A DNA stretch of 39,318 nucleotides from a virus: the IMG/VR virus record IMGVR_UViG_3300000553_000107, positions 1 through 39,318 of that record. One strand, given 5' to 3'. How positions within the stretch are numbered: position 1 is the first letter of the stretch; each line of letters starts with the position of its first letter. The position numbers were made by a program, and so were the translations under genes. Below are positions 1 to 39,318 of this stretch, piece by piece. The notes under the pieces were generated by a model. That model did no database searches. It was given only the letters and a program-made list of their open reading frames with translations, and was not told the DNA's origin.

Positions 1-109
1 CCACTAGACAATCCATATTATGAAACACTGTAGCATATAGTGTTAATGCTCTGAATGCCTCTACCTCACTCGGAGGAGCGACAAATTCTGCACTAATGAT
101 TAGATTCAT
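1..109 (-). CDS. partial unknown gene, N-terminal 36 residues
   Basis: The reading frame starts with ATG at 109 and stays open to the left edge of the window, so only the first 36 residues are visible (beginning MNLIISAEFVAPPSE). The start overlaps the stop of the next gene upstream by ATGA, the tight coupling seen in most of this minus-strand operon. No family is recognisable from so short a piece. Confidence 0.6.
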   Translation of the reverse strand, partial: MNLIISAEFVAPPSEVEAFRALTLYATVFHNMDCLV

Positions 110-981
110 ATTTTCTGTATATAGTGGGAGCCTTGTTTAACTCTTGCCAAATTTAAACCAAAATTTTTGCTACCATATATTCTAGCAACAATATTTCTTA
201 GTGCTTGGTCTTTATCTTTTGCTACTGTAGTATATCGTTTACCATTAATCTTTACTTCAAAATTGTGTTTGGTTTCTTCTTCATTGATACTAACACTTTG
301 GTCATATAATTCTGTCTTTAAATCTTTAAGTCTTTCAATAAATCCATTATGTCTCAATAATTTGAATGTAAGGTTTTCTGTGCTTAATTCTCCGGTAGCA
401 TCCAATCCGTTTTGTCTTGTGTTATATAGATCCAAGAGCATTTTCTTCAACCCTTCTATTGTAGGGGCAGATTCGACCGCTTTAATCTTTCTAACCATTT
501 CTGCATATTTAATTCTAATGGCATTCTTGTCAATGGAAGTAATATCTTCCTTTGTTGGTTTCTTGACCCAGTTGTTATGTAATAATGAATAAACTCCATT
601 GGCATGTGTTTCATGTCCAATGTCCTGAATGTACACTTCAACATCCTTACCCTTTACCTTGATATTATGAGAATCATTCCATTTGGCCTTTAATGCGTCG
701 ATATATTTGGATGCATCTTCTTCCGGCATATTCAAATCTTTAAAATCAATAACCAAATGTAAATCAATATCACTATCACTTGAATAATTGTATGCGGCGG
801 CGCTTCCCAACAACAGGACATCATGTAATAACGGTTTGATTTCTATACTGTCGTAAAAATCTTGGGCGATTTTCAGCAATATTCTCGATACATCCGGCAA
901 TAAACTACCACTATTCAAATCCCATATAGTGGGATCTAATGTATCATTGTAAATTTTATAATTGTCTAAATGTTCAGACAT
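106..981 (-). CDS. nucleotidyltransferase-fold protein
   Basis: A protein of 291 residues. Residues 58-80 carry the hallmark of the pol-beta/MNT nucleotidyltransferase superfamily: a Gly-Ser (G59, S60) followed by D69-S70-D71-I72-D73, where D71 and D73 would bind the metal ions. Members transfer a nucleotide to a protein, RNA or small molecule; the substrate here cannot be told. The C-terminal 60 residues look like a separate small basic domain (around KINGKRYTTVAKDKDQALRN). The start overlaps the end of the upstream HAD nucleotidase by 8 nt, so the two are probably co-translated and may act on related nucleotide substrates; that link is inference from context. Confidence 0.7.
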   Translation of the reverse strand: MSEHLDNYKIYNDTLDPTIWDLNSGSLLPDVSRILLKIAQDFYDSIEIKPLLHDVLLLGSAAAYNYSSDSDIDLHLVIDFKDLNMPEEDASKYIDALKAKWNDSHNIKVKGKDVEVYIQDIGHETHANGVYSLLHNNWVKKPTKEDITSIDKNAIRIKYAEMVRKIKAVESAPTIEGLKKMLLDLYNTRQNGLDATGELSTENLTFKLLRHNGFIERLKDLKTELYDQSVSINEEETKHNFEVKINGKRYTTVAKDKDQALRNIVARIYGSKNFGLNLARVKQGSHYIQKI

Positions 982-1483
982 ATTTTTGTAGTTCTTTAAT
1001 AGTTTCTTGGGCCGATTTATATAATATTCCTATTCCACCATTAGATACCCATTTATCTATATTACCGGTCATATCATCGATTAAAATACTGTTTGTGCTG
1101 GCATATTTGGCTTTTAATGCTCTCTCTTCTACAATAATAACATCACTGTTTGATATGAATGAAAAGTGTCTGCGAATCCATTTTCTTTTACCAGATTTTG
1201 ATTCTGGTTTCCTCGTACTTGCTGTTAAAATTTTCATATGTAAAAAGTTGTCATAAATAAAACCCATTAAATCTTTAGCACCGGGCATTAATGGCATATC
1301 ACTCCAAAACCCTTCTCCAGCAGAATCAATCAAGTTCCAAAACTTGCTTTTACTATAGGTTGATATGAATGGCTCCGGATATAATCCTTCACCATATTTC
1401 ATTTTTGACAATACAAAAAATTCAGAATTGAAATCTGCTATTACACCATCGCAATCGACGTATACAATGTATTCTTGCTCCAT
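974..1483 (-). CDS. HAD-family 5'(3')-deoxyribonucleotidase-like protein
   Basis: A protein of 169 residues with HAD motif I near the N-terminus (DCDGVIADF; D10 the likely nucleophile and D12 the general acid), motif II in ILTAST after a phosphatase cap, and a final acidic motif LIDDMTGN followed by WVSNGGIGILY. This order and length match the NT5C-type deoxyribonucleotidases that phages use to dephosphorylate dNMPs and adjust nucleotide pools. It is the first gene after a gap of about 390 bases. There is no clear Shine-Dalgarno sequence; a TATTTATA box ends 3 nt before the ATG. Exact substrate specificity is not visible. Confidence 0.8.
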   Translation of the reverse strand: MEQEYIVYVDCDGVIADFNSEFFVLSKMKYGEGLYPEPFISTYSKSKFWNLIDSAGEGFWSDMPLMPGAKDLMGFIYDNFLHMKILTASTRKPESKSGKRKWIRRHFSFISNSDVIIVEERALKAKYASTNSILIDDMTGNIDKWVSNGGIGILYKSAQETIKELQKYV

Positions 1484-1486
1484 GAG

Positions 1487-1494
1487 TATAAATA
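1487..1494 (-). promoter_or_regulatory. TATTTATA box 3 nt before the HAD gene
   Basis: On the minus strand TATTTATA is followed by CTC and then the ATG of the nucleotidase gene. If it acted as a -10 element, the transcript would be nearly leaderless. Function is unproven. Confidence 0.35.
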
Positions 1495-1544
1495 TAACTT
1501 TGTTGAGTAAAAACGAGCATTAGTTATTTTAATTACGATTTTGC

Positions 1545-1572
1545 TTGACACAGGCACAAAAATTGTTAGAAT
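1545..1572 (+). promoter_or_regulatory. plus-strand sigma-70-like promoter candidate
   Basis: TTGACA at 1545-1550, a 16-base spacer, and TAGAAT at 1567-1572 (five of six matches to TATAAT). It points away from the minus-strand genes into the gap and towards the antisense strand of the homing endonuclease. A small or antisense RNA is possible but no such gene is visible. Confidence 0.3.
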
Positions 1573-1855
1573 GGTTCTTAGTAATCTCCTTAATAACACA
1601 ATAAAAATTAATAACTTAAAACTAATAATTATTAAACTTTATACATCCACAAAGTAGAGAACTTTTTCAACTTCATCAATAATTATATTACCAGAATTCA
1701 AATAAATAATTTAAATTGTACAATAATCCATTAATCAGATAAATTTATGGTGTATGGGGTGAATAATACAAGAATAACCAAACTATATGATATTATTATT
1801 TACAGAATAGCCATTAAAAGGGATGGTTTCAGTAATCAATAACTTTAAAAGTATC

Positions 1856-1873
1856 ATTATTTATATAAATAAT
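1856..1873. repeat. 18-base perfect palindrome
   Basis: ATTATTTATATAAATAAT is its own reverse complement and lies just past the stop codon of the homing endonuclease (1878). It contains TATAAATA and TATTTATA overlapping. It could be a weak terminator-like or protein-binding site; there is no GC-rich stem. Confidence 0.5.
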
Positions 1874-1877
1874 ACAA

Positions 1878-3383
1878 TTATGATTTAATCCATTCAAATT
1901 TCAGATGTCCACAATCCCATATTCTATCAAACCCATTTAATTGCATATTTTGCCATTCTGATAATTTTGGATCAAAATTGGTTAATTTCTTTGATAGTTT
2001 GTGTTTTTGGAAATTTGTTCTATCTATTGGCGCACAATAGTTTTTGTGGAAATAATGATAACTTGGTGGGGTATCCGATACAAATGACATCCCAATATTA
2101 TTATAAACATTACCATTAAAAAAGCGCTTATCAGCATATGTTACAATAGAAGACACTTGATTTGTGTTAATAAAATGTTTAAATAGTTTGGACGCACCAC
2201 CAATAATTGTGGTATTTAATAATGTACAATATCGTGACATTTCATATTGATACTTTTTATCGTACCTAGATTTTATAAAAGTCATAACGGACACCAAATT
2301 ATCATTATAATATAAACCAAGTTTAATAGAACTATTGTCATCCCCCTGAATATGATTTTTAAAAAGAAACGAAGATTTATCAGTTTCGGATAACACTTGG
2401 ATTATACATTTTCTAGCATAAATTTTAGTAGACTTAGATAGTTTGTTAAGTAAGATGCTTTCTACAATTTCCCGTTTGTTTAACCATTCCCAATCCCATA
2501 TATGTAATAGATTGACATTTTTACTGGCGCAGGTTTGTGTTTTAGTTAAATGATACTTTTTATCCTTTCCACCAGCCAATTCGCTATGCCAATAAACACC
2601 ATCACATTCTATACCAAGATTCAACGATGGTATATAAATATCAATTTCGTTACCATTTAAAATACTTCTATCATGTTGTTTAATATCAAGAATATGTTGT
2701 TTAAGAAAATCAAAAATCTCAGTTTCAACTTTTGACTTAAATCTTGCGTGTGGATAACATACCAAACACCTTGGTATATTACCGGAATATAAATTATCAT
2801 CAAATTCGTTATTACATACACCACATCTGAATTTATACAAATTATTATATTCAGAACCAATATAATCTTCTCTTTTAAACAATGGTATAACCACGCCTTT
2901 AAGTCGGCTTCCATTAAAAATATGTTCTATCATTTCATCAATTTTTTTCTGCTTCCTCTGAACCTTAACACTTTGTAATTGTGACACATTAGAAATATCA
3001 TTTGTTTTTAAATAATTCTTAAATTTATCAGACTTAAATCCAATTTCACCGGCAGCAGTTCTATCAGTAATGCTTTTTAATGTATTCGGCGATATATTCA
3101 TACCATACTTTTCGTTGTTTGTTTGTAACATCTTATCTCTATTATTATAAGTTGCATCACCATATTTTTCAAGTTTTGTCTTTTTTACTTGTTCAACATT
3201 AACATAATTTTCATTACCATATCTTTCTAATAATGTTTTTTTCATATTCTTTACCACATCATCATAAGCACCAGCTTCTCGTTTCTTTTTAATCTTATCC
3301 TTTACCCACGGAAGTTGTGATGGATGCGAAACTCCATATTTTTTCATAAATGCGTCTTTTATTTTTTGTCCTCTATTTGTCAT
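1878..3383 (-). CDS. free-standing homing endonuclease, EDxHD/Vsr-like nuclease with C-terminal GNAT/Mom-like domain
   Basis: A protein of 501 residues. Residues 1-100 hold degenerate repeats of the KKYGVxNxxQ type (KKYGVSHPSQ, ERYGNENY, EKYGDATY), a DNA-recognition region common in phage homing endonucleases. A zinc ribbon follows (C187/C190 and C206/C209). The nuclease core at about 215-300 has EIDIYIPSLNLGIECDG and YWHSE, a KKYH...K segment, and LLHIWDWEW, which fits the EDxHD variant of the PD-(D/E)XK/Vsr fold. Residues 322-500 are the second domain: NHIQGDD, LGLYYNDNLVSVMTF, GGASKLFKHF, TYADKRFFNGNVY, then EWQNMQLNGFDRIWDCG. Two paralogues with the same order lie at 22038 and 33634. The gene sits alone between the terminator after the tail sheath and an intergenic gap, typical of an optional mobile gene. 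Confidence 0.8.
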   Translation of the reverse strand: MTNRGQKIKDAFMKKYGVSHPSQLPWVKDKIKKKREAGAYDDVVKNMKKTLLERYGNENYVNVEQVKKTKLEKYGDATYNNRDKMLQTNNEKYGMNISPNTLKSITDRTAAGEIGFKSDKFKNYLKTNDISNVSQLQSVKVQRKQKKIDEMIEHIFNGSRLKGVVIPLFKREDYIGSEYNNLYKFRCGVCNNEFDDNLYSGNIPRCLVCYPHARFKSKVETEIFDFLKQHILDIKQHDRSILNGNEIDIYIPSLNLGIECDGVYWHSELAGGKDKKYHLTKTQTCASKNVNLLHIWDWEWLNKREIVESILLNKLSKSTKIYARKCIIQVLSETDKSSFLFKNHIQGDDNSSIKLGLYYNDNLVSVMTFIKSRYDKKYQYEMSRYCTLLNTTIIGGASKLFKHFINTNQVSSIVTYADKRFFNGNVYNNIGMSFVSDTPPSYHYFHKNYCAPIDRTNFQKHKLSKKLTNFDPKLSEWQNMQLNGFDRIWDCGHLKFEWIKS

Positions 3384-3430
3384 AATAATACCCCATATTT
3401 AATTGATTATAATTATAACACATAAAAACA

Positions 3431-3466
3431 AAAAACACTACTATTTTTAATCATAGTAGTGTTTTT
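3431..3466 (-). terminator. rho-independent terminator after the tail sheath gene
   Basis: A 13-bp perfect stem (AAAAACACTACTA at 3431-3443 and TAGTAGTGTTTTT at 3454-3466) encloses a 10-base loop. On the minus strand the stem is followed by a T-rich run (complement of 3423-3436). The A/T tails on both sides could allow termination in both directions. It lies 21 bases beyond the sheath stop codon. Confidence 0.85.
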
Positions 3467-3486
3467 ATATTTGTATAATTTCAATA

Positions 3487-6400
3487 TTAAGCGCCGGGGA
3501 ACGTCGCACCGGTAGGCATAACATTAAAATCTAATACTATAAACTCTGCTGTTTTTGCAGGTTGTAGATAGATTTGTCCATAAAGAATATTTCTATCAAC
3601 AATATCTGGGGTGTTATTTGTTTCATCCATAACAACTTTGAAGGCATATAAACCACTGCGTTGTTGTACTCCGCTCAAGTAAGGATTAACAATGCTCAAG
3701 AACTGATTTCTTGTAGCACTTACATTTTGCTCAAACACAAGATACTTACTTGCACTTGCAATGTATTTTTTCAAGGCAATCAACAATCTACGAACATTGA
3801 TTCTGTCCAATGCACTAGCTTTGACTTGGAGAGTCTTTTGTCCCCAAACAGAGATACCAGTTCCAGGGAAAGCTGCAATCGGATTAACACGACCATCATA
3901 CAGAGTATCGCGTTCAAGATGTGTAGTTCTGTCAAGCAATTGAACGGCATTAGTAATACCACCACGATTCAATCCAGCAGGAGCAAACCATTCGGCCGCA
4001 ACTTGGTCGTTAGCAGCATAAACAGCAGGCAACACTACGGAAGGTGGAACACTGATAATCTTATTAGTATTGGTATCAAGAATCTTAATCCAAGGATAAT
4101 AAGTAGCAGCATAGTTTGTATCAAACTTAGCGGCTTCATTTACTGCGGCATCAATCAAACCAACGCTTTGGTTACTTGCGGGGAACACTACATTGTCCAT
4201 GATATAGAAACAATCACCACGAGTTTCGCACATATCAACAACAAGGTTAACAACATAACTGTGCAAGCTTGAGAAGATTCCGGGAGTAACGATTAAGTTA
4301 ATATCCCATTCATCAGCATTACCAAGTGCACCAATGCATTGACTGTAAGCAACACTACCGGCACTCTTAATATTGGTACAATCCAATCCTTGTGTATTAC
4401 CAGCAAGAATGTTAGAACCAACATTAATCGGAATTCCCGGCCATTGACCATCAAATCCGGCTTGGAAACCAAGAACGAACTTACGTTTCAATACATTGGT
4501 AGATTCATCGGCAGTAACATATGATGGAACAATGCTTCCTACCACAACACCACCATCTGCATAATCTGTTTCAAGATCAAATGCTACATTAGCACCAGTA
4601 CTTAAATTGGAACCAAATGCTGGTAATGGAGCAAAATATTGTTTCGTATCACCAGATACACCAATATCCAACGATGAGGTAGGATAAAGTGCAATCAATT
4701 CTTCGGAAGCACCAACCGGAACGTCACCAAATACAACTCCCGATGGATATTTTCCGGGCTGCACATCGTATGTAGAAGCCTTGCTATATTTCATTGTAGG
4801 AATGAATGCACCATAATTACTGTCAATCGGTGTAACATATGGATCAAATCCGTAAGGAACACAAATTTCAGGATAAACGATGTCAGTCATTTCAATACGG
4901 ATAAACTTGCTTTGATTGGTAAATGTACCAAACTCAACAACTTTACCAGCAAATGTAATAAAGTTATACTTATCACCAATCAGTCTTGCGACATAATTAG
5001 CAGATGAAGGATCCAAATTACAATTTTGGAAAGTTTCTAAGTATATAGGACGCTTGTCTGTATCACTATAATCTCTTACAGATACAGTAAATGAACCATA
5101 GGTTGAACCAGGAACTGTTCCTGCGAGTTTAACATTACTAATTTCAATCTTATAGCGAGTATTATCCCCGGTTCCATCACCAAGAGTATGAACCTTAAAC
5201 AATTTATACTTAGTAGGAGTAGAACTTCCACTAATATCACCAGACCAAGGAGAAATACCCTGTGAATTAATCCACGGAGTCTCCGCTTCACGAATAGCAA
5301 AAGCACTGTCACCGGAGGTAGTATTAAGGGAATAAGCATCGGTGAAATTCAATGTATCACCAAGTTGAGCCAATCCAGGAATAGAAGTTCCACCAACAAC
5401 CTGCCATGCCCAAGGTTCTGCAACAATAGCGTCAATAGTGTTATTGAAAATATTATACAAATACGCAGCTTCAACTTTCTGTCCACGGGCAACAGGTTGT
5501 CCACCAGCAGTTGCATCATTACCAAACACGGAAGTAATATAGTTGTTCTTTGTGGAATCCACAGAGAAATTATAATTTCCATAGGTTACATTATTAGTAT
5601 TGTCTTTCAACAATAAACTGTAACCAGTGTTGAATACTGACGATGAACCAGACCCAGTTGGGACGGTTGGTGTCAATATTGAACCAGAGAAACCAGGAAG
5701 ACTTAAATCCGCAGCTTGGTCTTCATGTTGAGTATTGGCAAGAACTGCCAAAACTTTAAAATTACTGCTTCCTTGACCCGGGAGATTACATGGATCTCCG
5801 AATGAAATGGACGCTGTTGTAAAGTTTCCTGTATAATCACCATAAGAACCACTAATTGTTCCACTGGTAATATATAATACTGCTCCACATCCTCCGGCAG
5901 AACGAAGTGCTGTAAATGTAGGATTAACTAATGAAATATTACATCCATAAAATGCAGTTGCTGGTGTAATTGCAATTGGCCCAGCATAGCTTGCGCTGAA
6001 ATTTGAACTGGTCAATTGACTCTCATTTAATGCCTGCAACAACTTGGCATCATCAGATGCACCACTTCCCTGAATACTGGAAGTAATATAATGACTGGAT
6101 GCAGTGATTGGTAATGTAATAGTGCCGAACAAGAAATCCTTACCAGCATAATCAGCATAATTTTCAACGCCATTAGACGAAGAAACAAAACTTGAAGAAT
6201 CATGGTTTAAATAAACCGAAATTTGGCCATTGATATATACATTTCCAGAACCACTAGAGTTATACGTCACAATTCCTTCTGTCGGATTAGATGTGCTTCC
6301 ATCGGGGCTCAATACAAATGATAATTCATATCCAGTTGCTGCCGCAGGCGTTCCCGGTTCAACATCCAAATCCAATGAAATTCTATCCCACGATCCACTT

Positions 6401-6732
6401 CTGGCATAAATAAGATATGGATTATTTTGTTTATATCCAGTCAATGCACCGACACGGCAAATTGTTACCTGACCTTGTTCGGCCAAGTATTGCTGTGCAG
6501 TATATGGACCATAATAAACACCATCAGCAACACCGAAAAGTGTTTGTAGTGTAGTTTGGTCTGTTACTAATGTTGGTGAGAATGCAGGACCCTTTGGAAA
6601 AGGTGCCACAATTGCTCCGCCGATATTAGCAACGCCTTGTGCTAATGCTGACTGGTCAAGTTCTCTGGTAAAAACTCCAGGACTTACGATATTTGGATCT
6701 GGTTTAAATTTTCCACCGCTTTGAATTGGCAT
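3487..6732 (-). CDS. contractile tail sheath protein, T4 gp18-like
   Basis: A protein of 1081 residues that polymerises around the tail tube and contracts at infection. The N-terminus (VSPGVFTRELDQS, then GGAIVAPFPKGPA) and the segment TQ-like TICRVG are typical of myoviral sheath proteins, as is the C-terminal third: LYDGRVNPIAAFPGTG, GISVWGQKTL, LDRINVRRLLIALKKY, FEQNVSATRNQFL and GQIYLQPAKTAEFIVLDF. It is much longer than T4 gp18 (about 660 residues), with the extra length in the Ser/Gly/Thr-rich middle, probably surface-exposed domains. The Shine-Dalgarno sequence TAGGAG lies inside the last codons of the preceding homing endonuclease, whose stop is only 4 nt away. A strong terminator follows the gene. 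Confidence 0.93.
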   Translation of the reverse strand: MPIQSGGKFKPDPNIVSPGVFTRELDQSALAQGVANIGGAIVAPFPKGPAFSPTLVTDQTTLQTLFGVADGVYYGPYTAQQYLAEQGQVTICRVGALTGYKQNNPYLIYARSGSWDRISLDLDVEPGTPAAATGYELSFVLSPDGSTSNPTEGIVTYNSSGSGNVYINGQISVYLNHDSSSFVSSSNGVENYADYAGKDFLFGTITLPITASSHYITSSIQGSGASDDAKLLQALNESQLTSSNFSASYAGPIAITPATAFYGCNISLVNPTFTALRSAGGCGAVLYITSGTISGSYGDYTGNFTTASISFGDPCNLPGQGSSNFKVLAVLANTQHEDQAADLSLPGFSGSILTPTVPTGSGSSSVFNTGYSLLLKDNTNNVTYGNYNFSVDSTKNNYITSVFGNDATAGGQPVARGQKVEAAYLYNIFNNTIDAIVAEPWAWQVVGGTSIPGLAQLGDTLNFTDAYSLNTTSGDSAFAIREAETPWINSQGISPWSGDISGSSTPTKYKLFKVHTLGDGTGDNTRYKIEISNVKLAGTVPGSTYGSFTVSVRDYSDTDKRPIYLETFQNCNLDPSSANYVARLIGDKYNFITFAGKVVEFGTFTNQSKFIRIEMTDIVYPEICVPYGFDPYVTPIDSNYGAFIPTMKYSKASTYDVQPGKYPSGVVFGDVPVGASEELIALYPTSSLDIGVSGDTKQYFAPLPAFGSNLSTGANVAFDLETDYADGGVVVGSIVPSYVTADESTNVLKRKFVLGFQAGFDGQWPGIPINVGSNILAGNTQGLDCTNIKSAGSVAYSQCIGALGNADEWDINLIVTPGIFSSLHSYVVNLVVDMCETRGDCFYIMDNVVFPASNQSVGLIDAAVNEAAKFDTNYAATYYPWIKILDTNTNKIISVPPSVVLPAVYAANDQVAAEWFAPAGLNRGGITNAVQLLDRTTHLERDTLYDGRVNPIAAFPGTGISVWGQKTLQVKASALDRINVRRLLIALKKYIASASKYLVFEQNVSATRNQFLSIVNPYLSGVQQRSGLYAFKVVMDETNNTPDIVDRNILYGQIYLQPAKTAEFIVLDFNVMPTGATFPGA

Positions 6733-6736
6733 CGAA

Positions 6737-7423
6737 TTATTCTCCTAATGTACCTGCGAGTACGGTTTGTTTGTCACCACAAGATGAACGATATACATCA
6801 TTGAACTTGTTTGTGACCGCATTAAATCTCCAAAAACCCCGTGGATTTAAAATATTAATTATTTTATTTTGTCTATCTAAATCCAGTTTTTTTTGTTTAT
6901 TTTTCATATGATACTTACCATCATATTCCATAACCACATTATGTATCGGGTCGTATCCATCTATATAAAAAAGCGACTCATCTGTGTGAATCTGATAGTT
7001 AGGTTCAAAATTAAACCCCAATTTATTCCATTTTTCTAATAGTTCCAATTGCCCCACATCGGTCTTAACCTTAATCCATCTTGATTTAGATAGCGCACCA
7101 ACGTGTCGCGATCTAACATCTGGTCTCTGCATAACAACCTTAGCAATTTCAGATGATTTTTTTCTTTCCTCTGGATTCATATATCGATTTGTCGCTGATT
7201 TTGACATGGATTCCCTACAACTATCACTTATCATTCGTTTTTTATTAACAATACTTCTTACACAACTAACACAGTGCCTATCTTTATATGCCCGTCTAGC
7301 AGATTCACGTGTCTTTAGCATCCTAAAAGAATTGCACAAACTACACAACACAAGATAACACCCATTATCAAGCATTTTAATATGCCCCTGTGATATTCCA
7401 TATTTTACACTGTTAACATTCAT
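6737..7423 (-). CDS. homing endonuclease-like nuclease
   Basis: A protein of 228 residues with two Cys pairs near the N-terminus (C27/C30 and C51/C54, a likely zinc knuckle), a basic region at 74-115 resembling NUMOD3-type DNA-binding repeats (SKSATNRYMNPEERKKSSEI), and a C-terminal nuclease core: FYIDGYDPIHNVVMEYDGKYH at about 152-172, then DLDRQNKIINIL and WRFN. The spacing of D/E residues fits a PD-(D/E)XK or EDxHD enzyme. It is unlike the three large paralogues in the window. It is wedged between a small coiled-coil gene and the tail sheath gene, and its end supplies the sheath ribosome site, so it is well adapted to its place. Target site unknown. Confidence 0.65.
   Translation of the reverse strand: MNVNSVKYGISQGHIKMLDNGCYLVLCSLCNSFRMLKTRESARRAYKDRHCVSCVRSIVNKKRMISDSCRESMSKSATNRYMNPEERKKSSEIAKVVMQRPDVRSRHVGALSKSRWIKVKTDVGQLELLEKWNKLGFNFEPNYQIHTDESLFYIDGYDPIHNVVMEYDGKYHMKNKQKKLDLDRQNKIINILNPRGFWRFNAVTNKFNDVYRSSCGDKQTVLAGTLGE
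6740..6746 (-). promoter_or_regulatory. sheath Shine-Dalgarno inside the upstream ORF
   Basis: TAGGAGA on the minus strand, 7 nt before the sheath ATG, is made of the last codons of the homing endonuclease. The sheath start therefore depends on sequence that belongs to the mobile gene. Confidence 0.6.
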
Positions 7424-7438
7424 GGTTTTAAATCTGAA

Positions 7439-7446
7439 TATAAATA
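7439..7446 (-). promoter_or_regulatory. TATTTATA box 15 nt before the homing endonuclease start
   Basis: Minus-strand TATTTATA lies in the 62-base space between the coiled-coil gene and the endonuclease, with no Shine-Dalgarno sequence nearby. Confidence 0.3.
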
Positions 7447-7485
7447 TAAAAATAACATTTGAAACATCATATTTTATGATTATTT

Positions 7486-7785
7486 TTATTTTGTGAGTGT
7501 AGGAACAAACTCTCCGGTATCAACAGACATAGTTCCTTCACCATATTTCTGTCTAATTTTAGTTAAGAACGCAGATTCTTCATTTTGTATGGTCAAATAC
7601 TCTTTTTGTACATCTTTTTCAGCATTATCAATATTATTAAGCCTTTCTTCCAGTTCTTTAATATTGGCCTCAATACCAAATCTTTCCAACTGGATTTGTC
7701 CAAAATTGAAGATTTTTTGTCGAAATTTATGTCTTAAATCGCGTAATTCTTTCAATTCTTCATCTGTAATTTTTGTTGGTTCCAT
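7486..7785 (-). CDS. small coiled-coil protein of unknown function
   Basis: A charged protein of 99 residues predicted to be almost entirely helical (LKELRDLRHKFRQK, then IKELEERLNNIDNAEKDVQ), ending in a short tail KYGEGTMSVDTGEFVPT. Small proteins with this pattern, a long coiled coil and a KYG-x-G-x-(hydrophobic)-x-x-x-TG ending, are familiar in T4-like phages of marine bacteria, where they are unassigned. The start follows the stop of the glycosyltransferase gene by 2 nt, so the two are translated as a unit. Function unknown. Confidence 0.7.
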   Translation of the reverse strand: MEPTKITDEELKELRDLRHKFRQKIFNFGQIQLERFGIEANIKELEERLNNIDNAEKDVQKEYLTIQNEESAFLTKIRQKYGEGTMSVDTGEFVPTLTK

Positions 7786-7787
7786 GG

Positions 7788-8678
7788 TTATCCCTTTATT
7801 AGTTGTTCTGCTATTTCATTTGTATTAAAAATTTCCTTATCGCCATAAGGATAATCGGAAAGAACGCCTTCGAGTCGGAACGCCTCTATGTATGAGTATG
7901 GTAATTGTAAATCGGTTGGTATATTTCCAATGATATTACTGTTTGTTTTATAACCAAGAATGTTTACATTATTGATTGGCCACAACACCGTCGCGGTTTG
8001 TCCTAGTGCAGCAGTTGCATGTTGACCAAAACTATCAATCAATAATCTTTTTGCAGGTAAATTTAATACACAAAACAGCTCCCTAATATCATCTGTGGTA
8101 ACACTTATAACACCATCACCATATTGTGGTTGATTGTTCATTCTGATATGTAAAATCTTAAAATGTTGTTTTAGTATATTGACGATATCATTGACAAAAT
8201 TCAATGGCATATCTCTTACCCAACTATACGGGAATGGGAGATTCATACCACCATTTGCTTGTAAAATCAATAATGGTCTATTATCAACAACATACTTGCT
8301 TCTAAATAACAATTGTTCGACCGGATTTATGTATAATTTTGGTGTTGTATTTATAGTAGGAACACCACACTGTTCAGACCAACACTGAATACAATGCATA
8401 TCCTTTTTAATATAAGCGGTATGATGATATGGCTCAGTTTTTAAGAATAAAAAATCTTTGTCTTTAATATAGTCATCATAAAAAAAACGACATTCGGAAT
8501 TTCCATACACCCGCCAAGCATCGGGATGATTAATAAAGGTTCTCGGCCATGCCGCAACCACAATTATTTTTGAATCAGGGTACGCCATTTTAATGTTTGA
8601 TAAAACTGCGGTAGCCATTATATTTTTTCCTATACCACCATGTACATCAAATATTATATATTTTGGTTGTTTATTCAT
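7788..8678 (-). CDS. glycosyltransferase, GT9/heptosyltransferase-like
   Basis: A protein of 296 residues. The N-terminal half has DVHGGIGKNIMATAVLSNIK at 12-31, the Gly-rich acceptor-side loop of GT9-type enzymes, followed by a Rossmann strand (SKIIVVAAWP). The C-terminal half has LLIDSFGQHATAALGQTATVLWP, matching the donor-nucleotide region (D-S-x-x-x-H-x-A-x-A-x-G) of ADP-heptose:LPS heptosyltransferases and relatives. It would transfer a sugar to a glycan, or to phage DNA or protein; the substrate is not visible. Its start overlaps the end of the DUF723 nuclease by 8 nt. It could modify host surface glycans to block superinfection, or decorate virion proteins. Confidence 0.7.
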   Translation of the reverse strand: MNKQPKYIIFDVHGGIGKNIMATAVLSNIKMAYPDSKIIVVAAWPRTFINHPDAWRVYGNSECRFFYDDYIKDKDFLFLKTEPYHHTAYIKKDMHCIQCWSEQCGVPTINTTPKLYINPVEQLLFRSKYVVDNRPLLILQANGGMNLPFPYSWVRDMPLNFVNDIVNILKQHFKILHIRMNNQPQYGDGVISVTTDDIRELFCVLNLPAKRLLIDSFGQHATAALGQTATVLWPINNVNILGYKTNSNIIGNIPTDLQLPYSYIEAFRLEGVLSDYPYGDKEIFNTNEIAEQLIKG

Positions 8679-9573
8679 AAATTTTTTTGTATAACCTTGT
8701 TTCTACACTTCTTATTTTAGTATATGGTATTCTTAACAAATCTATTTTATTTTCAATACAATATAAAGTTTTAATATTATCATTTATTTTCATTTCTTTA
8801 AACTTCTTTATTCCACCTAACCATACATTGAAATGTTGTTGACCATCAAATTCTATTAATAAATTTTTCGACGGCACATAAAAATCAAATTTTAATTTTC
8901 TATTGGTTTTTGGATTAACACAATCCCTAAACGTTTTTTGTGGTTCATAATCCATATTATTTTGTGTTAACCATCTTGAAATTCTTAGTTCTCCCTTAGA
9001 AATATTGCAATGTGGACATCCACTTCCCCTAATATGTTGTGATGGAATCTGATTAAATATTCCATGTTTTTTGCAAAGTATTTCTATCTTAGTTCTGCTA
9101 TTAACATAATGTGAATTTGAATAATCATATATATTATTGTGAACATTTTTTGATTTATTCACGAAATCACATAAAGCCATAGACCGTTCTATTAATGAAC
9201 ACGCCTCACATTCACTTCCCGCTAAATGATTATTAGGAGTTTGATAAAAATTACCATGAAGTGGGCATATAATTTTTAACGGTTTTTTATAAGAAATATA
9301 TAAAGATTGGGAATAATCATACTTATCTCCGTGAATATTTGTGGATTGTTCGATAAATTGTTTTATAGACAATGACTTTCCAGAGTAACAACATTTTTTA
9401 CACCCAATACCAGCTAAATGACTATTTGCAACCTGTAAGAATTCTCCGTGTTTTGAACAAATAATTTGTATTTTATTTGAAGAACCGGTATATATAACCT
9501 TACTATAATCATATCTGTCACCATGTTTTAGTTTGGCTTTGTTGATAAATTCTGTTGTAGTTAATTTTCTCAT
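8671..9573 (-). CDS. DUF723-repeat endonuclease, probable homing/mobile nuclease
   Basis: A 300-residue protein if started at the ATG at 9573. Three tandem repeats of about 60 residues each carry the DUF723 pattern: HGDRYDYSKVIY then KIQIICSKHGEF and GCKKC; HGDKYDYSQSLY, IICPLHGNF, CEAC; IYDYSNSHY, EILCKKHGIF, GCPHC. Each ends in a Cys pair that with the upstream Cys/His could bind zinc. The C-terminal 110 residues are a restriction-endonuclease-like domain (KLKFDFYVPSKNLLIEFDGQQHF, then LRIPY), as in DUF559/Vsr-like nucleases. The frame can be extended upstream to 9681, but that stretch overlaps the micro-ORF at 9578-9721 in another frame, so 9573 is preferred. The ATG lies 4 nt beyond the micro-ORF stop. 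Confidence 0.75.
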   Translation of the reverse strand: MRKLTTTEFINKAKLKHGDRYDYSKVIYTGSSNKIQIICSKHGEFLQVANSHLAGIGCKKCCYSGKSLSIKQFIEQSTNIHGDKYDYSQSLYISYKKPLKIICPLHGNFYQTPNNHLAGSECEACSLIERSMALCDFVNKSKNVHNNIYDYSNSHYVNSRTKIEILCKKHGIFNQIPSQHIRGSGCPHCNISKGELRISRWLTQNNMDYEPQKTFRDCVNPKTNRKLKFDFYVPSKNLLIEFDGQQHFNVWLGGIKKFKEMKINDNIKTLYCIENKIDLLRIPYTKIRSVETRLYKKIYE

Positions 9574-9577
9574 ATAC

Positions 9578-9721
9578 TTATAACTTTTTTCGTTGTTCCC
9601 AATATCTTTGCATCCGTTTCTTACAAATTTCTTTCCTATGCCTCGAATAGAATAATTTAGCTTTAGCTTTATATAGTTCAAGCAATTCTTCTTTGGTTCT
9701 GTATAACTTTTTTCTTCCCAT
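9578..9721 (-). CDS. 47-residue basic micro-ORF upstream of the DUF723 nuclease
   Basis: The frame from ATG at 9721 to TAA at 9578 encodes a very basic peptide beginning MGRKKLYRTKEELLELYKAK, containing YSRHRKEICKKRMQRYW, and ending QRKKL. It closely resembles a second micro-ORF at 23435-23575 (both share MGRK then YRTKEE, a charged helix, then ICKK and RY). Such a segment is commonly seen as the basic N-terminal region of homing endonucleases of phages and large DNA viruses; here it is a separate ORF ending 4 nt before the nuclease start. It may be a separately translated DNA-binding partner, a translational coupler, or a domain split off by a stop. Confidence 0.65.
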   Translation of the reverse strand: MGRKKLYRTKEELLELYKAKAKLFYSRHRKEICKKRMQRYWEQRKKL

Positions 9722-9773
9722 ACTAATAAGTATTAAGAGAGAACATAAAAGGACAGAATATCTTAATTATATT

Positions 9774-10325
9774 TTAACCACGCTTTCCAAGTATTAATCT
9801 TTGAATAAGTCCATGAAATACTGATATTAGAAGTAATAAAACAACACCACATACAACTTTACCCCAATTATCTGTTATAAATTGATGATATTCAAATTGA
9901 GATTTATGAACACTTACAGCGGTTAATCGTATGCTTTTCAGTGTCTTTGTAGTTTGGGTAAGAACCTTTGGGATATCATTGGATACAATGGAATTGATAC
10001 CAATCAATGTTTGTTTAGATTCATTCAATACTGCGGTTGTATTGGACAATGTTTCCCTAGCGGTAATCAATGTTTTTCTTAATTCTTCCAGTGTCTTTGT
10101 AGTTTCATCTTTCATCACTACCAGTGTAGAACTGGTTTGGTCCGATAAATTCTTAATGGAAATAATCGTGGGTGTAAGATTGGTAACCAATATAGAAGTG
10201 TTATCAGATAATACTTTGACACTATCCACCGCCGGATTGATATGTTTAGTTAATGAATCATCTACCGTTCTAATTGTAGAGCATCCCATTAACAATATTA
10301 AACTAACCAGATATAACCTTTTCAT
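9774..10325 (-). CDS. candidate unimolecular spanin (lipoprotein with C-terminal membrane anchor)
   Basis: A protein of 183 residues. The N-terminus is a lipoprotein signal with lipobox LLMGC (acylated Cys15). Residues 20-150 are a long, mostly helical and coiled-coil periplasmic region rich in Thr/Ser/Leu (TTKTLEELRKTLITARETLS). Residues 157-176 form one transmembrane helix (VVCGVVLLLLISVFHGLIQR) with a basic tail (KRG) on the cytoplasmic side. An outer-membrane lipid anchor plus a C-terminal inner-membrane helix in one chain is the layout of u-spanins such as T1 gp11, which join the two membranes in the last step of lysis. The neighbour upstream is a holin-like membrane protein. No endolysin is visible in the window, so the lysis role is inference. 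Confidence 0.55.
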   Translation of the reverse strand: MKRLYLVSLILLMGCSTIRTVDDSLTKHINPAVDSVKVLSDNTSILVTNLTPTIISIKNLSDQTSSTLVVMKDETTKTLEELRKTLITARETLSNTTAVLNESKQTLIGINSIVSNDIPKVLTQTTKTLKSIRLTAVSVHKSQFEYHQFITDNWGKVVCGVVLLLLISVFHGLIQRLILGKRG

Positions 10326-10331
10326 ATTGTT

Positions 10332-10754
10332 TTATGCCGCGTAATTACTAACATTAGTAGACGATAATCTCTTACATTTCCAATAACTACCTTTACCGGG
10401 AGTAATACTACCAGCAGCGCACGTTGCTTGTATTTTTATATAGTTGGTTGTGTCAGCGTTTGTTTTGAGAATTTCATTAGCAATTGGAGTAATAATAGCA
10501 CTAATTACCAGTGAACCAACTGCAACCCACATTTGCCACTTTTTATCACCACTCTTTTTAATATTATTAGAGTCTTGTTCCAGTCTATCAAGTCGCGTAT
10601 TAAATGATGGTGTCCCATTTCCCACAAATAATTTACACATGATGTTATCGACTTTAACATCAAATGATTTTTGATTATCGAGGATTTGATTTAGTAATTC
10701 TTCAAAGGGACAGTTATTATCACTATTTATTTTACAATTTTTGTTATCTTTCAT
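10332..10754 (-). CDS. small membrane protein, holin/XhlA-like
   Basis: A protein of 140 residues. The N-terminal 70 are charged and helical (FEELLNQILDNQKS, then NTRLDRLEQDSNN), followed by one transmembrane helix at about 73-92 (WQMWVAVGSLVISAIITPIA) and a Cys-containing tail (ATCAAGS ... YWKCKRL). A soluble coiled coil followed by a single membrane helix is the layout of XhlA-type lysis accessory proteins and some holins. It overlaps the upstream gene by ATGA and lies 6 nt before the spanin candidate, which supports a lysis role. The evidence is topology only; a structural or superinfection-exclusion membrane protein is also possible. Confidence 0.5.
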   Translation of the reverse strand: MKDNKNCKINSDNNCPFEELLNQILDNQKSFDVKVDNIMCKLFVGNGTPSFNTRLDRLEQDSNNIKKSGDKKWQMWVAVGSLVISAIITPIANEILKTNADTTNYIKIQATCAAGSITPGKGSYWKCKRLSSTNVSNYAA

Positions 10755-11077
10755 AATTCAACTGATGCAGTCGGTGTAAAGTTGGTATATTTGTATTTTT
10801 CGAGCATAGCGAAAACTCCGCCCATGACTAGATTAAAGTCTGGGTCTTGAGCTGCCAGAGCGAACGCATCTGGTATGGTGTTATGGGTTAGGGGTGATGG
10901 TAGTGTTGAACCGGTACCATTATAGGGGATGAATTCTGAATAGATGGTAACTGGTTTAGATGGTGAAGGTGCTTCGATTACCATTCTTTGTAACCATTGG
11001 AATGGGTAAGTTTGTTCTGGTACCGGTGGGATTACCACGGGTTCTTCTGCTATAAATTTATCAAATTCGATTGCCAT
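10751..11077 (-). CDS. unknown protein, 108 residues
   Basis: Unrecognised. The protein is acidic and Pro-rich (FIAEEPVVIPPVPEQTYPF), without signal peptide or membrane segment; the central part reads PDAFALAAQDPDFNLVMGG and the end FTPTASVEL. A good Shine-Dalgarno sequence (AAAGGAAAATAAC) precedes the start. It is co-transcribed with the LamG protein upstream and the holin-like gene downstream, so it is probably a late gene, perhaps a tail-tip or fibre component. Confidence 0.6.
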   Translation of the reverse strand: MAIEFDKFIAEEPVVIPPVPEQTYPFQWLQRMVIEAPSPSKPVTIYSEFIPYNGTGSTLPSPLTHNTIPDAFALAAQDPDFNLVMGGVFAMLEKYKYTNFTPTASVEL

Positions 11078-11091
11078 ATTGTTATTTTCCT

Positions 11092-12465
11092 TTATATTTT
11101 GCTAAATGCTCCAACTTTACCCTTTATCATACTTTGTTTATTGGTATTAAATTTATACCATGCTTTTAATGTGCTATCAGTTAATCCAATATTACCAGAT
11201 GCTAAATCTGTTATTTCTAATTGTGATAATGCTTTGTTATAGATACGAACATCGTCTATAGAACCGTCAAATGCCGTTCCACCACCATTAGATACTCGTG
11301 TGATTACATCAGGAGTTAATGGTGCCGTATTACTACCTGTTACAACCAGTATTCCATTTGCATACAATTTCCAAGTAGTAGATCTCGTTAAAACTAAATG
11401 AACCCATTGATTAGTTGGTAAAACATATGTTGAATTTAAAGCGTCAGACAAAAGTCCACCTAATCCAGCACATACTTTATTACCTGAAGCACCTGCACCA
11501 TTTTGAAGCATTAATGCTATTTGACCAATACTACCAACATACATAATATATGATAGTTGACTTGCGGTTTTTGAATTTACCCAACAACTGAAAGATAAAT
11601 TGTCTGTATTAGTTATTACAGCATTACCTATCAATACATTTTGATTTTTACCATTAAAAGTTACCCCTGTTCCAAGTTTATCATAGATTAAAGCTGGTGG
11701 AGCATTACATGGTGATGGGTTAGCATTATAAGTTCCTGTGTTTCCGTTTCCACTTGAATCTATTGCGGTAGCACTTGGATTCCCTCTCACCACACTCCAC
11801 GCACCTGCGAGGGGTTGAATTGAACCTGCGTATAGACCAGAGATTTCACCTGAAGTTAAGGCACGGTTGTAGATGCGGACATCATCCATTGAACCGTTGA
11901 AGAAACCACCGCCTCCACCAGAGATACTCCCAATGGCGGCGTTAATAGAATTGGCTGGTATATTGGCACCAGTAACCGTGACCACTGAAGAACCATTAAC
12001 ATAGAATTTAATTTCCGTACCACTTTGAGTTACAACAACGTGTGTCCACGTGTTGTTTGGTATAACTGTATTGCTTGTTCTCCACGCTGTACCATCCCAC
12101 CAATCTAACCAACCAGTGTTTAAGTTTCGTATGCTCAATCCCATAGCGTAACCCTGATAAGGAGAGATTATATTATATTTGGACAGTATTTGCTGCTGCG
12201 GCAGATTGTTGGTTACTTTAATCCATGCTGTGACACTAATGGTAGAAGTCAAGGCTATATTTGCATTATTCTCCACACTAACATATTGATTTGTTCCATT
12301 AAAGGTAACGGCTCTACTCGGAAAAGTTAAAGCCTCAGGTGGAGCTACGTTAAGAGTAGGAGAATTGACGTAGGTTCCAGTATTGCCGTAGCCAGTTTTA
12401 TCACTTGCCGTTGTACCAGAAGTCTCATCCAAACCCCAATATCCGATTAATCCACCTGTGCTCAT
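11092..12465 (-). CDS. double LamG-domain protein, probable receptor-binding or decoration protein
   Basis: A protein of 457 residues with two tandem LamG/concanavalin A-like jelly-roll domains. Domain 1 (about 10-215) has AVTFNGTNQYVSVENN, ISVTAWIKV, WTHVVVTQSGTEIKFYVNG and DDVRIYNRALTSGEISGLY. Domain 2 (about 245-425) has GVTFNGKNQNVLIGN, LSFSCWVNS, WVHLVLTRSTTWKLYANG and DDVRIYNKALSQLEI. Such domains bind glycans and are frequent in phage tail proteins and bacterial surface proteins. There is no signal peptide, unlike the two proteins further upstream. The ribosome site is AAGGAAAT. Likely role: binding host surface polysaccharide; partner unknown. Confidence 0.8.
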   Translation of the reverse strand: MSTGGLIGYWGLDETSGTTASDKTGYGNTGTYVNSPTLNVAPPEALTFPSRAVTFNGTNQYVSVENNANIALTSTISVTAWIKVTNNLPQQQILSKYNIISPYQGYAMGLSIRNLNTGWLDWWDGTAWRTSNTVIPNNTWTHVVVTQSGTEIKFYVNGSSVVTVTGANIPANSINAAIGSISGGGGGFFNGSMDDVRIYNRALTSGEISGLYAGSIQPLAGAWSVVRGNPSATAIDSSGNGNTGTYNANPSPCNAPPALIYDKLGTGVTFNGKNQNVLIGNAVITNTDNLSFSCWVNSKTASQLSYIMYVGSIGQIALMLQNGAGASGNKVCAGLGGLLSDALNSTYVLPTNQWVHLVLTRSTTWKLYANGILVVTGSNTAPLTPDVITRVSNGGGTAFDGSIDDVRIYNKALSQLEITDLASGNIGLTDSTLKAWYKFNTNKQSMIKGKVGAFSKI

Positions 12466-12508
12466 ATATTTCCTTACATATCCAAATTTAATCTATAAAA
12501 ATTACCAA

Positions 12509-12934
12509 TTATGACAAATATTGAACCGGTTCACTACCAATAGTTTTAGCAGCAACTATCGTCCAAGCATCTTGATTAGCACCACTAATTTGTCCTGGTG
12601 TTAATAATGCAAAATCTGTTGATGTAAGAAATATACCAATATTAACTAATGCCACATCAAAATTACCAGTTACATAATCCCATCTCCATGCAGCACCAAT
12701 CCCATTTATCCACGATGTATATAATGGATTAATTGGATGCTCGATAATGGTATAGATAGCACCATTTTCATCATTAGGATCTTGACTATATGTGATTGTA
12801 GCACCAGCGGGTATTACGATATCATCAGGTGCATTTCTCCAACCCAATGGAAATAACATTGTGAAGTCAGGATTCTTGGTGTCATCAATTTGTGAAGGTG
12901 GTGTCGTTGATTGTGTGAATATATTTACAAGCAT
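12509..12934 (-). CDS. unknown protein, 141 residues, probably virion-associated
   Basis: Unrecognised. The sequence is beta-rich without signal peptide (MLVNIFTQSTTPPSQ; FPLGWRNAPDDIVIPAGATI; INGIGAAWRWDYVTGNFDVA). It lies in the fibre/adhesin cluster and has its own Shine-Dalgarno sequence (AAAGGAAAATAAAC before the ATG). A small tail-fibre accessory or decoration protein is the most economical guess. Confidence 0.55.
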   Translation of the reverse strand: MLVNIFTQSTTPPSQIDDTKNPDFTMLFPLGWRNAPDDIVIPAGATITYSQDPNDENGAIYTIIEHPINPLYTSWINGIGAAWRWDYVTGNFDVALVNIGIFLTSTDFALLTPGQISGANQDAWTIVAAKTIGSEPVQYLS

Positions 12935-12947
12935 AGTTTATTTTCCT

Positions 12948-14720
12948 TTATTTGTACCACGCAGGAATTGTCGCGTAATCGCTGAGGTTGGTGCAGTTAT
13001 AAAACATTTGATAACTACTGCTTAGTGTTCCTGTGTTTGTTACATAGGATGCTGATTTGGGTGCATTTACGAACCTCATTCCACTGCCTGTTAGTTTATA
13101 GTTGTTGTAGAATGCTTTTTGTGACTGAAATACATTTTTAAGATTATTGGTATTAGCAAAGATTACATCCACATTACCTGATAGGTTTGTGCAATTGTAG
13201 AAAGCATCATCGAACCTAGATATATTAGGTATCGTCGTAATTTCTGGTATTGATCCCGTAACATTGTAACAATTGGCGAACATGGCATACATACTGCCAG
13301 AAGCATTCGTTAAGGGACTATAATTAGGTAGTGATCCAGTTGCTTTTTTATTACTATAAAACATTTGTTCGAAGGTGAGATTATACTTTGTCCAAGTGCT
13401 AATATCAGGCATATTTCCAGTGAGATTATTACAATTTGAAAATAGGTAACTGGCTGAAGTGACATTCGTAAGAGTGTTAAGTACTGGATAGTTACCACTC
13501 AAATTCGTACAACTCCCAAACGCATAAAGTATAGCAGTCAATTTTGTTAATCCAGAAATATCAGGAACAGAACCAGTCGCACTTAAGCAACCAAAAAACG
13601 AATATGTCAATGCTGTAAGATTGGTAAGGGTTGAAATATCTGGTAATGTACCAGTAAGTTTAGAGCAACTACAGAAAGTATTGATTAATCCTCCTCCAGT
13701 AAGTTTGGTCATATTGGTCAAAGTAACTGGAAATGTACCATTTAAATTAGTACAATTATAGAATGTATATGTCATCGTAGTCAAATTAGTAAGAGTATTA
13801 AGATTTGGTATACTGCCAGTTAGTCCATAACAATACGCAAAGGTGGTCTCCAATGACAACAAACTCACTGGTAAATTAGGAACGTCACCTGTTAATGAAG
13901 GTTTACTATAAAAACATTGTCTAAGTGTTGTTAAATTTGTAAGTGTTATTAGATTTGGTATGCTTCCAACTAGACCTGAATTAGATCCACCTTCGTTATT
14001 ATAAAATGTCGAATCCATTGTTGTTACCTTCACTAGATTACTTAAAGTAGGTATATTCCCAGTCATTTTGGTAGTGGCAAATGCATAACTTAAGTCAGTT
14101 AAGTTAGTTAGCATTGAAATATCAGGGTATGAACCAGTTATATTTATACAATAATTAAATGCAGAAGCTAGCGTGGTCAGTTTGGTAAGATTTGTTAATA
14201 TCGGAACGGTTCCAGTTATATTAGTACAAGAAATAAAACAACCAGAAAGACTTGTTACATTTGTTGGAATTACAAAATTAGTTATGTCCATCAATAGATT
14301 AGTCTGGAAACCAAACATATAAGTCATGGTAGTCAGTCCAGTAAAATTATTCAGTAGGTACGACATATTAGGTATTGAAGTAATGTAAGTTTGTCCCGAA
14401 CTACTTGTTCCAAGCGAAAGTCTTGTTACCCGTGACCAATCCGTTGCATGTACTCTATATGTTCCCGCCGATAGAAAGAAGTTTATACTAGGAACTAAAG
14501 CGTTGATAGTAGAACCACTTGGATTGGTCCATTGTATATTGGCGTTAACTAATCCCGTAGCAGTAATGTAGGGAGAGGACCAAGTGTTAAGTTCGCCAGT
14601 ACTGACAAATACGATATCCTCATCAGTATCCCTCAACGAGTACTCCAACTTTAAATCCCTTGCCGACGCAAAAGACGCCATCATCAATACTGCAATTAAA
14701 ATGAATAATCTTTTAATCAT
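12948..14720 (-). CDS. secreted BspA-type leucine-rich-repeat protein
   Basis: A protein of 590 residues. The N-terminus is a classical Sec signal peptide (MIKRLFILIAVLMMASFASA, probable cut before RDLKLEYSL). From about 110 to 580 it consists of some sixteen repeats of about 24-26 residues with a pattern like LTNLTxxxYxFxNCTNLTGxxP (for example LTTMTYTFYNCTNLNGTFP and LTALTYSFFGCLSATGSVP), the BspA/DUF285 class of LRR found in bacterial surface adhesins. It would be exported and could act at the cell surface or bind a host protein. The start follows the stop of the upstream secreted protein by 1 nt (TAATATG). A signal peptide on a gene inside a tail-fibre operon is odd for a virion protein. 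Confidence 0.75.
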   Translation of the reverse strand: MIKRLFILIAVLMMASFASARDLKLEYSLRDTDEDIVFVSTGELNTWSSPYITATGLVNANIQWTNPSGSTINALVPSINFFLSAGTYRVHATDWSRVTRLSLGTSSSGQTYITSIPNMSYLLNNFTGLTTMTYMFGFQTNLLMDITNFVIPTNVTSLSGCFISCTNITGTVPILTNLTKLTTLASAFNYCINITGSYPDISMLTNLTDLSYAFATTKMTGNIPTLSNLVKVTTMDSTFYNNEGGSNSGLVGSIPNLITLTNLTTLRQCFYSKPSLTGDVPNLPVSLLSLETTFAYCYGLTGSIPNLNTLTNLTTMTYTFYNCTNLNGTFPVTLTNMTKLTGGGLINTFCSCSKLTGTLPDISTLTNLTALTYSFFGCLSATGSVPDISGLTKLTAILYAFGSCTNLSGNYPVLNTLTNVTSASYLFSNCNNLTGNMPDISTWTKYNLTFEQMFYSNKKATGSLPNYSPLTNASGSMYAMFANCYNVTGSIPEITTIPNISRFDDAFYNCTNLSGNVDVIFANTNNLKNVFQSQKAFYNNYKLTGSGMRFVNAPKSASYVTNTGTLSSSYQMFYNCTNLSDYATIPAWYK

Positions 14721-14721
14721 A

Positions 14722-15198
14722 TTATCTTATCCCAAAAATCATTGAACCACTTGCTTTACGGAATACACAATCATTGGGAACCGTAACACTATTAGTCCAC
14801 ACTTTCGCATTCCACATACTCAATGATATTACAGAAGTATTAACTGAAATAGGATTTGTTCCTGTGATACTAATAGCAAATGAACATGCATCATTAGCAT
14901 TAAATGTAGTCATATCAATAGTAAGGTAGGTAGTATTAGTGGTATTAAGATTGAATTCACCATTTAAAGCAGAATTAATGATTGCTTTTGTTAGTGTAAT
15001 AGTTGTTGATGATGTAATAATTCTTGGTAATATACATGATGGAATAGGATTATTGGAAAAGAATGCACCATTAATTACATCATTAGTATTTAATATACCG
15101 GTATTTGTATCAATCATTACTGCTTGATTAGTGCTTAATGCGAATACATTACTGGTAAGCATTATTAATATTATTGATAGTATAGTTATAGTTTTCAT
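14722..15198 (-). CDS. secreted protein of unknown function, 158 residues
   Basis: The N-terminus is a Sec signal peptide (MKTITILSIILIMLTSNVFA). The rest is Thr/Asn/Ser-rich and beta-like (TSSTTITLTKAIINSALN; NTTNTTYLTIDMTTFNAN) and includes two Cys in the mature part. The gene overlaps the long fibre gene by ATGA and abuts the LRR gene, so these three are one translational cluster. No family is recognised; the pair of exported products suggests a surface function for this sub-operon. Confidence 0.65.
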   Translation of the reverse strand: MKTITILSIILIMLTSNVFALSTNQAVMIDTNTGILNTNDVINGAFFSNNPIPSCILPRIITSSTTITLTKAIINSALNGEFNLNTTNTTYLTIDMTTFNANDACSFAISITGTNPISVNTSVISLSMWNAKVWTNSVTVPNDCVFRKASGSMIFGIR

Positions 15199-18100
15199 AG
15201 TGGTGTTGCAGTTAGTGTTCCATAATCATTTACGGTTATTACAAATTTATTATTACCGGGCGAAGTTAATATAAATGATGTAGCATTAATTGAACCAGTG
15301 ATAGAAGTCGCATTAAATGAACCGGTAACATTCATTGAACCACTTACGGTTAATTTTGAAGTAGGTAATGATGTACCAATACCGACTCGATCATTAACAT
15401 CATCAGTAATAATTAAAGAAGTATCATTTGAACCTTTGACATTAAAGACACCATTAATAGTATTATCTTGTGATTGATTAACTATCAGACCGGTTTGAAT
15501 AATTGATTGACCTGTACCAGAGAAGAAGCCAGAACCGTTTGCATCTATCTTAGAAAGTACGTTAGCGGATGAATCTTGAATTTGTAAATTATCTGCTGTT
15601 TGTGCTGCTGCGCCTTTAATTGTTTGTGTTACTACGGATGCTACACCAGATTGTAATGATAAATTTAGTGCGGATGTATAAGTAAATAATGATGAATTAG
15701 TTAATCTTCCATTGGTTGTGACATATGGAATATAACCGGATGTTAATGCAATATCATTTAAGGTAAATTCTTTTCTTTCTGTGCCAGTTGTTATTGTTGA
15801 ATAAAACTTATCAGTTAAAAATTCAATAGCACCAACTTCAGGAGCAGTCATCAATGTGCCAGATGTTAATTTTATTGGCGCTGAACTAGATACTGCTGTT
15901 CCTTCTTTTAGATGAAGGACTGCCGTTGGATTAGTTGTTCCAATACCGACGTTGCCAGACGCCGCTAAAATAGTCATTCTTGTTAGAACGCTACCAGCAA
16001 AAGTTCGAAATGCTTGGTTGCTACCCCCACTATATAAACCGGTGTTGCTAAACGATGCCCCATTACTAAATGTGAGGCTCTGCCCTGTTGGAAGTAAAAT
16101 TGAGCCATTCACTGCTAATTTATATGTAGCAGTATCAGGATTTGCTCCATAACCACCAACATCCAATAATGTTTGTGGACTCGTCGTCCCGATGCCGACA
16201 TTACCACTTCCATCAATTCTAAATTTTTCTGTTCCACCAGTAGTAATAGCAATAGAATTTGCAGCAGGAAAAAATATACCTGTATCTATATCAGCACTAT
16301 TGGCAGAAGTTCCAAACACAGGAGCCGTGGCGGTGCCTGCAACTTGAGACTGTGCCAATAAAAATCTCAGTTGACCTTGAAGTCCACCAATATTAAATGT
16401 TCCATCATTCCGCATCCATGCCATCATCGCTCCATCTGAATCACGCCATACTTGTGAATATTGCGTATATGGACTTACATATGCATTAGTATTTTGAACA
16501 ATTAGAGGTGCAGTATTAACACCTACGGATGCTGTTACAAATCTACCAGTTCCAGATACATCCAATGATGCTGTTGGTGTAGTAGTACCGATACCGACGT
16601 TGCCACTACTACTAATGAATAACAAATTGGACCCAGAATTATTTTGAATATTAAGTAATGATTCACTATTTAATGAACCACTAATATGTAATTTAGCAGT
16701 TGGTGTAGTAGTACCGATACCAACACTACCACTGCTATTTATTACCATTCTTGCAATAGAATCTACACCAGCTGCGGCAGTCCCATCATTGGTTCCTAAT
16801 ACAAGAGATTTACCGGATGCGGCATTATATATTCCAAAATCATTACGAGACATACCCATAATACTTGTTCCTATTCTGCCAGTAGCAATTCCACCATAAT
16901 TAGCAACGCTAGCGGTAACGCTTGTTCTGTCTCTAAAAAATATTGCTGAATACTTCAGAGATGTATCAGAATCCATATAAGAAAAAACATTGGCCTGCGT
17001 ACCGGCATCAAAATAAAATCCTGTATTGGCCGGGAGATTAGGATTTCTAATTTGCAATTGTCCTTTACCATTACTAGGACCATCTGCAACAATATCCAAT
17101 GAACCAGTTGGTGTAGTAGTACCGATACCGATTCTTGAATTAGTTGATAATGAATTAGAACCTAAAATGACATTACTAGAAGCACTAACATATGGAACAT
17201 ACCCAGGATTAATACCATAACTCGCTGATAACGCATATGAACTTGAAGTAGAATTATTAGAATAACTTGCGGTATCAGAAGTTATTGATGAAGTTACCTT
17301 GCCACTAACATTATTACCAAGAATATAACTTGCGGTACTTGCTAATGATGGTGTAAAATTAATGCTTGAAGCAGTTAATGAATTTGTCGCCCATGATGAT
17401 GTCCCAAAGTGTGACCCGGTAATTCCGGTAACATTAATTTGACTTGGTAATCTGCTATTGTTTAGTGTGCCAGTTGTAATGTTACCAGCATCAACATAAC
17501 TAGATGTCTGTGCAGTTGTGGCATTTAATGTATAACTTGATGATAACGCATAACTACTTGAAACAGCATTATTAGACCAACTTGAAGTAATTGCATATGT
17601 CCCAGCATTTAAATACGATGCTGTTTGTGATGTCGTAGAATTATTAGCATATGATGCCGATAAACCATAACTAGATGATGTAGCATTATTAGACCAACTT
17701 GATGTTCCATTAAATGAAGCAGTTATACCAGTAACATTAATTTGACTTGGTAATCTACTATTATTTAATGTCCCGGTAGTAATATCACCAGCATCAATAT
17801 ATGACGCGGTTTGTGAAGTCGTTGAGTTTAATGAATAACTCGATGATAAACTATATGATGCTGACATGGCATTATTAGAATATGAACTCGATGTAGCATT
17901 ATTAGACCAACTTGATGTTCCATTAAATGAAGCAGTTATACCAGTAACATTAATTTGACTTGGTAATCTACTATTATTTAATGTCCCGGTAGTAATATCA
18001 CCAGCATCAATATATGACGCGGTTTGTGAAGTCGTTGAGTTTAATGAATAACTCGATGATAAACTATATGATGCAGTGTTTGCTGTAATTACATATGACG

Positions 18101-18875
18101 CTGTTTGTGCTGCAATTACATATGATGCCGTTTGTGCTAATTCTATATATGCTACATATGATGCCGTTTGTGCCGCTAGTACAAATGATGCGCTTTCTGC
18201 GAATTCCACATATGATGCTGTTGCTGCTAATTCTATATATGATGCCGTTAATGCACTATTAACATTACCAATAACATTACTACCAAGTATATAAGAAGCA
18301 GATGTACTATTATTAGAATATGAACTTGATTTTGCATAACTTGAACTTAATGCATATGAACTTGAATCAGTAAAACTACCGGATAAAGCATAACTGGCAG
18401 ATGTACTATTATTAGAATATGAACTTGATTTTGCATAACTTGAACTTAATGCATATGAACTTGAATCAGTAAAACTACCGGATAAAGCATAACTGGCAGA
18501 TGTACTATTATTAGAATATGATGCTGATGTAGCATTATCTGAATAACTACTTGATGTAGCAATATTAGCATAACTAGATGATGTAGCATTACTAACATAA
18601 CTACCACTAAGACTATAACTACTTGATGTAGTAATATTGGCATAACTAGATGTTAATGTATATGATGATGATGTGGCGACTTCTGCATATGATGAAGATG
18701 CAACTACTGTTAATACATAACTTGCGGTTGGAACAACACTAGAACCAAATAGACTACCAGTAGCATCTGTTTGTAATACTAAATTAGATCCACTAATTGG
18801 AACTGTTATAAAATATGACCCAGACAAATTTCTTTGTTGGATTATCACTGTATTTGGATTAAATTCGTTATTCAT
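15195..18875 (-). CDS. long repetitive tail fibre / structural adhesin
   Basis: A protein of 1226 residues. Residues about 45-550 are a low-complexity array of ASYxxxSxS units (SSSYALSSSYAKSSSYSNNS, TASYVIAAQ), the heptad-like TASY/SASY repeats common in fibre proteins of environmental phages and expected to form trimeric fibrous rods. An ITTGTLNNSRLPSQINVTGI unit occurs three times. The C-terminal 650 residues carry several GIGTTTPTASLDV-type units (NVGIGTTSPQTLLDVGG), typical of fibre and adhesin stalks, and end in FVITVNDYGTLTATPL; no peptidase-type chaperone domain is seen. DNA-level repeats (185 bases at 17677 and 17890; 99-base units at 18298) show recent internal duplication. It would mediate host attachment. 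Confidence 0.8.
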   Translation of the reverse strand: MNNEFNPNTVIIQQRNLSGSYFITVPISGSNLVLQTDATGSLFGSSVVPTASYVLTVVASSSYAEVATSSSYTLTSSYANITTSSSYSLSGSYVSNATSSSYANIATSSSYSDNATSASYSNNSTSASYALSGSFTDSSSYALSSSYAKSSSYSNNSTSASYALSGSFTDSSSYALSSSYAKSSSYSNNSTSASYILGSNVIGNVNSALTASYIELAATASYVEFAESASFVLAAQTASYVAYIELAQTASYVIAAQTASYVITANTASYSLSSSYSLNSTTSQTASYIDAGDITTGTLNNSRLPSQINVTGITASFNGTSSWSNNATSSSYSNNAMSASYSLSSSYSLNSTTSQTASYIDAGDITTGTLNNSRLPSQINVTGITASFNGTSSWSNNATSSSYGLSASYANNSTTSQTASYLNAGTYAITSSWSNNAVSSSYALSSSYTLNATTAQTSSYVDAGNITTGTLNNSRLPSQINVTGITGSHFGTSSWATNSLTASSINFTPSLASTASYILGNNVSGKVTSSITSDTASYSNNSTSSSYALSASYGINPGYVPYVSASSNVILGSNSLSTNSRIGIGTTTPTGSLDIVADGPSNGKGQLQIRNPNLPANTGFYFDAGTQANVFSYMDSDTSLKYSAIFFRDRTSVTASVANYGGIATGRIGTSIMGMSRNDFGIYNAASGKSLVLGTNDGTAAAGVDSIARMVINSSGSVGIGTTTPTAKLHISGSLNSESLLNIQNNSGSNLLFISSSGNVGIGTTTPTASLDVSGTGRFVTASVGVNTAPLIVQNTNAYVSPYTQYSQVWRDSDGAMMAWMRNDGTFNIGGLQGQLRFLLAQSQVAGTATAPVFGTSANSADIDTGIFFPAANSIAITTGGTEKFRIDGSGNVGIGTTSPQTLLDVGGYGANPDTATYKLAVNGSILLPTGQSLTFSNGASFSNTGLYSGGSNQAFRTFAGSVLTRMTILAASGNVGIGTTNPTAVLHLKEGTAVSSSAPIKLTSGTLMTAPEVGAIEFLTDKFYSTITTGTERKEFTLNDIALTSGYIPYVTTNGRLTNSSLFTYTSALNLSLQSGVASVVTQTIKGAAAQTADNLQIQDSSANVLSKIDANGSGFFSGTGQSIIQTGLIVNQSQDNTINGVFNVKGSNDTSLIITDDVNDRVGIGTSLPTSKLTVSGSMNVTGSFNATSITGSINATSFILTSPGNNKFVITVNDYGTLTATPL
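17677..17861. repeat. 185-base direct repeat, copy 1, in the fibre gene
   Basis: By reading, this is identical to 17890-18074. The offset is 213 bases (71 codons), so the duplication preserves the frame and repeats the TGTLNNSRLPSQ segment and its flanks. Confidence 0.85.
17890..18074. repeat. 185-base direct repeat, copy 2, in the fibre gene
   Basis: The second copy of the unit at 17677-17861. A diverged third copy precedes it in the direction of lower coordinates (about 17400-17540). Confidence 0.85.
18298..18521. repeat. 99-base tandem repeat in the fibre gene, about 2.3 units
   Basis: Units begin near 18301, 18400 and 18499 and appear identical. Each encodes 33 residues of the SYALSGSFTDSS/SYAKSSSY type. 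In-frame tandem units allow the fibre to change length by slippage or recombination. Confidence 0.85.
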
Positions 18876-18876
18876 T

Positions 18877-19047
18877 TTAAAATTCTTCTAACGGTTCAAA
18901 ATTACTAAATTGTCTCCGCCACCACTTACCTTCAGTATATACATAAAAATAATTATCATCATGTGCTGCCCATCCTTCTTCTCCATATGAATCAGAACTA
19001 ACTGGTATGGGTTTCCATAAAATATCTACCAATTCTATATTTTTCAT
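18877..19047 (-). CDS. 56-residue protein resembling the C-terminal module of the upstream tail protein
   Basis: The start is taken as the ATG at 19047; a longer frame to 19098 would overlap the upstream gene and lacks support. The peptide (LWKPIPVSSDSYGEEGWAAH, DDNYFYVYTEGKWWRR, FSNFEP) aligns without gaps of note to the last 45 residues of the upstream gp15-like protein (LWHAAPVLSSDYGEDGWMAY, DTNYHYIYVNNRWLRH, LSAFQSF). This is a stand-alone copy of a small beta-rich module often found at the ends of phage tail and baseplate proteins. TATTTATA runs directly into the ATG, and no Shine-Dalgarno sequence is seen. Confidence 0.65.
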   Translation of the reverse strand: MKNIELVDILWKPIPVSSDSYGEEGWAAHDDNYFYVYTEGKWWRRQFSNFEPLEEF

Positions 19048-19054
19048 ATAAATA
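19047..19054 (-). promoter_or_regulatory. TATTTATA box fused to the start codon
   Basis: The minus strand reads TATTTATATG, with the last bases of the box overlapping the ATG of the 56-residue gene. A promoter here would give a leaderless transcript only if initiation occurred very close to the box. Confidence 0.3.
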
Positions 19055-19058
19055 TATG

Positions 19059-20225
19059 TTAGAATGATTGAAACGCACTTAAAGTGTGTCTCAACCATCT
19101 ATTATTGACATAAATGTAGTGATAATTTGTATCGTACGCCATCCAACCATCTTCACCATAATCACTCGATAATACAGGAGCAGCATGCCAAAGTGTAGCT
19201 ACTTCCGGAGTACCCTTAAATGATGACATAGATTCGACCATTTTTTCATAAGATTTCTTTATACCGTCCAAGTCGTTTGTATCAATAAATTGTACAGTGG
19301 GGTTCTCAAATTTAATACCATCTTTTCTAATAGACCCACCAATATAAGAATATGGGAATGGACTTTTTTGCGGTTTATCTCCCAGAGCACTAAAATCGTC
19401 ACCACTCATTACGGCCTCAGTTCCAATCATTATTTTTCGAGGTGTTAAAATCTTCTCTGTAGTTAATTTTCTGGATTCAAAGGATTCTTCCAATAAGTAT
19501 GCATGAACTGTAATACTGAAATTTCCCTTTACAATTCTATCATTATCGGTTGGTGTTTCTGTTACTATATCATAGTCTCCCATAAACACACGAAATCTGA
19601 ATCGTTTTGGATCTCCCCAATAATCCTCTGCCGCCCAGTTAATTTTTTGTAAAATGGTATTCATTTGTTCTACAAATTCTGTCTGGCATTTAAAATCATA
19701 TGTTAGTGTTATATGGTCCGGGAGAGTTACAGCATAAATCTGATGTGTCGGGGGTATAAATCCCTTTAATGGATCTCTGGGATTATATTTGTTTTTCTCA
19801 TTATATTTTTGAAGTATTGGATATGTTAAATGTCTATTTGGAGACATCATATCTTGTTTCTTACCAAATGATTTTCTACTAAATGCTATGATTGGTAACT
19901 GAAACTTTCCTTGACCATCGCGCAATACACCGTCTTTCTGAATAGCTTTCCATCGCTCAGGAGAAGCATACATAACGGGAACTTTGATATTATCACCACT
20001 ATTCAAGACGTGAATATCGATAATTTTATCAATATACTCAAGAATCGTAGTGTCAATATCTAAAAGTGTAACAGTAAAATCCTTGGTCGTATCCAAATCT
20101 CGTCTAATATTTTCTGCTCGATTTGATGTGGATGCAATGGTATCTCCCTTAATTTTTTCAGAAACGTTGGACTTTTCCTGAATATTATTGGGTGCCGGAT
20201 TTGTTGGATCGCCTTTCCAGGCCAT
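19059..20225 (-). CDS. tail completion / sheath-terminator protein, T4 gp15-like
   Basis: A protein of 388 residues. The segment GDNIKVPVMYASPERWKAIQ parallels GDKFIRVPITYASKEHF of T4 gp15 as I recall it, and LTYDFKCQTEFVEQMNTILQ followed by FRFRVFMGDYD parallels the gp15 region ending in LPYFQPHF. gp15 caps the tail tube and sheath and joins the tail to the neck. The order gp13-like, gp14-like, then this gene is the T4 order, which supports the call. The last 45 residues are an added beta module (SSDYGEDGWMAY ... YVNNRWLRH) duplicated in the next gene. A GGAGA ribosome site lies about 9 nt before the ATG. The assignment rests on motif memory. Confidence 0.6.
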   Translation of the reverse strand: MAWKGDPTNPAPNNIQEKSNVSEKIKGDTIASTSNRAENIRRDLDTTKDFTVTLLDIDTTILEYIDKIIDIHVLNSGDNIKVPVMYASPERWKAIQKDGVLRDGQGKFQLPIIAFSRKSFGKKQDMMSPNRHLTYPILQKYNEKNKYNPRDPLKGFIPPTHQIYAVTLPDHITLTYDFKCQTEFVEQMNTILQKINWAAEDYWGDPKRFRFRVFMGDYDIVTETPTDNDRIVKGNFSITVHAYLLEESFESRKLTTEKILTPRKIMIGTEAVMSGDDFSALGDKPQKSPFPYSYIGGSIRKDGIKFENPTVQFIDTNDLDGIKKSYEKMVESMSSFKGTPEVATLWHAAPVLSSDYGEDGWMAYDTNYHYIYVNNRWLRHTLSAFQSF

Positions 20226-20289
20226 TTTAGTATATCTCCATAATTATACTAATAAATAGTTTTTTATGAGATTATACGTCAAATATAGA

Positions 20290-20808
20290 TTAATTATTTC
20301 TGTCGATGATATTGATTTTAGAGAATCTAGCGTAATGAGTTTTGCAGATAATTGACCAAGATTTTTCAGCCACGCCTCCCAAAAATTGTTCTTGGGTAAC
20401 CGGAGAATCAATTTCATGATATCGCTCATTGAACAATATTACGTCTCCTTCCTGCGGATAAAAATTTACAGCCATTAACATTGCTTCTCTAAATCTAAAA
20501 GTAACCAGTTGATCTCTATCTGGCCCAACATCTTCTTCCTTGGAATTTGGATCCGACTTCTCAACTAACGTAGTCATTTCAACTGGGGGGAAATAGAATT
20601 TACCACCTTGCTGATTGGTTTCTCCGTAAATGTTATTCTGGGTTTCTGTTGGGCAAACCTTAAATAGCCACACTAAACATTGAACAATGCTTCCAAAAAT
20701 TTCACTATTGAAAGATTGTAGTGTTCCCATATCTCGCTGACTATACCATAACCCAGGATATTGTGCAACTGGTTGGTATGATGAAGTATATACAGTAAAA
20801 TCTGACAT
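20290..20808 (-). CDS. neck protein, T4 gp14-like
   Basis: A protein of 172 residues from the ATG at 20808 (a TTG at 20820 is in frame but unlikely). The end of the protein, NFYPQEGDVILFNERYHEID followed by QFLGGVAEKSWSIICKTHYARFS, matches the gp14-family pattern in which P-x-E-G-D-hydrophobic strands precede a Tyr/Phe-Ser ending. The middle has FRFREAMLMAVN. gp14 with gp13 forms the neck that joins the DNA-filled head to the tail. The start lies near the stop of the gp13-like gene (20813), with GGA 8 nt upstream of the ATG. Confidence 0.6.
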   Translation of the reverse strand: MSDFTVYTSSYQPVAQYPGLWYSQRDMGTLQSFNSEIFGSIVQCLVWLFKVCPTETQNNIYGETNQQGGKFYFPPVEMTTLVEKSDPNSKEEDVGPDRDQLVTFRFREAMLMAVNFYPQEGDVILFNERYHEIDSPVTQEQFLGGVAEKSWSIICKTHYARFSKINIIDRNN

Positions 20809-20812
20809 AATT

Positions 20813-22003
20813 TTATCCAATATAAATCAAAGTTGGAAGCGATTTCCGTAATAAGTCTTGTTGTTTTTCGGCCTTGTTTGCTTGTGTTTCCATTTGTGAA
20901 CTAGGATTGAGACTATCTAACATTTCTCTCAACTGTGTTATTAATGCTTCTTTTTCCTTTTCAGCTTCACCACGTAATTCAGCACCATCTAGCGTAGTTT
21001 CCCCATTTGGTATAGGAGTTGTTGCATATTTTCCTCTTACTGCACCTAATACTTCCTTACATAGTGCTAAAAAGTATTTTCTAATCCATTGTCTGCCTAT
21101 AGCATTTATAGATGAATATTGAATATTTTGATAAGGTATATTAGAATAATCTGATGCTTTTTGATATGATGATGTTGTTAAAAATTGTTCCGCTTGTCGA
21201 TCATTAGAAACAATATATTCAAAGTATACATTAAAATCATAAACTGGTACCGGAAATAATTTAATTTTATTATTTACTACTTCAAAACTATACGCTGACT
21301 TTCTAACCATATCATTAAATTCAATAGCTTGTCCTCGTAATAAATCTTCAAATATTGGACACATTAAAAATTGAGTGGCAGGACTATAACCAGCAAATCC
21401 CATTTCATTCAATATATTACTATAACTCATTCCTGTCATTGAAAAGGGATCATAAATTCTTGCAAAGGCAGGAGGACCATCATGAAACACCCTTCGAATC
21501 TCTATTCTATTAAAACTTTCGCTAACATTACCCCATAAATCTTGTAAATCATATTGTTGAATACCATTCTGAGCATGTAATATTCCTTGTTTAATATCTA
21601 TAGTACCACCAACACCAACTTCGCTCCCGAACTGTTCGCTCAAATTTATAACATAAGGCAATCCCGAACCAATCACAGGTATACCATTCATTGACTGCGT
21701 TATAGGAACTCCCAACAAAGATAAATAATCATTTTTAATATTGTATTGATTTACCTGAGCAGCATATTCTGAAACTGACTCCTCGAAACAAGCATAAAAA
21801 TTAACATCTCGTAATTCGATATCCATCATTGGATACCCAAGCCTTTCTGCCGCCCATATCGCAGAGTTATAACAATCTGTGTTAAATTGTGTTTCTGTTG
21901 TATAGAAATTGAAGGGACAAGATCCGGTAGTAACTACCGAACCACTTCCGGGCCATCTCTTTCTATCATTATCAATTAATAAAGTACTTACAGGATTTGA
22001 CAT
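20813..22003 (-). CDS. neck protein, T4 gp13-like
   Basis: A protein of 396 residues. Recognisable segments are AAERLGYPMMDIELRDVNFY and FEESVSEYAAQVNQYNIKND near the N-terminus, and IRKYFLALCKEVLGAVRGKY, PIPNGETTLDGAEL and a charged helical tail (EKEKEALITQLREMLDSL) near the C-terminus, all typical of the large neck/head-completion protein of T4-like phages of aquatic bacteria. It would form the portal-proximal neck ring with the gp14-like product. No Shine-Dalgarno sequence is obvious; a TATTTATA box lies 5 nt before the ATG. Assignment to gp13 rather than another connector protein is from gene order and remembered motifs. Confidence 0.6.
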   Translation of the reverse strand: MSNPVSTLLIDNDRKRWPGSGSVVTTGSCPFNFYTTETQFNTDCYNSAIWAAERLGYPMMDIELRDVNFYACFEESVSEYAAQVNQYNIKNDYLSLLGVPITQSMNGIPVIGSGLPYVINLSEQFGSEVGVGGTIDIKQGILHAQNGIQQYDLQDLWGNVSESFNRIEIRRVFHDGPPAFARIYDPFSMTGMSYSNILNEMGFAGYSPATQFLMCPIFEDLLRGQAIEFNDMVRKSAYSFEVVNNKIKLFPVPVYDFNVYFEYIVSNDRQAEQFLTTSSYQKASDYSNIPYQNIQYSSINAIGRQWIRKYFLALCKEVLGAVRGKYATTPIPNGETTLDGAELRGEAEKEKEALITQLREMLDSLNPSSQMETQANKAEKQQDLLRKSLPTLIYIG

Positions 22004-22008
22004 ATATC

Positions 22009-22016
22009 TATAAATA
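22009..22016 (-). promoter_or_regulatory. TATTTATA box 5 nt before the neck gene
   Basis: Minus-strand AATATTTATAGATATATG: the box sits where a Shine-Dalgarno sequence would be expected, between the endonuclease stop (22038) and the neck gene start. Confidence 0.35.
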
Positions 22017-22037
22017 TTATAAAGTAATATGTTTCAT

Positions 22038-23438
22038 CTATTTCTTTTTCCACTCATATTTCAACGAACCACAATCCCATATTCTATCATAACCATTTAG
22101 TTGCATATTTTGCCACTCTGTTAATGAATTATCAAAATTGACCAATCGTTTTTTCAACACATTTTTTCTAAACCCAAATCGATGAAACCTTTTAACATGA
22201 TCCTTGGTATACCAATAATTTGGTTTAGTTTTAGAAATTAATGTTAATCCCATTTTTTCATATAAGTTTCCAGTTGACCATCTTCTATCGGCATATGTTA
22301 TAATTTTATCGGGATTGTATAATCGTATAAAATGTGTAAATATTTTACTAGCACCACCAACCACCGAACAATTGGAACAATATCTATATAATTCATAAAC
22401 ATTCTTTTGTGCACAACCTCCCATAGAAACTCTTGTTTTCCCAAATGTCATAAGTGCCACGAGTTTTTCATTATAAAACGCCCCCAATCTTATTAAACTG
22501 TGATCATTTCCCTGAATGTGATTAGAAATTAAAAACTCATTTGCAATAGAGGGTTCCACAACTTTTATCAAACAATTTCTTGCATATACTCGATTTATAT
22601 TTGTTTTTATATTTAATAGTCTATTTATTTTTCCATATACCAATTCTTTATTAAATAAAAACTCATCCTCGAATATCTGTATCAATGTTATATTATTTGC
22701 CTCACATTTTTCAGTTTTATTTATATGATATGTTTTATTTCTATTACCAGAAATTTCTGAATGGTAATATATGCCATTGTATTCTATTGCAATTTTTTTA
22801 GATGGAATATAAATATCAAGTTCCATTTCATCAATAATATTTCTGGTAGACAATAATGTATCACCATAGTATATTTTAATATAATCATATAATTCCAACT
22901 GTGCTTTGGATTGTTTTATGGGAAAACACACTCTACAAATAGGAATTCTACCATCTTGTAAATGATCATCAAATATGGATTGACATACGGTACACTTAAA
23001 TTTATATGTTAATTCTACTCCACGGTATTCTTCTAACATAAACATCGGTGATATATTTATAAATTTGTTGTTTTTTATTCTATTATAATTTCTTTCCCAA
23101 ATTTTGTGTTTATATTCATCGGATTGGAGATAATAGTCTACGCCATATTTTATCTTACACGTTTTCTTGATAGCATCCTTAACAGATTCAAGTTTTAAGT
23201 TACAATCAACTCCACAAGTTTTTATATTTGTTTCGCGTTTCTTTTGTTTTATTTCATTAGATTTAGACGGATTATCTACACCATATTTATTTAAATAAGA
23301 TTCTTTCTTTTTATTTTGTGTTTCTTTATTAGAATTCGAACATTTATAACTACAATGTTTTGAATATCCTTTATTAACTCCTAAAAATTTTGTAGGAGAA
23401 TTACATACTCTACACAACCCAACATCATTAATTATCAC
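22038..23438 (-). CDS. free-standing homing endonuclease, EDxHD/Vsr-like nuclease with C-terminal GNAT/Mom-like domain
   Basis: A 466-residue protein from a GTG start at 23438. Residues 9-33 form a Cys-rich finger (CRVC, then KHCSYKC). KYGVDNPSKS-type repeats follow at about 50-105, then a zinc ribbon (C149/C152 and C168/C171). The nuclease core at 204-262 reads ELDIYIPSKKIAIEYNG, YYHSE, KTYHINKTEKCE and LIQIFEDEF; the His seen in the paralogues (LLHIWD, LIHIFED) is Gln here. The C-terminal domain at 285-466 has NHIQGND, GAFYNEKLVALMTFGKTR, YRYCSNCSVVGGASKIF, TYADRRWSTGNLYEKMG and PNYWY. The GTGA start overlaps the stop of a basic micro-ORF. The gene is inserted upstream of the neck gene. Confidence 0.8.
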   Translation of the reverse strand: MIINDVGLCRVCNSPTKFLGVNKGYSKHCSYKCSNSNKETQNKKKESYLNKYGVDNPSKSNEIKQKKRETNIKTCGVDCNLKLESVKDAIKKTCKIKYGVDYYLQSDEYKHKIWERNYNRIKNNKFINISPMFMLEEYRGVELTYKFKCTVCQSIFDDHLQDGRIPICRVCFPIKQSKAQLELYDYIKIYYGDTLLSTRNIIDEMELDIYIPSKKIAIEYNGIYYHSEISGNRNKTYHINKTEKCEANNITLIQIFEDEFLFNKELVYGKINRLLNIKTNINRVYARNCLIKVVEPSIANEFLISNHIQGNDHSLIRLGAFYNEKLVALMTFGKTRVSMGGCAQKNVYELYRYCSNCSVVGGASKIFTHFIRLYNPDKIITYADRRWSTGNLYEKMGLTLISKTKPNYWYTKDHVKRFHRFGFRKNVLKKRLVNFDNSLTEWQNMQLNGYDRIWDCGSLKYEWKKK

Positions 23439-23575
23439 AAACTAATTCCTTGATAATATCTAATCATTCTCTTTTTTTTACATATATCTTTGTTTTTATA
23501 ATAATATTCCTTGGAAATTTTTCTCCTAATTTCCAATATTTCTTCTTTAGTTCTGTATATTCGCTTTCTTCCCAT
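23435..23575 (-). CDS. 46-residue basic micro-ORF overlapping the homing endonuclease start
   Basis: ATG at 23575 to TGA at 23435, encoding MGRKRIYRTKEEILEIRRKI followed by a basic helix containing YYYKNKDICKKKRMIRYYQ. It is a clear sister of the micro-ORF at 9578-9721. Its stop overlaps the GTG start of the endonuclease (GTGA), so the two are translationally coupled although the endonuclease belongs to a different family from the DUF723 nuclease behind the other copy. Probably a basic nucleic-acid-binding peptide; function unknown. Confidence 0.65.
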   Translation of the reverse strand: MGRKRIYRTKEEILEIRRKISKEYYYKNKDICKKKRMIRYYQGISL

Positions 23576-23611
23576 ATACATAAATATACAACATAAAACA
23601 TAAAACGCAAT

Positions 23612-23866
23612 TTATTTTATTATTGACAATCCGATGGATTTTAAATCATATAAAATCTTTTCATCTGATATTTGAAGACGAATCATTTCCCCACAATTTA
23701 TTATTTTTCCTTTATAATTATAACTTTTTGCATCCGTATGATATAACGGTCCTGTATAATTCATTATCATTTTTATTTTTTCCAAAATTTCTTTATCAGT
23801 TTCCGCAATATTAATAATCAAACAGTTTTTGGATAAGCACCCATCTGCATATATAAATCCTAACGT
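23612..23866 (-). pseudogene. relic of a LAGLIDADG endonuclease
   Basis: Read in the minus-strand frame from just after a TAA (23867-23869), the sequence gives TLGFIYADGCLSKNCLIINI, then AETDKEILEKIKMIM, and RLQISDEKILYDLKSIGLSI. LGFIYADGCL is a clean LAGLIDADG catalytic helix, and the rest is the usual first half of a single-motif domain ending in the strand-helix pair. There is no ATG in frame before the motif (only a TTG within it at 23821), and the protein stops after 84 codons, well short of a functional endonuclease. It lies directly beside the micro-ORF and endonuclease of 22038-23575. Confidence 0.7.
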
Positions 23867-23907
23867 TTAACAAAAACGCAATATTTAACAAAATATTTTA
23901 TTATATC

Positions 23908-23935
23908 TTTACATTTTAAGATTATATGGTATCAT
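23908..23935 (+). promoter_or_regulatory. candidate promoter of the plus-strand nucleotide island
   Basis: TTTACA at 23908-23913, a 16-base spacer and TATCAT at 23930-23935 (five of six matches at each box). The expected start site is at about 23942, one base before the ATG of the macro-domain gene, so the first message could be leaderless; no Shine-Dalgarno sequence precedes that ATG. Confidence 0.4.
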
Positions 23936-23942
23936 ATACTAT

Positions 23943-24413
23943 ATGATAACTTATATTGAATGCGACTTGTTGAAAGCGGATATTGAAGCAGCAGCCCACG
24001 GGGCGAATTGCCAATGCGTTATGGGATCTGGAATTGCCAGACATATTAGAGAAATATTTCCAGAAGTATATAAGATAGACTGTAAAACTATTAAAGGCGA
24101 TAAAAACAAACTTGGTAACTTTAGTGTCGCCAATGTAACAGGAAATCAATTTAATCCAAATTTAAAATATATATATACTTTATACCAACAATTTAATTAT
24201 GGTACAGAAAGTCGTAAATTAAATTATGAGGCCATTTATACCGCAATGGAAAAGATGGCCGCTAATTGTCAAAATAATCAAATATTAAAAGTTGGTTTTC
24301 CTAAGAATCTAGGCTGTACTTTAGCTGGCGGAAACTGGAATATAGTTAATGAAATGATCAAAGCTATATTTGATAAGAGTTTTGAGGTTTATATTTGTGA
24401 GTATACGAGGTAA
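23943..24413 (+). CDS. macro-domain protein, ADP-ribose 1''-phosphate phosphatase-like
   Basis: A protein of 156 residues with one complete macro domain. The first ligand loop is at 19-34 (HGANCQCVMGSGIARHI), with the GxGIA turn that grips the phosphates of ADP-ribose. The second is at 118-132 (GFPKNLGCTLAGGNW), as in the Poa1p/Appr-1''-p phosphatase subgroup. Members hydrolyse ADP-ribose 1''-phosphate, bind ADP-ribose or remove ADP-ribosyl groups. It is the first gene of the plus-strand block that also holds IMPDH/GMPR and PRTase genes, so a role in NAD/nucleotide recycling is plausible. Reversal of host ADP-ribosylation defence is the alternative. Confidence 0.85.
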   Translation: MITYIECDLLKADIEAAAHGANCQCVMGSGIARHIREIFPEVYKIDCKTIKGDKNKLGNFSVANVTGNQFNPNLKYIYTLYQQFNYGTESRKLNYEAIYTAMEKMAANCQNNQILKVGFPKNLGCTLAGGNWNIVNEMIKAIFDKSFEVYICEYTR

Positions 24414-24416
24414 TTT

Positions 24417-24872
24417 ATGGATAATGATACAAGAAAACCAACATTAATTATAGGATGGCCAACGATTGCACTATTAGCACATGGATTAACCGTGGAATTG
24501 GAAAACGCGATTCTTATACCAGATGATTTATTATTTAATACAGCATCAAAAATAATTGGTGGTAATTTACTACCATGTAATTGTACCGAACCTAGACAAG
24601 TTATTTGTAATGGTCATAGATGTGGATTTTGTGGGAAAATGATACATCCTAATGGAGTTAAAGAACATCCAGTAGAAATTAAAGAAGAATCAAAATGGAT
24701 GTCAGTTATGGATTACTTGCCACCAAACAATGCTATAGTCGAAACAAAGATCGAAGACCAGTTCTTGGGAGATTGGTGTTTTATTAAAAGAAAATATGTT
24801 GATGGAACTTGGGATGATGTAACTTATGATGGAAAATGGCGTGCTCGTTTACCTACACATTGGAAATATTAA
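24417..24872 (+). CDS. small protein with Cys-rich centre and DUF551-like C-terminus
   Basis: A protein of 151 residues. Residues 52-80 hold CNC, VIC, CGFC and a nearby His, a probable zinc knuckle. The C-terminal 60 residues (WMSVMDYLPPNNAIVETKI, then YVDGTWDDV and PTHWKY) follow the DUF551 pattern W-hydrophobic-S-V...LP...W...THW found in many phage small proteins. A good ribosome site (GAGGTAATTT) precedes the ATG. Function unknown. Confidence 0.65.
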   Translation: MDNDTRKPTLIIGWPTIALLAHGLTVELENAILIPDDLLFNTASKIIGGNLLPCNCTEPRQVICNGHRCGFCGKMIHPNGVKEHPVEIKEESKWMSVMDYLPPNNAIVETKIEDQFLGDWCFIKRKYVDGTWDDVTYDGKWRARLPTHWKY

Positions 24873-24874
24873 AC

Positions 24875-25855
24875 ATGTCAATGATATTACCAACTAAAAG
24901 TTTATATTACAATGATGTTAATTTAATAGCACAACCATCTAAAATTAATTCGAGATCAGAGGTACCACGAGAATTAAACAAGATAATTGTTAGTCCTATG
25001 GCGAGTGTAATTGGTATAGAATTTGCACAAAAAGCTACTGAATTAGGATTAACAGTGTGTTTGCATAGATTTTGCGAAGCATTTGAACAATTAAATATTT
25101 ATAATCAACTATCAAATAAAGAAAATATATACATTAGTATTGGATTAAATGATTGGGACAGAGTATCGATTTTAGAAGAAGGTGGTGTTAAAAATTGGTT
25201 AATTGATATAGCGAATGGTTATTTACCCGGTATACCAAAAACAATTGATAGATTAATGAGATTTTGTAAACCAAACAAAGTTATGATTGGAAATGTAATG
25301 ACTAAAGAGGGAATTGAATTATATAAAGATTATGGTAAAATTTTTAATGGTGAGTTTTATATTAGAGTTGGAATAGGTGGTGGAAACTGTTGTGCCACAA
25401 GTGATATGACAGGATATAACAGAGGGCAAATCACCGAACTAATAGAATGTTTTGAGTATGCTGATCAATATGATATAAAAATTGTAGCGGATGGTGGTAT
25501 TAAAAATAGTAATTATGCCGCGAAAGCTTTTGGTGCTGGTTCTGATTATGTGATGATGGGTAGTTATTTTTCAAAAGCTAAAGAAGCACATACACATATC
25601 ATTGGTGACGGAACATATTGGGGAGGAAGTACTTATAAACAACAAGAATTATATGGTGGTATTAAAAAACATAGTGAAGGTAAAGTTGTTAAGGTTGAAG
25701 GAGAGTTAAAACCACTCGAAGAATTGGTAAGTGAATTGTGGGGAGGATTAAGTAGCGCGATTAGTTATAGTGGATATAAAACATTAACAGAATTTGTTGG
25801 AAATGGAATATTTGAAATTAAACAAAATTCGTTACCACCCGGAAATAGAAAATGA
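24875..25855 (+). CDS. IMP dehydrogenase / GMP reductase family enzyme
   Basis: A protein of 326 residues from ATG 24875, a TIM barrel without the CBS insert of typical IMPDH and so close in size to GMP reductase. The catalytic loop RVGIGGGNCCATSDMTGYNR places Cys173 at the nucleophile position and Thr175 at the position of the GMP-reductase Thr. The phosphate-binding stretch is KIVADGGIKNSNYAAKAFGAGSDYVMMG, followed by YGGIKKHSEGK and GGLSSAISYSG. Such enzymes interconvert IMP and XMP or GMP with NAD(P)H. The loop sequence is divergent, so the direction of reaction is uncertain. The start is 2 nt past the upstream stop, and the end overlaps the next gene by ATGA. Confidence 0.8.
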   Translation: MSMILPTKSLYYNDVNLIAQPSKINSRSEVPRELNKIIVSPMASVIGIEFAQKATELGLTVCLHRFCEAFEQLNIYNQLSNKENIYISIGLNDWDRVSILEEGGVKNWLIDIANGYLPGIPKTIDRLMRFCKPNKVMIGNVMTKEGIELYKDYGKIFNGEFYIRVGIGGGNCCATSDMTGYNRGQITELIECFEYADQYDIKIVADGGIKNSNYAAKAFGAGSDYVMMGSYFSKAKEAHTHIIGDGTYWGGSTYKQQELYGGIKKHSEGKVVKVEGELKPLEELVSELWGGLSSAISYSGYKTLTEFVGNGIFEIKQNSLPPGNRK

Positions 25856-26184
25856 ATAAAGATTATAAATTCCCAACCGTCCCGATGACAATCAATGGAC
25901 AAACCGTTAAAGTGCCTACCAGCGATATATCTCCCGATGACATTAAAATTGGATTGTTGATGCATTTTGACTGCGACTGTTTAAATTTTCTTGGTGATAG
26001 ATATAGAATAATGGAAGATTTTGGTGATGGAACTTATAGTATGCGATTATATTGTCACGGAAAACCATATATGAACTCCACTATCAATCAAAAAATAAAA
26101 AAAGAAGAAATTTTAAGTAAATGGTTTAAAACGGATGAAACATTAGAAGAATGGGTAATTAGGTTGGATAAGAAAAGAAAATGA
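25852..26184 (+). CDS. unknown protein, 110 residues
   Basis: Unrecognised. A small soluble protein (FPTVPMTINGQTVKVPTSD; LLMHFDCDCLNFLGDRYRIM; LDKKRK at the end) with a compact, SH3-like strand pattern (GDRYRIMEDFGDGTYSMRLY). The start overlaps the stop of the IMPDH/GMPR gene (ATGA) and the end overlaps the next start in the same way, so it is a firm member of the plus-strand operon. Confidence 0.6.
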   Translation: MNKDYKFPTVPMTINGQTVKVPTSDISPDDIKIGLLMHFDCDCLNFLGDRYRIMEDFGDGTYSMRLYCHGKPYMNSTINQKIKKEEILSKWFKTDETLEEWVIRLDKKRK

Positions 26185-26663
26185 ACATAAACAGATTAAG
26201 TCATCATTATGGTGGAGATTTGGGTCCTAATGATATATGGACACCGGAAGAAATTGAAGAGGCAGGGTTTGTGTTTGTTACTACACCATCGTTTATACAC
26301 TTACGCAATGACCCATTTCATCCAGACTTAAACCACAGCAATGTTTATTCTGATGACGCAGATAAAGATAATAAACATCCAACGATTGTCAAAACAATAA
26401 GAACAACGTCAATACAAAGACTCTGTTCGTTTGGTAAATTTGAGGGAATACAGGGAGTATCTGATTATTATGAACATAAAGACATTTTTAAACCAAAAAT
26501 TTTAGATTGGATGAAATCACAAGAACTTCATTATGTTTATAAGGTTTTATTAGAGTCTAGCCCGTGTATATGGGAAGAAGAAAAAAACACAGGATACCCG
26601 CCATATTATAATTTTTTATATGCTGTGAATGTCAGGGAGCAAAATTACCAAGATGACCGATGA
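26181..26663 (+). CDS. unknown protein, 160 residues
   Basis: Unrecognised. The N-terminus reads MNINRLSHHYGGDLGPND, followed by TPEEIEEAGFVFVTTP. The centre contains FHPDLNHSNVYSDDADKDN, an unusual Asp/His-rich segment that might bind metal, and the end is Trp/Tyr-rich. ATGA overlap with the upstream gene, and the downstream gene starts inside its last codons. Confidence 0.6.
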   Translation: MNINRLSHHYGGDLGPNDIWTPEEIEEAGFVFVTTPSFIHLRNDPFHPDLNHSNVYSDDADKDNKHPTIVKTIRTTSIQRLCSFGKFEGIQGVSDYYEHKDIFKPKILDWMKSQELHYVYKVLLESSPCIWEEEKNTGYPPYYNFLYAVNVREQNYQDDR

Positions 26664-27042
26664 AATTAAATGCACACATTTTAGATGGCCTATTTTGATA
26701 TTAGACCACCCAAACAAAAATGGCGTGGTATATACAAAAGAAGTAATCGAAAAATCTCTTGAAAATATGCCAAAAGATGGTTTTGTATTAATGTATGATA
26801 CACTTGATGGTTATGTCACTAGCGGTGGTGGTATGACTAAACATGTTATTGGTCAATCAAATGAATTTAAAATTGAAGACGATAAACTTGTAGCACACCA
26901 TGTTATAATTTATGATAAGGTTAAGGAATTATTTGAACATAACCTTGTAAATATTAGACCAATTGGAGAGGGCAATGTAAATGCTGACGGAACCATATCT
27001 AATTATAAAATTCTTGCCACAACCATTGTATTAAAAAAATGA
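26653..27042 (+). CDS. unknown protein, 129 residues
   Basis: The start is taken at 26653 because an AGGGAG ribosome site lies upstream; an in-frame ATG at 26629 lacks one. The sequence has WPILILDHPNKNGVVYTKEV followed by IEKSLENMPKDGF, and a beta-rich second half (HVIGQSNEFKIEDDKLVAHH). The phrase NGVVYTKEVIEKS recalls the start of phage head maturation proteases (NGRVYPYEIL in the gp21-like protein of this window), but no Ser/His pair typical of that family is apparent. Function unknown. Confidence 0.55.
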   Translation: MTDEIKCTHFRWPILILDHPNKNGVVYTKEVIEKSLENMPKDGFVLMYDTLDGYVTSGGGMTKHVIGQSNEFKIEDDKLVAHHVIIYDKVKELFEHNLVNIRPIGEGNVNADGTISNYKILATTIVLKK

Positions 27043-27515
27043 ACACCGAAACCCTAAAACTTGATTATGATGTGGTTAGTAATTGGATTGTCAATTATAA
27101 TCCTTCACAAAATATTGATTGTATATTAACCATCTTAGATGGTGCAAAACAGGTCGGTGAGTTGTTGTCAAGAGAATATGACATTTATCAGCAGTTTGTT
27201 ACAATTAAAAGTTATAATAATGATAACAGTCAAGAATCAATCAAATTAATTGGAGAATTCCCCAAAATAACAGAGAAACGGGTCTTGGTAGTAGATGACA
27301 TCTATGACACCGGTAATACATTAGAGTATACACTCAATGAATTAATAAAATATGATTCTGTGGAGCATATTGATGTATATACGGTAATCAAGAAAAACAA
27401 ACCACAAAACAAGTTGGAATGGTGGGCAATAACAAACAATAGACGTGTTAAATGTAATATTGACTATAGTTGTTTAGTACCAGCAACAACGTGGATTAAC
27501 TTCCCATGGGAATGA
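27039..27515 (+). CDS. phosphoribosyltransferase
   Basis: A protein of 158 residues. KRVLVVDDIYDTGNTLEYTL at 80-99 is the PRPP-binding signature of type I phosphoribosyltransferases (two acidic residues followed by DTGNTL). The size and the C-terminal WWAI ... VPATTWINFPWE segment are like those of xanthine/hypoxanthine/guanine PRTases, whose C-terminal Trp stacks on the purine. It would join PRPP and a base to give a nucleotide, consistent with the IMPDH/GMPR homologue in the same operon. The TGA stop directly abuts the stop codon of the convergent minus-strand gene. Confidence 0.8.
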   Translation: MNTETLKLDYDVVSNWIVNYNPSQNIDCILTILDGAKQVGELLSREYDIYQQFVTIKSYNNDNSQESIKLIGEFPKITEKRVLVVDDIYDTGNTLEYTLNELIKYDSVEHIDVYTVIKKNKPQNKLEWWAITNNRRVKCNIDYSCLVPATTWINFPWE

Positions 27516-28319
27516 TTAAAACGCCAATTTCTTTATTTTTTGGTTTGTTGAATCAACATCAAATTCTTGACCATTATCAGTCTTAATACGTAAAAACTCT
27601 CCACTTATACTAGATTTCTGAACAATACCAGTCATAACAACTTCAACGCGATCACCGGCCCTGAACTGTTGTACAACAGATTCATCCATCGGTTTTTCAG
27701 CACAATCCTTGCTACAATATACACCCTCATGACCAATAGAATCTTTTCTTAATGTATTACAATCCTTACCACAACCACGACATTTTGTAACATGACTTGT
27801 ATATCCGGTAACTCCATTCTGTTTATCAGAGGTATTAACATCACGACTAATTGACATTTCATTTAATGATTTTACCACAGGATTTCCCGGAGCAATCTTT
27901 GAAATCTGTTTATTCGGTGTTGTCTGTAAATCATGTTGTGTTTTTCTTTCTTTTCGATTGATATTAAATTCGGATTCATTAATTACTTTCTCCAATTCTG
28001 TATAATCAATACCAATGGTATCCATCTTATATTCTCTACCATGTGCATCCTTATCAATCCACGGTTCATCAAATTTAACATTAACATGTTTGCTATTATC
28101 AAACACTTTAGTAACTGTCCCAACCTTTCCTTCCAACTTATCAAGACGATCTCTCCATGAAAATTGGTGTGTAGTGTATCCAAGGTGAGCAGGAACTGAT
28201 CTTGCATGCCTTGCCAATACATCCTTCCGAAGCATTACTTTATCACCAACTACTAATCGTTGTGGTTTTAATTCTTTAATGGTCTCTTTAATCAATTGTT
28301 TCAATTCAGATTTTTTCAT
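27516..28319 (-). CDS. zinc-finger protein with an N-terminal LIKETIKE helix
   Basis: A 267-residue protein from ATG 28319; the longer frame to 28391 runs back into the lipoprotein gene and is rejected. The N-terminus MKKSELKQLIKETIKELK is an amphipathic helix of a kind repeated in other proteins of this window and common in T4-like phages of aquatic bacteria. Residues 25-86 look like an SH3/KOW-type barrel (GDKVMLRKDV; KLEGKVGTVTKVFDN), residues 180-206 a treble-clef-like zinc finger (CRGCGKDC ... VYCSKDC), and 219-260 a second barrel (FRAGDRVEVVMTGIVQ). It could be packaged in the head or act on nucleic acid; unproven. Confidence 0.55.
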   Translation of the reverse strand: MKKSELKQLIKETIKELKPQRLVVGDKVMLRKDVLARHARSVPAHLGYTTHQFSWRDRLDKLEGKVGTVTKVFDNSKHVNVKFDEPWIDKDAHGREYKMDTIGIDYTELEKVINESEFNINRKERKTQHDLQTTPNKQISKIAPGNPVVKSLNEMSISRDVNTSDKQNGVTGYTSHVTKCRGCGKDCNTLRKDSIGHEGVYCSKDCAEKPMDESVVQQFRAGDRVEVVMTGIVQKSSISGEFLRIKTDNGQEFDVDSTNQKIKKLAF

Positions 28320-28320
28320 A

Positions 28321-28572
28321 TTATTTTTTCTCAGATGGAAAGTCAAAGGGAATGCACACGGTATCAGCCACAGTAGAAAATGGAATATCAATTATAAAGA
28401 ATGGGATTAATCCACCCAGATCATTTACGGTGGCAGTACTAATTAAGTTAATATCCTGTCTTACCCCGGAATAAATTAATGACTTTGATGCTGGATTACC
28501 TGCCATACTTCTAGAGATAAAAGTACTACACCCAGTTAAAAGTATTAAGGAAAGAAGGACAAGATATTTCAT
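28321..28572 (-). CDS. lipoprotein of the YceK/YidQ (DUF1375) type
   Basis: An 83-residue protein from ATG 28572. The lipoprotein signal ends in LLTGC (Cys16 acylated). The mature part has SLIYSGVRQDINLI and LIPFFIIDIPFSTVADTVCI followed by PFDF, the pattern of the small bacterial YceK/YidQ lipoproteins (Y-x-G-hydrophobic-x-x-D ... D-x-P-x-S-x-x-x-D-T-hydrophobic-x-x-P). It would sit in the outer membrane or periplasm. Its place is just after the major capsid terminator, and its 19-base leader is identical to that of the gene at 32542. A lysis (o-spanin) or superinfection role is possible; no coiled coil is seen. Confidence 0.7.
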   Translation of the reverse strand: MKYLVLLSLILLTGCSTFISRSMAGNPASKSLIYSGVRQDINLISTATVNDLGGLIPFFIIDIPFSTVADTVCIPFDFPSEKK

Positions 28573-28586
28573 TGTACATATAAATA
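28573..28586 (-). promoter_or_regulatory. TATTTATATGTACA leader, copy 1
   Basis: Minus-strand TATTTATA, then TGTACA, then ATG. The 19 bases 28570-28588 are identical to 33610-33628 in front of an unrelated gene. This follows the capsid terminator, so the downstream genes need a promoter near here, which favours a promoter role. Confidence 0.45.
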
Positions 28587-28613
28587 GTTTTAAAAACAAT
28601 AAAGACAACAAAA

Positions 28614-28639
28614 AACTCCCACCATTTCTGGTGAGAGTT
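28614..28639 (-). terminator. rho-independent terminator after the major capsid gene
   Basis: AACTCCCACC (28614-28623) and GGTGAGAGTT (28630-28639) form a 10-bp stem with one mismatch around a 6-base loop. On the minus strand it is followed by a T-rich run (complement of 28601-28615). It lies 20 bases past the capsid stop codon and would end the long head operon. Confidence 0.85.
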
Positions 28640-28658
28640 AATTGTGTTAATACTTCGA

Positions 28659-30326
28659 TTAGACAGTATCTAAGTCTGCCACGAAGATGCGGCCATAAAA
28701 TTCTGGCCGGACCACTTTCTTAGCATAACGGGTCATAACACCACGTCTCGGCGTGAAGTTAATCGGGTCGTATACTAATGGAGTTTGGACCAGCGGAATA
28801 TATGGAGAATAGACCGCACCAGTTTCCAAGAAATTGCTTCCACGGAAACCAACGAGGATTTGGTTCTCAACCATGTACGGGTTCTTGTAGACTTGGAAGC
28901 GACTTGCGAAGCTACCAACTTTACTTACGCCCATTGCGAACTTAGCGGAATCTCCGTCTGTCGAAGCGACATAACCTGGGATACTTTCCAAGATAGTTGC
29001 GACATCAGGCGAACAAACCAAGAAGTTAGCTCCACCACGAAGAGTCAACTGATGAATCTTGTTGGAGACTTTTTGAATCTTGTTACCAAGAGTTTGATAC
29101 CAAGTCGACTTGACATATGCTGTACGGTTAGGAGAAGCGTCAACATTATATGTGAAGGTACTAGCACCAACGTTCTTAGTGAACTCATTACCAATCTTAG
29201 CACTCCACGCTTCTGTAGTAGCAAACGGGGTAGCAGTCAGTAACATATCAAGGATTTCGAGATCGATTTCCATCGAAACATATTCACTTAACAAAGCGGT
29301 AAGCTCTGCTTCGGCGTCAATGCTGTGATAGGCATTCAAATCTTGTGCCAATTCAGGGGTCCAAACGGCTTTGAGCTTACGGGTCTTAGCGACAATCGGC
29401 TCACTCTTCAACTCAAGGTTGACTTCAGGAATATTAATTCCGGGATTTACTGGACCACCAGCAGTACTAGCAGTACTATCTTCAAAGTCACCACGGGTTT
29501 GCGGGGTCGGTTGTTTCTCGTATGAGAGATAGTAACCAACACCGGCACCACTGACTACTTCATTAACAATGAAATTAGCCCAATATACAGGAGCAGCAAT
29601 CGTACCAGTATTTGTGATTGTCGAGAACTGATTAATCACATTTGCGGCAGTAATTGCAGAACCAGTTGCAAAAGAGCCAGTAACAATCCATGCACGAACT
29701 GATGTTAAATCAGCAGATGCGACAGTATTGTCTCCAAGCGGAATGGTCACTTTGGTATAACTACCAGTGCCAATGTAATTAATATCAAACATAACATCAG
29801 TACCAGAAACAGTACTGGCCGTAATGTTTGTAGTTCCGGCTAGATTAGCACCATTGATAGTATAGCCAAACCGACCTGGGCCATACAAGCCATTGGTAGC
29901 ACTATCAGTCGAACCAAGCTTGATGCCTGTTCCACCGAACAATGACGAACCAGAGAACGCCGGGTTCGACAAACCATTAACCGTGCTGTATTTGAAATCC
30001 AGATAGAAAATCAAACCGGAAGGCAGGTTCATGGGTTGAACGGACACGAATTCTTTAGCCGCAATTTCAGCAAACACACGACGAACCAACGGAAGGGCGA
30101 CGCCAGCCCACTGCTCACTGTTAGCAGAGGTACCAGTAGCTGTCGCTTCTGTGATCAATTGTTGTGCTTGGTTCTCCAAGAGAACTGACATCTGAGCTTT
30201 CTCGATGCCTTTAAGACCTTCAAGAAGGCCAGTTTTTTCCCACTTACTTTGCAGACCACGGGTTTCTTCCATCAGTCTGGTAGTAGGACTTGTGTTGCCT
30301 GTAAGCAACTCTTTAATTTTACTCAT
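28659..30326 (-). CDS. major capsid protein, T4 gp23-like
   Basis: A protein of 555 residues that forms the hexamers of the head. The N-terminal region has WEKTGLLEGLKGIEKAQMSV and the propeptide ending LITE|ATATG, a match to the gp21 cleavage rule (I/L-x-E before A/G), so cutting after E60 would leave a mature chain of about 495 residues. Next come SEQWAGVALPLVRRVFAEIA and VSVQPMNLPSGLIFYLDFKY, then LAQDLNAYHSIDAEAELTAL and the C-terminal FYGRIFVADLDT, all standard for T4-like capsid proteins. The ribosome site AAAGGAAAATAAC is strong. The gp22-like scaffold gene lies immediately upstream and a terminator follows. Confidence 0.95.
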   Translation of the reverse strand: MSKIKELLTGNTSPTTRLMEETRGLQSKWEKTGLLEGLKGIEKAQMSVLLENQAQQLITEATATGTSANSEQWAGVALPLVRRVFAEIAAKEFVSVQPMNLPSGLIFYLDFKYSTVNGLSNPAFSGSSLFGGTGIKLGSTDSATNGLYGPGRFGYTINGANLAGTTNITASTVSGTDVMFDINYIGTGSYTKVTIPLGDNTVASADLTSVRAWIVTGSFATGSAITAANVINQFSTITNTGTIAAPVYWANFIVNEVVSGAGVGYYLSYEKQPTPQTRGDFEDSTASTAGGPVNPGINIPEVNLELKSEPIVAKTRKLKAVWTPELAQDLNAYHSIDAEAELTALLSEYVSMEIDLEILDMLLTATPFATTEAWSAKIGNEFTKNVGASTFTYNVDASPNRTAYVKSTWYQTLGNKIQKVSNKIHQLTLRGGANFLVCSPDVATILESIPGYVASTDGDSAKFAMGVSKVGSFASRFQVYKNPYMVENQILVGFRGSNFLETGAVYSPYIPLVQTPLVYDPINFTPRRGVMTRYAKKVVRPEFYGRIFVADLDTV

Positions 30327-30368
30327 TTTGTTATTTTCCTTTTAGTTATTTAACATTCTTGCATTAAG

Positions 30369-31538
30369 TTACTTAGTGATTCCCGCAAGCTTTTGGAATT
30401 TCACTACCATATCGTTAGCTTCTGGAATTACAATATTTCCGGAAGGTTTGGTTGTGCCAACTGGTTTTGATGCAAAGCCCTCAGTAATCACGCCGGCAGC
30501 CGTTTTCTTGGCAGGGGTTTTACTAAGATTTAGTGCTTCGGTCAAGTTGCTATAGGTCAATTTGACTTCACGAATGGTCTTGTTCAAGTCAAACTGTTCA
30601 ATAACTTTCATCTTTTGTTCACGATTCAAGTTATTGGCTTTAAACAATTTGTTTGTATAAAGCAACTTAGCATTGAGCAAATTAACGTCATTAAGTTGCT
30701 CGCGTAAGAATTCAATAGTCTTACGAAATTCTGTATTTTCTTTCTTCAAGGATTCTTCTTCTTCTTTCTTACCTTCTTCCTCTTCTTCCTTGACTTCCTT
30801 GACTTCCTTGACTTCCTTGACTTCCTTGACTTCTTCAATTTTACCTTCTTCCTCTTCTTCTTCATTGAGGCTAGTAAGCAATTCATTTAAATCAATTTCT
30901 TCATCTGTTTCTGCAACCGGGGCTGGAGCAACAGGTGCTTCGGCTGGGGTTGGAGCAACAGCAGTAGGATCAGTATTCACCGGAGCAACAGGGGCCGGAG
31001 CAACAGCGGTAGGATCGACTGGGGATGGGGCGGGGGCAACTGCGGTAGGATCAACCGGAGCAGGAGCAACAGGTGCTTCTGGAGCACCGGCATCTTCTTC
31101 CAATTCTTTAAGAATCTGGTCGATTTCTTCGGCAGTAATATTTTCCTCATCTCCGCTTCCATCAACTGGGGCGGTTCCGGCAGGAACAGCGTCGCCAACT
31201 TTGGCACGATCACCGGCAACTACTTCACTGGCAACCACTTCTTCCTGACCTTCTTCTTCTTTAAGCCACTTTTCAAATTTTTGACCAGCATTAGAACCTG
31301 CATTTGTGGTTACTTTTTCAATACTTGGTTTCGTAGGACTTGCATCGGGTGCACTTGATCCTGCACCGATATTATCAGATTCTTCAATATCTTCACGCAA
31401 TTTTTCTGATAAAGTCTGGGTTACTTGTGACGAAAACACTTCTTCCAATGCCACTTTGGCATTTTGCAATGCTGTTGCACGAACTGCTTTCGCGTCGGCA
31501 ATAGCTTCTTTAATTAACTCGTTGTTGATTTTACTCAT
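30369..31538 (-). CDS. prohead core scaffolding protein, T4 gp22-like
   Basis: A protein of 389 residues, highly acidic and helical. The N-terminus (INNELIKEAIADAKAVRATA, then VALEEVFSSQV) and the helical C-terminal third (KKENTEFRKTIEFLREQLND; NREQKMKVIEQFDLNKTI) are typical of gp22, and the end MVVKFQKLAGITK resembles the capsid-interaction tail. The middle is low complexity: DPTAVAPAP repeats and five EVK units. An ITE|G site at E353 fits the gp21 cleavage rule, as expected for a scaffold destroyed on maturation. The position between the gp21-like protease and the capsid gene confirms the call. The ribosome site is AGGAAAT. The leader of about 150 bases carries a hairpin. Confidence 0.85.
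   Translation of the reverse strand: MSKINNELIKEAIADAKAVRATALQNAKVALEEVFSSQVTQTLSEKLREDIEESDNIGAGSSAPDASPTKPSIEKVTTNAGSNAGQKFEKWLKEEEGQEEVVASEVVAGDRAKVGDAVPAGTAPVDGSGDEENITAEEIDQILKELEEDAGAPEAPVAPAPVDPTAVAPAPSPVDPTAVAPAPVAPVNTDPTAVAPTPAEAPVAPAPVAETDEEIDLNELLTSLNEEEEEEGKIEEVKEVKEVKEVKEVKEEEEEGKKEEEESLKKENTEFRKTIEFLREQLNDVNLLNAKLLYTNKLFKANNLNREQKMKVIEQFDLNKTIREVKLTYSNLTEALNLSKTPAKKTAAGVITEGFASKPVGTTKPSGNIVIPEANDMVVKFQKLAGITK
30786..30830. repeat. five tandem 9-base units in the scaffold gene
   Basis: The plus strand reads TTCCTTGAC five times, encoding Glu-Val-Lys units on the minus strand. A tract of this kind can expand or contract in frame by slippage, changing the length of the acidic linker of the scaffold. 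Confidence 0.9.
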
Positions 31539-31687
31539 TTTAAAATTTCCTGTTTGGATTTTATTATTCTCTGGGGTTATTAGATAAACCTCAATAAAGG
31601 TACTTCTTCTATCACGATAAAGAATTATCGTATTCGTTGTATAAATATAATAAGAAAAATCAAAACATCATTTTTTTTAAAATATTT
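31539..31687 (-). promoter_or_regulatory. leader of the scaffold gene with TATTTATA box and hairpin
   Basis: The 149-base space contains minus-strand TATTTATA at 31640-31647, then a 7-bp perfect hairpin with a GAA-type loop (ACGATAA at 31614-31620 and TTATCGT at 31625-31631), a looser bulged hairpin near 31573-31591, and the AGGAAAT ribosome site. No T-run follows the hairpin, so it is not an obvious terminator; control or processing of the scaffold and capsid message is possible. Confidence 0.4.
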
Positions 31688-32170
31688 TTATTTTAATGTT
31701 GTTTTTGGATCTGTTAATGGAGCTTCTACTTTACCAACGGACGGTGAAGTAGGAACAACATCCTGGATTTCAAAGAATGTTTCGAGAATCTTTCCGGCAT
31801 CTTCATAATATGCTTCGGCCTGTTTGCATTTTGGTTCAAGATCTTCTGCCAATTTAGTAAACTGGTCTACATATTTTTTAAGTTCCGTCATTTTTCTAGT
31901 TGCAGTATTAGCTTCAACCATATCACCACATTCTTCTACAACATACCGGCTGGCAATATTGGCAATCTCCCGCAATTTCTTGGAAACATCAATCAAACTA
32001 CCATGGTGTCTAACTGATTCTGCATATTGATTATAGTTACCAACGAGTTCATGCAACCGTTTCTTTTGTTCTCTGGTAAGCTTCGGTGGAGCAGTAGGAT
32101 CCGCTTCTGGTTGAACTTGCTCTACGTTCTCTACACTAAGTTCTTCTACTAATTTTGTAAGCTTTATCAT
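31688..32170 (-). CDS. unknown helical prohead-region protein, 160 residues
   Basis: Unrecognised. The protein is mostly helical (LTREQKKRLHELVGNYNQYA; SKKLREIANIASRYVVEECG; TRKMTELKKYVDQFTKLAED) with disordered Pro-rich ends. It lies between the gp21-like protease and the gp22-like scaffold, where T4-like phages encode prohead core and head-completion proteins. An AAAGGA ribosome-site-like sequence precedes a TATTTATA box and the ATG. Probably a core or head protein. Confidence 0.6.
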   Translation of the reverse strand: MIKLTKLVEELSVENVEQVQPEADPTAPPKLTREQKKRLHELVGNYNQYAESVRHHGSLIDVSKKLREIANIASRYVVEECGDMVEANTATRKMTELKKYVDQFTKLAEDLEPKCKQAEAYYEDAGKILETFFEIQDVVPTSPSVGKVEAPLTDPKTTLK

Positions 32171-32176
32171 GGTGAT

Positions 32177-32184
32177 TATAAATA
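32177..32184 (-). promoter_or_regulatory. TATTTATA box 6 nt before the 160-residue gene
   Basis: Minus-strand AAAGGATATTTATAATCACC precedes the ATG. The box separates an AAAGGA from the start by 14 nt, too far for an ideal Shine-Dalgarno site. Confidence 0.3.
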
Positions 32185-32203
32185 TCCTTTACTTTTGAAA
32201 AAA

Positions 32204-32545
32204 TTAGAATTTCTTGAAGATTTCGTGAATAACCCTCATTAAATTCTTAAATTCCTTATATTCTCGTTTAACTGTTGGTTGCTTTTCCATTTTTTTATCT
32301 GTTCTTTGACCACGCATTTCTAATGTCCACGTCGAATCATTTTTATAAACTGTAAGTTCCAGGTTCTTTTCCTTACCATAGACAGTTTCTTCATGTTCAA
32401 ATTCCATGTTATAGAGTCCATCCAATTCAAAGCCTAAATCATGGAGAGCATCATACTCCGACGCTTTCCAATCATCTGTGGCTATTCTGTCAGTATCCAC
32501 AAGTTCTTTTAATTTTATAAAATGTGAATGAGCAAAGGCTTTCAT
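32204..32545 (-). CDS. unknown protein, 113 residues
   Basis: Unrecognised. N-terminal helix MKAFAHSHFIKLKELVDTDR, then an alpha/beta stretch (YDALHDLGFELDGLYNMEFE; NLELTVYKNDSTWTLEMRG) and a basic C-terminal helix (EYKEFKNLMRVIHEIFKKF). The start overlaps the upstream gene by ATGA. The location suggests a head-assembly accessory. Confidence 0.6.
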   Translation of the reverse strand: MKAFAHSHFIKLKELVDTDRIATDDWKASEYDALHDLGFELDGLYNMEFEHEETVYGKEKNLELTVYKNDSTWTLEMRGQRTDKKMEKQPTVKREYKEFKNLMRVIHEIFKKF

Positions 32546-33612
32546 GTTATTTGATACTCATTGATAAGATGCAATATGAAATTTGATAGCATGGTAATAT
32601 CTTTCATTGTATTGGTCAATGGTCTACTCACAATGATAAATACCTCATCTTTTTGTGGTTCGTTTGGATTTTTTGGTTCCTCCGGTGTTGCTTCGTCTGC
32701 TTCCGCAACTACTTCTGCTCCAGGAGCAACAGCAACATCTGGGGAAACATCGATGGGGGCTCTTAATGAGAAAAATCCAACATATTTGCCCTTAATCTTT
32801 CGTATTACCAAATCCTTATTCTTTCCACTCATTTCTTCGGGAGTACCATATTGAAGTTCTGTGGGGGTTTTCTTGGTCGGCTTTACTTCCATTCTATTGA
32901 CGGCATCCATCTCTTGTTGAGTGAATAATGAACCAGCATTTTCTGGCTTGGCAAGCAATGCATCAAAATTTTCCACCGACTTAATATTTCTTACTACAGG
33001 AGATTCTTTTTCTTCATTTAATGGAGTTGTAACAACATAATCAACAACTTTTCTAGCAAAATTTCTCGGAACATTATATTGCATTACCAACAAATCTACA
33101 GCATCTTTACCTGTTAATGTGGACTTTCTTACGGTTTGAACCAATCCTTGATCCTTATTTCCCGGATCAAAATATGAATAATCATTAATTTCATTAATAA
33201 TGCCACGAATATGTTCTTTAAGTTTTTCCTTAATAACAATGGATTTAATAGATTCTTTCAATTGTCTAGTAAGATTTTCTGTTAACGAATTATGTTTACT
33301 TTTAACAATAGCAAGTGCTTCTTCTGGAGTCTTGCCAGATGCAATTAGCTTTGTATATGTTACCAATTCAATTGGTTTAGCCCCAGGAATTTCTGCAAAA
33401 AATTTCTTTTCTTCCACCGAATAATTAGGATCCGCATCTCCAGTACTCTGCGGCCAGCGTGGAATATTCTCATTAACAGATTCGTTCTTATCATGCATAT
33501 GCAAAGCAGCAAGATATTTATTTACTGGTCCAGATGTACATCCAACTTTCTTTCCAGTAGATTTCTTGTAAACACATGTCTTATTACCAACCTTTTTATA
33601 TGAATATGGCAT
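32542..33612 (-). CDS. unknown prohead-region protein, 356 residues
   Basis: Unrecognised as a family. The N-terminus is basic with paired Cys (YKKVGNKTCVYKKSTGKKVG, then CTSGPVNKYLAALH). The middle has LTENLTRQLKESIKSIVIKE followed by KLKEHIRGIINEI, amphipathic helices of the type seen at the start of other proteins here. The C-terminal third has a beta core (DLVIRKIKGKYVGFFSLRAP), an acidic Ala/Pro linker (VAVAPGAEVVAEADEATPEE) and VFIIVSRPLTNTMKDITML. A packaged head or prohead core protein is the likely role. Its leader (33613-33626) is identical to that of the YceK-like lipoprotein gene. Confidence 0.6.
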   Translation of the reverse strand: MPYSYKKVGNKTCVYKKSTGKKVGCTSGPVNKYLAALHMHDKNESVNENIPRWPQSTGDADPNYSVEEKKFFAEIPGAKPIELVTYTKLIASGKTPEEALAIVKSKHNSLTENLTRQLKESIKSIVIKEKLKEHIRGIINEINDYSYFDPGNKDQGLVQTVRKSTLTGKDAVDLLVMQYNVPRNFARKVVDYVVTTPLNEEKESPVVRNIKSVENFDALLAKPENAGSLFTQQEMDAVNRMEVKPTKKTPTELQYGTPEEMSGKNKDLVIRKIKGKYVGFFSLRAPIDVSPDVAVAPGAEVVAEADEATPEEPKNPNEPQKDEVFIIVSRPLTNTMKDITMLSNFILHLINEYQIT

Positions 33613-33626
33613 TGTACATATAAATA
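33613..33626 (-). promoter_or_regulatory. TATTTATATGTACA leader, copy 2
   Basis: The same 19 bases (33610-33628) precede the lipoprotein gene at 28572. Here the leader lies between the homing endonuclease stop (33634) and the 356-residue gene, so it could keep the downstream genes expressed despite the insertion. Confidence 0.45.
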
Positions 33627-33633
33627 GTAACTA

Positions 33634-35313
33634 TCAACAGATTAATTCATATTTTAGATGACCACAATCCCAAATTCTATCATAACCATTATTTTGCATG
33701 TTCTGCCATTCTGACAGATTTGAGTCGAAATTAACAAACTTCTTACTCAATGTGTGTTTGGCAAACCCAAATCTATGATGTCGTCTATAATTCTTATCCT
33801 TTCCAAAATACCAATAATTAGGAGTACCATCACTAATCTTTTTAAATCCGATAGAAGCATATAAATTTTTGACAGAGTGTGTCCATCTTCTATCAGCATA
33901 ACTAATAACCTTATATGGTTTATGAATTTTAATAAAATGGTTTAAGAGTTTGCTTGCCCCGCCCACAACAGTTTTGTTAGATGCATATCTTATTAGCTCA
34001 TATTGACCCACAACAGACGTGGTATTCATAAACACTCTCGACTTACCGAAAGTCATTAATGATACCAATTCATCTTTATGAAAAAGGCCATAACAAATAC
34101 TACTTACATCATTTCCCTGTATATGATTAACATTTAAAAACCTCTTCTTGTCAACATTATCAATGGATCTTATATCACATGCTCTAGCATAAAGCTTATC
34201 AGTAGATTGTTTTAATATGTGTTTTAATTTATTATAAACAATATCTTTATTAAACAACCATTCGTCTTCAAATATATGAATCAAATGAATCCCCTGTTTT
34301 TCACATTCAATGGTTTTATTAAGATGATATGATTTATTCTTCATACCACCAATTTCTCCGTGCCAAAATAATCCATCACATTCAATCCCAATATTTAATG
34401 ACGGAATGTATATATCCAATTCTTTACCATTTAAAATAGTCTTGTCTCTGGATTTAATATCGATATTTGGTAATAACATTTTTATATACTTTGTTACCTC
34501 CTCTTCAAATATAGAAGACGATTTATAACAAGTCTGACACCGGGGGATATCGCCATCTTCTAAACAATCAACAAATTCGGTATTACAAACCAAACATTTA
34601 AATTTATAGTTGCCATAATAACCACCTGATATATATTCTTCTCTAGTAAATAATACAGCATATCTCCCACGTAATCTATCAGAATTTATAAGTGTATCAA
34701 AAAAATCACCCCTGCGTGTATTAGATATCTTATTGGCAATAGCAGCCACTTGTCTTACATTATTTACTCCGTATTTCTTAAATACACATTCTTCTTTTAA
34801 TTTCTGATCAGATAATATCCATTCAACTCCATGATTTTTTAAACAAGTAGATTTCTTCTTATCCGATATTCCATCTGCCTGTGAAATATTATCTACCCCA
34901 TATCTTTCCTTTACTGTTACCTTTCGTTTGTTTATAACACCAACGTTACTTAATCCATATTCTTTCCCATATTTCCTTAAATTACTAGATTTAATCTTAT
35001 CAATGGTAACGGGATTACTTTGGGCACATAAAGAGCAACACGCGGTTAGATATCCACGATTGAAAGAAAAAAATGTAGGCGGATTGTTACAAACAGGATT
35101 TCCACATTTTATAAACCCCACGTTGTTGATAATATGCCACAATCTCTGCTTAACCGGAGAATTAAACTTATTAAGAAAGAAGGTTTCTTCACAAATTTGG
35201 TTCCATTTGTCCATAAAATTGTATTTCTTAAACCAATCAATTTTACATTTCTTTGCTGTTGGATTGCCGATTCGATTTAACAAGTTACTTTTTGCCCATT
35301 CTCGTATTATCAT
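33634..35313 (-). CDS. free-standing homing endonuclease, EDxHD/Vsr-like nuclease with C-terminal GNAT/Mom-like domain
   Basis: A 559-residue protein from ATG 35313, chosen for the AAAGGA ribosome site 6 nt upstream (the frame runs on to 35367 without one). The N-terminal 100 residues include a Cys-rich finger (CGNPVCNNPP, CCSLC). Several KYG-type repeats follow (RKYGKEYG, ERYGVDNISQ, KKYGVNNVRQ), then a zinc ribbon (CLVC, CQTC) and the nuclease core KELDIYIPSLNIGIECDG, FWHGE, KSYHLNKTIECE, LIHIFEDEW. The C-terminal domain has ARACDIRS, NHIQGNDVS, YGLFHKDELVSLMTFGKSRV, GGASKLLNHF, SYADRRWTHSVKNLYASIGF and PNYWYFGK. It lies 74 bases after the intein-bearing gp21-like gene. Confidence 0.82.
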   Translation of the reverse strand: MIIREWAKSNLLNRIGNPTAKKCKIDWFKKYNFMDKWNQICEETFFLNKFNSPVKQRLWHIINNVGFIKCGNPVCNNPPTFFSFNRGYLTACCSLCAQSNPVTIDKIKSSNLRKYGKEYGLSNVGVINKRKVTVKERYGVDNISQADGISDKKKSTCLKNHGVEWILSDQKLKEECVFKKYGVNNVRQVAAIANKISNTRRGDFFDTLINSDRLRGRYAVLFTREEYISGGYYGNYKFKCLVCNTEFVDCLEDGDIPRCQTCYKSSSIFEEEVTKYIKMLLPNIDIKSRDKTILNGKELDIYIPSLNIGIECDGLFWHGEIGGMKNKSYHLNKTIECEKQGIHLIHIFEDEWLFNKDIVYNKLKHILKQSTDKLYARACDIRSIDNVDKKRFLNVNHIQGNDVSSICYGLFHKDELVSLMTFGKSRVFMNTTSVVGQYELIRYASNKTVVGGASKLLNHFIKIHKPYKVISYADRRWTHSVKNLYASIGFKKISDGTPNYWYFGKDKNYRRHHRFGFAKHTLSKKFVNFDSNLSEWQNMQNNGYDRIWDCGHLKYELIC

Positions 35314-35387
35314 ATTATATCCTTTGACTTTGAATATAATTATAGCAAAAGAAACAAAAAGAATCAATATTTTATAGATTTTGAATA

Positions 35388-37136
35388 TTACTTGATTTCA
35401 GAAAGAATATCGCGGATAATTGTTTCTGTTGATTCCCATTTATTTGATAATGGATTATGAACAACATTATGACTCACAGACTCATTCAATTGATCTTCGG
35501 GGAACATAAATGCGCCAACAGTGCTTGGATTTGATACGAAGTCAAAGCTGATTAAACTAAAATCATCCTGCACTTCGACAACACCTTCCGCCATATTCTT
35601 TACTGACCCCATACCACGGCTAGATATGCCAAGGGTAATTCCAGAACGAAGCAATTCTTTTAAAATGTTACCACATGGAGTCGGCAGAATTTCAACTTCT
35701 CCCATTAAATCCTTACCTTCCCACCACATTCTAACAATGTTATGGGATACATTTTTAAGATTAACAACACTCGAATTTCCTGACCAAAATGCATGATTAT
35801 TATCTTGGCAATAAAATGTACCATTTTTTACGGTTACACAATGCACCGTGTCATCATAATCAACTTCTTCAATTTTTATAAATCTAAAATCAATATGGAT
35901 AGCGACAGCTTCCTTTATCCACAATCTGTGTAATATTGATTTGTTTTTTGCTTCAATAATCCTTCCGGCAAACATATAATCTTCAGTAGTTATTTGTTCC
36001 TTAATTGTTCCAGACATTCCAAGTTTTAAGATAACTTCATAAAAATCTTCTACCAACTGCTTTGAAACAGAAAATATAGATGTTCTATCATATTTACCAA
36101 CGACAGTCCCATCACCATTTAAAAACCAATCATATAAATTTTGCAACAATGCTGTGGACGCATTCTTGATATCCGTGGGTATAAATTTTGTATATTTATC
36201 TCCTAACTTTGAAAGATATGTCCACAAACGAGCATCTGAACAATTAAATGTTATACCCCCGTCGCCTTTATCCCATTCATTCCATTTTAATTCAGGACTT
36301 AATTGGTTTAAAATCTCTCTAAATGCATCAGCAATTTCCCCCTTATTTTGTGTTATAAATATACCATATCCATCACTTGTATTTCTATTTGCACAATGTC
36401 CTTCTGCAAGATAAAATCCCAAAAACGAAAACCATGCGTTTACATTTAGTGTTAACGCAGTAGTTTGTTTAATTATATAATCTCTAGATTGATTTTTTGC
36501 GACATCTTCAATATTAACCGCATCAACTTTGTAGAAATCATAATCAATTCCATTCCAATTTTCTGCAACAATTGGAATAGACAAATGTGGAGTGTTTGTT
36601 TGTTTAGATATTTCAAATATTTCTTGTGCTGTCTTTTCTATAAAATTATTTTTTCTATCTTTCAAAACAAATCTGTGATTTGGAGTTACCAAGACATCTA
36701 TATTTTTTCCTTTTATAGATATCATTTTACCCTTATATGGATCATTAATTACTCGTTCAACTAAATTAAATTCAATTGTGTTAGTTTCCGTGTTTAATGT
36801 TACAACATTTTCTCCAATAATAATATCTTTTAGATATTTCCAACCGTTAATTGTCAATATTTGTGCACTGGGACGATGGCATTCCGGATGATCTAATTCT
36901 CCCATTGCCCGTTTTTGTTTAACAAAGTCTTGCTCATACTTATGAGCTTCACGCATAAGAATTTCGTATGGATAAACCCTACCATTTTGATTCTTTTCTT
37001 CTGCCCGTTGAAGAATGCCAGTAACCAGGGTTTTTCCTGACTTTCTAGCAGCAGTTCCTTCAAACGCTTCATTCAATTCTTCTTTTGAAATGGTGAATGG
37101 AGTATACCCACATATCGGTTTATCTGTTTTATTCAT
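35388..37136 (-). CDS. prohead protease, T4 gp21-like, containing an intein
   Basis: A precursor of 582 residues. The exteins (1-85 and 455-582) together make 213 residues, the size of T4 gp21. The N-extein has NQNGRVYPYEILMREAHKYE and ends in the catalytic-His motif MGELDHPE (H83). The C-extein begins SSVVNLKNVSHNIVRMWWEG, with EILPTPCGNILKELL and the Ser motif LGISSRGMGSVK (Ser505 or Ser506 the likely nucleophile), then SLISFDFVSNPS. The protease cuts scaffold and capsid proteins during head maturation. The intein separates the His motif from the Ser motif, so no active protease can exist before splicing. The gene lies upstream of the gp22 and gp23 genes, as in T4, with a homing endonuclease inserted after it. 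Confidence 0.93.
   Translation of the reverse strand: MNKTDKPICGYTPFTISKEELNEAFEGTAARKSGKTLVTGILQRAEEKNQNGRVYPYEILMREAHKYEQDFVKQKRAMGELDHPECHRPSAQILTINGWKYLKDIIIGENVVTLNTETNTIEFNLVERVINDPYKGKMISIKGKNIDVLVTPNHRFVLKDRKNNFIEKTAQEIFEISKQTNTPHLSIPIVAENWNGIDYDFYKVDAVNIEDVAKNQSRDYIIKQTTALTLNVNAWFSFLGFYLAEGHCANRNTSDGYGIFITQNKGEIADAFREILNQLSPELKWNEWDKGDGGITFNCSDARLWTYLSKLGDKYTKFIPTDIKNASTALLQNLYDWFLNGDGTVVGKYDRTSIFSVSKQLVEDFYEVILKLGMSGTIKEQITTEDYMFAGRIIEAKNKSILHRLWIKEAVAIHIDFRFIKIEEVDYDDTVHCVTVKNGTFYCQDNNHAFWSGNSSVVNLKNVSHNIVRMWWEGKDLMGEVEILPTPCGNILKELLRSGITLGISSRGMGSVKNMAEGVVEVQDDFSLISFDFVSNPSTVGAFMFPEDQLNESVSHNVVHNPLSNKWESTETIIRDILSEIK
35775..36881 (-). mobile_element. LAGLIDADG intein in the prohead protease gene
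   Basis: A 369-residue insert (precursor C86 to N454). Block A: CHRPSAQILTINGWKYLKD, with Cys as the first residue. Block B: DVLVTPNHRFVLKD, with the TxxH motif. Two LAGLIDADG helices: WFSFLGFYLAEGH (236-247) and LQNLYDWFLNGDGTVVG (331-347). Block F: HCVTVKNGTFYCQ. Block G: NNHAFWSGN followed by Ser455. Residues GN replace the common HN, so the usual penultimate His is missing; some natural inteins lack it and still splice. The homing endonuclease motifs keep their acidic residues (E246, D342). Confidence 0.93.
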
Positions 37137-37139
37137 ATT

Positions 37140-38045
37140 TTACTTTTGGATTTCTCCGGATAACTTATCTTGCGTCGGCGCTGCTGCTGGAGCAGGTGTT
37201 GCCGCAGGAGCTACTGCTGGTGCAGCCGCTGCCGGGCCTAGAATAGTTATAACACGAGATGTATCAATGAAATATCGCTTCTGTTTGCTTTCTTTAGTAC
37301 CGGCTTCTGCACCGGTCAATACCAATTGAAATTTATTCTTAACGCTTTCAATCCCAATATTAGAAACTGCGATTGTATAATCTCCCAGAATTGGTTGTCC
37401 GAAACTTCCCTTGCTTGCATGAATAGAAACCTGTTTATTTAAAAGTTTTTGTTTAAGTTCAGCAATTTTGGCATTAATAATTTTGACCTTATTTGCTTCA
37501 ATGGATGCATCAAGAGCATCCATATCTCTCTTTATATTGAGCTGCACACCGCCGGTAGGAGCGGGTGCAGCAGGAGCTGCCGGGGCAGCGTCGGCCTCGT
37601 CGATTCTATAGAATGGTGCGGCACGTTTTACCAATTGTTGGAGTTTGGTAATACTCTTGACTTTCTTGGTATCTTTCTTTGTTACGGCAGATTTCTTTTC
37701 TTTATTAATATAATCTACGTCTGATCTATGAATTGGTTCATTAATGGGTTTATCTTCTTTAGGAGCAGGATTTTCAAATTTTTTCTTAGTTGCTTTCTTA
37801 CCCTCATTAATAGCGTCCAATTCGGTTTCTTCATTTACTTCCGCCGAAGGACCATCAACAATTGTGAATCCTGTTGACGAAGTGGCCGCCCGTTCATTTC
37901 CCTTGGATTTTTTGTTTGCATTCCATGCCATCTTGGTTGCGGGGCATGAAACTCCACCGGTTGCAGAAACTTCTCGCAATTTCTTTTCGGTAACTATTTC
38001 TTTAACAATATGTCTAACGATCTCTTTTAGTTGTGCAGAATTCAT
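37140..38045 (-). CDS. unknown prohead-region protein, 301 residues, with Ala/Pro-rich linkers
   Basis: Unrecognised. The N-terminus MNSAQLKEIVRHIVKEIVTE is an amphipathic helix like that of the 267-residue zinc-finger protein. A basic disordered region follows (KKATKKKFENPAPKEDK), then a Pro/Ala linker (AAPAAPAAPAPTGG), a coiled coil (AKIAELKQKLLNKQ), a small beta domain (GDYTIAVSNIGIESVKNKFQ; YFIDTSRVITILGP) and a second Ala/Pro tail. ATGA overlap with the upstream gene, 3 nt before the protease gene. Such composition suits an internal head or core protein. Confidence 0.6.
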   Translation of the reverse strand: MNSAQLKEIVRHIVKEIVTEKKLREVSATGGVSCPATKMAWNANKKSKGNERAATSSTGFTIVDGPSAEVNEETELDAINEGKKATKKKFENPAPKEDKPINEPIHRSDVDYINKEKKSAVTKKDTKKVKSITKLQQLVKRAAPFYRIDEADAAPAAPAAPAPTGGVQLNIKRDMDALDASIEANKVKIINAKIAELKQKLLNKQVSIHASKGSFGQPILGDYTIAVSNIGIESVKNKFQLVLTGAEAGTKESKQKRYFIDTSRVITILGPAAAAPAVAPAATPAPAAAPTQDKLSGEIQK

Positions 38046-38905
38046 ATATTTTTAGTAATTTCCTTGATTAACTCATGGGACAAAAGAAGGACAGAAATGT
38101 GATTATCCTTAACTCCACGATCAGTTTTAAGATTATTAAGTTGATTAACCACTTCTGCAATTTTAATTTTAATCACCTGTGAATCAACCTTTTTGACAAT
38201 TTCAAACAATTGTTTCTTGATACTTTCCTTCTCCTTAGTAACAAATTCGTCCAATTTGTTAGTATTTGATACATTATTAATATATTCTCGGAGAATATGT
38301 TTCTGTTCATCATTGAAATCTTTATACTTGGAATTCATACTATCAATTAAAATTTTATAAGTAAGCAATCTAACATCTTCGCTCTGGGACTTGTAGTATT
38401 CCAGCAATTTTTCTTCTTCGGTTTTCTTGGCAACAACACTTGGACGACAAAGAAGGTTCTCGATAAGACAGTTTCTTGCTTGAGAAATGCTAATAATATC
38501 GAAAGATTTATCGGTATTTTCCAATAGTTTATAAATGGAAGCATACACTTTATAATTTCTTACACTCGACTTTAGAAAATTCTCAATGGGATAAATTGAC
38601 TTAATTTCCTTGATTAATTCAAATTTTTCTTGTAAAAGCGCTCTATTATTTAGTCTTTCTTTGGATTTAACGGCGATTGAAATTGCTCTGTCGGCTTTTC
38701 CTTCGTCTGCAAATTGTTCATTAACCAAGAAATTGTATAGTTGCCACTCTTTCCCTAATTCTCGCCCCTCATTAAAATACTTGAAAAGGATATCTTTGGC
38801 AGGACTATCTTTTTTTCCGGACAGAATATCTGCTGTTACCTGTTTTGTTAATAGCTCAAACAAAATCCCGGTGTTTTTGAATTTAGAGTGCTTGGATTTT
38901 TGCAT
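38042..38905 (-). CDS. conserved T4-like protein of unknown function, 287 residues
   Basis: A helical, charged protein. The opening KFKNTGILFELLTKQVTADI followed by YFNEGRELGKEWQLYNFLVN, and RNYKVYASIYKLLENTD in the middle, are familiar from hypothetical proteins found near the head genes of T4-like phages of aquatic bacteria. No catalytic motif is apparent. The position just upstream of the 301-residue gene and the protease suggests a role in prohead assembly. The start has no strong ribosome site; a TATTTATA box lies 21 nt upstream. Confidence 0.65.
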   Translation of the reverse strand: MQKSKHSKFKNTGILFELLTKQVTADILSGKKDSPAKDILFKYFNEGRELGKEWQLYNFLVNEQFADEGKADRAISIAVKSKERLNNRALLQEKFELIKEIKSIYPIENFLKSSVRNYKVYASIYKLLENTDKSFDIISISQARNCLIENLLCRPSVVAKKTEEEKLLEYYKSQSEDVRLLTYKILIDSMNSKYKDFNDEQKHILREYINNVSNTNKLDEFVTKEKESIKKQLFEIVKKVDSQVIKIKIAEVVNQLNNLKTDRGVKDNHISVLLLSHELIKEITKNI

Positions 38906-38926
38906 ATATATATAGAATACCTTAAT

Positions 38927-38934
38927 TATAAATA
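38927..38934 (-). promoter_or_regulatory. TATTTATA box 21 nt before the 287-residue gene
   Basis: Minus-strand TATTTATA in the 69-base space between the partial right-edge gene and the 287-residue gene; an AAGG follows between box and ATG. Confidence 0.3.
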
Positions 38935-38974
38935 TAAATCATTTCATCAAATATACTAATAATTAGCATAATTG

Positions 38975-39318
38975 TTATTCGAGTATGTTGCTTTCATCTA
39001 ACATAGACTTCATTGACCCAGATTCCTTATTCTCTGTCAATAGTTGTGTTTTTACATCTCCAATATTAAGAAAGTTCTTCAGTTTTGATAAGTCCAATGT
39101 CGGAACAGTTGCTTTTGGACTAATAGTTGATTGCTTTGATTCCAAACTTAAAGGAGACTTTTTCTTGATAGGATCTTTTCGATGCTTCTCATGATTCTCA
39201 AGATTGCCAAGAGGATCCTCCCCAAATGGATATTTACTTGCATCCTTTTCTCCCTTTTGGGATGGACGCTTCGGAGTTTCAGTCAATGGTGCTGGGGCCG
39301 GTTCGCCTCCACCACCGA
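38975..39318 (-). CDS. partial gene, C-terminal 113 residues, possibly the portal protein tail
   Basis: The frame is open to the right edge (reading GGGGEPAPAPLTETPKRPSQ at the edge), so the gene starts outside the window; the in-frame TTG at 39286 is not a likely start. The visible part is disordered and charged (KKKSPLSLESKQSTISPKA) and ends with a short helical tail (LDLSKLKNFLNIGDVKTQLL). In T4 the portal gene (gp20) precedes gp67, gp68 and gp21, so this could be the tail of a portal protein, but no portal motif is visible. The gene truly is truncated by the window, not by mutation. Confidence 0.6.
   Translation of the reverse strand, partial: GGGGEPAPAPLTETPKRPSQKGEKDASKYPFGEDPLGNLENHEKHRKDPIKKKSPLSLESKQSTISPKATVPTLDLSKLKNFLNIGDVKTQLLTENKESGSMKSMLDESNILE

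Follow-up and report, generated by a model that had tools for sequence, protein, structure and literature searches.

The window, i.e., the whole 39,318-base stretch of viral DNA analyzed here (IMG/VR record IMGVR_UViG_3300000553_000107), harbors a class 1 LAGLIDADG intein inside the gene of a gp21-type (Peptidase_S77) prohead protease, an identification which can be regarded as confirmed. According to the reading favored here, to which a probability of about 92% is assigned, such an intein invaded the active site of the protease, splices itself out, and persists by homing, without acting as a timer. The element is of an ordinary kind; what appears to be new is its location within the active site of a head protease of the T4 type. 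The anatomy of the intein, its empty site, its conservation, its patchy distribution, and its lateral transfer are documented by sequence comparison, and the evidence for a family of such inteins, for two insertion points, and for recent movement is clear.

The protease gene is a continuous open reading frame (35388..37136, minus strand) coding for a 582-aa precursor. Pfam recovers Peptidase_S77 in it (E 9.6e-24) as two pieces flanking the insert, PHROGs assigns it to phrog_207, head maturation protease (8.7e-47), and T4 gp21 (PDB 5jbl; 3.6e-12) aligns with it on either side of the insert. As delimited by alignment, the N-extein (85 aa; 36882..37136, minus strand) ends with ...MGELDHPE, and the C-extein (128 aa; 35391..35774, minus strand) starts with SSVVNLKNVSH. 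Together, they amount to 213 aa, the length of T4 gp21 being 212 aa, in agreement with the initial annotation, which recognized a T4-like gp21 protease of this size. The catalytic residues are divided between the exteins: His83 (36888-36890) belongs to the N-extein, Ser505 (35622-35624) and Asp532 (35541-35543) to the C-extein, all on the minus strand. Once spliced, this triad becomes His83/Ser136/Asp163, situated in conserved motifs and corresponding to His85, Ser140, and Asp168 of T4 gp21. The N-terminal splice junction, HP-E|C, lies two residues past His83. The insertion thus follows MGELDHPE and precedes the Ser motif, as proposed initially, but this motif starts about 50 residues past the C-terminal splice junction. 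Because Ser and Asp sit in the C-extein, the precursor would lack the native arrangement of the triad.

The likely substrate of the protease, the major capsid protein gp23, is encoded in the window at 28659..30326 (minus strand; PF07068, 2.7e-73). Its motif LITE60|A matches the L/I-x-E rule of gp21 cleavage (PMC9026906), which is consistent with E60 as the putative cleavage site suggested in the initial annotation. Hence, the likeness to T4 gp21 comprises the spliced length, the His/Ser/Asp triad, and the gp23 gene close by; the difference is that the T4 gene is uninterrupted, as it is in the other 81 intein-free relatives of the tree set, whereas the window gene is interrupted.

Intein-profile scans of viral contigs yielded about 50 gp21-intein loci; after addition of two annotated-phage records and the window itself, the collection comprised 56 loci with 47 non-identical inteins, every one of which comes from a phage sequence. 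When bacterial and archaeal genomes were scanned, no relatives of the gp21 intein emerged, so a bacterial source was rejected, and megablast found no phage records nearly identical to the window. The window intein (35775..36881, minus strand) spans 369 aa, residues 86-454 of the precursor (Cys86...Asn454), followed by Ser in the +1 position. Its boundaries, supported by Pfam, profile, and fold matches, coincide exactly with those of the initial annotation. In the insert, Pfam detects LAGLIDADG_3 (1.6e-09) and Intein_splicing (PF14890; 37.7 bits, the curated cut-off being 35.8). A PDB search with the insert as a single sequence returned nothing meaningful; a profile of six relatives aligns with the solved inteins MJ0781, AceL NrdHF, and PI-PkoII. 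The AlphaFold model of the intein (mean pLDDT 89.2, pTM 0.88) combines the HINT and LAGLIDADG folds. Its top Foldseek matches in the PDB are full-length endonuclease inteins (E 7.7e-15), with LAGLIDADG enzymes such as I-DmoI ranking next; PI-PkoII, PhoVMA, and PI-SceI are also among the matches, the solved inteins showing just ~10% identity to that of the window. The model of the whole precursor is of low confidence (pTM 0.44), and a fold search with it again matched just inteins and LAGLIDADG enzymes. Neither of the findings named beforehand as speaking against an intein, i.e., a homologue keeping the insert in the mature protease or the lack of any intein-profile match, was borne out.

The residues expected of a splicing element with an endonuclease are conserved throughout the collection. 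Cys1, Thr B:7 and His B:10 (the window motif TPNH, 36675..36686), the terminal Asn, and the Asp of the second LAGLIDADG motif (LYDWFLNGDG, 36108..36137) are invariant in 47/47 inteins. The acid of the first LAGLIDADG motif (FLGFYLAEG, 36399..36425, with catalytic Glu) is Glu or Asp in 47/47, and Cys F:4 is found in 46/47, as is Ser or Cys in the +1 position. Blocks F and G of the window intein (CVTVKNGTFY...FWSGN, 35775..35846; all these motifs are on the minus strand) feature Cys F:4, Gly in place of the block F His, a penultimate Gly, and the terminal Asn. The splicing chemistry, DNA cutting, and protease activity of the window system are inferred; the two LAGLIDADG helices with their catalytic acids make the intein a putative homing endonuclease.

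The assignment to class 1 follows from Cys1, the TxxH of block B, the terminal Asn, the +1 Ser, the HINT fold, and an in-frame empty site; a penultimate His, common but not required in this class, is replaced by Gly. Class 3, which is characterized by the WCT motif and the lack of Cys1/Ser1, was considered and rejected. The gp21 inteins share with it Cys F:4 and Thr/Ser at G:5 (Ser in the window), but they possess Cys1, and B:12 is Phe in 41/47, including the window, and Trp in 0/47. In known inteins, F:4 is preferentially Asp, then Cys, then Trp (PMC4031507). The class 1 LAGLIDADG phage inteins, e.g., that of the mycobacteriophage Bethlehem RDF gp51, along with the PI-SceI and PI-PkoII folds, have in common with the window intein Cys1, the block B Thr/His, the terminal Asn, the LAGLIDADG pair, and insertion at an active-site motif; the RDF intein has the penultimate Gly as well (PMC5050341). 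Unlike them, the gp21 intein is hosted by a T4-type head protease, and in the window clade the block F His is missing as well.

The inteins of the family occupy two points around the same catalytic His, five residues apart, GE|xDHPE|S. Site b, that of the window, accommodates 38/47 inteins and follows HP[EDSA] or, in one case, HP; the remaining 9/47 are inserted at site a (GE|x-x-HP), which precedes the His by three residues. Since the +1 position of site b is already Ser in 77/82 intein-free proteases, insertion there would demand no change of the host protein. At site a, the +1 position is Leu in 82/82 intein-free proteases and, in the intein hosts, Cys in 7/8 scorable cases and Ser in one; insertion at site a is accompanied by an altered active-site residue. 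Family members are also present in annotated phage records, namely LR756508 (484 kb, uncultured) and two records of Desulfovibrio phage 7757 / SRB7757 (142.6 kb), in all of which the intein is unannotated. No report of an intein in a gp21-type protease was found in the open-licence literature (InBase and subscription papers being outside its scope), and the family provisionally appears to be undescribed.

The empty site sought by the initial annotation is exact in the intein-free relatives, which mostly display a gapless GELDHP(E/D)-S-x-V-V-N, e.g., GELDHPE|SSVVN. The intein-bearing contig L004 and the intein-free L058 are collinear with 83-90% nucleotide identity, and in gp21 they differ by the intein alone. 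Likewise, L003 is collinear with the intein-free L056 and differs from it by the intein at gp21; beyond this, L003 carries a further ~1.8 kb with a free-standing nuclease 3' of gp21. The codons just past the insertion site are TCATCC (Ser-Ser) in L004 vs. ACTAGT (Thr-Ser) in L058, the flanking DNA being nearly identical; co-conversion or selection for the +1 Ser is possible.

The distribution of the intein on the protease tree is patchy. In this quick tree, which has some long branches and whose 129 rows were taken from the top hits of the individual scans and do not allow the intein frequency to be estimated, presence and absence change 15 times, at least 10 of the changes being forced by well-supported branches. 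The window protease is nearest to that of the intein-free L046 (67%), and its intein is 75% identical to the inteins of hosts whose proteases are just 55-62% identical. The intein DNA of L123 is 98.4/99.6% identical to that of L124/L125, with 85-87% for the exteins and 74% for the upstream DNA, a pattern best read as a probable recent lateral transfer. With a mean pN/pS of 0.27, as compared to 0.31 in the splicing domain and 0.36 in the exteins, the endonuclease domain does not seem to be decaying; these values are rough due to pS near saturation. The patchy presence, the intein DNA being closer than the exteins, and the purifying selection on the endonuclease therefore point to an actively moving homing element.

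In the proposed sequence of events, the precursor would be unable to form the His/Ser/Asp triad. Cys86 would attack the Glu85-Cys86 bond, the N-extein would be transferred to Ser455, and Asn454 would cyclize unaided by a penultimate or block F His. The exteins would then be joined as ...GELDHPE-SSVVN... into a normal 213-aa protease capable of processing the head proteins. During co-infection, the endonuclease would cut intein-free gp21 genes, and repair would copy the intein in. The intein would persist by homing, and also since nothing short of its precise loss would restore the essential gene; the split of an essential catalytic center would thus explain the persistence of a costly parasite, since its imprecise loss would be lethal.

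Another nuclease may contribute to this mobility. A free-standing homing endonuclease gene (33634..35367, minus strand; phrog_3339, 8e-117) is situated directly 3' of the protease gene. Within the window clade, a nuclease of this family occupies this position in 6/14 intein-bearing vs. 1/69 intein-free relatives (Fisher p 5e-5, uncorrected for kinship). As a possible addition to homing by the intein itself, the free-standing nuclease would cut intein-free gp21 and the intein would protect its own genome. There is a precedent for such collaborative homing in F-CphI and the psbA intron of the cyanophage S-PM2 (PMC6083498), where a free-standing nuclease gene also adjoins a gene with a self-splicing element; that system involves an intron and another nuclease family, whereas here the element is an intein and the relationship, as judged from gene adjacency, is putative. 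At the same time, the nuclease is absent in 8/14 intein-bearing relatives and present in the intein-free L045, the intein has a conserved endonuclease of its own, two more genes of the same family lie elsewhere in the phage, and the statistics are uncorrected for kinship, so that collaborative homing is considered rather unlikely. Equally tentative is the combined picture of a large family at two sites around the His, splicing in the window clade without the penultimate and block F His, and at least sometimes moving jointly with the nuclease. In total, the window contains three free-standing phrog_3339 homing endonuclease genes in 39 kb (1878-3383, 22038-23438, and 33634-35367, all on the minus strand). 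Searches of the window for tRNAs and structured RNAs gave no hits.

The interrupted gene is the sole S77/phrog_207 match in each of 14 intein-bearing records, which include the 484-kb and 142.6-kb phage records along with some fragments, although very divergent proteases could escape such a search. The window, itself a fragment of a phage genome, contains no second S77 match. As no second S77/phrog_207 protease occurs in these 14 records, head maturation probably depends on splicing; the dependence, called strict in the initial annotation, is therefore likely but, with the window being a 39-kb fragment, short of proof.

The same annotation went further, suggesting that the GN end of the intein may slow splicing and make it tunable, and that the intein could delay protease activation. 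The penultimate residue is Gly in 39/47 gp21 inteins and His in 0/47; Gly is fixed in 38/38 site-b inteins, site a featuring Lys, Ser, Asn, or Gly. Hence, the penultimate Gly represents a lineage trait. The block F His position harbors Gly in 27/47 and His in 12/47, the window clade being without His. In general, the penultimate and block F His assist Asn cyclization, and the block F His can substitute for the penultimate one. The mycobacteriophage RDF intein, in which the penultimate Gly is native, spliced completely in its parental form, and its change to His slowed splicing with accumulation of the precursor (Kelley et al. 2016, PMC5050341); other inteins vary in their response to changes of this residue (PMC5050341). 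These findings leave the idea of Gly-tuned splicing weak. A regulatory intein whose slow or conditional splicing would postpone protease activation to a point after assembly of the prohead core is, accordingly, improbable: the insertion does split the triad, which is expected to leave the precursor inactive, and conditional splicing is known in some inteins (mycobacterial DnaB), but the intein is patchily present, most intein-bearing lineages near the window have close intein-free relatives, and near-identical intein DNA and purifying selection are features of active homing. The gp21 intein thus seems to spread as a selfish element rather than to serve as a timer. That the insert is a permanent protease domain or a splicing-dead remnant, with an alternative or host protease being used, is least credible of all: the block F and penultimate His are both absent, but none of the other splicing residues varies, purifying selection acts on the domain, the exteins retain an intact triad, the empty sites are exact, and the 14 records contain no other S77/phrog_207 protease.

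With the selfish, self-splicing intein as the favored reading, a virion-assembly protease is added to the genes occupied by inteins, and the family spans many T4-type and jumbo phages, being unannotated in the public records where it was found. With the sequenced records of the Desulfovibrio vulgaris phage, splicing could become accessible to direct measurement in vivo, and natural inteins lacking both the penultimate and block F His offer material for studying His-free Asn cyclization.

Several loci deviate from the general pattern. In the site-a intein of L139, an additional Tyr separates the terminal Asn from the Cys which is +1 in its relatives; this intein may be splicing-defective or reflect a sequence error. 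The gp21 gene of L044 (4001-5608), which harbors an intein of the same kind, lacks TGG and has nine TGA codons in frame; several of the TGA codons occupy expected Trp positions, suggesting that this phage may read TGA as Trp. A related intein fragment in L041 (2470-2946) has five in-frame TGA codons, and recoding is possible there as well. Related LAGLIDADG inteins are also found on phage contigs in host proteins other than gp21 (L037, L038, L039, L040, L042, and L165); inteins of Rak2-like phages are known from the terminase (PMC5259590). Finally, in Synechococcus phage B23 (L167, 172203-179213), the gene of a T4-like gp55 late sigma factor shows a 23% match to this intein family over nearly the whole intein, so this sigma factor may be interrupted by an intein, too.
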